A DNA stretch of 64,000 nt from Zymoseptoria tritici IPO323 (Eukaryota; Ascomycota; Dothideomycetes; Mycosphaerellales; Mycosphaerellaceae): positions 1,240,001-1,304,000 of the forward strand of contig NC_018217.1 in the NCBI RefSeq assembly GCF_000219625.1. Direction: 5' to 3'. A program made the position numbers and the translations under genes. Positions 1 to 64,000 of the stretch are shown one piece after another (within the stretch, counting starts at the first letter, position 1; each line of letters opens with the position of its first letter). Below the pieces are notes generated by a model. That model saw nothing but the letters and a program-made list of their open reading frames with translations, made no database searches and had not been told where the DNA came from.

Positions 1-30
1 CTCAAAACGGAGCAAATACCACGGCATTGA

Positions 31-870
31 CTACCCCTGCGTCTTCTTGATAAAGGCCAAATAGTCTGGATCTTGGATCGAAACATCGAGATCACCTGGA
101 GCCGGCTGCTGATATAGCTTCCAGGCTTCCTTTGCGATGTTCCTCGCCGTTGTCACTTTGGCTTCGTCGGACACTCTGCCTTCGATCACAATGGCGGCAG
201 AGTGTACACCTTTCGGACCATACTCCTTGTGCAGGCTGTGGGTGAGGTTGTACTGCGCGGCTTTGCACGATGCGAGGGAGAACTGTGGTGTTGTCAGTGG
301 ACGTTCTCTGGCTGAGACGAATCTGAGGCTGCGTACGAATTGTGGAAACGGATTCTTGTGGAGTCCGCCGCTGGTGACAAGAAATGAAGGAGTGGACTTC
401 TCGGTCTTCGCGGCTTCGACAAGCTTTGGCATCGCCCATTGAGATACCGTCAACATGCTCACGACAGATATCTAGTATGAGAGTGTCAGCGAAGCTCAGA
501 ACGGTGGTACAAAAAGGCCCACCATCAAATCTTTCTCGTACTCCTCATCGCTCCAATCAGTCAACAAACTGGTTCCAACTCTGGCGGCATTGTACAGCAC
601 ACACTCTAGCGGCCGACCCTTGAGCTTCGAATCTAGGTCCCGAAGAGCAGCCTTGACTTTATGACGGTTGGCCAGATCGATCTCGATGGCTTCGCAAGAT
701 GTTTTAGGTGCTGCCTTCTTTACGAACGCTACATCCTCTTGCAGCCGGGCGGAGTCTCGAGAAAGGAGGTAGACCTCGTTGAAGCCTTGCTCGGCAAAGT
801 ATGAGGCAACGTTCCGTCCAATGCCTGGTCCGGAACCGAAGACAACGAGTGCGCCGTGGGATGAGGACAT
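31..870 (-). CDS. Short-chain dehydrogenase/reductase-like protein
   Basis: Two exons, 511-870 and 31-471, separated by a 39-nt intron (GTACC...ACTAG), give 266 residues. The first exon has the Rossmann nucleotide-binding motif FGSGPGIGRNVA near residue 11 and the YNAARVG strand typical of the SDR family, so it should bind NAD(P)H. The second exon has SLASCKAAQYNLTHSL, where the family normally shows Tyr-x-x-x-Lys: the Lys is present but the position four residues before it is Leu, so the catalytic Tyr seems to be missing. It may be a non-canonical or non-catalytic SDR. Substrate is unknown. The stop codon is only 30 bases from the window edge, so the downstream neighbour cannot be seen. The start ATG at 868-870 directly precedes the Rossmann strand. 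Confidence 0.82.
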
Positions 871-1566
871 GTTGCTTTTTGTTCAGACTACGCTTCTTGC
901 TGTAGACGACTCAGTGGAGTTGACAGATGAGGCAAGCAATAGTGAGGTGTTTAACGGAGCTCACAGAGCGAATGCCTCTTGTTTTGGCTATTCGACATTG
1001 ATGTATGTCCATTTAGGTTACACCCCAAGCTGTGCTAAATTGGATCATACCTCGGGTGTGCAAATAGCGGATCGGCCGCTCCCTACTCTTGTCGCGAGGA
1101 TTCGACTTTCTTTTAACCTCACCATGCCCTTTGCTCTCGTGTGTTTCTTGCCTCCGCGGCTCGTCTTGCCACACAGACCTTCGGTCTGATATCCTTGTCC
1201 GCTCCGGGTTCTCTTGTTGTCGCTAATCTGGTTCCTGCCGTCAGCTCGATTTTCAGTGCCAGGCCTGTCGTCTCTCTTCCTTCGTTCCGTGCAAAATGGC
1301 GTTGCATTTAAGATGTACCAGCAGTTCGGGATGCTGCGCTTCGTAACCGGCTCTATGACATTGCATTCCTGGCAGCTCTAATGCGAAAGAACTTTGCTGC
1401 CTACGATACGCACCCGACTTGTGGATTTGACGCCATCGAGCTCTGGGAAGAGGCGCCCAAAGAAGGAGACAGGCCATAGCTCTCGCTCGACCGTCTCCCT
1501 AGTTCTTACCTTCAACACCTCTGTTCTGTCGACCAGGTCTCCGCCTTTCTTATACATTGCCAAAGA
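871..1566. other. Intergenic region with an orphan open frame
   Basis: Between the SDR gene and the kinase-like gene. Most of it shows nothing recognisable. On the + strand about 1315-1480 there is an unbroken frame of roughly 55 codons ending at a TAG, containing RNRLYDIAFLAALMRKNF and CGFDAIELWEEAPKEGD, which reads like protein. It has no clear start, partner exon or family. It may be a gene remnant or an unrecognised upstream exon of the kinase-like gene. Confidence 0.3.
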
Positions 1567-2820
1567 ATGTTCGGGACACCTCTATTGGGTGTCACGAGCC
1601 CGACTATCTGGAGACATCTTTCGGCTCGTGCCTGTCACCAGCCTTCAGCTTTCTTCAGTAGAAAGCTTACCAAAACCTTCGTCGGTATGGCTGGAAGCTA
1701 TACCGGATCGACTGGAACAGTCTATGCTGTCGAGAAGGTTCTCCAGGATAAAGGCCCTCCTCATGGGCGAGTCTTTCTGGCACGGTAGGTCCATAGTCAA
1801 ACTCGCCTTCTCAAACCAAACACTCACCATGGGTCCGGCTTCAGTGATGGTCGGAGGCCGGTCGTGCTGAAAGAAATCGCGCAGGTCTGGGACCTCCGAC
1901 GCGATATGTATGCCCGCACCATCGATTCTCCACACGTGCGAAAGCTGCTGGACACGGTACCGGCGCACAAGATCTTTGTCTTCGAGTACCTGAACGAGGA
2001 TCTGCTGAAGCTTACGTGGAAGAAGCTCCCTTCGCCTGTACTCAGGTCAATTCTGAAGGCCGGCCTCCGCGGACTCGCGTCTCTACACGAGAAGGACATC
2101 GTGCACACGGGTACCTGCCTCTCCACCTGCACCCGCTCAAGTCCCTGAGCTGAGCTAATCTTGGACAGACGTCAAAGCGGACAATTTCCTGGTTCAGATT
2201 GCTCTAGATGACGATCCAAGTAAGATCAGGCTCGAAAAAGTAGAGCTGGGCGATCTCGAGGACTCGGCTCCAATTCCGAATGGCCAAAGCCTTGTCGGCG
2301 CACAACTCGGCAATGACATGTGGCGAAGTCCTGAAGCGCATGCAATGGGACCAATCAAGACCCCCTCGGATATGTTTTCCTTCGGAATAGTCGTATGTCT
2401 CGCCGCAATCGCTAGCATTAAACACACTGACAGTTCGAGCAGTGCTTGTTCGCCATGACTCAGGTCCTGCCGTTTGCAGTCGATGTAGACAAACTGGAGC
2501 CTGGAATCGAAAAGCCCGTAGTTATCATGGAACGACAACTGTCATACTTTGCGGACGAGGATACGCTGGAAGGCTTGCTGAAGTACCTTGGGGAGAGCAA
2601 TCAGTTCGTACAGCTTTTCAGAGTCCTCAAAAGTGGCTTTGGAGACCATCAACCCAGACGACCGTTTGCACTCTGGCAGGGCCTGGATGTTGAGAACGAG
2701 GACGCTTTCAGGGATTTGGTCGTCAAGTTGACCAATTTTGACCCTACCAAGCGACTCACGGCATCACAAGCTCTGCAACACGAGTGGCTCAGAGACGTGC
2801 GGGACATATCGCCTACCTAA
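1567..2820 (+). CDS. Protein-kinase-like protein (atypical Ser/Thr kinase fold)
   Basis: Four exons (1567-1784, 1845-2110, 2169-2392, 2440-2820) keep frame and give 362 residues. Kinase landmarks in order: glycine loop GSYTGSTGTVY, the ATP-binding Lys in RRPVVLKEI (just after intron 1), catalytic loop HTDVKADN (formed exactly at the intron 2 junction), WRSPEAH in place of APE, and SDMFSFGIV for the F-helix. The DFG motif is altered: the matching strand reads LGDLEDSAP. HxDxKxxN is intact, so phosphotransfer is possible, but the changed metal-binding motif makes activity uncertain. The C-terminus LTNFDPTKRLTASQALQHEWL is the usual end of a kinase domain. The N-terminus is the weakest part of the model; the start at 1567 is the first in-frame ATG. 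Substrate and pathway unknown. Confidence 0.78.
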
Positions 2821-2923
2821 GCTAGTTGTCTGCAGCGTCAAGCTGTGAACGATGGAGCAGGTTACAAGCACAGCTAAACTTTGGACTTCGGGCGCCGGAC
2901 GCCACCACCTTGGTCCGTGAAAG

Positions 2924-3328
2924 ATGTTCTTGAGACGAACGGACACTGACGAGCCGGAAATCTCCGCAGCCTCGATGCCGTCTAGATCGCCGGCGTGGAA
3001 GTCATCAGCATGGTCCGTCTCAGATGTTTCCGAGATGCTGCCCATTGAAGAGCCGTGCTTCTCTCCAGATCGTAAGACCGAGGATGGATTCCTTCACAAG
3101 AAGCAAGACACTCTCCGCCCGGCTCGCTTTCATGCTCTGTTGCTGAGCGTAAATCGTAAGAGCTATTGGTATGGGAAGCGTTCCGGCGACGTGAGTCAGT
3201 CAAACTATTCAAACAGAACTTTTGATCCCTACTTAGCGCACCTACAGAATTATGACAGACTGCATAGAATCATCTTCGACGAACATCTTTGGCATGCCCC
3301 AGCCTCCGTGAAGTCGAAACGTTTGTGA
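2924..3328 (+). CDS. Small hypothetical protein
   Basis: A 134-codon frame starting MFLRRTDTDEPEI. I do not recognise a family. A 57-nt segment with intron ends (GTGAGT at about 3190, CTACAG before AATTATGAC) lies in frame, so the product is 134 residues if unspliced or about 115 if spliced. The sequence is rich in Ser, Asp and Lys with a weakly basic end (SVKSKRL). No signal peptide or membrane segment is visible. It lies just downstream of the kinase-like gene on the same strand and could be a separate small gene or a chance frame. Confidence 0.33.
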   Translation: MFLRRTDTDEPEISAASMPSRSPAWKSSAWSVSDVSEMLPIEEPCFSPDRKTEDGFLHKKQDTLRPARFHALLLSVNRKSYWYGKRSGDVSQSNYSNRTFDPYLAHLQNYDRLHRIIFDEHLWHAPASVKSKRL

Positions 3329-4764
3329 CCACTCCTCAACCTCGAACAGGAATCCCACCATTATATCGCTGACATGCTGCTATTTCTCCACAGCCTATCG
3401 GAGACCCGGGACCTAGCCCTTTTATCGATCGCTGCACGCCGTTCCTCGAGAATTTCGTGCAGCTTTCTGTCGGCCGCATCAGCAGGGAACAACCTATACG
3501 CACAAGCACGATTTGCAGTGGCTTGCCACTCGATCTGTGGCCAGATCCTCGACCACGTCGCCTGACACTCACAGCTCGCTCGGATGTATTCACCTGCTCG
3601 CCTGTGAGCTCACCCTCTGAACGAGAAGCAATGTCAAGAGCAACCTCACGGCACAAGAGCTCCTGCTACTTTCCAGAGAGTCTTCACATCGTTGCTAAAT
3701 CCTGAGAGTCGTCATCGGCGATACGCGGCGTGGCTTCTCGAACATATCACAAGTGTCCGTCGATATTGCCATCACCACCTATCAAGTACCGGCAAATTGA
3801 CCTGTCACGGCTGTCCTTGTTCCGACGTTCCCGACTGCTCGGGCTGTTTTCAATCGGGGTTTGTTGCGGGCATACTGTCTTCGTCGCTTCGCTTCGTCGT
3901 ATATAATTGTTCATACCAGATACACAACGTACACTTCTGTCAACTCTCTCATTTGAACTTTAATGGGAGATCGATGTTAATTTCCTCCGCGAGTATCGCT
4001 TGTGCCGCGGGCTGGTCGAATGAGGTCAATTTTTACGCGGTAAACCATGGTGTTGAGACTGCTATAAGCTACACTTCTCATGCGTTGTACCGCCTCGACA
4101 AGCATTCCAAAGCAGATTGTATCATCCAATGAAACAGTCTATATATTCGATAACTCTCAAGCGATGACTAATCTTCAGGGTATCACACCCTTGACACGTT
4201 GGCCGGTTGGCGCAATGGGTAAGGCGATACCTGCCTTGGTATTATCGTATCACCGCTGACAATCACGCAGTAGCGCGTTGTTCGTATTCTCAACGTCTCG
4301 TGTTCGAGTATCAATTCTAACGGGTGTTCAGGGTTTTCGGCTCGACGATAGGCTTGTCCTACGCTCTTGTACACCAAAGGTTGTGGTTTCGGTGAGTACT
4401 GTCTGCACATCACTGCATATACTCCATACTGATTCATCGCAGAGTACCATGCTGGTCGACCTTTGACTGATCTAAGATCAGTGCATCTCTTTTTTGCATT
4501 CAGGGGGGTCGTGCTCCTTCCTGCAGGACTTCACATTTCACCGTCTTGCCGCCAAAACCATCCATCTATACGCCGCGGACTCCGCTGAGACGCAATATCG
4601 CTGGCGCCGTGCCACCTTCACTGCACAGCCCACAACTTTTGCTCTTGCCGGTGCGTCAAAGTGAGTCACTGTTGCGTGCTTCTGCCCACCATACACTTAG
4701 CTGCACTACGCCCACTGGCGTTGTCGTAAAACACTGCGCAGTGAAGCACTGGGAACCTCGCGAT
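3329..4764. other. Intergenic region, with a tRNA-like relic
   Basis: No convincing gene. Frames here use non-ATG starts and show no family. At 4200-4330 there is a tRNA-like stretch. TGGCGCAATGGG fits the RNA polymerase III A-box, and GTTCGAG about 90 bases later resembles a B-box. The expected acceptor pairing (GCCGGTT with AACGGGT) has one mismatch and one wobble, and no regular T-stem forms. Confidence 0.45.
4200..4335 (+). pseudogene. Possible degenerate tRNA or tRNA-derived element
   Basis: The A-box-like sequence TGGCGCAATGGG near 4208 and the B-box-like GTGTTCGAGTATC near 4303 have correct order and a spacing that would require an intron or insertion. The cloverleaf cannot be closed: the acceptor has a mismatch and the T-arm does not pair. 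A functional tRNA is therefore unlikely. A decayed intron-containing tRNA or the head of a SINE-like element are the alternatives. Confidence 0.25.
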
Positions 4765-4965
4765 ATGATCAGGTCCTCTTTTCGTTCCATCTGGAAGATT
4801 GCGAAGTGGCCTTTCCTGCTGACACTTCCCGTCACCTTTCTACCATTTCTTCTTGCATCAATCAGCGGCATCATATTCGCTTTCTGGAACGATGCTCTTA
4901 TATACGACAATACCGACAAATGGCTGTTGGAAGTCAAGGAGCTTATGGGCGACTGGGGCGTAGGC
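4765..4965 (+). pseudogene. 5' part of a membrane-protein gene broken by the transposon nest
   Basis: From ATG 4765 the frame starts MIRSSFRSIWKIAKW, runs through one strong membrane segment (LPVTFLPFLLASISGIIFAF) and ends GDWGVG where the outer transposon begins. The frame resumes at 23147 with GNAPTFRQFQDTHNDF. Joining the two sides after removing one target-duplication copy gives ...GAC TGG GGC GTA GGC GGC AAT GCC... with no frame change, so both pieces are one original gene. The remaining 5' piece reads into the transposon and stops at a TAG (4975-4977), leaving only about 70 residues. Family not recognised. A possible longer N-terminus upstream has no ATG in frame. Confidence 0.72.
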
Positions 4966-4988
4966 TATCTTATGTAGATCAGAACCGC
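4966..4988 (+). repeat. Left terminal inverted repeat of outer transposon
   Basis: Begins TATCTTATGTAG and ends AGAACCGC; exact reverse complement of 23114-23136. It extends one base outward (C4965) if the 8-bp target duplication is correct. The duplicated target copy is immediately left (4956-4965). Confidence 0.92.
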
Positions 4989-5034
4989 TCTGGGCACTTA
5001 TTCTCGCCTTAGGCTCGAATGTGCTCTACACGTA

Positions 5035-5130
5035 ACAGGCAAGCCTGTCGCCTTCGGCGATAGGCTTTTATACTAGACCCCTTTGGGGCTAGCGCCCCTT
5101 TCGGGGCAAACCTATTCCCCTTCGGGGCAA
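5035..5130. repeat. Subterminal hairpin cluster
   Basis: Several short palindromes stand in a row: ACAGGC-AA-GCCTGT (5035-5048), AAGCCTGTCGCC with GGCGATAGGCTT around a TTC loop (5041-5067), ACCCC-TTT-GGGGC (about 5079-5090), GCCCC-TTTC-GGGGC (about 5094-5107) and CCCC-TTCG-GGGC (about 5117-5128). Loops are mostly TTCG or TTTC/TTTG. Subterminal hairpins of this sort can serve as transposase or helicase binding sites; that role is inference. Confidence 0.7.
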
Positions 5131-5459
5131 GATTGTTTATATTAGAGGGCTCCGCAATAATTCTAGCTAATAGGAATAACAGGAGGAGGAAAGTGCCTAG
5201 AGGGTCTAAGCTAGTTTCTACACTGTTATATAAGGATGTCGTTATCTTTTCGGTAAAGAAATACTAAACTCCTTCTACTGTACCTAGTATTAAATATCCT
5301 ATAGTAGAATCTACTATATACCCTTAAATCCCTAAACTCTACGTATATACGCGTTTTTTTCCCCCGAAACCGACTAAAAACTATGCTAAACACGTCTAGT
5401 CGTCCTAACACGCCTTATCCTAGCAGCGAGCTTATAGTATACGCTAATTCTAACTTCGT
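5131..5459. other. Leader of outer transposon before the DUF6589-like gene
   Basis: AT-rich, RIP-altered sequence between the hairpin cluster and the first readable part of the DUF6589-like gene. No clear reading frame, promoter motif or repeat could be supported. The true N-terminus of the downstream gene could begin here. Confidence 0.4.
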
Positions 5460-8440
5460 TTCCCCCGACGCTACGCCTTAGGGTAGAACGTCTAGTTAGT
5501 CCTCGTCTGCTTCTCCCTAGTCGTCCCCCGATAGCGATATCGACAACGATATACACAGCCCTAGCGGAACCCTCCGGTTAAGACAGACGAGACGTGTAAT
5601 AGAGCGTAAGCGCGACGAGGTCTTATAGCAATTACGTAACTACCGCCTGTTAGTGCCTAAGTTCGTCGAGTCCTAGATTATTAAGGATAGCCGTAGGGCC
5701 GCGAGGCAACGTTCTTAGAAGATCGAAGAGAGAATTCGTATCGCTAGTTAGCAGTTTAAAAAGCTTTAGGGAAAGGGCGTAATCGAGAAGGAGCTTAATA
5801 CATTAATAAAACATGTTCCTATACTTAGGAGGTTTAGCGGCCCTAAGCCCTTAAGCTAGGCTAAAGGTAGCGAGCCTACTCCTTCGGGGCAGTATACATA
5901 GGGAGCTAGTAAGGGCAGTCGTAGTATATATGTCTAGCTGTATATAGAGGACGGCAGTAAAGAGGATAAGAATACACTGCCGGAGGCTAGCTCTAATACT
6001 TAGGGGGTAATACCTATAGCAGCGGGTATCGCTTCGGGGCAAATAGAGGGTAGTTAATTAGGACAGTCCGGTCTAGCTAGTAGTAACGGGGACGATTTAG
6101 AGCAGTCGGATAGCGAGGACGACGAGATGCGTCGGTACGTATAGCCCTACGCCTTCGTAGAGGTGTACGCTTTAATACGGCGCCTCGCCCTAACGTAGTA
6201 TAAACTGCTATCGGGGCTGCTCCGCAACCTTCGCAGCTCTCGTAAGAGCATAGAGCGCTACGAGAGGGAACTAGATCGCCGGATCTTTATATTTAGTGCA
6301 AACGTTCTCTACTCGCGGTATCGTAATAAGTCTAACTAGCTTGCTCGTATTATAGGTAATTACCTTACCCTTAATAGCCTTAACCGTAGGGCGCTAGATA
6401 TACTCGCGGGACAGGGTTTTGTATCTGGCTATTCTACTATTAACTAGGACCTCTACAATTACGCTAGAAGGCAGAAGGTACAGTTACCTCTTATAGTATG
6501 TCCTGTTTCTGCGCTAACCGGTCTAGTAAGAACTTATCCGCCTTTCTCGCATTTTAAATACATTTATTATATACGATAATATAAACTTTATAGACAGGGT
6601 CCGAGACTCTTCCGTATCGACCGGGGACGTTATAAGGAACCTTACTACTGCGTTAATAATTAAGAGCGACTACATCCCCGAGGGCGGTCTTACACAGGAT
6701 ATGTTTACGCCCTATACGGGTTTAAAACTAAAGGATGTATTTAACTCCCTACCGCTCTACCCCTGTAATAAGTACGCCTACCGATTGTCTATATATTATA
6801 TGCATTCCGCTATAATAGCGCAGTTCGGGGTTAATATTAAGCACTTAAGCAGTAACGATTTCGTCTGCAAACAGACGAAGTAGCCTAGGATTAGTAAGCT
6901 TCTACCTAGTAGGTGCAGATACTACCCTATCGGGGCGATCTTCTAGAACGAGGGTACTATCGACGGCACCGCCGTAGTGCACGAGGATATCTAGATTAAC
7001 AAGTTTAAGTTCGTAGTAGACGATCCGATATTCCGCAACCGCTTGTAGCTTATATATAAGGATTAGTTAACCGCTATGCGCATCCGCAGTATTAAGCAGG
7101 AGTTACAAGAGGCGAACTGTACCTTCGACCGCCGCGAATAGCTTATCGGGCCCTCCTTCTTCTTCTATACTATTATAAACCTCTGCTTTACCGTTAGTAA
7201 GCTCTTTTAGTCGTACTAGCCTAGTAGCATAGCTAACCTACACTCCGTCTAGAGTAACATTAACTAGTTCGGGGTAACTAACCTACCTAAGAAGAAGTTA
7301 CCGTACTAGAAGCTGCGGCTAGTAGTGCTCTAGGGCTATTAGGCTCGCGTTATATAGCTGTTCGTGTTAGCTATGCGGCGTAGGAGGTTAATTAGCTCGT
7401 ATAGGAATAACTATGCTAGACTTACTAACATTAACATCGTGCGAGAGGCTCTATAACACCTCTCGCCTAGGAGATACGTGTCTATTCTGTCCGACATATA
7501 CTAGCAGATACTAGTACTAGAGGCGTAGGCAGCGCAAGGAAAGGACCTAGACCTAGTGCGATTTAGCCCCGAAAGCAACTAGCCTAGCCCCGAAGCTACC
7601 CCTAACGACACGAATACCCGCAGCGCTACTACCCTTACGTTAACCCGACGTATGCATATTACCGAGCTTTAGATAACGCTCCGTTAGGCTACCCGCCGCA
7701 TAGATATTAGATACGTCGACCGGTATCTCGAGCAACTAGCTATTATATTTTTCGGGGCTAGTTAGAGCAATTACGGCAGAGAGATGCTATACTTCTAGTA
7801 GCTCCTCTTAAACTCGGCCCTAGTACTTTAGCAGGCGTTATTAGCTTATAGCTTCGTAAACATAGCTAGTCGGTATAGCAAAGGGCTTGCAGTAGACGAG
7901 CTGCTAAAGCTTAAGAATAGGCGGTATTAGAATAAGATAAAGGCCTACAAGAACTTAACACACGACGTCGACGCTATATTTATTAAAGTCGCTCTCTCTA
8001 CGAAAGCTATAGCGAAGTAGTATATATTACTTAAAGAGGAGTTCGGCACGAAGAACTTAGGAGGGCATTTATACAAGGACACTAGTTACGATACATAGGG
8101 TCTAGTACAGAAGCTCCTTAGGGGTTTTGCAGCCCCCCCGAAAGCAGGCTTTACTACCTATAGCACTATCGACAAGACGAGTATCCGTAACCCGTATACT
8201 AATAGACGCAACTTAATTAGAGCTTAGATCGATAAGTTTAATACTAAACACGTCGAGCGGCGGCATATAAGGGTCGCTGTAGTACCTAAAGTCGCCCTAC
8301 GCTATAATATAGACGGGCTAGAGGTTAATCTATTAGCCTCTTATAATATTAGTAAGGGTAATATAGACGATAGGGAGGTCCTACTACTTAATCCTAAGCT
8401 ATACTAGACGATAGGACCTGTGTTTACGCATTTCGTTTAA
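5460..8440 (+). pseudogene. DUF6589-family-like gene, candidate transposase, broken by RIP-type stops
   Basis: Reading TAG/TAA as former CAG, CAA or TGG codons, one frame runs through almost the whole stretch. Landmarks: Ser/Gln/Asp-rich N-terminus (about 5460-5570), a region with FSANVLYSRYRN followed by IIGNYL (about 6280-6370), YDNINFIDRVRD (about 6570-6610), IPEGGLTQDMF (about 6675-6705), LTAMRIRSIKQE then TFDRRE (about 7065-7140), and a C-terminal part with SNYGREMLYF (about 7770). The order yDN, then GGLrq, then LTa.RIRs and FDRREW agrees with what I know of fungal DUF6589 proteins, which are multicopy and of unproven function. A 31-nt segment 6496-6526 (GTATGT...GCTAAC...CTAG) restores frame and may be a very short intron. 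Being the most transposase-like gene of the element is inference. Confidence 0.7.
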
Positions 8441-8610
8441 ATTAATCTCTGTCGGGGCTATTGCTATACTTATTCTCGGTCTAAATTAACGCTTTTGGCA
8501 GTGCTCGTTAGTAATGCAGTCTTAATCTAAATAACGCTAGCCCTGCCTATTAAAAACCAATTCTAGCTATTAGGGCTAATATAGTATCTATCGGGGCTAA
8601 ACTAGCATAA

Positions 8611-9139
8611 TTATCTCGCTAAAACCGACGATCCGCGCTCGTCCTACTACTAAGGACACTACGTGTCCTTCTTCCCGCCGCTACCGCTGCTATCCTTCTT
8701 CCCGCTACTACCGCTACTATCCTTCTTCCCGCTGCTACCGCCGTCGCCCTTCTTCTCGCTACTACTACTACTACCTTTCTTGCCGAATAATTCGGACAGC
8801 TGCTGCTTCTTACTAGCCGACAGCTCCTTCTTACTATTATCCTTCTTGCTGCCGTCCTTCTTACTATCGTCCTTCTTGCTCGCATCCTTCTTATTAGAGT
8901 CCTTGCTAGAGTCCTTGCTAGAGTCCTTCTTGCTAGAGCTGCTACTACCGTTCCTACCGCCTCTACTGCCTTCCCCGCCTCTACCTATATTCCTACTATT
9001 GCCTCTACCGCGGCGACCCGAAGCCTAGCGCCTGTAGTACTAAAGGCGCGCCCTCTGCATGCCGTTGCGAAGTAGGAAGTTACGTATACCGATCTCTATA
9101 GCGCGGTCTATAACGATATTAGTTAGCGGCAGCCCGCGG
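8611..9139 (-). pseudogene. 3' part of transposon gene: basic, Lys/Ser/Gly-rich tail
   Basis: Continuation of the minus-strand gene that begins at about 17910; the chromovirus separates the two parts. Joining the strands across the CGCGG duplication keeps frame. This part starts with IVIDRAIEIGIRN, passes an Arg/Gly-rich stretch, then a long Lys/Ser/Asp/Gly run, part of which is encoded by 27-bp tandem repeats at 8666-8746 (SSGKKD-like units). It ends at a TAA (8611-8613). Such a tail would bind nucleic acid or be a disordered linker. The gene is tail to tail with the DUF6589-like gene. Confidence 0.6.
8666..8746. repeat. Three 27-bp tandem repeats
   Basis: Units 8666-8692, 8693-8719 and 8720-8746 start TCCTTCTTCCCGC. 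On the minus strand they encode a Gly/Ser/Lys/Lys/Asp pattern. Further degenerate TCCTTCTT-spaced units continue to about 8940. Confidence 0.8.
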
Positions 9140-9354
9140 TGTAAAAGGTGCAATTAAGGATAGAGTAGCAGTATGAATCACTTCAGAACAGACTCGATTC
9201 GATACTCTCTCGGAAGGAGGAGATTCTACGTATCCTTATACTACAGGCGCAATCTGGCTTAAACGAGCTTAAAAGGCCCTAGTAGGGGTGCATATGCCGC
9301 TAAGGTAGGGGATTAGATGCCGATTGTCGGTATTCGGCGGAGGCAGATGTAACA
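9140..9354 (-). repeat. Left LTR (3' LTR of the element)
   Basis: 215 bp, begins TGTAAAAGG and ends GATGTAACA on the + strand. No indels against the right LTR; nine transitions. Confidence 0.93.
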
Positions 9355-9639
9355 TAGCCCCCCTCCTTGCGTAGAGCGTCGCGCTCTAAACGGTTTTACC
9401 TCGAGTGAATTCTTTTTGGTGTTTGCCAAGTTTAATAGCCTAAGGCCTTAATTAGGGTCTACTGCGGCTTTAAAACTTAGGCTCGGATCCCTCGAGTTCT
9501 TCTCTTCTTTAATAACCTTATGCAGACTTAGTAAGTGTAACTTAATCCTATCTAATAGCCAAATAGGTCTAAAAGTGCCCCCCTAAGGGGCATTTGTAGC
9601 CTGTATAGTGCTAACGTAGCGTTTAGTTCCTTTCTAGCC

Positions 9640-10588
9640 CTATTTTCTACCGGACGTCCTCGAATTTTATCGAAAAACCGCTATTCTTACTAAACGACCC
9701 TATCCGCGACCGAACGAGCCTATTATAGCGCAACCCGCCTCTATCGCGACCTAACGTAAGCAATTCGCCGCTAACGGCATCTTTAAGGGCAATCCGTGCG
9801 TTAACTGCCTTAACAAGCCCTTAAACAAGGCCGATTTGGCCTAGTTCTGCCTCTTTGCGCGCGAATCGCCAGACAAGTAGGCAACTAATAATAAGGACGA
9901 ATATTACCTAAAGTGTTACAATTGCTCCAACCGCGATTGTTTCTAGGTATGTACACACAGGGTTAAAAGGGGGCTTTCGGGGGCTAATGTAGTTAAAAGA
10001 TGCCGGAACTAGTTAAAGGCGACATTACGAGGGCTAATAAGCTCCGTAGGGCCGCTATTGCTGCCGATAGTACCGGAGCGATAGCTGCGGCGGCTTGTTC
10101 GGCCTATAAGGCGGTCTACGTGCGCATTAAGGGGTATGTGTAGTTAGTTCGGGTCTGTTTAGCTCCGTTAACCCCCTTTTAGGCGCTTTAACTCCTTTAC
10201 CGGTGTTAATAGCCTCTATCTACACTAAGGCAAGGCCGAATTCGACTAGACGGGACCGCTTATGCTTGGAAAGCGCGAGAAGTTGCTCGCTAAGGAGGCT
10301 ATAAAGCGAAAGAGGGAGCTTGTAAGTATTTAGGTCCCTTCTTGCCTAAAAGTGCCCTACTAACCCTAACAGGGTAAAGACGTGCCTAACACCCCCCGTA
10401 AGCGACTTATTCTGGCCTAAGGATCTACCGAGGACCGCCTAAGGCGTCGCGTTCGGGCCCTTTCGGCCGCTCTAGACACCGTTTATACCCGTATAGGCGC
10501 TAAGAAGGGCTCGAAGGCCTCCGTTGTAGAGGGAGTGCTCCGTCCGACCGAGTACGACCTCTCTAGGGACCTTAAGCCTAAGGCATAA
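9640..10588 (+). pseudogene. Spliced gene antisense to pol, in the 3' region of the chromovirus
   Basis: Four exons on the strand opposite to gag-pol: about 9640-9946, 10000-10133, 10183-10321 and 10373-10588. Introns are GTATGT...AAAAG, GTATGT...TTTTAG and GTAAGT...CTAAC...ACAG, and all three junctions keep frame (phases 0, 2, 0). In-frame stops before the final TAA are all TAG or TAA and fit CAA/CAG codons changed by RIP. Exon 1 has a zinc-binding-like Cys pattern: CVNC, then FC, then CYNCSNRDC. Later exons are basic and helical (LMLGKREKLLAKEAIKRKRE). The start codon is not clear. No family recognised; function unknown. It could be an accessory gene of this retrotransposon family or a captured gene. 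Confidence 0.62.
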
Positions 10589-10995
10589 GTATGTAAGTGC
10601 TTTTTCGTATTTCTTTTGTCTCTTTTAGCCTCTTTTAGGCTCGTTTTAGGACTAATAGGTGCGGTAACGCCCGGGTTGTTTCTTTTTGCTGCGACTTGGC
10701 GACTTATAGATTAGATAGAATCAAAATGACTTTACTATGCTCGATTGTCTCTCGTTGTGTAATAATATCGTCCTTAGGGGCCTGTTTAGCCCCTAATTTC
10801 CCCCCCTAGGATTTTATTAGATTAAAATTCTTCTAAGGTAGAGAAAATTTTTAGGTAACTAGGAACCGGACTAAGGAGTTAGTATAGTATTAACTAGTGT
10901 CTTTAGGGCCTTAATAGTAACTAATAACGCGTTTGTATATCTATCGTACTAGTCTACTGCCCTTAGTACCTCCCGTACTTCTATTAAATGCTCTT
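10589..10995. other. Chromovirus spacer between pol end and antisense gene
   Basis: About 400 bases lying between the tail of the antisense gene and the end of pol, where the two converge. Rich in TTTTAG and TpA; no frame or repeat that I can support. Confidence 0.4.
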
Positions 10996-10999
10996 ATCG

Positions 11000-13900
11000 T
11001 AGTAGGGCTAATATAAGTCGTAGGTTCCTAAGTGTTTTTAGACGCGGGCCAGCCCTTCTACGCGATCCTGTACATCTATCTGCTGTGTTGTTTCTTACGC
11101 TTTAGGATCTTGTCTACTACGTAAACGTCGGGTTCCTCTAATTGGATCTCCTTTAGGCTATTCTAGGCCCGTTTGGTAATTTTAGCAGGTTTTTCCTCCT
11201 TTAGCAGGGAGATGTAGAACGTAGGATAGATGTTTATCGTTTCCGGCAGTTCCAGCGTGTACGCGACGTCGTTTACGACTCGCTTAATCCTATATAGGCC
11301 GACATACTTATAATCGAGCTTTTCCGACGGCTAGATAGACTTTAAATATCGAGTAGAGAGGTATATACGGTCGCTAACCTTGTACGTTTTCGTAGTTTTG
11401 CGAGCATTGTAGTATCGTGCGTATCTCTCCTATAACGTAGCTAGTCTTTTATATAGCGTTTTCTATAGGCCGATTACTCTATGCGCTATTTCCGCCGTAC
11501 TAGGAGCTTTGCCCTCTAATTAGGGCAGGTCGGGCTATCTAGCGGCAATTAGATCGCGAACGTTATATGCTTAGAATAGTATTACCCCTGTTGTCGCATA
11601 AACGCTATCGTTATAAGAGAATTCGGCTACCGACAGCATCTATGCCTAGTCGTCCTATTCGTAGTTATAGTACACTCGTAGGTATTACTCTAGCGTTTGG
11701 TTCTAACGTTCTGTCTAACCGTCCGTTTAGGGGTAATATGCGGTGCTTAGGCCCCTTCGGACCCTAAGGTAGTAGCAAAGCATGCTCTAGAACTTAGATA
11801 TAAGGATTAGTCCTCTGTCGGACGTAATTAACTTAGGAGTTCCGTAAAGGCGGAAGATTTCTCTTAGGAAGACCTCCGCGAGGGTTTCGGCGTTAATGTC
11901 CTTCTATACGGGAATGTAGTAGGCTATTTTGGACCACCTGTCTATAACGACAAGGATTAAGTCGTATATGTGCCCTATAAACGTACTTAGGGGCAGATCG
12001 GTAATAAAATCTAATATTAGGTCCTCCTAGGGCCCGTTTAGTAGAGCTTCCGCATAGAGTTCTCTATATAGGCTATGTCGCCGTAGCTTCGCCCTATTGC
12101 ATGTCTAGTAGCTGTTTACGTAGTCCTTAACATATTTTCTTATGTCCGGCCAGTAGAACGACCGTTACAACAGCTCTAGGGTCCGTTTAAACCTAAAGTA
12201 GCTAGCTAGGGGATCGTTATAGCACTAGCGGAGAGCTGCTAGGCGTACTAGGCCCGCAGGCACGTATAGTTTCCGTTTGTAGAAGAGGAATTCGCCTTGT
12301 ATAGCCTACCTTTAAGTCTATTCCGGCGGATCCGGGTTATTTATAGCTAGTTCGACTATCGATGCTATAGGGTTATGTTTCAGGCTTTCGCGTATTGTAT
12401 TAATTAGCGGGGAGTCTAATAATTCTTCTATTAGAGTGCTTGCTATTATGTACGTTTTACTGCAGTAGGTCCTGGCGAGCTACAGATAGTAGGTTATAAC
12501 TGCTATTATAGACTAAACGGGGCTAGATTCGGCCGTTATTCCCTTAGATAGACCTAGTTAGTACCGAAGGGTGTCTAATGTAGGAGCACTGTCGCTTTCG
12601 TTAATCTACCGTCCTAAGTAGTCCCTGTCTTCTAAGTCTAGGCGTCTGCTTACTCCGTCCGCGGCGGCATTAAGCGACCCCGGGTTATACGTTGTACGGA
12701 AGTCGACGTTTAACAGCTACTCTGCCTATCTTGCCTGTCTTCGGCTTAGTTACTTAGTTATTATAAACTATTTTAGGTTATAATAGTCTGTTAAGACCTT
12801 AATTTAGTGCGAAGCGCCCTTAACGTAGTGTCTCTAGTGCTTAAAGGCCTCGACTATAGCGAGAAGCTCTTAATCGTATATGTTATAGTTCCTTTCGGCC
12901 GCGTTTATCTTGCTAGAGAAGAAGGCTACTAGGTGCTAGTATATTTTGCCCTCCGTTTTATGCGGTTAGGATAGTACTGCCCCGACGGCGAACTTAGAGG
13001 CATTTGTTACGACGCGGATAGGCAGTTTTAGGTCGAAATGCCGCAAGATAGGCGCTTTAGTAAACCTAGTCTTTAACTGCTAGAATGCTTGTACTGCGTT
13101 AGGTAGGAGTTCGAGGGGAACTAATTCCTCCTTTCTCTGTCGGTGTCCTCCTTTAGTACTATTTAGGCCTCTTTCTGTTAAGCGGTTTAGTAGGCTAGCT
13201 ATACGGGAGAATCCCTTAATAAACTAGCGGTAGTAGTTCGCAAATCCGATAAAGATGCGAATATCCCTAACTAAGGCCGGAAGGGGCTAGTTAGCAATAG
13301 CTTAGATCCTTTCTGCCTCTATTTCGACCCCTTTTAGGGTTACTACGAACCTAAGGTAGCCGACTTGCTGCTTAAAGAACTCGTACTTTAACAGTTTAGC
13401 AAAGAGTCGGTGTCTTCTAAGTCTCTCGAGGACTATCCTAACGTGCTTCTTGTAGCTTTCGGCGTCTTGTAAGTATATTAAGATATCGTCGAGGTATACT
13501 ATAACATAGTAGTCTAGTAGGCCCCGGAGGGCGTAGTTTATGTATCCTTAGAACACTACTAGGGCGTTAGTTAGCCTAAACGGGACTATAGTGTACTTAA
13601 AGTAGCTATACCTCGTCCGAAAGGCAGTTTTCTACTAGTTACTCTCCTTAATTTAGATGCAATAGTACACATTTCGTATATCCAGCTTTATAAAGAACTT
13701 TGCCGGCGCTAACTAGTCTAGAGATTCCTAGACGAGGGGCAGGGCGTGTCTATTCTTAATAGTAACGGCATTAAGGGCCCTATAGTCGACGCACAGACGT
13801 AGGCCGCCGTCCTTTTTCTTTACAAAGAGGATGCCTGCCCCCGCTAGGGAGGTCGAGGGGCGGATCTACCCCTTCTCTAGGCTGTCGGCGAGGTAATTGC

Positions 13901-15840
13901 GCAGAGTCTCTAGTTCTGTTATAGAGAGGTTGTATAATAGGCCGTACGGGGCCTCCTTGCCTTCTTCGAGGTCGATACTAAGCTTATTCGGCCCCGTCTC
14001 GGGGAGAAGGGACTCGTTTCCTTCTACGAAAACGTCCGCGAAATCCGAGAATTCGCTTAGAAGTTCCGGTTCTTTTAGCGCGTCGTCTATACGTTAAGCA
14101 GCAAGGGCCTAAACGCGCCCCGAAGGGATGCCGGAGGCGTCCTTCTAGAACTCTTTAGGTAAGACGAGCCTAACCGGCCTCTATTATCTGCCTTTCGTCC
14201 CCTTCTAGGTAACGCTTTTACAGATAAAGTTTACTCTCGGGTTCTATCGTTCTAGCTAGGGCATGCCGAGGACTAGTTAGAACCCGTAGATTCTTCCGAC
14301 TACGAAGGTTTCTACACATCCTCTTATGTATCCTTAAGTGTCCGTTACTTTAAACAGGACGTAGCATTCTCCCTAAACAGCTATCCTCTAGCCGTTTAGT
14401 GCTATATATTAGGCCGTTTGCCCTAACTCGGGGCTTAGGCCTAGCTCTTTAGCTGCTATGTTGTCTATAAAGTTGCTTTGCGCTCTGTAATTAAGTAGTG
14501 CTTAGAGTGTCTTAGTCCTATTAGGACCCTACATCTCTACTTTAAGGCGTATTAGCCCTTCCCCTGTAGTTCGGGGAATTCCTCCTAGCTCGGCAGCCTT
14601 TCTTTAGGCCTCTAAGTACTAGACTTAACCCGTAGCGATTAGAGGGGATCTACTACGGGCTCTCCCTTTTCCCGACTAGTCCTTGTTAAGGCATTCCTAG
14701 CGCCGGTAGCCCTCTTTGCTATATATCTAGCAGGCAATAGCCGACTTCTCCTTATTAGCCGCCTTCGGGAGGGTTTTAGCGCTTCTCGGCCTACTCGGGG
14801 GCTTGTTATTTTTGTTTAGGCGCCTTCTATTAGTCTCGTCGATAGAAGTCTTCGCTAAGCGCTTTTTGTTAAATTCCTGTATCTGTCGGTACGATATATT
14901 AGCTCGTTCCTCCGCATTTACGAGGGTCGTAAGGGTAACTTAGCCCTGTTCGAGCCTATTTCTAACCGCCGGGGTAAGAGCTCCCTTAAATTTATAGATC
15001 ATCCTAGGAATGTCGGTACAACCGATCTTATCCTACTATTCTTTTAGGTAGTTTATTAGCCCGGTTAGGGTCCTGTCGCCCTGTTTGGCCTCTTTAATAT
15101 TGTCTATAGCTCTTTAGGTGCGTTCGTCTTTTGTACCTATAGAATCTAACATTACGAGCTGCATATCGCTCTATATTAGCCGAACAGGTGCCTTGTCGAG
15201 AAGGTAGCGCTTCTAGTGCTGCTTTTAGGGTCTCGCTATCTATTCTTTAGCGAATTCTATCTTTTCTTCGTCGGTAGCTATACTAGCCCGGTTAATTGCT
15301 TAGTTAATGTCTTCCTACTACTATTCCTAGTCGGCGCGGTTCTTTCCCTCGAAGATATAGGGATTCCAGGCTTTTAGGAGCGTGTTCTTAGGGATAGATA
15401 GCCGAACTAGGGCATTAGGCAGGACAGTAGGGATAGATCCGTTCTATACCTAGGCGATGCGGTCCCTTATAGCCTTATTGCGTACCTAGAGAAGGCTAAG
15501 CTAAAGGAGGCGCTCCTGTCTAGCGGTAGCGGCCTCTTCCTTACAGATTTGTTTATTAATATCGTCTTCTTCTCCCTTAGGTAGAGTGTCTTCTTCCTAT
15601 AGAGGGTTCTCTAGTTCTTCTTCGCCCTCGTTAGCGGCATCCTAGTGCCTAATAAGTTCTTCCGGGTTTTTAGGCCCGCCTTTAGCGTCTTCGTCGTCGC
15701 TAACGATAGTCTAAGTAGAGGTTTCTATAGTCTCTAGGTCGTTAGCGGGTTCGTTCGTATAGCGACGGGTGCTCTTGCTCCCTAATAGGCCGGGACGAGA
15801 CGAAGCTATCTCGGAAGTAATTCGTCGTGCTATAGGGTAG
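11000..15840 (-). pseudogene. Gag-pol polyprotein of the chromovirus, RIP-degraded
   Basis: Read on the minus strand with TAG/TAA as former CAG/CAA/TGG. A Gag-type zinc knuckle (C..x..SKEGYRRxEC) lies at about 14690-14740. Reverse transcriptase has the active site VYLDDILIY (13472-13505). Integrase shows CNRAKLRRHSLY, then DFITDLPLSTFIG and LILVVVDR, and ITSDRG (about 11790-12120). The C-terminal end is VYVVDKILKRKKQHSR followed by MYRIA (about 11040-11140), which is a chromodomain and places the element among chromoviruses. Order gag-PR-RT-RNaseH-IN-chromodomain is that of Ty3/gypsy. Many stops make it inactive. Confidence 0.85.
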
Positions 15841-15851
15841 ATCGAATCGTA

Positions 15852-16066
15852 TATAAAAGGTGCAATTAAGGATAGAGTAGCAGTATAAATTACTTTAGAA
15901 CAGACTCGATTCGATACTCTCTCGGAAGGAGGAGATTCTACGTATCCTTATACTACAAGCGCAATCTAGCTTAAACGAGCTTAAAAGGCCCTAGTAGGGG
16001 TGCATATGCCGCTAAGGCAGGGGATCAGATGCCGATTGTCGGTATTCGGCGGAGGCAGATGTGACA
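15852..16066 (-). repeat. Right LTR (5' LTR of the element)
   Basis: 215 bp, begins TATAAAAGG (TG changed to TA) and ends GATGTGACA on the + strand. Followed by the CGCGG target copy. Confidence 0.93.
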
Positions 16067-16071
16067 CGCGG

Positions 16072-17910
16072 GGCACGGCGTTAGCGGCACTATTAGCAAA
16101 GAACGACTGCTAGCCGAGCTAGATTAGCAACTTATACTCTATGTTGCCGTTATTCTCGCGGACCTGCTATAGCTGCTCTTCCTACGTCTTATAGTTAGCG
16201 GCGCCCTTAGTCTTCTTAGAGGAAGCCTACTAGCTAATAGTCTTACGCATCTTGTATACGTACTCCTACTAAGTAGTTAAGAGCTTCTCCCGCTCCTCGG
16301 CTAGCTTAGCGACCTTCTCCTTGCTCGTATTATTAGCCTTTGCCTTTTCTAGCTCCTTAGTAGCGTAGAGAGCACGCTAGCGGAGGACTTCGAGCACGTT
16401 ATATACGTAGTTAAAGACGGTAGTGCTACTGTTCTAGAACCTGCCCGAGCCCTACGTCTTAGTAACTAGGGTGTACTACTTCTTACGTCCGGTTTTCTAG
16501 CTACAGTTGTCGTAGCCCTTCTGCTTCGGGGCACTACCGTTACTACCGAACATATTACTATAGTAGAACCTATTAGGGCGTACTAGCTTGTTCCTCTCGC
16601 AGATAAGCTTTAAGCACTCCGTACAGATCGTGCTATTATTAGACTAGACTTCCGGGATGTACTAGAGGCCCTCTAGCATATTATTAAGGCGGCGGTCGAT
16701 ATTATTAGTTAGAACCGAGTCGATATCTGCAGATACGATAGAGAGGGTTATTAAATTATCCGAGTCGTAGCGCATTATGCTGCTAGAGCCGCTTCGGGGC
16801 AGGTCGCCGTAGTTGCTACTAAGTTGCTATGTCCGCGAGCTACTAGCGGTGCGACTATATCCCCTCCTAAGCGTCCTAGGTAAGCCTACTAGTAAGCCTA
16901 GAGAAAGCGAAGTATCCGGAAGGAAGCTGCTACTACTGCTACTACTAAGGGGCGCGGCCTTAATAACGGCGTCGAACAACCGAACTCTAAGGACTAACGT
17001 CTCGGAACTACCGCTGCTACGCTCGTTACTAGCCCGGATAGGTCTAGAAGAAGTCGGCTTACCTAGCGTATTAGGGATGCAAGGGTTCCTACTAGTTAAT
17101 ATAGGATCGTAGTATCCTTAAATCGGGTTGTATGCGGTATTCCTAGGGTCGATTCCTACAAAGGTTACTACCCTATCTAGGTATTAGAAGGTTACGTACG
17201 GTTCCGGGGGTCGGCTAGGGGCTAGCCGAGGCGGAGCGCGAGGTACACCTAAGAAGGTTCGGCGCATACGATTAAAGCCCGTGCCCGCGAGGTTAAGGCT
17301 ACTAACGTTAGGCATATCGAGGGTAGCTGCAGTAGGAGGGGAGGTAGCTAGCGGTATACGTACAGACGGAGTTAGAGTAGATAGTAGACGAGTATCTGTA
17401 CGTAGGGTGCTCGGAACCTTAGGGATGTTGCCTATTAGGGAGAAAGGATTGCCGAAAGGGCTGCTAAGTAAAGGGGCCGCTAAAGGGGCGACAGAAGGAG
17501 CTATAATAAGAGGAGAGTTAGTGTCGGGGCTGCGCTAGATACTATCGGGGTAACTTACTCCGGCTACGAATCCGCTCGCGCTCGCTCTCTACGATTATGC
17601 GCTTAGTGTTATCTAGCGATTAGTATATCGACGAGCGTATTAGTAGCCTCGACGACGGACTAAACCTACGCAGGGCGTCCCTCGCATTCTCCACGGCTAT
17701 ACTAGTATATCGCTACCTCGTACTACGCTCTTCTTCCCTATTTAGCATACTACGCTTATAGTACTAGCGGTAAGTAGGACCGGGCGTAGTAAAGGGATTG
17801 CCTATTACGCCTCGTAGAGAGGATTCTATCCTGCTCTATAGTCTACGCTAGTTGTTGTCGTTGTCCTTCTCCTCGTCCTTCTCCTTCTACTTATCCTTAT
17901 CGGACTTGTT
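16072..17910 (-). pseudogene. 5' part of transposon gene: low-complexity and coiled-coil protein
   Basis: Minus-strand frame readable from about 17910. It begins with a Lys/Glu/Asp/Asn run, continues with MLNREEERS and IIVESERERIRSRSK, then a Pro/Ser/Thr-rich region (about 17530-17170). The later part has ICTECLKLICERNK, then a helical, charged segment (ELEKAKANN, KEKVAKLAEEREKLL, about 16255-16360) that should form a coiled coil. It runs into the CGCGG site of the retrotransposon and continues at 9139. Family not recognised. CTEC...C may bind metal. A frame change near 17540 may mark an intron. Confidence 0.5.
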
Positions 17911-18129
17911 GTTAGGTAGCGCTATAGCGCTAGCGCTAGCAGTAGGTATTATTAATAAAGTAGAAGAAGGAGAAAGAAGGGTAAAGAATAAGGTAGATAA
18001 GGAAGGAAGTAGATGTCGAAGTAGATGTAGAAGAGAAGGAGAAGGAAGAGGTATAGTCGATTATAAACTACTAACAGCTCGTCGTCGCCGGCCTAATTAA
18101 GGGAAAGAGGGCGGCGATTATTTACCTAC

Positions 18130-19121
18130 GAATTTACGTACACTAGCACATATACAGACATACATGCACCGGATTATACGACAATACTATAATTACGTAG
18201 CGTGCATATGCGGTATATTATTAGCGGAAGACAACGACATTATATAGAAATGCATATACTGCCCTGTGTTTACCTAAACCTCGCAGGCTGCAGAGTTAGT
18301 AAAGGACTTAGCTACCTAGTACGCTCGCGGCGACAGCTTTATATGCTAATAGTGTAAGGGAAGGTATTCTACGACGCGAGAGTACCCTATAGTAGCTAGT
18401 AGACGATATGTAGTAGCGAAATATATAGGCGTTCCCCTCTCGTATATAACAGTAGGTAACGTTAGCGTTAGATCGACGCCTAGCTTACCCGATATAGTAT
18501 ACTGCGCACGGTCTAATAGTTAATGTTAATATTAAATCTCCTCGTCGAGGACTCGATATATACGATTTATGCGGTTAATGCCGCCCCGAAGGGCTACATA
18601 CCCGCCTGTTAGACTCCTTAGTCCAGTTATATATAAAGGGCGTACGCCTAAGAAGGCGAGGGACTACGAAGATAGGGCAAGGGCCGGCTAGCGACGCCTA
18701 AGAAGACGAGAGTTCACAACGACGACGACGACGATAGCGACAACGGCAACTGTAGAGTATATATGCGTCTTTATTTGCACTATATTCTCGAAGAAAGAAC
18801 CCTCGACTCTCTAGTTACCCCGAATACTAGCAAGTCCTTACTAATAGGGGTATTAGATAAGAGAGAGCATATTATAGCGGAGGTAGTAGATAACGACGCT
18901 CTACCGGTAGCAGTCCCTAAATACTAGGAAGACCTTACTAAGCCGACACGTACTAGCTAAGAAGAGAATTTATATCGAAGTATATATAATAGGCAGCCCC
19001 GAAAGCATATCGCTAGCCCCGAAAGAGAATAGTATTACAAGAATTGTTATTACCTCGCCGAAGGGCTAGATCTGCCTAGCGATCGACTATATAGATTCGC
19101 CCCCTTTAGAGTTAGCTAGCG
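18130..19121 (+). pseudogene. Cys-rich, zinc-binding-like transposon gene of unknown family
   Basis: One frame of about 330 codons, broken only by TAG/TAA. The N-terminal part has Cys pairs arranged as CICG, then CIYC about 15 residues on, then a third pair (ICxxC, followed by KGRYSTTREYP), which suggests a zinc ribbon-like fold. The middle is basic then acidic (a run of five Asp near 18720). The C-terminal half has HYILEERTLDSLV and LLIGVLDKREHIIAEV. Tail to tail with the next minus-strand gene (ends about 20 bases apart), which supports both being real genes. No recognised family. Confidence 0.45.
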
Positions 19122-19139
19122 ATTCCTACGCATTAGCCG

Positions 19140-20030
19140 TTAGTTCTGTCGAACCCTGTCGTCGTCGCTGTCGAGCAGCCTATACCTAAAGCCCTCCTTA
19201 GCTAGAGACTCTGCTACCCGGGGCGTAGTAGTAGTAGCAGTAGTAGTAGTAGGGTTTGCTCTTATCTAACTAGAAACAGGTAGCGAGGATAGTATACTAC
19301 CCGCCTTACCGCTATAGCCTAAGTCGAAACTCTAGCCGAGGTAGTTGTCTAGTTAGTTAGCTATATTAATCGTACTAGCGACTGCCTAAAAAGCGAGTAG
19401 AGCCCTGCCCTCTACGCGCTTCGCTATGTTCTTGTCGATTGCAGCTAGGTGTAATTTAGTACCGACTAGCAGTAAGTCGACTTTAGGACTATCCCCGAGC
19501 GGTACCTCGACGCCTAACCGGCTCTTGCTATGTAGCTAGCGAAGCAGCGATAGTTTAACGCGCTAGGGAATTAGAGTTGTCTTTATAGTTAACGCCTGCT
19601 ATGCAGTACGCTCGACCTCTGTACGCCGCTCTCGGATAAGGACTATCCTGCGTTTAGATTCGGGCATACTGTTAAGTAACACCTTTTAAGCAGCAGCGGC
19701 CTCCTGCTTATCGCGTTTCCGCTTCCTAATAGCGGTTTTGCGGGCTAGCTCGGCACTGTATTCGATATATGCTAATAGGACTACTTTGCGCAAGCCCCGA
19801 AGGAGAAGCTCGGAGCCCCGACATAGCTCGGAAGTTACTAGATCTCTCTACTACTCGTCCTGCTCTAACTACAGCCGCAGCGCCGATCTAATTCGCTAGT
19901 TAAGCAGAGCGAGCTTAAATACCTATTTCGTGCAGTTACCGTTGTCGCGAACGTTAGCCCTGTCGCGGAGGTTAAATTCGGCATATATACCCTAAGCTAG
20001 CCTTTCGGGGAGGAATATAGAGGGCGGCAT
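19140..20030 (-). pseudogene. Unknown basic-protein gene of the outer transposon
   Basis: From ATG 20028-20030 (MPPSIFLPERLA) a frame of nearly 300 codons runs to a TAA at 19140-19142, with only TAG/TAA interruptions. Visible: basic helical part (RKTAIRKRKRDKQEAAAA, about 19690-19750), IVLIRERRTEVERT, VDLLLVGTKLHLAAIDKNIA, and a Thr-rich low-complexity tract (about 19210-19255). No family recognised. It lies downstream of the helicase gene on the same strand. Confidence 0.42.
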
Positions 20031-20154
20031 TGTAAACTAGCGACCCTGCGCAGGGTATATACAATCGACGACACGCTCGCTCTATGTTAGGATTGCCTCG
20101 TGATAAGGCAGGGAAAGACTGAAGTAGGGAAGTATCGAACAATGGGTTTCAGAA

Positions 20155-20462
20155 TGTAACGACTCGATTCGTTAAAGGAGGGAATGGAGGAGGAGAGCCT
20201 CCTTCGCTATATACACAGCTACTGCTAGGTTCCATTCCCCTATCCTTTACTTCTCTCGTTATAAGCGGGATCGTCTGTCCCTTCGTAGCCCTTCGATCCT
20301 TATCGTTAGGCATTAAGAGGCAAGCTAGATCGGACTGCCTTAATCCGTACGCTGTTGCGCTCTTCGTAACTAGGATAGCTCGTTGTTGTGTTCTTCGAAA
20401 CTAGGTTAGCCTAGCTTAGGGGAGATGAGGCCAGACTGCGCTCACGTGAGGGGATCCTCACA
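20155..20462. repeat. Possible solo LTR or intergenic repeat
   Basis: 308 bp starting TGTAACGACTCGATTCG and ending with CTCACGTGAG (perfect palindrome) and GTGAGGGGATCCTCAC, closing ...CACA. The TG...CA ends and size would suit a solo LTR. However, the neighbouring 5 bases do not match as a target duplication, and no second copy is in the window. Confidence 0.25.
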
Positions 20463-20479
20463 CTCTATATTATAAGCAA

Positions 20480-22760
20480 TCTTAATGCAATCGCTCCTCT
20501 CCCCTTAGGCTTCCTAATGTCGTCTATAACTAGCTAGTATACAGGGTTATTAGCTACTAGATAAGGGTTGCAAGTCCGATTGTAATAGACTTCCGCCGGT
20601 ACTAAGGGCGGACGCTTAACGCACTCGTTCTCTAATAAGAGGTTATCCTATGCTGCTCGCCTATACAGAGCGTTAATAATAGCGTGCAGGTCGGGGTCTA
20701 TATACGCCCTCGATTTAGTTTAGCTCTTGTTAAAGAAGCGCGGAGGCTTAGGAATAAGCAATCTTTGCCGCGACGGTGCTAGTAAAGTAGGCTAGCTGCC
20801 CCCGTAGTTAGAGTCGCTAGCGTCGGTTTCGGGGTTAGAATTATTACCGTCGTCGTCGCTGCTATTACTCTCTACTAGCGGCGTAGTACACTCGTCGTAG
20901 TAGTAAGCGACTAGCCTACGCCGCTGCTAATACGTCCTACGCTTGCTTTTCGGGGTGCTTCCTAGCGCCGGATCTCCTAGTCTCTACTGCCCTTCTAAAT
21001 CGAATACCTACGTAGGGAAAAAACCATAGCACTGCGTACGATGCCCTACCTGTAGATCTCGCCTACCCTGACCGAATCGCTAGTAAAGGTTTATAATATA
21101 GTGCTCTAGCAGCATCTTCTACTAGATAATGCAGTATATACGCGGGATGTTAATGCTTATATATAGCGCGGTAGTAGCTACGAAGATTCGAATAGTAGAA
21201 TTATCCGTGTAGAATGCCTTGTACCGAAGGGTCTAGTTATAAGCGGATATACTAGACGAATACATCTGCACTACATTAACAACATAACGAGGGCTACCGG
21301 CAGAGTCCTAGACGTATCGGTCTCCTTTAGGGGAGGTAGCGGTTATAGCAACTAGCTACGCCCGGATGTAGTTTATTAATACTACGACTTTAATGCGACT
21401 GTCTGTAAAGATAATTGTGCATAGGATACCCTACGGCGTCGCTATGCTGTTAGTCTTATACCTAGTAATAGTAAAGTACAACTAGGCGAACTTAGAAGCC
21501 TTGCTACGGATAATTAGCTTAAAGATATAAGTATAGTCGGTGTAGTTAATCGAACTCCTATATAGCTAAGTCTGCCGTACGCTAGCCCCGAAAGGGCGGA
21601 AACCCCTATTAGTAATTACATAGTTCTAAGCCTTCTTTGTTAAGGTCCTAGTGCAACCGAACTACTAAGTATCGGGGGAAACAAGCTGTCTTAGCTAGCC
21701 TAGCTAAAGGAACTATAGCCGGAAGGACTCGCCCTACGAGTATAATAGATACACCTCGTCGATAGATACTAAGCCGATCTAGCTATAGATATAGTTATTC
21801 CGAAGCATAGCCTTAAAGTTATTAGAAACCGCCTATTTAGGCCTAAGCACGATATAGTTATACTTGCTAGCCTCTATATTAGAGAATAGGTTAGGGTTGT
21901 TACACTTCGTAATAGCCGTAATTAAGTAGGACTTTAGTAGGTCGGGGGTAATGCGAGTAACATCTAGGTGCTGCTCTTTACCGAGCTTACTAAGAGGCTC
22001 TACCTAGAAGGTAATGCAGCCGGTAAGTATAGTAAATGCTTAGAACACGAGGCTTTTGCTAATACTAGTGCGGGCTACGAACAGTATATCCTAAGACGCG
22101 AAGATTAAAGAATAGAGCACATTAACCTGCTCGCGATAAGGCTTTTAGGGCGGCGTAGTCGGATTTAAAGCAGCTAGTATCTAAGTAAGACCTGCTTTAA
22201 TTACTTAACAGTAAAAAGCGTAGTATCTAGGCTTCCTTATATAGGCAACGAGGGTACGGAGCTCGACTAATGTTATCCCCGGCACTGCGGCAATATGTGC
22301 CCTAACGTCTGCTACCTCTTCTGCCCCGAGGGGGTTATCCTGCTCTTCTGCCCTAAGGGGGTTATCCTGCTCTTCTGCTACTAGTAGTAGTAGTTATAGG
22401 GAAGGGTTGTAGAAGTTGCCCTATAGACGCTACTTCGCCTACCTACGCTACTTCTTAGTAGTCGACTCGAAACGCCTAAAGATTCGAATCTGCTCGCTAG
22501 TACGACCTAGCTACGAGGAATAAGGGTTGCGTAGCCTAGGGCGGGGGGTCCCTTCGGGGTTAGCGGTTCCTAGGTTAGGGCAGCGACGAGAGCCGTTAGC
22601 TACAGCGGAGGAACGTAGAGGCAGTCGGCGGACGTTAGGATAGATAGTAGCAAAGGCTACGCGGGTGTTAGGGGTCGCTATAATATGCTAGTGTTACGTA
22701 GTCGTCGTCGTCGGGGGAAGGGTAGTAGCTTTCGGGGCAAAACGCGCTTAGATAGTAAAT
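20480..22760 (-). pseudogene. RecQ-like DNA helicase of the outer transposon, RIP-degraded
   Basis: Minus-strand frame with TAG/TAA stops only. Helicase motifs in order: motif I ARTSISKSLVF (about 22045-22095, Walker A with Ser for Gly), motif Ia-like region VEPLSKLGKEQH, motif II SIDEVYLLYS followed by GESFR (about 21750-21775), a motif IV-V region with IRIFVATTALYISINIP, and motif VI LYQRFGQGRR (about 21063-21095). These are the ATP-binding and unwinding motifs of RecQ-family SF2 helicases, closest in style to fungal telomere-linked RecQ-like helicases. N-terminal part (about 22400-22760) is Pro/Thr/Arg-rich; a duplicated AEEQDNPL unit is seen near 22335. C-terminal part has an acidic Ser/Asn/Asp tract (about 20830-20880). 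In a TIR element the protein could process DNA ends or replication intermediates; that is inference. Confidence 0.75.
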
Positions 22761-23113
22761 AAGGACTAGGTCGGGGCGCGACGAGCAAGAGGGCTAGCGC
22801 TATTAAACTTAGTATATACGTATATTAGCGTATTTTATAAGGACTTACTATAGGGTAGGATGTTACCTAGTTGTCGGAATAAGATATCGCGTATATAGTG
22901 TCGATTTTAGACGTGTTTAGGGCGCTTAGATAGTTAAAGTATGCAAAACTAGCTTAGACCCTATATAGAGTGTTCTCTCGTTAGTCCGTGCATCCTATCT
23001 ATACTACTTTCGGGGCTAGGTTAGAGTCTATCGGGGCTAGCTATAACTTAAACCCTCCCTACTTACGTGCTGCTGTTGCACGTAACGACGACGAGAGAAA
23101 AACGCTCTGTATG
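22761..23113. other. Right subterminal region of outer transposon
   Basis: No gene. Contains two TTCGGGGC/ATCGGGGC motifs close together (23009-23016 and near 23030) and a perfect 8-bp inverted repeat TTACGTGC/GCACGTAA (23063-23070, 23078-23085) about 30 bases inside the terminal repeat. CACGTAAC also occurs near the left end (about 5028). Confidence 0.55.
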
Positions 23114-23136
23114 GCGGTTCTGATCTACATAAGATA
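23114..23136 (-). repeat. Right terminal inverted repeat of outer transposon
   Basis: Exact reverse complement of 4966-4988, followed by the second target copy GGGCGTAGGC (23137-23146). Confidence 0.92.
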
Positions 23137-23146
23137 GGGCGTAGGC

Positions 23147-24345
23147 GGCAATGCCCCGACGTTTCGCCAATTCCAGGACACCCACAACGACTTCCGCACC
23201 ATGCGCATCAATAGCAACGACTTCCTAGAGAAGCTGGACTTTATACTTCCGGAGCAGTACTATGACGATACTGGAACGCCCACGGAGGATCTTCCCATCG
23301 ACAAATATGCCGACATTGAAAATCTCGTGAGGGATACATCTCCTACAGCGAGATGCGGGAAGCCAGAGAAGCCGCGAGAGCAATGGCTGTATCTGACAGA
23401 CTATGGCTCTCGTTACTTCGAATGGGACGAGGACTTTCGCGACGCAGTACAGTTTGCACAGGGTGATCTTAAGCTCAATCAGACCGGGTTGTACTTTGCA
23501 CAATGCGGGCGTAGTGCAAAGTTTCTCTGTGGTAAGTACAACAGCTCAGTAAGCATCCAATTTTCATGAGCGGACAGCCTAGTGGAATCACAACCAAGTC
23601 TATGCTAATTCGGGTGGCACTCAGGTGTTTGGAATACAAGGAAACCAGCTCTGGTCCATTTCCTCGTGGAAGACTACCCTCTCGATGCGTTGGAGACGGA
23701 GGAAAAGGGCTTCTCGTATGCAGGCGATATGCGCTATCTGCGGCCTGTCACTGTTCGCATCATCGAGTTTCCACTCGAAGGTCAATATACCGGTCTGCCC
23801 TGGACAACATTTCCCAGCAACGAACACAAATGCTATCCATCATGACTGGAGATCATTTGTACGAGCAATTCGAGCCATACGACCCCTTACAGCAGATGAT
23901 TACACGATTCTCCGAGCACATGGACAAGGCGTACTGGAATAACAACTGGCACATCCTTCACTATCTGAACGAGCTCGAAGATCTCGTCCAAGAATATCTC
24001 GCGGCTCCGTTGGGCTTGAGCGGTGTTGTGACTTCGATATACCAATTGTCGTTCATTCTGACAGGTAATGCGGTCAGCCTGTGCATCATAGGACCGCTTG
24101 GACTCGTGAAGGAGATCATGGGCGCGTTCTTGGGCAAGCCGGCCAGAGGCGATGCGATCCTTGGCGACGCTGGACGAGACTATTCAGGAGAGCCCACGAA
24201 CATACTCAACGACTGGTTCAGCGGTCTCCTCGGGGCATTCATTGCCAATGTGTCAGACGAGCTCGCTGCTGAGTCGAGCAAGAGTGTCATGCAAAGCGCT
24301 TCGATGACTGGACATTCCACTAGTGTAATGCCCAGGACGAGTTGA
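23147..24345 (+). pseudogene. 3' part of the membrane-protein gene split by the transposon nest
   Basis: The frame enters directly from the target duplication (GNAPTFRQFQ). Exon to about 23531 ends AKFLC; an intron of about 93 nt (GTAAGT...GCTAAT...CTCAG, to 23624) leads into GVWNTRKPALVHFLVEDYP and RPVTVRIIEFPLEGQYTG. Near 23830 this frame ends at a TGA and coding-like sequence continues in another frame (from 23828: MTGDHLYEQFEPYDPL, to stop 24345) with a membrane segment around IYQLSFILTGNAVSLCIIGP. Either a short intron or a frameshift joins them. The family is not recognised. Together with 4765-4965 the original product would have had at least two membrane segments. Confidence 0.65.
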
Positions 24346-24533
24346 GAGGAAGTACTGGAGGATCACAGACCATGTACGAGATACTAACAGATTGAATTCA
24401 ACAGCACAGATGTAGACGAGCCAGGGGATAAATAGCATGTAGAGAATAGACTGCACAAAGGAGACAGCACAGAAGACATGTCCGTGATCATGAAGATAGA
24501 TTCGAGAGCTGACCTCTAAGGCCACGGATCAGC

Positions 24534-26828
24534 TCAATTACCCGCGTTACCTCTCTTACCACCCCTCTTCGAACGATCAACATGTGCCTTCAGAATCCTC
24601 TTATGCTCCACCAGACTTCGCTTGCCCTTCCTCTTCGCCTTTCCCAGCGTCATGAGGAAGTTCTTCTTCCGAGCCTTCTCCTTGTTCGTAGTACTCTTTC
24701 CTTCGCTCGCCTTCTTCTCCTGCCGTCTGGCCGCCGACGATCTGTGATCGTTCTTCTCCTCATCGTCGCCTTTGGCTTTGCGGATCTTCTCCTCCTTGGT
24801 CATCTTGTGGCTCATCTTGGCGAGACCTTCAATTTGATCCTTGGTTACTCCATCCTCAGCATGACGAGCATTCGCGGCGGCGATCTTTTGCAGTTCGAAC
24901 TTGCGACGTTTCGCTGAAGGCATGTTGTTCGTGATGGCGGCCGTCGCACGCAGCTCATTCAGCTTGGCCAGATCGGCGGGCGTCAATATGCGCGTTGTGG
25001 CCAGCTTCGATACACGAGCTTCTTCGCGTTTGAGGGCAGCTTCGGGTTCCAGTGATGCCGTGTTGCGACCGTCGGACTTGGATTCATCCATTTCGGCATC
25101 TTCCTCATCCTTGTTCTCCTTGTCCGATTCCTTACGAGCCGCGGCTTCAGCTTTCGCCTTCTTCGCATTGGGCTTTTCATCCTCTGAGTCTGAAATCTCA
25201 ATCTCCTCACCATCACTCTCTACAGCGACCCACCCTCCACTGCTTTCACTGTCGTCACTCTCGGCCTCCCACTTCCTCCAGGCCTCTTCATCATCATCAC
25301 TTCCGATGCCCTGCTCCTCTCTCCACTTCTCCAACAGCTCGATACCCTCGATGCCACCATCGCCGACTACCTCTCCGAACTTTGCACCCTGCCTCTCGCC
25401 GATTCGTAGTCCCATCGCTGCATCGCGACCTCGATCCCGCTTCCTCAACATTTGTGCGCCAACCTCACGATAGAGCGATAGCAGTCCTCGTGCAGCCATT
25501 TGTACGCCCTTGTCCTTGCTCTTTCGATATTGCACCAAATCTTGCAGCAGTGTTTCCGACATGGCCAGCGGCTGACGCACGCAAACTTCGCGAATACCAT
25601 TCAATCCAGCGGACGCCACTTCAGCGGCCGCAGCTTCCGACACAAACTCATTCGCAATCTTCTGCACCAGCGGCTCCAGGACATCCGGAGGCACAAGATT
25701 GTGCGTCGCCTGAGCTAATGATGCCAGAAAGCTCGTGACTGACGGCTGCTTCGGTGTGAGGAATTTGATGAAGTAGGAGTATAGCGGGATGAGAGTCAGC
25801 TTGTGCAAACCAACAAGTCGGCTGACGAGCTGCAACACGTAGAGCTTCTGCTCCAGCACCAGTCGCACCTTCGGTTGTGAAGGCTGTAAATGCTGCTGGA
25901 ACATCTTCTCTGCGAACCCTTGGGGATCATTGAGCAGATGCAGCGCACTGAAGTTCAACGATGTCTGAGAACCCTTTTTGCGTTCTCTGCGCTTGAGCTT
26001 TGCGGCAGCCGCTCGCACTTCGTTGTCACGCTTCGCCGTCTTTTTGTTGATTCCAGCTTGATGCTTCAGCTTGCCCATATCGATCTTCTCTTCGTCACTG
26101 TCCTCGTCCGCCGCATCTTCACGTTCCTGATCGGCTCCTAGGAAAAATCGCACACCAGCCGTCACGACCTTGGCATCCTGGCTGAGTGCAGCAATCTCCA
26201 TGACGCTCACTGCTTTCGCGTCTGTCCAAACCTGCCTCTTCCAAAGCTCTCTTGTCAATTTCACTGCCCACAACCCTTTCGGTGACGCCGGATCCGTCGC
26301 GATGAGATTGTAACATATCGTCTGAATATTGCGGTTCAGCTTGTGGTTCTTCGTCTTGCTGTTGGATGCCCGCAGCTCAGACACAATCTTTTGGAAAAGC
26401 AGTTGGCGAAGCGCTTTCGACGGTGTTGATATGAGAAGCGGCCAGAGTGTGTTGAGCAATGTGTTCGAGTCGATGACATCCTTCTTCTTCAACAAGACTA
26501 GACTGCCCACGATTTTGTCCCGTAGCTCAACGTTCAACGAGGCATGATGTTGCTCGATCAGCTTGATCAAGTCTTGCGGGAAGTCGGCCGTGAGCTTTGG
26601 ATAGCAGTCGGATACATGAGCGATGAAGTCGATGAGGTCGCGTAGACGGACTACACCGGTATCGTCGGTAGTGGTGGGCGACTGGAGGAAGAGCTCGAGC
26701 ATCGAGGCATATTGCGAAAATTGGCTGATGAAGTCGTCGCGGTAGGAGGATGGATCATTCTTGATCTTGTGTTGAAGATTGGGCAGATCGGCATCCACCT
26801 TCTCCAACGCTCCGATCTTTCGCTTCAT
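24534..26828 (-). CDS. SDA1: SDA1 family protein, 60S ribosome biogenesis
   Basis: A single-exon gene. The start at 26828 (MKRKIGALEKVDADLPNLQ) gives 764 residues, close to the 767 of yeast Sda1; an ATG 15 codons upstream is also in frame. The N-terminal half is helical and repeat-like (DLPNLQHKIKNDPSSYRDDF, then LRDLIDFIAHVSDCYPKL). In the middle, FSALHLLNDPQGFAEKMF is typical of the family. An acidic Ser/Asp/Glu tract (about residues 515-570) and a very basic tail ending RSKRGGKRGNAGN follow. Sda1 acts in the nucleus on pre-60S particles. It converges on the broken membrane gene and diverges from the DUF829 gene with about 320 bases between them. Confidence 0.95.
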   Translation of the reverse strand: MKRKIGALEKVDADLPNLQHKIKNDPSSYRDDFISQFSQYASMLELFLQSPTTTDDTGVVRLRDLIDFIAHVSDCYPKLTADFPQDLIKLIEQHHASLNVELRDKIVGSLVLLKKKDVIDSNTLLNTLWPLLISTPSKALRQLLFQKIVSELRASNSKTKNHKLNRNIQTICYNLIATDPASPKGLWAVKLTRELWKRQVWTDAKAVSVMEIAALSQDAKVVTAGVRFFLGADQEREDAADEDSDEEKIDMGKLKHQAGINKKTAKRDNEVRAAAAKLKRRERKKGSQTSLNFSALHLLNDPQGFAEKMFQQHLQPSQPKVRLVLEQKLYVLQLVSRLVGLHKLTLIPLYSYFIKFLTPKQPSVTSFLASLAQATHNLVPPDVLEPLVQKIANEFVSEAAAAEVASAGLNGIREVCVRQPLAMSETLLQDLVQYRKSKDKGVQMAARGLLSLYREVGAQMLRKRDRGRDAAMGLRIGERQGAKFGEVVGDGGIEGIELLEKWREEQGIGSDDDEEAWRKWEAESDDSESSGGWVAVESDGEEIEISDSEDEKPNAKKAKAEAAARKESDKENKDEEDAEMDESKSDGRNTASLEPEAALKREEARVSKLATTRILTPADLAKLNELRATAAITNNMPSAKRRKFELQKIAAANARHAEDGVTKDQIEGLAKMSHKMTKEEKIRKAKGDDEEKNDHRSSAARRQEKKASEGKSTTNKEKARKKNFLMTLGKAKRKGKRSLVEHKRILKAHVDRSKRGGKRGNAGN

Positions 26829-27149
26829 CGTGGGCTGCGTGAATGAGATTTGATGTCTTGTCCGTCTGGTCAAAATGTCTGAGAATTCGTGAAGGCGAGC
26901 GCTCTTATCAGCCTATCTAGGTTCGGCCCGCTGCCGTTCGCCGTCGAGTTAGCAGGGGACTCCGTAATCGATCTGCGGTGCAGATCTGCTTCCATCGTTG
27001 ACTACGGTCTTTGGAGATCAGGTGTCGAGCCGTTGTACTGCGACGTTGCGTGATGAGCAAGTCATAGGCCAGCATCCGAGGCCGAGACGACCGAGGTTTC
27101 CAGGAGAATTGGACTCCCAGAGGTAACATCAACACACGACAACACGCTC

Positions 27150-28220
27150 ATGTACAGACGAATCCTGTCTCGACGACTCTTTTCCTGTCAGACAAATCTT
27201 CCCGGACATTCCATTACAAGTCCTGCTCGCTCTAGACCAGGCACCTCACCAAGACCAAGCCATTGCAAGCCATTGCAACGCAGCAGACCGATCTCGTTCT
27301 CTATCAAGCCTACGGAAGTCGCGTCCATCGGTCCCACATTCGTACATTCTATCGCCAAGATGTCCAGCACTTGCGCATCTGCCATTGATGGCTTCGATCG
27401 AATCACAGACTCCATATCTCTTCATCGACCCGAAGCGAGCTCGAAGCAACGCTCGATCTCGCACGAGCAGCCATCTTTGATCGTTATCTGCTCGTGGATG
27501 AATGCTGCAGAGAAGCACATTGCCAAGTATACTGCGGGCTATCGACGACTCTATCCCGACACGACGGTACTCCTCGTCCAGTGTTCTCTCGCCGGATTCT
27601 TCACCAGTAAAGCCAAGCAGGAAGTCCTTCTCAAACCAGCGTACGATATGATCATCAACCACAGATCCGATGGCAACCAAGGCGGACCTGTGGTCCTCCA
27701 CGCTTTTTCGAACGGCGGTGGAACGTTAGCGAATTACATCGCAGGTTTCCTGAACGAACGCAGTCCTGGGAAGAAGGTCGTATTCAATAAAGTCATTCTC
27801 GACTGCTTGCCTGGCATCCCAACTATCGCAGGTGCGGTCAGGGCAGTTTCTTTCTCTCTGCCTCGCAATCCAATTCTGCGCTTCCTTGGCCAGTGGATAT
27901 TCAGGATCTGGTTGGTGGCTTATTCCATATTCGCGTACGCCCTCCGTCGGCGCGAAGACAGAGTTACCCGACTACGACGACGGTTGAACGACCCCGAGAG
28001 ATTCGATCTAGGCGCTCCACGGTTGTATCTGTACTCTAAAGCGGACGATCTCGTGGAGCATTGGGCCGTGGCTGAGCACGCCGAGGGTGCCAGGAAGAAG
28101 GGCTATCGTGTGAGAGAAGAACTGTTCATCAATGCGCCTCACTGCGCCATTGCGAAAGATGAGCCGGAGCGATATTGGAAGGCCGTGCAAGAGCATATCG
28201 CTGGCTCGAGCATTAAGTGA
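27150..28220 (+). CDS. DUF829/TMEM53-like alpha/beta hydrolase
   Basis: A single frame of 356 residues; an in-frame ATG at 27360 (Met71) is an alternative start. Hallmarks: SLIVICSWMNAAEKHIAKY near residue 110, nucleophile elbow HAFSNGGG (Ser187), acidic residue in LYSKADDLV (Asp299/300) and NAPHCA (His331). These match the DUF829/TMEM53 group of alpha/beta hydrolases, often membrane or nuclear-envelope associated. A hydrophobic stretch IWLVAYSIFAYAL lies near residue 254-265. The Arg/Ser-rich first 70 residues could be a targeting peptide if translated. Substrate unknown. Confidence 0.85.
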   Translation: MYRRILSRRLFSCQTNLPGHSITSPARSRPGTSPRPSHCKPLQRSRPISFSIKPTEVASIGPTFVHSIAKMSSTCASAIDGFDRITDSISLHRPEASSKQRSISHEQPSLIVICSWMNAAEKHIAKYTAGYRRLYPDTTVLLVQCSLAGFFTSKAKQEVLLKPAYDMIINHRSDGNQGGPVVLHAFSNGGGTLANYIAGFLNERSPGKKVVFNKVILDCLPGIPTIAGAVRAVSFSLPRNPILRFLGQWIFRIWLVAYSIFAYALRRREDRVTRLRRRLNDPERFDLGAPRLYLYSKADDLVEHWAVAEHAEGARKKGYRVREELFINAPHCAIAKDEPERYWKAVQEHIAGSSIK

Positions 28221-28688
28221 GTCTGAGATGGACACAGCGCTTAAGGGCGGAGCTCGCAATTCGCATATTAAGCAGAGCGGCTCTCAATCGTGAAGCGCAT
28301 GAGTGCAACGGCACGAGAAATGCCGGTTCTCGGAATCTGTTGCCCTTGTCCCAGTGCAGAGCATTGACGTGTAGTCGCTGACCGGCTCTAGCTCAAGCCT
28401 TCAAGCTGGACCGTCAAGGCTGAGCCGCAAGGCTGTTTCAGGACATGTCCATGGCTAATCTCCAGCAAGTGGGGATTCAGATGGAGCTTGGTGAGCTTCG
28501 CTATTCTTGTCCCAAGCCCCAGATTTGGAAGTGCAGTACCAAGGAAGCTCCATGATTGTCCATAGCACCACCCACCTTCGTCATGTACAAACCTTACTTC
28601 TGACAGCATCTCTACCGATTTACATTATTCCTCGGTGAGGACCTTTCAACAAACGAGACACACAGCATAGATCACTAGATCAATCAAG
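28221..28688. other. Intergenic region
   Basis: About 470 bases between the DUF829 gene and the SRPBCC gene, both on the + strand. No gene or repeat seen. Confidence 0.6.
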
Positions 28689-29520
28689 ATGTCCACTGCA
28701 ATTCACTGGCCAGATCGCTACACTCCTGGCACCACGGACAACTACGTAAGAAATTGAAGTGCAGAAGGCCTCCAGTGCCCGAGACTGTCTCGGACGCCGG
28801 GGTCTTCGTGAATTCCACACTGTCTACGACATCCGCTGACCTTATACGCTTTGCTTTGCAGGTATCAAACGAAGTCATCGCAAAGGACGTAACCGCCGCA
28901 CAAATCTGGGCACTTCTCGCGGACATCACGAAATGGGAAACCTACTACTGGAATTGCACTGAGATCACTCCACCCAAGTCCGGACCGAAACTCGAGGAAG
29001 GCAACGATTTCCAGTTCTCCACCTTTGGCTTCCCGCCTCTGCCCTGCACCATTCGCGAGTCAGTCGCGCCATCTGCGTCTCAGCCAGGCCGAATCGCATG
29101 GGAAGCAGTGACTGATGGAGAGGGCGGCAAGACCATATACGTCTATCATGCGTGGATCGTTGAGGATCTACCTGGAGGACGTGTCCGTATCCTTACGCAG
29201 GAGTCGCAAATCGGGGATGTGTTCAAAGATTTCGCAGGCAAGTAAACCAAAGGGCAGAAGGCCTGCAGCTGTCCGAGATTGTCTCTCGGGCTATGCTGCC
29301 GGGTCTCAGACTGCCCATATACCAACTGAGTCCGAACCACTGCTGACCCTTTCGTCCTTCTGTTTTAGGCAGGAAACCGAACCCCATGTTGAATGGTCAC
29401 CAGGATTGGTTGGACGGATTGGTCAAGGCGGCGAGAGGGGAGAAACCTGACGAGCCTGGGGCTTGGAGCAGATTCTACCGCCGCAATGTTGATGATGATT
29501 TGACGATTGCTACGGATTGA
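28689..29520 (+). CDS. SRPBCC / polyketide cyclase-like small protein
   Basis: Three exons (28689-28745, 28862-29237, 29369-29520) give 194 residues. The fold signature is VTAAQIWALLADITKWETYYW, the usual start of START/SRPBCC ligand-binding domains, and the last exon gives NPMLNGHQDWLDGLVKAARG, also typical. These proteins bind hydrophobic ligands; some are cyclases or hydrolases. Intron 2 appears to be a GC-AG intron (AG|GCAAGT ... TTTTAG). The GT two bases further on gives a poorer, shorter end that stops early. Intron 1 is 116 nt. No neighbouring biosynthetic genes support a pathway role. Confidence 0.8.
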
Positions 29521-30136
29521 AGTGGAAGGGCAGTCAAATACAGGGAGAATATCAGCTAGGATGAGAGAGGGCGGATATCCCATAGCAAGTCAGAGCATAC
29601 AGACGCTTTCCGATGAGCACAGCTATAGCTTTCAGTCCGCCATCACTCAGATTGCTGCTAATGATACTTCTGCATCTCAGGGAGCCTGAGCTTGAGGATC
29701 TTTCAGGTCGCTCTTCCAGCGACCTCTCGCGCTCGCCCCCAGTCCAAAAGCGACATCTGTCTGATCGGTATCGAAATTAGGTCACCTATTAGACCAAATA
29801 TATCAGTCCGGAAAGCATGTTTCCGTTGAGTGATATTTCTGTGCCAGAGTCAGCAGACTGGGCGGGAGCCAGGAGTATTCCAACTTCTGGCAGCTAAGTA
29901 CCCTGATTCTGCGGCCTCGATTTCGATGGAAGAGCAAATACCGGCTCTAGACTACCGCCTGTGCTGCACATCGATATGTGGTCAGAAGCGCGTCCAACGC
30001 ATGTGTATTCGCATGGGTCATGCTCCGCTATCGTTCCCATCGCCATTGGCACGTAAGTTGCTAAAACCCTCTAAGCGGCTTGAATATCTTGCTTGAGCAA
30101 TGCGGTCTTGAAGAATTGTTCAGACCGCTTGCTCTC
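29521..30136. other. Intergenic region between convergent genes
   Basis: About 600 bases with no supported gene. Contains small duplications such as ACTGCTTGCTCTCTCAAA near 30140. Confidence 0.55.
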
Positions 30137-31057
30137 TCAAACTGCTTGCTCTCTCAAAACTGCCTCAAGAAGGCTGCCAATCTGGTGTGGCTTGATTCTA
30201 CCAGTCGCATCGCCCTGGTTCGAAGCTCGATCGTAGACTTGCATCATGTCGTCTCTGCTGACTCGGATCACCCAGCCCGTGCTCGTGACTGTCGTAAGTG
30301 CGGACCCGTCATTACTCCAGCCGAGAATACCTCCCGCGTTCAGGATTCTTTCGACCCAAATTTCATCCGCATCGCCACCAACTCTACTGGCGACATCGAA
30401 CAGATTGACCATTCTCATCTCTTCCAGTTCCCTCCGTGCGATCGAAAGAACCGTATCTCTCCGGCTAATCTCACCCTCGCGAGCCTTGCGCTCCTGCTCA
30501 CGTCTTTGCTCCCTTTCCTTGGCTTTCTTTGCCTCCACCGTCGCTGCAGCTGCTTTGCGCCTTTCACGCTCCGCCTCCTGCTCGGCTTCACGTTCAGCTG
30601 CTCCCTCGGCGTCCTTCGCTCTCTGAGCTTCGCCCTGAGTCCGCATGAATTCGTTGTATGCGCGCTTTTGGTCACGTCGTGCCAGAGACTTTGCTTTCTT
30701 AGCTCCAACATTGCGCTGAGGTGGCATCATCGGGGCATGCGCTGGACCGGCCTCTCCTTCGTTGGGAACTCGTGGAGCTTCCTCGTTGTCAATGATATTA
30801 TCTGCATCGTGCTGATCGTCGACATCGTCTGCTTCTGGTTGCACTCCCGCATCCGGTATTGGATCATCTTGAATCACTTGCGGCTGCTCTCCTTCGTGGC
30901 GCTGTTCAGGTAGCTGCTTTTGCAAGCGTTCTTGGATCTGTGGCGCAAAGTACAACAACGCGCATATTACTCCCAAATGGACCAAGTCTTGCAAGAGCGG
31001 AGTTCCCGGTGTAGCGAATGGTAGTAGCCGGTTCACGATGCGCATTAAAGACGCCAT
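30137..31057 (-). CDS. DDRGK1/UFBP1-like membrane coiled-coil protein (tentative)
   Basis: A single exon, 306 residues. N-terminal membrane segment around LVHLGVICALLYFAP (residues 26-40), an acidic linker, VGAKKAKSLARRDQKRAYNE then a long Glu/Arg/Lys/Ala coiled coil (about residues 130-205), and a C-terminal globular part with MVNLFDVASRVGGDADEIW and GILGWSND. This order and length (human DDRGK1 is 314) match DDRGK1, an ER-membrane adaptor of the UFM1 ligase with a C-terminal winged helix. The identification rests on architecture and a few motif positions only. It diverges from ALO1. Confidence 0.55.
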   Translation of the reverse strand: MASLMRIVNRLLPFATPGTPLLQDLVHLGVICALLYFAPQIQERLQKQLPEQRHEGEQPQVIQDDPIPDAGVQPEADDVDDQHDADNIIDNEEAPRVPNEGEAGPAHAPMMPPQRNVGAKKAKSLARRDQKRAYNEFMRTQGEAQRAKDAEGAAEREAEQEAERERRKAAAATVEAKKAKEREQRREQERKAREGEISRRDTVLSIARRELEEMRMVNLFDVASRVGGDADEIWVERILNAGGILGWSNDGSALTTVTSTGWVIRVSRDDMMQVYDRASNQGDATGRIKPHQIGSLLEAVLREQAV

Positions 31058-31513
31058 GCTCGCTGATCTTGGAATGAAAGCTCAAGTCGAGAATTGGGTC
31101 TCATGCATCGCACAGGTTGAACACTCCGGTTGCATAGGCTTGCAATATTCAGTCAACAGGGCGATATCCCTTTGATAGGTAGGTAGGCAGGTAGATTTAC
31201 CATGTCATACGCTTTTGAGGAAACTGGAAGGCATATCTGCCCGGGGGATCATTTCTCCGATGCCAATCGATGACCAGCACCGGGATCGGCTGACACTTTC
31301 GGTCTCGACCGTAAGCTTGGTTTGGCAAACAGTTCAGTCAGGCGGGCGCCGGAGCATTTCTCATATGTGCTAGCACGTAGACACATTTCTCTCGGCCGCC
31401 ATGTCATTCTCGTCATCTAATAGCTGCGGATGAAAGAGCGGATATTCCTGACGTCTCACGCACGATCACACGAGTCACGACACTCATCGAACGACCAGCA
31501 CACCCTTGCCAAA
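31058..31513. promoter_or_regulatory. Shared upstream region of the DDRGK1-like gene and ALO1
   Basis: 456 bases between two divergent starts. Contains GGTAGGTAGGCAGGTAG near 31177. No binding site assigned. An in-frame ATG at 31430 would extend ALO1 by 28 residues. Confidence 0.4.
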
Positions 31514-33271
31514 ATGGAGAAGCTCAAACACGAGATCGAGACCACGGAGCCGGACGTGCCATTCCGTGCGACCGACAAGCATGTTCACTACACCTGGGCG
31601 AAGACTTTCCAGTCCCGACCGGAGCTCTACATCCAACCGCGATCGCTCGAAGAAGTTCAGAAGATCGTACTGCTTGCACGCAGGTGTCGCAAGCGGATTG
31701 TAGTAGTAGGATGTGGACACTCGCCGAGCGACTTGACCTGCTCCTCGTCATGGATGGTCAATCTGGATCATTACAGCAAAGTGCTGAAGGTGGACAAGGC
31801 GAAGAAGACACTGCTGGTGGAGGGTGGCATCAGGCTCGCTCAGCTGAACGCAGAAGCGAATCGCCATGGCTTGACAATGCCGAACTTGGGCAGCATCGAT
31901 GAGCAGAGCATCGTGGGGGCAATCGCAACGGCGACACATGGCAGCTCGTTGAGACATGGCCTGCTGAGCGACTCTGTGCGTAGTCTACGGATTGTGCTTG
32001 CAAACGGAGCTGCAGTCAGATGCTCCAAAGACCAGAACCAGGAGCTCTTCCGCGCTGCGCTTATATCTCTCGGCGCCCTGGGAATCATCGTGGAAGTGGA
32101 GTTCGAAATGACCGATGCATGCCACATTGAGTGGGAGCAAACCCTCCTCCCTCTGAAGGAGATCCTGGAAACCTGGGACAACACTTTGTGGACACAGAAG
32201 GAGTTCACCCGAGTGTGGTGGATGCCTTATACGAAGCGTGCAATCAAATGGTCCGCCGAGAAGACATCAAAGCCGCTTCGAGCTCCAATAGAATCCTGGT
32301 ATGGTGGCTCTGTTGGTTTCCACACCTACCACAACCTTCTCTGGCTCTCAAACTACATTCCGTGGATCCTCCCAAGCATTGAATGGTTCGTTTTCGGGAT
32401 GCAATACGGCTTCTCTCCGGGCATCAAGACCACCGCCGTGGAAGAGCTCAGAACAGGCTTGCTGATGAACTGCCTGTACTCTCAATTCGTCAATGAGTGG
32501 GCCCTCCCGCTTTTCAAAGGACCTGAAGCAATTACACGTCTCTCGGCCTGGCTTAATGGCGAGTCGGGTGGTGGTGGTATCCCTTTCAGCAGCAAAGGAC
32601 TGTGGGTGCACTGTCCGATCGAAGTGCGAGTTTCCGACACAAGCACACGTCAGGGACCAAGACCGCTCCTGGACAACACCAACGAGGACGGTCCAACTTT
32701 GTATCTCAATGCCACTCTCTACAGAGCACATCTTCGAGACCCGCCATGTCGTGCTCGCTACTACGAAGCGTTCGAGTGGTTGATGCGCGATCTTGGCGGC
32801 AAGCCACACTACGCGAAGAACTTCGTAGCGACCGACATTGGCGAGTTTTTGGGTGACAACCTGACGCAGTGGCTCAAGGTCCGAAACGAGGCCGATCCAG
32901 ACGGCATGTTCCTGGGCGAGTGGCATCGTCGGTCCCTGGGACTAAGAGATTCTCGCTTCTCACTTGAAGAAAAGGAGATCTCGCGCAGTCCTGCCCCCAA
33001 TGGCGGACAGATTTGGGTTGGTGAGATTGCTGGTGGTGGTACCGCCGCTCGGTGTGAGGCTTCTACTGAACAGAAGCCGGCCAGTCCCAGTGCCAGCTCG
33101 AGTGCTAGCAGCTTCGACATGATGCACGGTTCCGAGGCGGAGAGGAGTACACTTTTCAACGGATCGGATTATGATTACGATGATGGCGAGGAGACCGACA
33201 GGGACCAGAGCAGATATCACGGTCACCCAAAGACTAGGCTCACAGGCACGGAGGTCTTTGATAAAATGTAG
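31514..33271 (+). CDS. ALO1: D-arabinono-1,4-lactone oxidase
   Basis: Single exon; ATG 31514 in good context (CCAAAATGG) gives 585 residues; an upstream ATG at 31430 gives 613. The FAD-binding part shows PRSLEEVQKIV, VVGCGHSPSD (the His is the usual covalent flavin site in this family) and VEGGIRLAQLN, then GSIDEQSIVGAIATATHG. The sugar-lactone oxidase part includes EFTRVWWMPYTKRAIKW and GGKPHYAKNF. The enzyme makes D-erythroascorbate in mitochondria. The C-terminus carries an extra Ser-rich and acidic tail (about 80 residues, ASPSASSSASSFD onward) beyond the typical catalytic end. Confidence 0.94.
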   Translation: MEKLKHEIETTEPDVPFRATDKHVHYTWAKTFQSRPELYIQPRSLEEVQKIVLLARRCRKRIVVVGCGHSPSDLTCSSSWMVNLDHYSKVLKVDKAKKTLLVEGGIRLAQLNAEANRHGLTMPNLGSIDEQSIVGAIATATHGSSLRHGLLSDSVRSLRIVLANGAAVRCSKDQNQELFRAALISLGALGIIVEVEFEMTDACHIEWEQTLLPLKEILETWDNTLWTQKEFTRVWWMPYTKRAIKWSAEKTSKPLRAPIESWYGGSVGFHTYHNLLWLSNYIPWILPSIEWFVFGMQYGFSPGIKTTAVEELRTGLLMNCLYSQFVNEWALPLFKGPEAITRLSAWLNGESGGGGIPFSSKGLWVHCPIEVRVSDTSTRQGPRPLLDNTNEDGPTLYLNATLYRAHLRDPPCRARYYEAFEWLMRDLGGKPHYAKNFVATDIGEFLGDNLTQWLKVRNEADPDGMFLGEWHRRSLGLRDSRFSLEEKEISRSPAPNGGQIWVGEIAGGGTAARCEASTEQKPASPSASSSASSFDMMHGSEAERSTLFNGSDYDYDDGEETDRDQSRYHGHPKTRLTGTEVFDKM

Positions 33272-33657
33272 TGCTCCTACGAGTTGAATGTGACGGCAAT
33301 TTGATGAAAGATCCGATATGAGAGCGATGGGTCCACACTTATGCTCCTTCTCTCGCTGGAAATAGCTTGCATGATTTGCACGAGGGCGATGGCTCAAGCC
33401 CGCGACGAACATGACCATGAGACAGACGCTGCTGGAAATGTGAAGATTGTTGGGTTCGTGAGGGCTTCGCATTCGTTGACTGCAGTCCGGAGAAGTATCG
33501 TATTGCACACTTCCGCCTTGAGTGGCAAGAAACAGTGGTCGTTCCGCTTTCCCGTGTGCTCCTTCGACCCTATGAGAACCAGTTGTACGCCATCAGATAT
33601 TCATATCAATCGATTCCTGCAGAATGTCCCTGCTCCACCGCGCGCGAGGTTGTTCGT
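33272..33657. other. Intergenic region between ALO1 and RPS25
   Basis: About 390 bases between convergent gene ends. Probably 3' untranslated sequence of both. No further feature seen. Confidence 0.5.
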
Positions 33658-34161
33658 TTAATCGGCACCACCAACAGCACGAGCTGCGAAGAGGAAGTCC
33701 ATGGTCAGCACACGGCTGCATCAAGAATATCACCGGACTTCGATCCGACTCTGGTATGGCTCCACTCACTGTAAATCTTGCATGCGTGGTGGTTGACCAC
33801 CTGCTTGATCACACCCTTCTCCTCCAAATCGGCGAGGCACTTGCGCGCTAATGATCCGTTGATCTTCAGTCTGTCGACGAGAACGGCGACTGTGACGAGG
33901 CGGTAGGACTGGACATCCTTCTGGAGCTTATCGTTCGTGGCCTTGTCGAGGAGGACGTTGTGCTGGGCCTTGTCCTTGACTGTCGGAAGAAGATATGTTA
34001 GTATATGCTCGGTTGTCGCCGTCATATGGTGCTCGATGTGCGCGGTGGTGTGCGGTGAATTCGATCGGACGGATGCTGGGGGGTAGAAATGGAATTGGCA
34101 TACCCTTTCCCTTTGACCACTTCTTCTTTTGCTTCTTGCCTCCGGTTGCTGCTGGTGCCAT
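33658..34161 (-). CDS. RPS25: 40S ribosomal protein eS25
   Basis: Three exons: 34104-34161 (MAPAATGGKKQKKKWSKGK), 33770-33979 (VKDKAQHNVLLDKATNDKL...VVNHHACKIY) and 33658-33683 (TRAVGGAD). Introns are 34103-33980 (GTATGC...ACAG) and 33769-33684 (GTGAGT...CTGAC...GCAG). The total of 97 residues fits the family. The tiny last exon restores the conserved end IYTRAVGGAD; reading through intron 2 gives a non-native tail instead, so the splice is well supported. The protein sits in the 40S head and has a winged-helix core. It starts head to head with ARL3, 220 bases apart. Confidence 0.95.
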
Positions 34162-34381
34162 TTTTGCGGATTGTGGATGGTGAGGTGAGCGCTGAAGCTG
34201 CGGGTCAGCGAGGAGCAAAATGGTGTGTCCCGGCTTTCCTTGGCGCGGCAAGCACGGGAATGGTTCCTGCCTGAATGCCTGAGAAGATCGACGAGCGCGC
34301 GGCGTGCCGTGAGACTATTGATCAACAACCGCCCTTCTTTACTCCATAGGCAATGAGATTCGGCGATCACCGATAATACAA

Positions 34382-35041
34382 ATGTACCATCTCGCGCAAG
34401 CTCTCTGGCTGCATGCTACAAGTAAGGAAGAGTACTCCATCCTCGTTCTTGGTCTCGACAACGCCGGAAAGACGACACTTCTCGAGCAGATCAAGAGTCT
34501 CTACAACGATGCACACCAGCCAAACTTGAAGACTGTTCCCACGGTGGGACAGAATGTCAGTCTCATCGATTTACCAGAGCTCTACTTGCGCATTTGGGAC
34601 GTTGGCGGTCAGCATACCCTGCGTGGACTCTGGCAGTCCTACTACCGCAGCTGTCACGCCATTGTTTTCGTGATTGACAGCACAGACGTGGGCGACGCAG
34701 ACATCGAGCGACTCGGCAAGGGACCTAGTAAGGAAGACGAGGAAGGACGCCTGGAAGAGTGCAGACTGGTACTGGAAGACGTGCTACAAAATGAAGAAAC
34801 AGAAGGAGTGCCAGTGCTGGTGCTGGCCAACAAGCAGGATCGGGAAGATTGTGTCGAGGTGGTGAGGATCAAGGAGGGATTGGTACGAAAAGTGTTCGAG
34901 GGCGAGAAAGGTCAGAACGTGCGGGATAGCAGAGTGCTGCCTCTGAGTGCATTGACAGGGACGGGCGTCAAAGAGGCTGTTGAGTGGCTTTGCAGCAGAG
35001 TGAAGTGGAACAAGGAAGGCAGACCACCTGTCATGAGGTGA
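34382..35041 (+). CDS. ARL3: ARL3/ARFRP1-type small GTPase
   Basis: A single exon, 219 residues. G1 motif GLDNAGKTT, switch I region TVPTVGQNV, G3 WDVGGQ, G4 NKQD and G5 SAL are all present. The start MYHLAQALW and the VGQNV sequence are typical of yeast Arl3 and animal ARFRP1, which act at the trans-Golgi in recruitment of golgins through Arl1; there is no Gly2 for myristoylation, as expected. An insertion of about 20 charged residues (GDADIERLGKGPSKEDEEG) lies after the DSTD strand. Confidence 0.94.
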   Translation: MYHLAQALWLHATSKEEYSILVLGLDNAGKTTLLEQIKSLYNDAHQPNLKTVPTVGQNVSLIDLPELYLRIWDVGGQHTLRGLWQSYYRSCHAIVFVIDSTDVGDADIERLGKGPSKEDEEGRLEECRLVLEDVLQNEETEGVPVLVLANKQDREDCVEVVRIKEGLVRKVFEGEKGQNVRDSRVLPLSALTGTGVKEAVEWLCSRVKWNKEGRPPVMR

Positions 35042-35511
35042 TGCATTCGCGATGCAGTCGAGATGGACCACCTCAGATCGAGCCTACCTCCCGACGTTGA
35101 CCTTGCCGAGGGAATGGCATTCGCCGAAATCCACACCGCTCCGTTGAAGCAGTTACAAACTAAAACTTCTCGACCGTGGGACGTTGCTTGCCGACTCCGC
35201 AAGTATCGGCCCGTCAAGTCACGGTTTCCGAGATCCACGAGGAGGAATAGGTGGAAGCAACAGGCCGGGCTGGGTGTGCCGCAATCATCCACACCTCGTG
35301 CTTCGCTTGTCGGTGACCGCACTGTGAACAGCACACACTGTTGTGTCCTCATTGTCTTGTCATCGCAGTATTCCTTACACTTGGCCAGAACAAGCACTGA
35401 TTCCTAAGCACACAACCTATCTATATGGAGAAGGCTCTCCCCGCGAAAGCTATCGACCAAGCCTCTGGAGTCTCCGGCATCGCGCTCTGACCGGACGATT
35501 CCCTCGACGCG
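35042..35511. other. Intergenic region upstream of the histidine kinase
   Basis: About 470 bases between two + strand genes. No supported gene or repeat. Confidence 0.5.
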
Positions 35512-38500
35512 ATGGCCGCTTCTCTCAGTGAAGCGGGCGATGCATATACTGAGCCCGAGGACGTTGGAGAAGAGAGGGCAAGGGAGCTATACCAATACTA
35601 CCGACCACCGAAGGAAGTGAAGGACCAGTCACTCTACCTACCATACCCCGACACGGTACTCCAAGCGCACGCTCAGCTCGCTGCTTATCGCCTCAATGTC
35701 AGGCGGGCTTTGATCGGACTTGTGGACAGAGACAGCTCATACTTCGTGGCAGAGGCTACCAAAACGATGGACCTGGAGGATCACAAAGACTTTGAGCACG
35801 CCGACGATGACTTATAGTATGGCAATATCAGCGTGCCCAGCAAAGGTAGTCTGGTGGAATGGACGCTTGCACACGCACCACGCCTTGCTGACGACGGAAG
35901 CGAAATACCTGCATATTACGAGGTCAGCTTGTCCAATGTGTTGCCTCGAGCCACTCATGATACATTTGATCTGATCGGTCTTTCAGGTCCTTGACATGGC
36001 CACCGAAGCACGCTGGCAAAGCATCTACACTAGGTCCGAGCGACGCTTTCGCTACTATCTTGGAATTCCATTACGCACAGAGAACAACATCAACATCGGA
36101 GCATTGTTTTTGCTGGATTCCCGTCCGCGGCCTCATATGGACACGCGCCAAATGAAGGGTACGTCGAGGGACCATGCGGGCCATTGGCGCTTTGTTGACA
36201 TGCCACAGTTCTGCACACATTGGCCAACAATATCGTCGCGCATATGAAAACAGTGAAAGAATCCCACGAAAAGCAGCGAGCCATTCGTATGAATTGGTGC
36301 GTGGCTGAATTCATCAGCCTTGAGCGAGGCTTCCGCACCCGGCGTAGTCACAGCTACAATGATGAGACTCGTGCAGGCCAAGGTTCGAATCTGGCAGGCT
36401 CTTCACAGCTGCTGACTCCTAATCTATCTCGTCAGTCATCTGCTGTCGAGTCCAGTGGCGGTTTGCCTTCAGGATCGATATCCACGCTCACGACCGGATG
36501 CAACCCCCGATTTGCTGCATATCAGACTGTGGATGTGTCCGTAGCTGGGCTTCACTCCAGCGCTGATCAAATTCAGAGCACACAGACCGACTCTGCATCC
36601 GTCAAACCAGGTCGTGAACAGACTTTCGAAGGTATAGCGCGCGGGCTTGGCAACGGCGCTGCGCCGTCTCAGGAGTTGGAGGAATCACGGGGGCGACAAG
36701 CTTCGCGTGAGGCGAGGTCATCTAGCTCGGGAATCAGTCCTTCGAAGCCAAGCGCCACGGAAGCAGGCCAACAGAGCGTGTTCGATCGAGCGGCGTACCT
36801 CTTGCGAGAAGCTCTCGATCTGGAGCCTCACGCAGGAGGCGGCGTAGTGCTCTTCGATACGAATGCACTCGCAGACAATGCACGACCGACTGTGCTCAGT
36901 GCTAGCTCGGACTATGGCGATCCACGTCGTATGGAACTGCCCCAGCGAAACTCATTCGAGTCTGTCACCGGCACAGGTGTCGGGGCAGCAAGATCTGCGT
37001 ACAGCGGTGCTATACGAGAGCGTGTTGTTCTGGGCGCAGCGTCCATCAACCGATCCAGCGGTCGCCCGCCAGCCAACTTCGGCCGTGCAGACACTACCTT
37101 CAAGGTCACTTTGACCCCACCCGAACTGCAACGCATGTGCAGGAGACATCCACGAGGCCGCCTGTACAATATCCCAGACAACACAGGCACTACCTTGTTC
37201 GACTACGAAGGTCGCCACGTTTCCGGTGCACTTTCTGCTCAACTGTATGAAATGGTCCTCATCCGGCGCCAATTTCCGGATGCGAAACAAGTCATCTTCA
37301 TTCCCATCTTCCACGCCAATGTCAACCGTTGGACTTCCTGTTTCGCCTTCACCACCTCTCGATATCGCGTTTTCTCGCATGAGATGGACTATCTTCCCAT
37401 GCTATCATTCTGCAGTGTTGTCAAAGCCGAGATGGTCCGCCTCGGGACTTTCGTGGCCGACGAGCAGAGAGGCGATTTCATTGGATCCGTTTCTCATGAG
37501 TTGAGAAGTCCGCTGCACGGAATTTTGGCCTCCATCGAGTTATTGCAATCGACGGACTGCGATGGTTTTCAAAGGTCTTGTGTGGACACCATGGACGCCT
37601 GCGCCCACACACTGCTTGACACAATCTCAATGGTACTCGACTACAACAAAGTGAGCAACATACGACGAGCCTCTGCTTCTTCATCGAATGATTCTGCGCA
37701 CCGGGACTCCAAGATGCCTACCACGACCAATCTACGCCAGGAGCCACTGTTTGTAACGGATCAGTCTGTTGATGTTGCTTTATTGACGGAAGAGGTTGTC
37801 GATGGATTAGCAATGGCCCACCTGGCCAAGGTCCGGACACACATGGACTTCGACGATACATCTCCATCGTTCAACGGAACATTGCATGATGTTGGGGTAC
37901 GACCCAGCATGAAGCGAGTTCTGAACGCCATGAGACCGCAGGTCGAAATGATACTCGACATTCAAGGCACGACGGACTGGTACTATTCGACTCAGCCGGG
38001 AGCGATTCGGCGAATCGTGATGAATTTGTTCGGCAATTCGCTGAAGTACACCAAGCACGGGAACATCACTGTCTCGCTACGTACGTCTCGCGTTCAAAGA
38101 TCTGCGGATCCGTCGGCCAGGTCTGCAGAGGAAACGCCGTCCATCATCAAGATCATTGTGAAAGACGTGAGTACCCAAGTATGCAAGGCATAGAGCATGT
38201 CTTGAAAGCCTTTGAACCCTCACGAATGTCTGAAACATCGGCTGACTTCTATACTTCGCCGTTGCAGACAGGGCATAGCATGTCCCCAGAATATCTCAAG
38301 ACTAAATTGTTCACCCCCTTTGCCCAAGAGAACGCCAAAGCAGCAGGTACTGGGCTTGGCCTACCTATTGTCAAAGCGATTGTCAATATGCTTCACGGTG
38401 AGATTGACATCAAGTCCATCGTCAACGTTGGCACTGTCGTGGTGGTCACTATACGTGAGTAAGAAACGAAACGTCGTTTTTGACATCCATGATCTGACCC

Positions 38501-40132
38501 CGTCTCACAGCGATGAAGAAAACAACATCTGGCGTCACACGTGGTCGAACTGCCAGCCCCTCTTCTAGAGCTCAAACTGCTGGACATTTCACGAAGGACT
38601 CGATCATCTCTGAGCTTCAATCCCTAGAGGCCCCACCGCAGACTGCCATTTACGAACCTGCTATGGAATTTGACAGCTTTGGTCAGACACAAGGCGCCGC
38701 CGCCGTTCACTCCGCTCTTGCCCAATACTTGACCGGATGGTTCGGCTGGCCTGTAATGCAGACATGGGACTTCGACATTCCGGCTCAGATCCTTTTAGTG
38801 GATGAGATGCACTTAGCTACGTTACTCGCCCAGCGACCGCTCTTCCTGGAAACGCTCTCCCGACAAAGCATCATCATTCTTTGCGCCAATCCCTCTCGAC
38901 AAGCCATCATGTCGAGAGATATCCGCAGTAGTCAAGTCGAGGCGGTTTGCAAGCCGTTTGGTCCCCACAAACTCGCCAAAGCGCTCAGCCGGGCACTTGA
39001 GAAGTCTTTGAACCAGCCTACGGATGCACAACGTGCGCTCTCGCCGCATTGTAGATACTTTTCCGCAAGAAACAGCGAGCAGAGCCCAGGCAATTCCCGA
39101 GCATCCTCACGAGCCAGTGCAAACACCGACTATTCTGGTGTAGCTGGCAGTATAAATGACACTCAGCACCGACATCTTCAACAAAGTCGACGTGGTTCAT
39201 CGTCTCAGCGAATACCATTCAGGAGCTCTTTGGAAGCCTCCAAGCAACATTTCAAGGAAGTAAGCGCTGGAACAGATGGTGGCTTCCCGTTCCCAAACAG
39301 CAGTGAGGGTAGAGGTCAGCCTCAGGAGACTCGTCAGGACGAGTCTCCTATTTCGCCGAATACCCAACCTCTGCAGAAGAAGTATGAGGATAGGCCGGCA
39401 TTCTTATCGCCTCCATCATTTACCTGGACTTTGGAAAGAGAACAGAACAAAGGCAAGACCGAGGATAGCCGTGCTTCTCGAGATGCTCCAGGGACAGAAT
39501 CAGCTTTGAGTTCCAGACATCTGGTGAGCACCTCCGGCCATAGTGAAGAACTCGCTACCAGTCTTGTTTCGCTGCCGCGCGAGAAAAAGAAATCCGAAAT
39601 GGAGATCTTTAACTCAGCGTCCCAAGCAGCCCCTTTCCACAGCACGACCACTGGATCCACGGATCTCTGGACCGCGCCCTCGTCTCCTCAAACCCGCAGG
39701 CCACGGCTTCTTCTTGTCGACGACAATAAGCTGAACCTTCAATTGCTTCACACGTTTGTTAAGCAACGCCATTACGGAGAAGATCTCTGCCAACTCGCGG
39801 AAGACGGCTCGCAAGCCGTCACGGTGTTTGACTCCTTCGCGCCCGATATTGTGTTCATGGACATATCCATGCCCGTCATGGATGGCATTGAAGCCACACG
39901 CTGCATCCGCCGGATCGAAGCCAGCCGGAGGGACAGTGACAAAACTCCGGTTGACGAAAGTGGGCCTCGGCCTCCCAAACCTGCGCTTGTGGTGGCCTTG
40001 ACGGGGAATGCGAAGGGCAGCGATCAGGCAGAGGCTTTGAAGTCTGGAGTTGATGTGTACATGACGAAGCCATGCTCTTTCAAGCGCGTCGGGCAACTGT
40101 TGGACAACTGGAGGGAGGAAGACAGGCCTTGA
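35512..40132 (+). pseudogene. GAF-type hybrid histidine kinase with one in-frame nonsense codon
   Basis: Five exons: 35512-35922, 35987-36158, 36209-38166, 38268-38454, 38511-40132; all junctions keep frame. Order: N-terminal GAF domain (LNVRRALIGLVDRDSSYF to YYLGIPLRTENNINIGALFL), long Ser-rich linker, HisKA with phospho-acceptor His in SVSHELRSPLHG (about residue 624), HATPase with N-box MNLFGNSLKYT (about 800) and GTGLGLPIVK, second low-complexity linker, receiver with LLLVDDNKLN and phospho-acceptor Asp in FMDISMPVMDG (about 1360), and Lys in MTKPCS. The full product would be 1449 residues. A TAG at 35815-35817 (codon 102) interrupts the GAF domain at a place where relatives usually have Trp (DDLxYG). 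Everything else is intact, so this is a recent nonsense change, a missed small intron, or a read-through site. Otherwise a cytosolic stress-type two-component sensor. Confidence 0.85.
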
Positions 40133-40400
40133 TGAACGCGTCGAAGTGTGGCGCACCAAAATGAGGCTGCAGAATCGCGGTACACTGCGGTCGAGCTTGA
40201 GATGTGTCCTAGATTCAATACGTGTATATACCTACGAGAGATGGCCTGCACCCTGCTCACTCCTCTTTGGTATTTGTGCGCCGGGCCCCCGAAAGTCTTT
40301 CAGTCAACTTCGTCGACAGAGCGTTTCCAGGACATTCAGAGGCCATCGGCTACATCCCTCCGTGCTTCCGCTCAAAGTACACCGTCCAAGCCAAGCGAGC
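40133..40400. other. Intergenic region or decayed upstream thioesterase exon
   Basis: About 270 bases with no reliable gene. Could hold the lost N-terminal part of the thioesterase that follows. Confidence 0.35.
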
Positions 40401-41333
40401 GAAGCCTATAGGGTTCAGAATGCGCGCAAGGTCGGGGAGAGAGGCATCGCAATCCGTCCTACAACGACGATAGAGTCCTTCCAATAAGACGTTTCCTTTT
40501 GGTGGCTTACATTCCACTGGATCAAGTGTAACCTCCGTGAAGCTGCTCGTACGTCTCGCCTGTAAGTAGGACGTTCTTCACTTGCCTCCTCCAGATACAC
40601 AAAGATACACATCTTGGACATTGTTCAGCTTCATCTGCGCCGTACCTTCCCAATTCGGCCATGGGATTCAACCTCAGCCGAACCGAGGCTCGACATCAGA
40701 GACTTGACTAGACTCCAGACCACTTGTACATTGCATGTCCATCCTACCGTTGATCGAATGAGACCAAGCGTGCCTTGATTGTGCAAAGTCTGACTTTACA
40801 AATGCCTCCTCCGCACGATGGAAACGAGTACATTCCCTTTGACGGCGTATAACCGTGGTCTGCATCCTCTCGACAAGCGGCAACTGGTTTTCTACCGCTC
40901 CATCGGCACCATGTCCAAGGATGATCCCAATATGCATCTCTGTGCACAGCTGTACGCTTCAGATCGGAATAGTCTATTTCACGTGGGGAATGCGTACGGT
41001 ATTGGAGATCTGTACACGGGACTGGGGAGTCTGGTGCATCAGGTCATTTTTCACTCGGGAGCGGAGGAACTGATGTTCGCTGAGGATGTCGGACCGGAAG
41101 AAGCGAAGTGGTTTTGTAAGGAGGACTGGACGACGAGGTATACGAACGGGAGAGGGCTGTTCGTGAGTCGGGTCTGGAATCCGGAAGGGGGGCATGTGGC
41201 TACGATTACACAGGATGGGTTGATCAGGCTGCCGAGAGATGCAGATGCGCAAGCGAAGGAGATCGAGAGGGAATGGGGAAGCATACCGCAAGAAGACACG
41301 GAGGTTATTCGGCGGCGAAAGGGGAGACTTTAG
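40401..41333 (+). pseudogene. Acyl-CoA thioesterase II (TesB/Tes1-like), frameshifted
   Basis: The C-terminal hotdog domain is intact in one frame, 40818-41333 (LHPLDKRQLVFYRSIGTM, VGNAYGIGDLYTGLGSLVHQ, RGLFVSRVWNPEGGHVATI). Upstream pieces fit the same family but in other frames: YRVQNARK (about 40407-40430, family position for the substrate-binding Arg strand), RFLLVAYIPLDQ (about 40490-40530), and MPPPHDGNEYIPFDGV (40802 on), which runs into a stop one base out of frame with YNRGLHPL. So at least two frame changes separate the parts. The protein ends GRL, only weakly like a peroxisomal PTS1. The enzyme hydrolyses acyl-CoA in peroxisomes. Introns could explain some breaks, but the join near 40850 has no splice signals. 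Confidence 0.62.
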
Positions 41334-41626
41334 GCGTTCGGCATAGATAGACAGGTACCAGGGACACTCCTCAAAGATGACTTCAGCAGCAGTCAGCAAC
41401 TCGACTCGAGAGTATTGCATTGCTAAAACTTCAATCCTGTCCCGCTACTCAAACAGATCTATCGCTTCGTCGCGTGTTCGGTGTATCACTCGTCGTCCTC
41501 CGTCCTATCGCCCAGGACCAACGCCGCTCGTTGACATCCCCAGTTAATGTATCAGGTCTCAATCAGGTCTCAATCAGGTATGTATGGGCTGCCAGCATAT
41601 GCATGGCACATGTGGAAGGCTGGCGT
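41334..41626. other. Short intergenic region with small tandem repeat
   Basis: Nearly 300 bases between convergent genes. Contains TCTCAATCAGG repeated (about 41560-41578). Confidence 0.5.
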
Positions 41627-43473
41627 TTACTCTCGTGACACATCGCGGCCAAAGAGGTAGGACTTGAACCAGTCCACGAAGACCAGAATCCTGTTGCGAG
41701 CTGCGAAAGAAATGTCAGTTTGTGTACCATCTCGCAGCCATCGCGACGTCGAACTTACAGCTGAAGCACATGCTCAAATACGCCGATCTCCAGAACAAGT
41801 ACGTGAGCTGACCACCACTGGCGAGGTTTCCAGTCAACCAGCTGATGTCGGCCACAGCCTTTTCACTTCCAATGTACGCCATGGAACCCTGATGAGAGTA
41901 CTCGAATGGGCCCATCTGCTTGACGCGGCGCAACCGTTTCTGCAGGTCCTTGATGTCCTCAAAAGCCTGTTGGCGGGCCTCCTTATTGGGAGCATTGCCT
42001 TGAGCTTCAGACAGTGATAGTAGCTGAGATTCAATCTCCTCGGTCTTGGCCATTTGGTTGAACAGACGTGCAAGGAAAGCGCCCTCCTGACTGGCGACTT
42101 GAGCAGTGGGTGCATAATTGGCTATTGCGCAGTCACCGACCGCCCAGATGTTCTCAGTGCCCTTGACGACCAGATATTCGTTCACGGCCAGTCCACGGCG
42201 GGACTCCTTTTGAGCAGGAATCTGCGACATCAGGTCCTTGACGAGAGGTCGGAGAGCATTTCCGGTGGCCCACACGAGCAGGCCGTATGGGATCTTCTCG
42301 AGCACCTTCTGTCCGTTCGCATCCACATACTCGGCCTCGATGTACTTCTCAGTCACGTTCTTGACCATTGTCTTTGTCCGGATATCGATGGTCTCCTCTT
42401 TGAAAGTTTGCTCGGTGTAATCGATCAGGCTCTTGGAAAAGGATGGCAGAACGTTGGGAAGTGCCTCGACGAGTGTAACGTGGAAGTTGTCCTTGATTTC
42501 AGGAATCCACTTGCGAAGGTCGTTCTCGAAGAAATCCTGCAGCTCACCGGCAAACTCCACACCAGTCGGACCGCCACCGACTACAACGGTGTGCAGCAGA
42601 CGCTTGACTTCATCCGGTGATTGATCCTTGAAAGTAGCAGTCTCGCAGCAGTCCATGATCTTCTTGCGAATCTTCTGTGCGTCACCCACCTCTTTCAAGA
42701 AGCAACCGTGCTCGCGAACGCCAGGAATACCAAAGGTCGCGTTCTCGGCGCCGACACCAACCACCAGCATGTCGAATGGAACCTCGCTGATAGATGTTGA
42801 GCCCTTGACGTCGGAGTCATCGCTGAAGTAGACCATCTTTTTCTCTGCATCAATCTTGGTCACCTCGGCTTCGTAGTACTTGACGGCGGTCTTCTTGTGT
42901 CGTAGGAAGTTGCGGATCGGTTCCATGATACTGCGGTGTTCGATCGTTCCAGTCGTGCATGACGGTAGGAGAGGCGTGAAGAGGAAATAGTTTCGCGGCG
43001 AGATGACGATGACGTTGTAGTTTTCGGTGTCGAGTTTCTTCAGCAGAGAGACAGAGCCCCAGCCAGTGCCTGTCTGTGAGTTAGCATCTCGTCGTTGCAT
43101 TGCGCAAACCTCGTGTCCTACCGAGCACAACCAGAGTCTTCTTGGACGGATCAGGTTCAGCCTGCTCAACAGGATTCCGGTTGATGTAGATTCCGTAACC
43201 AACATATCCCAGCCCACCCAACAGCGACAAGTATGTCAATCGCCACGTCCATCGGAAGAATCGAAATCTGCGCTTCTTGACCGGCGCTGCAGTGTCGGCA
43301 ACACCTCTTCGGAAGCTGGTCTGTAGCTGTGACTTGTTGAATTGCGCTCTCGCAGGTCGCAATGGCCATGAGGCTGATCGTGAAGCTGTCACGAAACCAC
43401 GGCTTCCCGTCTGCTTGAGCCCAATGGCGGCAGTCAGCTGCGCGAGCGGTCGGACGGCAGCTCTGGACGCCAT
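41627..43473 (-). CDS. Mitochondrial type II (alternative) NADH dehydrogenase
   Basis: Three exons: 43122-43473, 41759-43069 and 41627-41700, giving 578 residues. Introns 43121-43070 (GTAGGA...ACAG) and 41758-41701 (GTAAGT...CTGAC...GCAG). The first exon has an Arg/Ala-rich mitochondrial presequence and a membrane segment (YLSLLGGLGYVGYGIYI, residues 81-97). FAD-binding VVLGTGWGSVS is formed across intron 1; the NADH site is HTVVVGGGPTGVEFAGEL; WAVGDCA marks the second FAD contact. The last exon gives VFVDWFKSYLFGRDVSRE, the usual membrane-anchoring end of Nde/Ndi enzymes. It oxidises NADH and reduces ubiquinone without pumping protons. Whether it faces the matrix (Ndi) or the intermembrane space (Nde) is not certain; the membrane segment after the presequence favours Nde. 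Confidence 0.94.
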
Positions 43474-44299
43474 GACGGGTCGAAGAGAGGAGGATGGAGA
43501 GGGTGATCGCGAGGGCGAAGAGGAAGGCGAGGTCGAAGTTCTCCTGGCTGATAACGAGAAAAAGAAGCCGGACCGATGCGTGAGATGTTGTGTCGCTTGA
43601 TTCGTGATTTAAGGTTTTTAGCGTCAGATCTGCTTCAGAGCTTGGGCTTGCCGGATTGGAGACTGATCTGAGTCTTTGGGTGTTGTCTGGATGGATGAAT
43701 GTGACGGAGGATTGATATTCGCACACGCGTAGAGACAGTGATCAATTCGAGACCCGTCCTCCGTGGTTCCTGTTACGAGCCTCAACAACTCTTATCGTGA
43801 CGACAATGTCTCCAGCTGAATCGCTGACGAGACGCCTCGGCAGGATGGGGCTGGCAAACAAGAATTGCCCAAGACACACTAGCTGGCGTCGAGAGCAAGC
43901 AGGTGTCAACGCACTCGAAGGCTATGCAAATGATTGAGAGTGTCGATGTCTGTCGACTGATACGGATACTCGTTGTTATGTACATCAAGCTTCTCAAAAG
44001 GAATGCCCTTCGACCGGATGAGCTCCCTTTACGCCGCACCCGGACCATATTCGTACAAGGTCCTGATATACACGTTCCTGCCCGACACGGCAGTCACTTT
44101 CTGCTGGCCTTCCCACGCGCCAATAATCTTGTGAATGTTCCCTCCCTGCGGTACTGATACTGTCGGTTCATCGGTCCGTGCGATGACAGCTCGCTAAAAC
44201 GCTGTTGAAACATTCCCCTCCCTGGTTGTCTGATCATTCACTGCGCCTGGATGCTTTCAAACACGGCTTGGCTCTGCTTCCCTCCGCCACTGCTCATGA
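43474..44299. other. Intergenic region upstream of the NADH dehydrogenase
   Basis: About 825 bases. A GA-rich tract (43480-43560) lies just upstream of the start and is probably part of the promoter or 5' leader. No gene supported in the rest. Confidence 0.45.
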
Positions 44300-45016
44300 C
44301 TACCGCGCCATCGCAGCAAATACCAGCAGTATGAAAATCCCTGTCGCCGTGGGCATGGAGACTCTCATGCCACATGCTTCGGAACCGGCTGGGGTATCGA
44401 ATGGACTGCCTCCGCCGCTGTCGCTCTTTCGACTTGATGTGCTCGTAGTTGATGAAGTAGTCGAGCTGGCGGTGCTCGATGAGTCCGTTAGAAGATCGCT
44501 AGTTGTGGATGCTTGCGTCGAATGTGAAGAGCTTGCGGAAGTGGTTTCGCTGTCCGTTGATGCCGTCGCCGATGCTTCTGAGCTTGATGTGCTGGTTACT
44601 TGTGCGCTTGTGCCTTCGCTCTCGATGTCACTGTTACTTGAAGGTGCTGCCGACGAGGTGGCAGGCTGTGTCGCCGGCTCCGATATCGAGGCGATGAGTG
44701 AATTGTAGTTTTTGCACAAAGTCTGCGGCCCAGTACCTTGGATGAATAGCTTAACCAGATTCGGACCATCGCCGAAGTCTTCGCTCGCACAAGCTGCGCG
44801 TACTGTCGGAATCAGTGTCTGCAGACCTTCCAGACAGTCTGCACTACATCCGAATCCGTTGGGGTCAAAATCCGTCTTCGAGCATGAGCTGACCTCCTGG
44901 TTGTATGCAGCATTGCATTGAGGTCCAAGGGAGGTGATCCTGGGCTGGAAATCTTGTAGTTTGGCTGCCAGGAGTGCCGGCGGCAGCACGAAGAGGATTG
45001 TTCTTGAGTATCGCAT
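44300..45016 (-). CDS. Secreted Cys-rich, Ser/Thr-rich protein with GPI-type end
   Basis: A single exon, 238 residues. Signal peptide MRYSRTILFVLPPALLAA; a domain with spaced Cys residues (GPQCNAAYNQEVSSC, FGCSADCLEG, RAACAS, TLCKNY), which looks like a fungal cell-surface Cys domain; then about 90 residues rich in Ser and Thr, expected to be O-glycosylated; and a hydrophobic C-terminus (TATGIFILLVFAAMA) after a small-residue site, as in GPI-anchored proteins. Probably cell wall or plasma membrane. Function unknown. Confidence 0.8.
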   Translation of the reverse strand: MRYSRTILFVLPPALLAAKLQDFQPRITSLGPQCNAAYNQEVSSCSKTDFDPNGFGCSADCLEGLQTLIPTVRAACASEDFGDGPNLVKLFIQGTGPQTLCKNYNSLIASISEPATQPATSSAAPSSNSDIESEGTSAQVTSTSSSEASATASTDSETTSASSSHSTQASTTSDLLTDSSSTASSTTSSTTSTSSRKSDSGGGSPFDTPAGSEACGMRVSMPTATGIFILLVFAAMAR

Positions 45017-46401
45017 GCTTGAGATATGGTGTTGTTGATTTTCCTTGTGGTTCGTTGTGTTGAAAATGTCCCGGCTTCGTTGTCACGGCAAGCGTGTTGG
45101 GATGGCAGCCCGGTCGCCTGGTCGCCGATCCGCAAAGAGAGAGTCCTTTCCAAAGCGAAGAATCCGTGTCTGGGGAGCGTATCTCGATGCCTTCCTCGAT
45201 TGAACCAGACCCGTGAGGCGAATGGAAAGGACGACTATTACGGACCAGCCGCGATCCCAATATTATGCCGGGGTGGACAAATTAGGCAGGTTTCCTTCCG
45301 GGAGAGAAGCCGTATACGCAGTCCGAAGGAACGATGATGGCCTCTGTCGTCGAAACACGAAGCAGAGAGCAGCAAAGGAATTACGCGACCTGCGTTATTC
45401 CCTCCTTGTGACCCGATATAGCGACTCAACGCTGACCCTGCATGCGTCGACGATAACGCGATGTGATCCGACAGTTAATATCAGCAGCAGTCAACGTACA
45501 CCTCTCCCTGCGCCACGATACAAACATCAAGCAATGTGAAAGAGCGGGAAAGAAGATAGGCGTGTATAGATCTCACCTTCTCGAACTTTTGGGCCTCCGA
45601 CCACTCAACCTATCACTGTCATCGCGTGAGCGGCGACCACTCCGTGGCGACGCGGAGCACCTGAGACCGCCATAGGCCACCCGCATGGGAAGAGCACGAC
45701 GGTGGAACGATCGAGGAGCGAATGAAGTGCACCGGTGAGGTATCGCAGGTGGAAAGGGTTCTCCGGCCTAACCACAAGTGGGCTTTGAAACGTGGAGGGT
45801 CCGTTTCAGAGCCGAGCTTTGGGCGGCTGTGATCCAACAGCGTCACACTGCATGCACCTCGCGTTGCTAAGAATGGACATCATGCGGTTGAAGGGGTGGC
45901 TTTCTTGTTAAGATTCGGCAGATTCTCAGTGGTCAGAACATAAGAGAGGGGAGAGAGATGTCATGTCAATACTCCGTGAACCTTAAAGACTACCCTCGTC
46001 TTAGTCATGCTGTCGTTTTAAACACGCTCATGCATTGTGTGTGTGATAACGAAACGAGACGTTGCGACTGAAGGCACTTGGACAGGAGATATGAGTCTCT
46101 TCACATTCAATGTCGAGAGGACTTCCACTGCTTTGACAGGGTGAAATGTCTTCCGTGCCTTAGCTATAGGCCTTTCGCTCGTCACAATCATGTTCTCCGC
46201 CATTCTTCGCGTAGCCTCGCCGGGCTCACTTCTCATCATACGCCGGTCATGATGCAAAATTCGTTCCTCATTGCCTGGCTGCAGCTCTCTGTGAAAGCCC
46301 GCTACGCCAGCAAACGCCAGTGTACCCCCGCTATAACGCAAACAAAATCAGAAGAAAGAGTCGAAATGTGGATTCCAATCGGGTAGTGATCACCAGCAAT
46401 T
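45017..46401. other. Intergenic region
   Basis: About 1.4 kb between two minus-strand genes. No supported gene. The right part is likely 3' untranslated sequence of the cyclin gene. Confidence 0.5.
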
Positions 46402-48370
46402 CTATTGCGGTGAAATCACGTGCTGCTGATGAGCACTTGGAAGCCATCGGTGAATCGGCGTCATTTCTTGTGGGTGATTGCCATCGAGCCATAGGTTCTG
46501 GCCCACGTATGGGAGGCGACCGGTGTGTTGAGTCGGCTTGCCCAGCGGTTGGTAGTGCATCTGATTCAGCTCAATGTTCATCGGACGACTCTGAATTGAG
46601 CCCGATGGTGGCGGGTATAACAAGGTTGACACATTGTGCACTGGTCGGTATGGGGAATTCCGCTGTTGAAGAAAGTACGATGGTGAGATCTGAGTGGGTG
46701 CCTGAAGAGATGAAGCCGAGTGTGGCAAAGTGCCAGAGGGCGACGTTCCATTCGTGTCGGCGTATGGACTCGTATGCCGTGATGTGTTCTGCGAGTGTGG
46801 CGGTGGCGGTTGCTGGTGGGAGGACGAAGCATACGATGTAGGCGTCTGAGAGCTCTGTGCCTGAGCATTCGTGGGAGGATAGACCATCGCCATCGCTCTG
46901 GCAGGCACGTTCAACGGAGGGAGTTGGTGACTCTGCGAGAGATGTGGAGGTCCACTGTTGGACGACTGAGGAGGCGGTATGGAAAGACTGGGCAGCGTGA
47001 GACGGGGAACGGGCTGTCCAGGATATTGCTGCGGCGCCATTGTCGAATAGCGGTGCGGTGAGGTATAATTTTGGTATCCATGCATCATCCTCTTCGCGGG
47101 CAGGTCAGTCGTCGACTCGTCACGGCTTCGTTTCCTGGACGCTTGTTGTGACGGTGCGTGAATGACCTCACCGAACGGACCAAGAGGAGATGGAGCTGGA
47201 GTCGGTCCATGCTGTCCTACCATGCTTTGAGCCACTGGATGCGGTGCAGGGTCCGGGTTGTACGGAGGCGAGGCGTGGTTCGATACTGGCGGTGAAGGGA
47301 GGGCCATCGGAACATGGAGAGAAGACGCCGGTGGTAGAATTGGCACTGGCAGGTTTGCTTGTTGTGGTCGAGCGGCTTCGTCGAAGAATGCGGCGAATTT
47401 GCCCAGCAGTGCAAGCCAGCTTGTCCAGTCTTGCTCGGATGTGAATAGGCAGTACTTCATATTGCTCAAGAACTCCACCTCCATGATGTGCACTTCACCA
47501 ACGTTGATGCCAGATACCTCGGCCCAGGTCTTGTTGGTGTAAGTATTGTCGTCCAAGAATTTGTTGCCGAGCATCAACGCCACCGTCAACAGCCTGTATT
47601 CACTTCCAGGCTTGCCGCGGACAGTTGGATTTTGCTTCTTCAGCCGGTAAATGAACAACAGAGCAAGTAGGACCACATTTTGTGCTACGCATGTTGTGGA
47701 GAGTATTGTCGTCACCCATTTCCGGAACCCAGTGGTAGGCTTCGCATCCGCGGATAGCGGTTTCGTCGGGTGAATCGCAACAGGTGAGTCCGCGACTCTT
47801 TGGAGGACGTCAGAGGATTCAAACCAGAACAAACAAGTGATCTGCTGCCAATTAGAGCTGATCCAATTCTCGAGCCTCTGGACTGACACTCACCTGAGCG
47901 GCTAGTTCAGCCAGGCTTCCACCGCTGTCGTTCACATCACGAGGGATCTGAAAGTTGGACGCAATTGCATTGGCGTGTGATCGTCTTCTCTCCTCAACAA
48001 ACACTGGTCTCGCAGGTGACGTTCGAGCAGTGGATGTGCCTGACACCACAGGTCGTATGTTCTCCTGTGTATGAAAGCTCATATCGACAGGCGGGTATGG
48101 CGGCAGTACTTGTGAACGTTGTGTCTGCTGAGTGCTGGTGATATCTCCATTGAAGTTTCCATGCTCTTGACGTTGATAGTTTGATATGTGGGTCTGAGGA
48201 GCAGTGTTCATGTCGGGTGAGGGCGTTCTGTGCCTGGCGAAAGCGAGTTGGCCAGTTGATCGATGTGAGAGGTGGTGGAAGCTCTTTGAGGAGGGAGGAG
48301 AGGAGAGCTTTTTGGAGATGCGAAAAGGATCTCTAAAACGAATGGGCTCGTTATATGCCGTGGTGGTCAT
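46402..48370 (-). CDS. Cyclin of the PCL/CLG1 type
   Basis: Two exons, 47894-48370 and 46402-47841, with a 52-nt intron (GTGAGT...GCAG), give 638 residues. The N-terminal third is disordered (Ser/Thr/Pro). The cyclin box straddles the intron: LAELAAQ then ITCLFWFESSDVLQRVADS, VAQNVVLLALLFIYRLKK, YRLLTVALMLGNKFLDDNTYTNKTWAEVSG, IMEVEFLSNMKYCLF. This is the PHO80/PCL-type cyclin box that binds a Pho85-like kinase. The C-terminal half is Pro/Gln/Ser/His-rich and low complexity. The long disordered tail fits fungal Clg1-like cyclins. Confidence 0.88.
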
Positions 48371-51300
48371 ACTGCTGTCGTAGTGAAGTGAACCGCAGCT
48401 GAGTTGCTCATGTGTTCATGATCCAGGTGTGTCTTGCACTGGAAGAAAGCCAGGCGCAGATGACGGGGGGAAGGGAAGGTCGATGATGAGAGGAAGTGGT
48501 GAGTCGAAGTGAAGTGAGCTGATGGAAGAGGACAGCGAAGTCGAGGTGAGTGTAGCGAGGTCGAGGAGGCAGAAGTGGTGGGAAGGTTGTCGGCGCCAGT
48601 GAGGTGGAGTGAATGAGAAGGACAATAACGGAGCAAGAGCAATACCAAGGAAAGAGCGAGAGAGACAGTTACCGAAGAGGCATCAACCCAACGGAAGCGG
48701 CGGCGACAGCCGTTGTTGATTGATTGCTCGCTCGCTCCAGCTCCACGCAAGGGCGGCGGCAGTGAAGTGCAGAGGCATGCGCGAGGGCGGGCAAAACTTA
48801 CGATACGATGCGGTAAGATAGTCAGGTATGGGAAGGGAAAGTGGCACCTCCACCAAGCAACGCAACCTTGGAGTTTGGAGCTAGCCTGACTGATGATTTG
48901 CACTGACCCGAGCCACCCAAGACCATCGCATCGGACCAAGGACGGGATCGACCGACACAAGGCAAATGGGCAAGGAAAGGACGAGACAAGACACGGACCG
49001 GAGATGGAAGGGTACGAGGGCGGAAAAGAGGAGTAACAACGGCAGCAGGCGCAGACCCAGACCCAGATCAGACCAGACCAGACGCAGGACCAGGCTTTCC
49101 GGCTGAGGCTCCGGCTCAGGCTTCATCGCCGTCGTGAGCATGAGCCTCTCACATCACATCATCGCGAATCCGACCCGACGAGACGAGACGCAGCAGCAGC
49201 AGCAGCGGCGGCACGATGAGGATGGACGCCGCGCCGGTGCATGATGATGCTAGCGGCCAAGTGGTCCCCCGGACTAGGTTGGCAAGTGTCAGGTATCAGG
49301 TATGGAGCAGCAAATGGCAGTAATAATAGCGAGCCAGCCATGCGACCGATGGCGTCGGAGGTACGAAGCAAAGCACCAACGCTTGGGCGCAGCCTGAAGC
49401 GTGACAAGAGCCAACGGCCGGCCGGCCAGCCCGCCTGTCTGCCAGGAGTCCGCCATTCTTGGGTGATGAGATTATTGAAAATGCTGGCTGGATGGATATG
49501 CGGATGCGGATGCGGATGGCAAGGAAGGAGGGAACGAAGGAAGGGGGGGAACATGCTTCTGGCTCTAGACGCTAGTGATTAAAATCTACTGGCGCTGGTT
49601 CCATGCGTCGTCCATGGAGCTGTGCCTTTCTTTGGCTCGCTCGGGGCTCGGGCTGGGCGAGAGCCTGCGGGCTGGCCAAGTCAGTGCACATCTCGGTCAG
49701 CCAGTCCTACCACTGCCATTAAATTGTTGTGGTGTCTCGACTGCGGTCACGCCGTTTTATTGAATACGCACACGCATTGCGGCAGGGTGGCCACAAGATT
49801 ATCGCGACTGGTACTGTGCCAGAGTTCAGACTTGTCCAGGGCTAGCATAGGGGAGGCCAGACATACTACAAACACGACCGCAGACGAGCTCACGGTGGCC
49901 GGCAGAATTATACTCGCCGACCGCTGGGGTGTGTCGATCAGCATCCGTCCGATCCATACCACCCCTTCCATTCCCATTCATCGCACATACCATGCATCCA
50001 TTACTCACTCCGTCCACTGTCTGGGCTGAGTAGAACGCGCATGCAGACGGTCAAGGCTTAACCTTGCTGAAACGCTGACAAGTAGTACCCATATGTATCG
50101 TAATGGGACAGTCGTGACTGGGTTGGACAGCCTGGCCGCAGCAGTTGGGACGTACCTCATCAATCCGTGCCGTACACGAAGGAGTCGGAAAAGCCATCTT
50201 CGCCTCGTGACGCTGACGAATTCTCGTTGATCGTCGGCAAGGGGAGACATTTCCGTCCTCTCTCATGATGGAAGGCAGCTCCACCGCGGAGCACATGCAC
50301 CCACTGCGCTTGCACAAGAGCGGTCTGCGATGTTCCTAGCCGCTTAAAGTGCAAGGTATCGCGGGTCTACAACGTCGACGATGGGCCGGCAAACTGCAGG
50401 TGACGACGACATGCGATCCAAAGACAAAATGGGAACGGGGAAGCTTTCGCGTCGCAGGCTCAGCGCCGACGAATGATGGATCGCCAAGGGAGACCCGGCC
50501 GAGGATGGACGACTCAGCTTTCGCCAACCTACTGCAAGCGGCACTCTCGGCGCCAGCTATTTCTCGCACGCCTCCGCGCCCATCTCACACTACCTGACCG
50601 GTGGATTCTTTGAACCTTCATCATCCCACAACCTTCTCATCACTCGCATCAGACCAGGGGCGAAGGGAAATTTCTGAATCTCACACGAACCCGCGATCGC
50701 CGGCATTTTGGCAGCTTCACCAACCCCTCCACGGCGCAATCTCGAATCTTGTTACCCACGCGCCATGCTCTGCTCGAGACGTCCCACAAAAGTCTCGACG
50801 GACGCAGACAGGGTGTGTGGTGGTCGGTCGTAACAGGCATCCGATGGACTATCACTAGCGAGACGTGAGACCCAGCATCGCTTGCGTCGAACACTGCACA
50901 CCACGTCGTGTTGGTCGTACTGGTCTCCTTCGCAGGAATACACTTCCCGCCCAGCCATGGGTATCACAGCCCATGTTCTCCCGATACTGACAACGTAGCA
51001 AGTTGATGATGATCAGTACATCCACTTTACAGCCTTGTTTGCATGAGACGCAGGAGGGTTTCGGCCTTTCACCCGCCAAATACAGCTTCAGCTCCAGACA
51101 TGCGCCACTAAGCGAACTATCCAGAAGAAAATACTTCACGTTCAGCAGGATCGAGATTTGAGCGTTCCGCGCCCGGATGCACGTTGTCCTCACTTGATCG
51201 TGGTTTTGTGGAATGCTTGTCCAGAATGTGAATGCCAATTGGTGGCTCATAATTGAATGTCTTAAGACCGGATCACTTTGCCTTGTCTCGAAGCCAGCCT

Positions 51301-54300
51301 GGCCCAGCCAGCAGAAACAGCGGCGTGGGTGTATAGTACCTCCGACTGATCCACCTTGCCAGTCAAAAATAAGCGATGGCCCACTGGCTTGCTCCATTTG
51401 ATTTGCTGGCGGTGGTACTAAATCCTGTGTCAGACGCGCAGCGTGCCGAAGCAGGTTGAATGCATGATCGCGGTGTGAGAAAACTCCGCGAGAGTCCTGG
51501 CATCCAGCGGAATGCGATCCCTTGTCAAGCGGCAAGCCCATTCTTGTTCATCTCAGTAATCCCGAGGCTGTGGAGCGTTGATTGGCGGAGTAGGTACAAT
51601 CTGTACATTCTATCAAGGCTCTGGTGGCGCTGTGCACGCATGTTCAAAGTCAAATGAGTCAAATGGTGAACAGGTCCAGGCCGGTCAAATGCCTGCTCCG
51701 CTACTGGAATCATGGAATGCCACCTGATGAGATGATTTCGACAAGCGAGGAGATCGCCGCTCCCAAGGTCCTTGTCAGACATGATTACGATAGTCGCGGA
51801 GCTGTGCTTGCCAGTTTGCCCGCATTTGCTGTGGACTTGCGCGTCTTAGAAAGGTCTGCTCAGGCTCTGGCCAGGCCAACGACAACCTAGCTCTTTCACC
51901 ATGCACGCAGCGGATGATGAGAGTTCGCGCAACAGCGGCGCTCCGCCTTTGCGGTACCATGCCAGACTTTCCGACCAATCAACGGTAAGCCGTAGCAAGC
52001 ACTTGTGGACCGCCCAAGATCTTCCTGGAGCTAGGGCACAACGGCATAACCTCGCGTCCTCAAAAGCAACATGAGCGTGACGTGCGCCCTCCCGTCTTGG
52101 GAATTTCGAGATGATCAGGAGAGTGCGCGGCAGAGTCGCAGTGCGCTGGGTTCTACTTCCTAGCTCACCCACATGGACCACATTGCATCGCATCACATCG
52201 TATCGCACCGCAACAAGCTTTCCACGATGGAGCCTGCATGTCGTCCCAGGCTCCCAGCTGTGGGCTAGCACGCCGCAGGCATATCCGGCCGCATGTTCGA
52301 CCATCGATTGGCTATCCGCATTGCGTTTGACGTGTGCATGCTCGTCTGATCATCATCATCTTCGTGCAAACTTCGAAAGCAGTGTTGTTGAGTCCAGGAA
52401 GCATGGCGCCACGCCGGCGAGGCGCAATGTCCACATTTGAAAGTTTCGGCGGAACCAGGCAGGAAAGACCTGGATTTCACTGCGCACTGGTACTGTACAG
52501 TAGTCAAGATCGCTCGGCGGAATGTGGGAGGCGGACTAGCTACCTAGCTCTTCAGTTTGTCCTGCACAAGTGAAACTGCATGGTCTGAGAGAAAGTTGAT
52601 TCTGACACCCTTCCTTGAATGTCATTGACATCAGCCTATTGGGAATGGCTCTCCTGGGGCAGGAGGCACTCGGAAGCGATCATGATCACAGCGTCACCAA
52701 ACGTGACGGCTTTGGAATCACGGCGCATTCTCGTTAGAGTCCATGCATCTTGCTTGCTCATTATTGCTAGGTGAGGACCTGGTGCTTGCCACGGATAGCC
52801 GTGGAAAATTGAGTTGGTGTCGCCGGAAATGTCCCATTTCGGGACTGAACTTGTTCCTTTTCAGCACGGTGATGGGTGAGATGATCGATGACAACAAGCT
52901 GCACTTGTAAACGAGCTGCCACTGTGGTGATGAGCATGGATGCAAGGGCATCGGTTGCATGGGCTGACACGAGCAATATCGGGGAACGTTGTCTCATCAC
53001 TCTCGTGTTCTTTTATCATTGACGACGAGTTGGTCCGCACATCAACGCCGGCATGAGCGGGTACCGGTCAACCGGTCTGGGGTCCAGCAATGTGCTTCGC
53101 GACTCGCGCCTGAAATAGTGACAAGGCCTCTCTTGTGCTACCCTCCGAGCGGGCAAGATTCGCATCATAGCCGTGAGGGGTTTCTGGACTTACTGCGGGG
53201 ACGAGGCCGGCGAGGACCGAGTGTCTTACCACTCTCCGCCACGATCACCCATCTCTGATCAACTTCGCACTGCTAGCCGCACACATATTCGCATGGCGCA
53301 GGTGTTGCACGCCCGCCTGCAGGTGAATCTCTCCGGCAAGCGACTAGGATGTGCCAGCCGGCCTCCCCCGAGAAAGAACAACGCAGCCAGACATCTAATG
53401 GATTGTCCGTCCAGCGTCCCTGCAGGCCGCCTCGATTCGTGTCCTTGTGCCCCTCGGCCATCTCTTCGCAATGCGAGGTTGGCAGCAAACCTGCCGACCC
53501 ACGCATTATGCCTTCAGAGGTGGAGTATTCACTATGACAGCCGTCTCCATCCGGCCAGCCGCTTATCACTTGTGTCTTCCTCGGCGGACTATGGACAGGA
53601 ACATGGAGGAACGGCATCCCAGCTGGTGCTCCCTTGTGAGAGCTAGCCGCTGGTGACCACGCCTATTCAAGAGCCTTGAACATGCTAGTGCAAGTAAGCC
53701 GCGCCAGCTTGAGCGCATGTGACACGACGCATTGCAGCTCCTCGACCGACACTCCAGGTCGTGGGTCACGAGATTTCACCAGCTCTCCCATATCTCATGC
53801 TTCCCACCGCGATTGCTCGAATCGTTCACCAGATCAGGCTACATGGCATGTTGGGACCTCCTCGAGCTTCACCTTTGCAAAGACAACCGGTCTTGGGTCT
53901 ACAGCGTCGTCGTAGTAGGTGACGAGAGCAGGGCATACTAGGTAGAACAGACAGTGACAAAGCCTTCGCGAGGGTGATCCGCCAAATGGTCTCGACGACA
54001 TGCCTCACGGTGTCCCTGTACATGCTGCTAAGCTGTTCTTGCAACATCACTGGATCTCCTAAGAGATCCTGCTACCTTGTCCACAAGCCTCATTCAGCTT
54101 TCTCGTTGAGGTATCTGCACATCTTGTTCACACGTCGCGCTTGGTCACTGGAACGCTTCAAGAAGGTGTCCTGCTCAAGTTCCTTGAGTATAACAGCTCG
54201 GCTTCGATTCTCAAGGTGTGTTATGTCCGGCAATCAGAACATTACTGCTTTTGTAACCTTCTGTGCACAAACAATGAAGCAGCCTTGCTATCGAGCTGGG

Positions 54301-54529
54301 CTTTCGGCGGTCAAGGCAGCCGGATATGGTATCGCAGGCGTGAACCCACTAAGCACCGAGTTGTTGTAGTTTTTCGAGAACTGCAGGAGTGGATTGATAT
54401 TCAGCATGGAGCGTGAAGTTCAAAAGCCGGCAGTCGAAAAGAAACGCCGATGTTCTTCCGCCCTGCTGCGACTTTCACAGCTCGTCGTTGATCAGAGCAC
54501 ACGCCGCACTCATCACCACATCACACACC
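48371..54529. other. Six-kilobase region with no recognisable gene
   Basis: No frame in it shows a family, a run of exons, or protein-like composition that I would defend. The part next to the cyclin start (48400-49220) is purine/pyrimidine skewed (GA-rich on +), with GAC/CAGACC runs (49040-49095) and an AGC repeat (49190-49210), and looks like a long 5' leader or promoter. A (GGATGC)n microsatellite lies at 49498-49518. The rest is ordinary-composition DNA without RIP signature, so it is not decayed transposon. It could hold non-coding RNA or a long regulatory region. Confidence 0.5.
49498..49518. repeat. Hexanucleotide microsatellite
   Basis: Three to four consecutive ATGCGG units within the gene-poor region upstream of the cyclin. 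Confidence 0.7.
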
Positions 54530-55512
54530 ATGCCTCCCCGATTACAGCTCCTTCGACGGGCATGCGTCGCACTGCCGACGCAACAATCCTATCAACCTCT
54601 GGCGCCGTTCCTGTATCCTTTCATCACCCAGCAGCGCTCCGCATCAATCCTGTCCTCCTTGTCCGATACCAAGGGAGCATACAATAAGAAGATCCGACGT
54701 GGTCGCGGACCAGCAAGCGGCAAGGGAAAGACATCTGGGCGTGGTATGAACGGTCAGAAGCAGCATGGCAAAGTTCCGGCAGGGTTCAATGGAGGACAAA
54801 CACCAGACTGGGTGGTCTCGGGCTCGAGAGGATTCGAGAACCAGTAAGTCGACGACGAACGTTCTATGACCGTAAAATGCTGGGCGCTGACAGTCGTGTT
54901 AGCTTCTCCGTGGACATGAGCAAGGTCAACCTAAACCGCATACAATACTGGATCAATCAAGGCCGATTGGACCCGTCAAAGCCCATCACATTGAGAGAGC
55001 TGAACAAATCGCGCTGCACACATGGCATCAAGGATGGGATCAAACTACTAGCGCGTGGAAAAGAGGAGCTCACAACACCCATCAACATTGTCGTATCTCG
55101 TGCCAGCGCCGATGCGATTGCTGCTGTTGAGAAATTGGGAGGAACCGTTACGACCCGATACTACACCAACTTCGCCATCAGCAAAATTCTGAAGGGAGAG
55201 ATGGACCCTATCAACAGCTTGCAGTCCCGCGCAAGCACAGCGGCTGCGACTGGCGTAGTGGAGGAGGATGCTGCGCAGGTGTTGGAGCAGGACAAGAAGG
55301 TCTACAGATATAGGCTGCCCGACCCAACCAGCCGAAAGCACCTGGAATACTACCGCGATTCCGCGCATCGTGGATACCTGAGCCATCTCGTGGAGGCTGG
55401 TCAAGGACCAAGTTTGTTCTTCAAGACGCCTGGCTCTGGGAAGAAGGATGGGAAGAAGACACCAGGCAAAGCGACCAAGACGCAGCAAAGGGCCGAGAAC
55501 AGATTATGGTAA
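54530..55512 (+). CDS. MRPL10: Mitochondrial large-subunit ribosomal protein uL15m
   Basis: Two exons (54530-54843, 54894-55512) with a 50-nt intron (GTAAGT...GACAG) give 310 residues. An N-terminal presequence (MPPRLQLLRRACVALPTQQ) is followed by the L15 signature KKIRRGRGPASGKGKTSGRG, HGKVPAGFNGGQTP, then VNLNRIQYWINQGRLDPS and ITLRELNKSRC. This is the bacterial L15 fold with a fungal mitochondrial C-terminal extension (RKHLEYYRDSAHRGYLSHL). It works in the mitochondrial ribosome. Confidence 0.94.
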
Positions 55513-55663
55513 CTGTGTTGTGTATGAGACGTGTATACTGGTCTGATTGAGACACTTTCATATCAAGTCCGTTTTGACATTGACTTGTGTAGAGCGGACC
55601 CAGTTCAGGTCAGCAGAAAGCTTCGCCGAGACATGGAACAAAGCTTTTGCTGGTCCGGCCGAT

Positions 55664-57231
55664 CTACGAAACTACAGGTTTGCAGAACGCACGCGTGTGA
55701 CTTGCGTTGAAATGCGGCAAGAAGCATTCCCTCCAAGCGAGACTGTCCGTTGAGGCTTCATCGAGCTGAATGTCAAATCGACGGAACAGTCCCGCAAATG
55801 CAACTTGCAGTTCACACATCGCAAGAGTCTGACCCAGGCAAGCTCTTGGCCCTCGAGAAAACGGTACAAGCCACCTCTCCAGCGAAGAAGCCTCCCTTCC
55901 CAGCCAACGTTCGGGGTCGAACTTTTCAGGAGAAACGAATATGTCAGGGTTCGAGTGCACCATCACCTGAGCCACGCCTACGATTGCTCCAGGAGGAATG
56001 TGGCGACCGCTGATGGTTGCGCCGCTTGAGGGTACGACTCGTGGCAGAGGTGCCGTGACCCCAGGAGCTAGGCGGAGACTCTCTTTGATGACTGCGGCAA
56101 GGAAAGGCAGCTTCTCGAACACTTCCACTCGAGGCTGGCTCTGTAGGTCTGGCCAGACACTCAGCAGCTCCGCCTTCAGCCGAGATATCATCTTCGGGCT
56201 CTGCAGTACATGATAAAGGCCAATGGTGACCGTGTTCCCGACCGAGTCCGCTCCGCCGAAGAGAAGCGCTTGGGTCTCTTCATATAGACTCTGCTGACTA
56301 GGCACGCCTGCTGCTTCATTGGCCTCGGGATCAAGCAGTCGGTGATAGATTGTCGGATGCGATGTCTGCTTGAGTAGCTGCGGATTGCTCGCGACCTCCT
56401 TCACCTGCGCGCCTAGCAATTGCTGTAGATCGACTAGACCACCCAATCCCGGCGCTGTCATCTTCGTCAGCCATCCAGGGAAGCTAAAGACCAGCTTCCT
56501 CACGGCGGAAAAGTGCTTGAAGACAACGAACGTAGGAAGACTGGCGTCCATCGCAACCACGACTGGAGCTTGGAAGTCCTTCGCCTCCGTAGCGTGGATG
56601 TCCTGCGCGAAGCAATACGTGACAATCGTATCCAGAGTGAAACAGCGTAGCGCGAACAGCATATCCGAAGACTTTCCCTCTGCATTCTCCTTGGCGAGGT
56701 GAACACAGAGGCGGTCCATGATGCCTCTCACGACTCTCTGGAGGTCCAAGATCGCACGACGGGAGAAGAGCGGGGCGAGCACGTCTCTGCGTTGCTTGGC
56801 TTCGCGGTAGTGGAGGAACCCAAAGGAGGATGCATCTTCGCCGAAGGATTGGTAAAGAGTCGCTTCTTTTGACCAACGGTTGGATGCATTGTAGATGTCT
56901 AGGTACGCTTCCGGGTCGGCGAATTGAAGCTGTATAGACGGTGTCAGTGTTCGATTCAGCAACGAACTCATGTCACTATGTGTTCGCATGCCTCGTTCGG
57001 TCCGACGCGGACGACTTCGCCGTACTGTGCGTGCAGCTCTCGCAGTACATCGATCCAATTGCGTCCACGAAACACCTCCTGCCAGGTCTTGTACCAGCCG
57101 GTCGATGCGAGAAGTGGTCCTGGAAATTGTGCAAGCGGATGGCGGAAGACATTCGTTAGGAAGGTCCAGGCGAGTTGAGTGACCGCGGCGGCCACAAGAC
57201 CGGACAGTAGAAGCGTGATACTCACAGCCAT
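55664..57231 (-). CDS. Cytochrome P450 monooxygenase
   Basis: Two exons, 56992-57231 and 55664-56929, give 501 residues. N-terminal membrane anchor MAVSITLLLSGLVAAAV, then proline-rich hinge FPGPLLAS. I-helix FGGADSVGNT, ExxR in KESLR (Glu363, Arg366), FDPERW, and haem loop FSRGPRACLG (Cys444). The intron (56991-56930, 62 nt) appears to start with GC: exon end GAG, then GCATGC...CTGAC...ACAG; joining gives VGPNELQFADPEAY, exactly the family pattern. Upstream ATG at 57327 would add 32 residues before the anchor and is less likely. General style resembles CYP58-like fungal P450s; substrate unknown and no cluster partners nearby. Confidence 0.9.
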
Positions 57232-57778
57232 GGACGAGCTGTGTAGCAGTGGCTGTATTGCTCTCGAGGCATCCGGGGTGGCGATGCGCTCTCTATAAAT
57301 ACACTGAGGTACCCACCCGATGAGCATGCACTGAGGTCACAGGAGAACTGGCTCTCGACGAATCATACTGAAATCCCCTGTGTCAACTCGCACTGTGACG
57401 TGAAGTTCGAACCGCTCCTTCAGTCGCTGGTGGTGGCCTAATATGGTCAGCGGCATACATGCTGCACCGCGACATGGATGCCAGCAGACTGCATGACAAG
57501 CGTGTTTGGAGAGTTGAGACGTGTTGTTGGCAGAGTGTTTTTCTGACCAAGTTCTGACTCTGTTTCTCGATGCTACCAACCATCTCATGCAAGTCATCAT
57601 TATGTATGCTGTGCTGTAGCAGTCTGTCCCTTTACTTCGGGAGGGAAGTCCATCTTCCAAATTCAATCGCTGATCGCCTCGCTAAATGGCAAAATTTCCA
57701 ATGCATTAATTGTAAACTCCTCGCCAGCTGTTGCTGTGCGTAATTTCAAGCGTGCTCCATGGCCTGCCCGGCAGGCTC
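57232..57778. other. Intergenic region
   Basis: About 550 bases between two minus-strand genes; probably P450 promoter and rhomboid 3' region. Nothing else supported. Confidence 0.5.
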
Positions 57779-59322
57779 CTACAGCTCGCGCTTAGACGTG
57801 GTAGGCGAGAAGTTGAGGTTGCCGATAGAACACCAATTCGAGCCTCCGACCTTGATGGGCAAGCATGACAAGTACTTGCACCACGAACAGGTGTTCTTCC
57901 AAACGTAGAAGTTCTTCAACAGCAGAATGAAAGCAATCAAGGCGCCCAGTAAAGCAGCGCCGCGGATCGCAATCCAGAGCCACCATACTCCTCGGCGTTT
58001 CTGGAAAAAACCAAGTGGTGACTTGGCGAATCTGCGAAGCCCGTCGCCGCGCTTTTCCTGACGAGCCACAGAGGTGTATGCAACATCGTCTACGTCGTCC
58101 TTGCGACGTGCAATCTCACTGGGTGATCGCAGTAAGCACACTCCCAAGACTAATCCCATAAGGAACCCGCCGATGTGGGAAAAGTTGTCCAATCCCGGGA
58201 GGAGTCCAAGCGCAAATGCGATGACCATATCAACCAAGATGAACATGAGATCCTTGACAGGGCTGGTACGCTCTTTCCAGGTGTAGAGGAGGTCAAGCAA
58301 CGTGATTGCCAGGATTCCAAACAAGCTGCCGGAGCAGCCTGTAGATGCGATGCCCGTCGCGGCGAAGTTGCCGCCGAGTACGAAGCCAAATATGCCGGCC
58401 GCGAAGTAGAGGATAGCAAATCGAATGCTTCCAACCAATTTCTCCACATCTCTTCCGAGAGTGAGCTGCAGAAGCAGATTAAAGGCGATGTGGATGATTC
58501 CGGCATGCAGGAAAATTGGCACAATGAAGCGCCACCATTGATCCGGCGCAGGCTGATCGTCAAGGCTGCCTCCCACTCGAGGGTTTTTGTCGGCGCTGAA
58601 ACCGCAGAGGTCTGAGAGCTGACAGGAGACGCTGTCGCCGGTGGTGGAAGTGGCATTCGGGCAAGGCCATGATATCTGAACATTATTGTCTTGCACATTA
58701 TGCATCGTGTGCATGCACGGCTGCCATCTCGCTCCCATGTTGATGAGCAGGTATTGTGACGGTCCGATCATCGGATTGAACGACGGCTTGATCTGGATAG
58801 GGGTGCCCGTGAGTACAGCTGCCAGATATTGTCAGTCAAGGTCCACTCAATAAATGTGCTCCCAAACCCACCATTCCTTGCTATCTCCGCGATGAAGACG
58901 ATCAATTGCACCGCCGAAAGCACGTAGACTACCCATGTAATCTTCCCTCTGAACCACCCATCCTTGCTCTTGCGCCGCTTCTTCCTCCTCGGGTCAGCAT
59001 CTCTTACAAATGGGTCGTCCTGGTCGGCCGGCTCAATGGGCGACACAATGTTTGTGGAATTGTCCTTAGCCTTTCGACCGTTCAGCGGTATCGCATTGTG
59101 GTCTTCAAAGGGATCTGCATGATCGTGTATCCTCCCACTGGCTCCTGAATATGAGTGTGAAGGCAGCTCGTGGTGGTACGGATGTGCGCGGTCGTCGAAC
59201 GGCGACGTCGGAGAAGAAAGATTCGGTAACGGAGCGTCGTTTCGGGAGGAGTAGTCGTAGTATGGCGAGGGGTATGCTGGAGGATGCGAGCTTTGAGCGT
59301 GGTAGTAGTCGTTGGCGGCCAT
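57779..59322 (-). CDS. Rhomboid-family intramembrane serine protease
   Basis: Two exons, 58872-59322 and 57779-58818, with a 53-nt intron (GTGGGT...CTGAC...GCAG), give 496 residues. A cytosolic Ser/Pro-rich N-terminus of about 125 residues precedes a first membrane segment (WVVYVLSAVQLIVFI). IQIKPSFNPMIGP and LINMGARW are typical of eukaryotic secretory-pathway rhomboids. Catalytic Ser314 sits in GCSGSLFG and His365 in DNFSHIGG; HAGIIHIAFNLL supplies the oxyanion His/Asn. At least six membrane segments. Likely Golgi or plasma membrane. Substrate unknown. Confidence 0.92.
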
Positions 59323-60565
59323 GCTAGGCGAGGACGCAGGTCGTCGGTCTGTTGTCGTGGTGGCGCTCCCGGTCTGCGGATTGATCGAGCGGCGTCTGTG
59401 AAGGAAGGATGCTCGAGAGAGTACGTCGAATGAGCTGCTGCTGGGTATCTTTCTGCGCCGCCGATGCCAACGTCTGTTTCAGGTGCTGGATCCCGTGGCT
59501 GGTGGATTAATGGAGACGCGCGCCGATCTCCAAGCGAAAGAAGGGTCCTCCGGGGCTCTGGGCTCCGCTGGGCTCGACAATAGGGAAAGAAATCAAGATG
59601 AACAAGAACGAGAACGCGAGGCCGTGAGAAAGAAAGGAGAAACTGGTCAAATTATGAGAAGATGCGTGTAGAGCTTAAGGTACGTGAAGCCGTGACTTGT
59701 CGCAGGTCGACTTCGACGATGATGTAAAAGCGGGCGTGATTGTCGCCAGGAATAGAGCGGCAGCAAGTGGGTCGACTACAAGGACAAGGCGACAAGGAGC
59801 CCGCCGGTGGTGACGAAGCTCGTTACGCATTTTCAAACCTCCATCGGTCTGTTCTTTCTCTTCTGAACATGCATTCGATCGATCATCGTGGCCTACGAAA
59901 GCACCACGTCAACGCTCTGGCATCTAACGGCACCGCAGACAGCTCTATAATTTAACAGGATCAAAATCGCCTCCGCCTCTTCTGGCATCACACCTGGAAG
60001 AGCAATTCGCTCGACATGTCATGCTCGCAGTTGGCCGCAATGACCGATGAAGGCACTTTCACGGCACTTCTTACTGAGATCGTCAATAAGATTCATGTAC
60101 TCCAGCTCTTGGTAGCCTGAACTCCGAGGATGTCTACATGTCCGAACAACATGCTTTCCAACGCATCTGTACTGAATATGAGCCGTTTTGTCTGGCATCT
60201 TGAGGAGGGCCAGCGCGAACGGAACCCAACGTCTGCCGAGATGAAGCCCGTCGATGGACTCTAGGACGTCTTTGTCTCGACAATCAGGACTATCTTAGGT
60301 TCTTGTCATGTTGTCGAGCAAAGACAAGAGCTGAACAACGGAGCTTTGAACAATGATCCTCGAAAGCACAAGGAGCAAAGCTGGCAGTTCGACTTGCAAT
60401 CTTAAGGCTTTAAAGTATTGATTGTCCATCTTTCGCGCTCCTCGCTCTACGCGCAAGTCTTTTCGAGGATCTTCATCACTCACGTTTGTACAGTTTCATC
60501 GACGAAGGCACGAGTAGCTCCGGAAGCACTTGTCACATCACACGAATTCACCTCCATCAGTAAAC
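59323..60565. promoter_or_regulatory. Upstream region shared by divergent genes
   Basis: About 1.24 kb between the rhomboid start (-) and a + strand hypothetical gene. A purine-rich tract runs 59580-59660. No gene supported. Confidence 0.45.
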
Positions 60566-61366
60566 ATGTCAGACAAACAACAAACAGCTGCGGTCTTGTC
60601 GCCGACGACTCCTCCTCCTGGACTCAGTTACATGGACTTCTATACCGCCAAAGCTCAGGCAAAGTTCAAGGCTCATCCTGAGCTCATCGAGACCGTTCAG
60701 CTTCGGCAACCAACGCAGTCAGACCTCGCACGGCAGCAACACTCCGACAATCGTCTCGATCAGGTTATTGAGACTTCTAACATCCTCACTCAGGAGGCTC
60801 TTGCCCAGCTCGCCGAGCCTTGCACGACGACTCCTGAGCCCACGTTACACGAGATAGTCGAGATGACCAAAGCCGGAAGATGGATGACTGGTTACCGTGC
60901 GGCCGAGCAGGTCAATCGCGACTGGCTCGACCGCAACCAAGACGATTTCGAGCAAGTCATGGCCTCTATTGACGATCTAGATGCACTTGGCGTCGATCTG
61001 GCCAGTCTCGACGTCGCTACCACTCCTACCATGGCTTGCGGCCCGACGATACCTACCGACCAAGTTGCCCAGGATTGGTTTGCGGGTACATCGAACTTTC
61101 GCGAGGCCACGGATGAAGAGTTTGAGACTGGCCGTCCAACCGAGCTCGGTCTCCTCAGGACTTTAGCCGTGTCCCAGATCGAGAGACCCGCGTCTAGTAA
61201 CAGCACAGTCATCCGTCGCGACAGCCTCATGAAGCCGAGTCAGCCACGATCAAGCTCAGTGCCCTCGCTTCGGTCAGCTTCCTCCAAATCATCGCGGAAA
61301 CGACGGACGTTCCCAGCGCCCAAGAAGACAAACCTCTTGAGTTTTCAGGCGACGTTCTCGTGGTAG
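60566..61366 (+). CDS. Hypothetical protein
   Basis: A single exon; start at 60566 (MSDKQQTAAVLSPTTPPPG) in good context gives 266 residues; an ATG 12 codons upstream is also in frame. No family recognised. Features: SYMDFYTAKAQAKFKAHPELI, a helical Gln/Asp/Glu-rich middle with VIETSNILTQEALAQLAEP and WMTGYRAAEQVNRDWLDRN, and a Ser/Arg-rich basic tail (SSVPSLRSASSKSSRKRR) that could be a nuclear signal. No membrane segment. Confidence 0.65.
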   Translation: MSDKQQTAAVLSPTTPPPGLSYMDFYTAKAQAKFKAHPELIETVQLRQPTQSDLARQQHSDNRLDQVIETSNILTQEALAQLAEPCTTTPEPTLHEIVEMTKAGRWMTGYRAAEQVNRDWLDRNQDDFEQVMASIDDLDALGVDLASLDVATTPTMACGPTIPTDQVAQDWFAGTSNFREATDEEFETGRPTELGLLRTLAVSQIERPASSNSTVIRRDSLMKPSQPRSSSVPSLRSASSKSSRKRRTFPAPKKTNLLSFQATFSW

Positions 61367-61664
61367 GTCTTCTCCGATCTCTCGCTGTACAAATGAAAAG
61401 TTGGTGCGTTTCCATGATATCCACTCTTCAATCCTATTCCCAACATCAATATCAACGTTTCCGGTGTACACCTCTTCTCGTGGCGTGCTTCTGTCTTTCA
61501 TTCGATTGTTCCTTGTGCGCTAATTAATCTCGTAACTTCCAAATCCGGCACAAGCGTCGTTTGTTCGCTTTAGCCTCGAGAGCCTTCAGAAACATTCCTT
61601 TGTGATCGATTTCCACTCCCCAACATCGAGCAGCCAGTCGAGCATTCTTCGAATACACTCCAAC

Positions 61665-62752
61665 ATGGCTCCGACCAAGAAGAACCGCGCCGCTTCGCAG
61701 CGCAACGTGTTGAACACTCTCTCGACATTCAACAGCAAACAGGCGATGTAAGAGAACAATGTCTCGCCACCTCACAAGCCCAGTGCTGACAGATCGACAG
61801 CACCGATAGGAACTCGAACGAGTCCGCCTTGCTCCGTTTGGCCCCAGAGCTACGGAATCGAATTGCGGAATTCGTTCTCCAGCCAGGAAGCATCCATGTA
61901 TATCCTACCGAATCCGGAAAACCCTCCTTCCAAGTCGCAATCTGCAGGCACGGCGTTCCTGAGCCTGAATTCTTCGCAGACTCCAAGCTCCGGGATTCCG
62001 AAATTATCGAAGACCATGACGATCGCCACAGCCTATGCATAGGCCAAGAGTCTTTCGCTGACGTCCCGCGCGAAGTGAGCACCCTGAAGTCTGGTTTTGG
62101 ATATTACCAGAAGCCACGGATCGAAACCCCTGAGAGACCGTCCCTAGCACTACTCCAGACCTGCAGACAGTTGAACTTGGAAATGCGCTTGCTGCCATTT
62201 ACTGGAAACAACTTCGTCTTCGCCACCGACACTAGCAGCACATTCAAGGCCTTCATGCCGAAGCTGACCAGGCCACAGAGGAGGGCCATCAGGTCGATCT
62301 CCATTATCACCGAGTCCTGTTGGCCTGCTCGGAACGAGTTCTCGAGCACCCTTCTGCCAGAGCTGACGTCCGTGGAATCCCTGACAGTGCGCATCAGGAA
62401 TAACGTGGGTCAACGGTGGAGGGGACAGGATATCACGGCGTTCAAGGCGCTGGAAGATCTGGCACGTCTACCGCTCCGATCTGTGTCTGTCGTGTACTGG
62501 AATGTTTTCGGAGAACAGGAGGAGCTACAGGCCGATCGCACTGCTCAAGAGCTGCGGACGTTCCTGCTGCGCGATTGGGCTGACATCAGCGCGGAGAGGA
62601 AGCAAGCGGACCGAGACGCCAAGCTGGCGGTCCAGCAGAGAGAGACGATGGAGATCCTGCGCAAAGCGACAGAGCAGGGTCGCAAGCTTCGCAGTGAGAA
62701 GTCGAAGAATCTGGTTGGAGGCAAGTTCACTCCAAGGCTTGCCGGGCGTTAG
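61665..62752 (+). CDS. Fungal F-box-like/hypothetical protein
   Basis: Two exons, 61665-61747 (MAPTKKNRAASQRNVLNTL) and 61801-62752, with a 53-nt intron (GTAAGA...CTGAC...ACAG), give 344 residues. ALLRLAPELRNRIAEFVLQ is the short motif seen at the start of a very large group of fungal proteins with F-box-like N-termini; ALLQTCRQLNLEMRLLPF about 90 residues later is the second common motif of the same group. C-terminus is a charged helix. Function unknown; some relatives may be substrate adaptors. It is the last ordinary gene before the right transposon. Confidence 0.72.
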
Positions 62753-63164
62753 CACGAGCTGAGATCTTTGCGATTGCTTTGCGTACCTGTCCTGCTAGCT
62801 TGTCTGTACTTTCGGCTCACGCATGTACTTGTATTATTTGAAACGCCTGTGCCAGTCGATAAGGGCACGTTCGGAGAATCCTCACGCCTTATTCAACCTT
62901 ATATATATAAGGTTACCGAACGCCAAATTGCAGCTAATTGATATAGCGTTAGTTAAATGTAGTTACCGAACGGTTGTGAGCATGTAAGGCTGGCGTGAAT
63001 AAGGCTATCTTACCGCTGTATATTATGTAGAGTTTGATTTACTTCGGCTTGCCCTTTTAGGCAATCCGGAGCTAATATAAGGCAGTTGCGTGAACTGGAC
63101 CTTAACACCTCTATTTCGCAGTAATTTATGGCTATTCGGCTATATTGTAGGCCCTTGCAGGGCT

Positions 63165-63565
63165 ATATATTACCTTATGTTACTACTACTACTACCACTA
63201 CCTTCTAACACTAACAACACTACGCACACCCGCTTTCTTACCCTTACCGGTAGTAGCCGCCCCTCCCCCCCCCTTTAGCCGCCGACGACGAGAACGACGA
63301 GAACGACGAGAATCGCTTAATTGTGCGTCTACGGCAGGGCTCTTAGCTGTATATATATTATTACTACTACTACTACTACCCTCTAACAACAATAACACCA
63401 CGCACACCCGCTTTCTTACCCTTACCGGTGGTAGGGTGGTAGTCCGGCCGACGCACTCTTACTCTACACCGGTAGTAGTAGTCCGGCCGACGCACTCTTA
63501 CTCTACACCGGTAGTAGTGCTGCCGCCCCCCTCCCCCTCGACGAGAACGACGAGAACGACAAGTT
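63165..63565. repeat. Imperfect direct duplication with nested tandem repeats
   Basis: Two related blocks each contain TTACTACTACTAC runs, CACCCGCTTTCTTACCCTTA-type sequence (about 63228 and 63408) and GACGAGAACGACGAGAACGA runs. Inside the second block a 39-bp unit is repeated in tandem (63441-63479 and 63480-63518, starting AGTCCGGCCGACGCAC). Confidence 0.7.
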
Positions 63566-63690
63566 GAAGGGGTTTCTAGCGCTCTTATTAGCCAGCCGTT
63601 TAACACCGGATTCGGCGTTTCTAGCGTTCGTACGAGTCGTTTGCGCGAGTAAGAGATATCCGGCGGTCGTACTAGTAGATACTACGAGAA

Positions 63691-64000
63691 ATGGATAAGA
63701 TAGCTCGTTTAACCGGTATCGATAAGGTAGTGTTAGAAGCGGCTATTACCGCGGCTGTGCACGTTGTTAACTACTATAGCTATAACTATCTTAACTTCGC
63801 TAGTAACAGGGCTGCATATAAACAACAGACGTACGCCGGTACAAGGATTACGAGCTATCTGTTAAACAACAAGGTGGACTTGTTTAAGACCTGTCGAATT
63901 AGTACGGCTACATTCTATACGTTGCTATAGAAGCTCGTCGACGCCGGTAGACTAGATTCGAGCTGTTATCTAACTACCGCAGAGCGCTTAGTGCACTTCT
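63691..64000 (+). pseudogene. N-terminal part of a Harbinger-like (DDE) transposase
   Basis: From ATG 63691 (MDKIARLTGIDKVV) the frame reaches a TAG at 63928-63930 that fits a CAG changed by RIP, and continues in frame to the window edge. The part with RITSYLLNNKVDLFKTCR, TFYTLL and the following LVDAGRLDSS and TTAERLVHF resembles the region before the DDE domain of PIF/Harbinger (HARBI1/ALP1-like) transposases. The DDE residues themselves lie outside the window. Confidence 0.5.

What the first reader, a model, noticed from the sequence alone, without database searches (positions are those of the whole stretch)
4966..23136. Candidate new transposon family: 11-kb TIR element carrying DUF6589 and a RecQ-like helicase
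Seen: 23-24-bp perfect terminal inverted repeats, an 8- or 10-bp target duplication whose removal restores a host reading frame, and five genes whose frames are broken almost only by TAG/TAA. Known: DUF6589 genes are multicopy in fungi and of unproven function; RecQ-like helicases are known near fungal telomeres. Inference: here they travel together as one mobile unit, with DUF6589 as transposase candidate and the helicase as a partner. The exact ends give a clean definition for a family search.
Basis: partly seen in the sequence, partly recalled or inferred. Interest (0 to 1): 0.93.

Follow-up and report, generated by a model that had tools for sequence, protein, structure and literature searches.

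The report
Fungal transposon carrying RecQ-like helicase
This is a mutated copy of a real fungal jumping-DNA family that carries a probable transposase of so far unnamed function together with a RecQ-like helicase; it looks like a new variant of an already known helicase-carrying kind, and it suggests a job for a protein family of unknown function.

Summary
Window 4965-23137 is a TIR transposon: perfect 24-bp ends, an exact 8-bp target duplication (the 10-bp reading fits this copy only, by chance) and a 6.9-kb LTR retroelement nested in an 11.2-kb body. The assembly holds seven insertions with paired ends, all seven with exact 8-bp duplications: four long copies and three of about 0.87 kb. The site splits a host gene whose unbroken relatives span it. 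DUF6589 and the RecQ-like helicase do travel together: 38 of 40 DUF6589 loci have a helicase within 25 kb (about 2 expected). Of the five genes two are firm, two plausible, one unsupported; the lack of TGA is a RIP artefact.

It is not a wholly new kind. The same genome holds a larger set of DUF6589+helicase elements with 9-bp duplications, a size reported for AcademH, and fungal Academ elements are reported to carry RecQ-family helicases. The window family is best read as an AcademH-related lineage with 8-bp duplications and convergent genes.

The parts
4957..4964 (.). target-site duplication, left copy, GGCGTAGG (8 bp)
4965..4988 (+). left terminal inverted repeat, 24 bp
5383..8440 (+). DUF6589 gene (probable transposase), two exons with an intron near 6545-6580, frame broken by TAG/TAA
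   Evidence: Pfam PF20231 E 2e-30; 28 TAG and 1 TAA inside; intron consistent with P0001; transversion bias
8620..9138 (-). candidate gene E, far part, cut off by the LTR retroelement
   Evidence: continues the frame of 16083-17801 in the C5 copy; no Pfam match
9140..16066 (-). LTR retroelement with LTRs of about 213 bp (96% identical), 5-bp TSD CGCGG, inserted after the transposon; not part of the transposon
16083..17801 (-). candidate gene E, near part; Cys-rich stretch; plausible, not proven
   Evidence: long frame in C5; no transversion bias (3, 4, 4)
18191..18970 (+). candidate gene D (two CxxC pairs); unsupported
   Evidence: sub-threshold zinc-finger matches; no frame or transversion support
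18960..20060 (-). candidate gene C, no known domain; plausible
   Evidence: transversions 10, 7, 14 by codon position; frame shared with C14 at 57%
20480..22750 (-). RecQ-like helicase gene, frame broken by 33 TAG and 6 TAA
   Evidence: RecQ5, WRN and RECQ1 matches; 45 relatives in the assembly; DEVH-like motif II followed by FRLQF in the C5 copy
23114..23137 (-). right terminal inverted repeat, 24 bp
23138..23145 (.). target-site duplication, right copy, GGCGTAGG
4765..4964 (+). host gene of unknown function, left part
23138..23569 (+). host gene, right part; relatives P0037-P0039 span the site

Best explanation
The feature is a RIP-inactivated copy of a TIR (class II) transposon family related to the AcademH kind. 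Shown: the ends, exact 8-bp target duplications in seven insertions, short relatives with the same ends, insertion into a host gene, and genome-wide linkage of DUF6589 to a RecQ-like helicase. Inferred: the DUF6589 protein is a DDE-type transposase that binds the 24-bp ends and joins them to target strands cut 8 bp apart; the helicase helps by opening or resolving the ends or the repair intermediates; the 0.87-kb copies are moved in trans. The family differs from the 9-bp set in the same genome by its ends, its duplication length and its convergent gene order.
For: 18 TIR sites against 0 in the control; 8-bp TSD in 7 of 7 pairs; colinear long copies; 38 of 40 DUF6589 loci within 25 kb of a helicase, about 2 expected; no other transposase domain in the frames scanned; D328, D497 and E764 conserved in 24 of 25, 35 of 35 and 34 of 34 rows; sister set with 9-bp TSDs, 21 of 22 exact; published AcademH TSD of 9 or 10 bp and recQ_fam domains in fungal Academ copies.
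Against: The 8-bp duplication is outside the 9 or 10 bp reported for AcademH. Homology of DUF6589 to Academ transposases was not testable; profile searches of solved structures found nothing, and no fold could be predicted. No transposition has been shown. A role for the helicase is inference. TIR similarity to the 9-bp set is weak (36 to 57 of 5000 shuffles as good for three B ends, 1417 of 5000 for the fourth). Ends were not found at the three other convergent loci examined.
Confidence: 0.8

Rival explanations
1. Plain AcademH: the window family is simply another AcademH family, and 8 bp falls in an under-sampled range, so no separate lineage is needed.
For: RecQ-like helicase, fungal host, 9-bp sister set.
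Against: 8-bp TSD in 7 of 7; convergent rather than tandem gene order; separate clade on the DUF6589 tree.
Confidence: 0.35
2. Zisupton/KDZ or hAT element that merely captured DUF6589 and a helicase.
For: 8-bp TSDs are typical of hAT (stated in PMC6710886) and, as I recall, of Zisupton.
Against: No hAT, KDZ or Plavaka domain among Pfam matches at E up to 1 for the window pieces or for the 35 DUF6589 rows; the gene pair recurs with other ends, which capture does not predict.
Confidence: 0.05
3. KolobokH-like element.
For: KolobokH carries a RecQ helicase and is reported only from fungi (passages).
Against: [quoted passage not shown] Kolobok is recalled to duplicate TTAA; none of the 7 duplications is TTAA.
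Confidence: 0.05

Closest known systems
AcademH (Kojima 2020, Mob DNA 11:15; not held, known here through passages of citing papers)
   Same: DNA transposon with a helicase, present in Ascomycota; fungal Academ copies carry recQ_fam domains
   Different: TSD 9 or 10 bp against 8 bp here; homology of the transposases not tested
B1 and B2 elements in the same assembly (unnamed here)
   Same: DUF6589 plus related helicase, TIRs beginning near a TA, 11.6 to 13.7 kb where free of large inserts
   Different: 9-bp TSDs, other ends, helicase 5' of DUF6589 on the same strand
KolobokH
   Same: DNA transposon with RecQ helicase, fungal
   Different: arrangement of transposase and helicase; TTAA target (recalled)
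Histone-carrying hAT elements of Pseudocercospora fijiensis (PMC6710886)
   Same: 20-bp TIR, 8-bp TSD, about 9.5 kb, RIP damage (passages)
   Different: hAT transposase domain DUF659; none found here

Membership tests
AcademH | encodes a helicase (of the RecQ family in fungal Academ copies) | tested here: met
   RecQ-family matches E about 1e-6; inside the TIRs of the long copies
AcademH | 9- or 10-bp target duplication | tested here: not met
   8 bp in 7 of 7; the B set meets it with 9 bp, 21 of 22 exact
AcademH | Academ DDD/E transposase | not testable with these tools
   no Academ transposase sequence held; paper not held
DDD/E transposase | conserved acidic triad | tested here: met
   D328, D497, E764 conserved and present in the window family's C5 copy; E720 is conserved too, so which E is catalytic is open
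DDD/E transposase | RNase H-like fold | not testable with these tools
   structure prediction switched off; no solved-structure match
hAT / KDZ | family-specific transposase domain | tested here: not met
   no such Pfam match at E up to 1
Kolobok / KolobokH | TTAA target duplication (recalled) | tested here: not met
   seven 8-bp duplications, none TTAA

The most novel reading that the evidence does not exclude
DUF6589-RecQ elements are a transposon superfamily of their own, not Academ, in which one transposase type has split into a 9-bp and an 8-bp lineage. Counted from the TA that both kinds of ends share, the far edge of the duplication lies 9 bp away in both (9-bp TSD flush with TA, or 8-bp TSD plus one terminal C), so the lineages would share target geometry and differ by a one-base shift in where the end is cut.
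Probability: 0.15. Interest if true: 0.8.

Novelty: new variant of a known kind. Interest (0 to 1): 0.5.

Why it matters
DUF6589 is a Pfam family of unknown function, and searches of the held library for its name and two identifiers gave no paper about it. Exact ends, target duplications and linkage to a helicase make it a strong transposase candidate and turn multicopy fungal genes of unknown function into recognisable mobile elements. An 8-bp and a 9-bp lineage side by side in one genome make two questions testable: what sets duplication length, and what the helicase is for. The ends also give an annotation key for this genome, for which a 2014 survey reported no TIRs or TSDs for its non-MITE DNA transposon families.

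Tried and rejected
Ends at the convergent loci C18, C1 and C7: nothing convincing; C18 gave a 4-bp, 15-of-20 candidate, about what chance gives by my own estimate; the fourth such locus, C3:1565817-1573501, was not fetched. TGA-free frames as coding evidence: rejected. 10-bp TSD: rejected. Common origin of the two kinds of ends: only suggestive. Gene E in the C18 locus: one weak match in a low-complexity stretch, not counted. Whether published Z. tritici repeat libraries already hold these elements could not be checked. Papers: the AcademH paper and a fungal survey were not held. Passages only were seen of PMC10799480, PMC10045372, PMC9970103, PMC4522978, PMC12210899, PMC9587614, PMC8290104, PMC6710886 and PMC6416283; part 1 of 2 of the text of PMC10652580 was seen; other papers appear as search listings only. 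The last two searches of that library for Academ added nothing that I used.

Full report
What is there. The window lies in a 39.7-Mb, 21-contig assembly at contig 2, 1240001-1304000. Size and contig number match Zymoseptoria tritici IPO323 as I recall it; a DUF6589 protein from Z. tritici ST99CH_1A5 (P0001) is 90% identical over the 40% of the query it covers. The ends at 4965-4988 and 23114-23137 are a perfect 24-bp inverted repeat. Searching the assembly with up to 3 mismatches gives 18 sites, and none for the reversed control: seven inward-facing pairs and four single ends (C3:1992422, C11:8590, C6:2665869, C6:2659424).

Target duplications. All seven pairs have an exact 8-bp repeat outside the ends: the window copy; C3:1845502-1858432; C5:2307302-2318427; C14:213644-250895; and three short ones at C6:2163386, C12:463099 and C7:119455 (868, 868 and 884 bp). 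Taking the element one base shorter at each end, as a 10-bp duplication needs, fits 1 of 7, the window copy.

Body. The window copy is 18,173 bp because an LTR retroelement (9140-16066, 5-bp TSD CGCGG) sits in it. The C5 copy is 11,126 bp and colinear in four blocks at 83-85% identity. C3 is 12.9 kb with extra stretches; C14 is 37 kb and includes DNA like the window's nested retroelement. Between C3 and C5 the compared gene regions show 5 transversions against 591 transitions (summed), as RIP after a recent common origin would leave; the window copy differs from C5 by 153 transversions and 1,001 transitions in the same regions (summed). RIP indices are far from those of host DNA (TpA/ApT 2.07 against 0.55).

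Host site. The insertion splits a host gene of unknown function (no Pfam match over its cut-off). A search with the right part found three relatives (of 6 candidates). P0037 and P0038 match the left part up to GDWGV and go on without a break into the right part; P0039 is shorter and lacks a few residues there. Their source tag is lgn, with no organism given. Element plus one duplication is 18,181 bp, which puts the host frames in phase. The flanks were not joined.

Genes. DUF6589 (Pfam E 2e-30) lies at 5383-8440 on the plus strand; P0001 joins its two frames across a short gap, as an intron would. A RecQ-like helicase lies at 20480-22750 on the minus strand; the best solved-structure matches are an ATP-dependent DNA helicase (7a8r, E 6.6e-7) and helicase Q5 (E 8.8e-7), while its Pfam helicase match is below threshold (E 0.066). 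Near absence of TGA says nothing about coding: it is 0.6 per kb in the element against 18.0 per kb in host DNA, both strands, and 34 of 36 region-by-frame combinations in the window copy lack TGA. RIP makes transitions, so I counted transversions by codon position (1, 2, 3) between the window and C5 copies: DUF6589 exon 2: 3, 1, 11; exon 1: 8, 10, 15; helicase 15, 14, 30; C 10, 7, 14; E 3, 4, 4; D 3, 1, 0. Stops by frame: in the least damaged copy the claimed frame has fewest stops for both DUF6589 exons, ties for E and C, and is not the lowest for the helicase region (31 against 29), where the frame also shifts. So two genes rest on homology plus transversion bias, C and E are plausible, and D is unsupported.

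Linkage. Merging neighbouring hits gives 40 DUF6589 and 39 helicase loci; 38 of the 40 have a helicase within 25 kb, about 2 being expected by a simple estimate. One of the 38 (C3:1990108) is a fragment of the window family beside a helicase of another element, which leaves 37 apparent real pairs. Order: 29 tandem with the helicase first, 8 convergent (the four long window-family copies and C18, C1, C3:1572767, C7), 1 divergent (the chance neighbour). Without a DUF6589-helicase partner: DUF6589 at C18:474716 and C3:1594739; helicase at C12:538845 and C18:374223. The C18:374223 helicase is 58-66% identical to the window's in its three matched pieces.

The second set. Tandem loci that I examined carry other ends, beginning TAGTCTCAG; that pattern has 45 and 56 sites on the two strands against 11 and 6 for the control, only the first places being listed. 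Duplications: B1, 11 of 11 exact at 9 bp; B2, 10 of 11 exact and one with a mismatch. The eleven B2 cases are nine long and two short ones (421 and 123 bp) that I chose from the listed pairs, not every pair. For B1 there are 11 copies with both ends, all examined.

Relation of the sets. On a tree of 24 DUF6589 rows (13 from this assembly, 11 of the 39 proteins held) the window family is one clade (100/100), the B set another (100/100), and the window family groups with the convergent C18 and C7 loci and the unpaired C18:474716 (98/96); convergent C1 falls elsewhere, so convergent order as such is not one clade. RIP damage makes deep placement unsure. In the 35-row alignment D328 (24 of 25 rows with a residue), D497 (35 of 35) and E764 (34 of 34) are conserved, E720 too (33 of 34); the C5 copy of the window family has all four.

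What is known. A passage in PMC10045372 says that AcademH generates 9 or 10 bp TSDs and AcademX 3 or 4. PMC10799480 says that AcademH is found in Basidiomycota, Ascomycota and Mucoromycota. PMC6416283 says that 81% (1,568 of 1,938) of fungal Academ copies contain recognisable domains, for example DEAD/DEAH helicase and recQ_fam. PMC9587614 describes KolobokH with a RecQ helicase, only from fungi. A helicase-carrying DNA transposon in a fungus is therefore known, and the 9-bp set fits AcademH in the two features tested. The window family has the helicase but fails the TSD feature, and transposase homology could not be tested; I call it AcademH-like and do not file it as AcademH. On DUF6589 the held library has nothing: none; four papers that contain the string PF20231, on unrelated subjects by title and abstract start.

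Mechanism. Shown: ends, 8-bp duplications, copies in two size classes, linkage. Inferred: DUF6589 is the transposase, the helicase is an accessory (the weakest step), the short copies depend on the long ones. The four long copies here carry many in-frame stops in DUF6589 and helicase, so the family is probably inactive in this isolate; P0001 shows a DUF6589 frame of 625 residues without a stop in another isolate, though it ends where the C5 copy has a stop.

Scores. Confidence 0.8 covers the transposon with DUF6589 as transposase and kinship to AcademH; interest 0.5, because the assignment of a DUF and the 8/9-bp pair are useful while the kind is known.

Noticed in passing
own assembly, B1/B2 loci such as C3:1996126-2007756 and C2:3572572-3586338: The three 'Helitron' families of a 2014 survey of this species (390,961 bp, TA at the 5' end, CTRR at the 3' end; PMC4522978, passages) may be these TIR elements: they begin with TA, end in CTA plus the first TSD base, and 29 tandem loci of 11.6 to 13.7 kb make about 0.36 Mb. 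Inference, not tested.
   Followed up: partly
own assembly C18:114411-123286 (L040, L053): A convergent DUF6589-helicase pair whose DUF6589 matched region has no stop and whose helicase has one TAG per matched piece; no TIR or TSD found in C18:106001-128000. Young arrival or a retained gene pair.
   Followed up: partly
own assembly C14:213644-250895: A 37-kb copy of the window family with an intact 8-bp TSD and nested insertions, one like the window's LTR retroelement.
   Followed up: partly
own assembly C3:1848860-1849731 and C3:1850010-1850840 (approximate): Two extra stretches of about 0.87 and 0.83 kb inside the C3 copy relative to the window and C5 copies, not identified.
   Followed up: no
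window 9140-16066: RIP-damaged LTR retroelement with LTRs of about 213 bp and 5-bp TSD CGCGG, nested in the transposon.
   Followed up: partly
own assembly C1:4509625-4510045 and C7:1582623-1582745: Very short B-type derivatives (421 and 123 bp) with exact 9-bp TSDs.
   Followed up: partly
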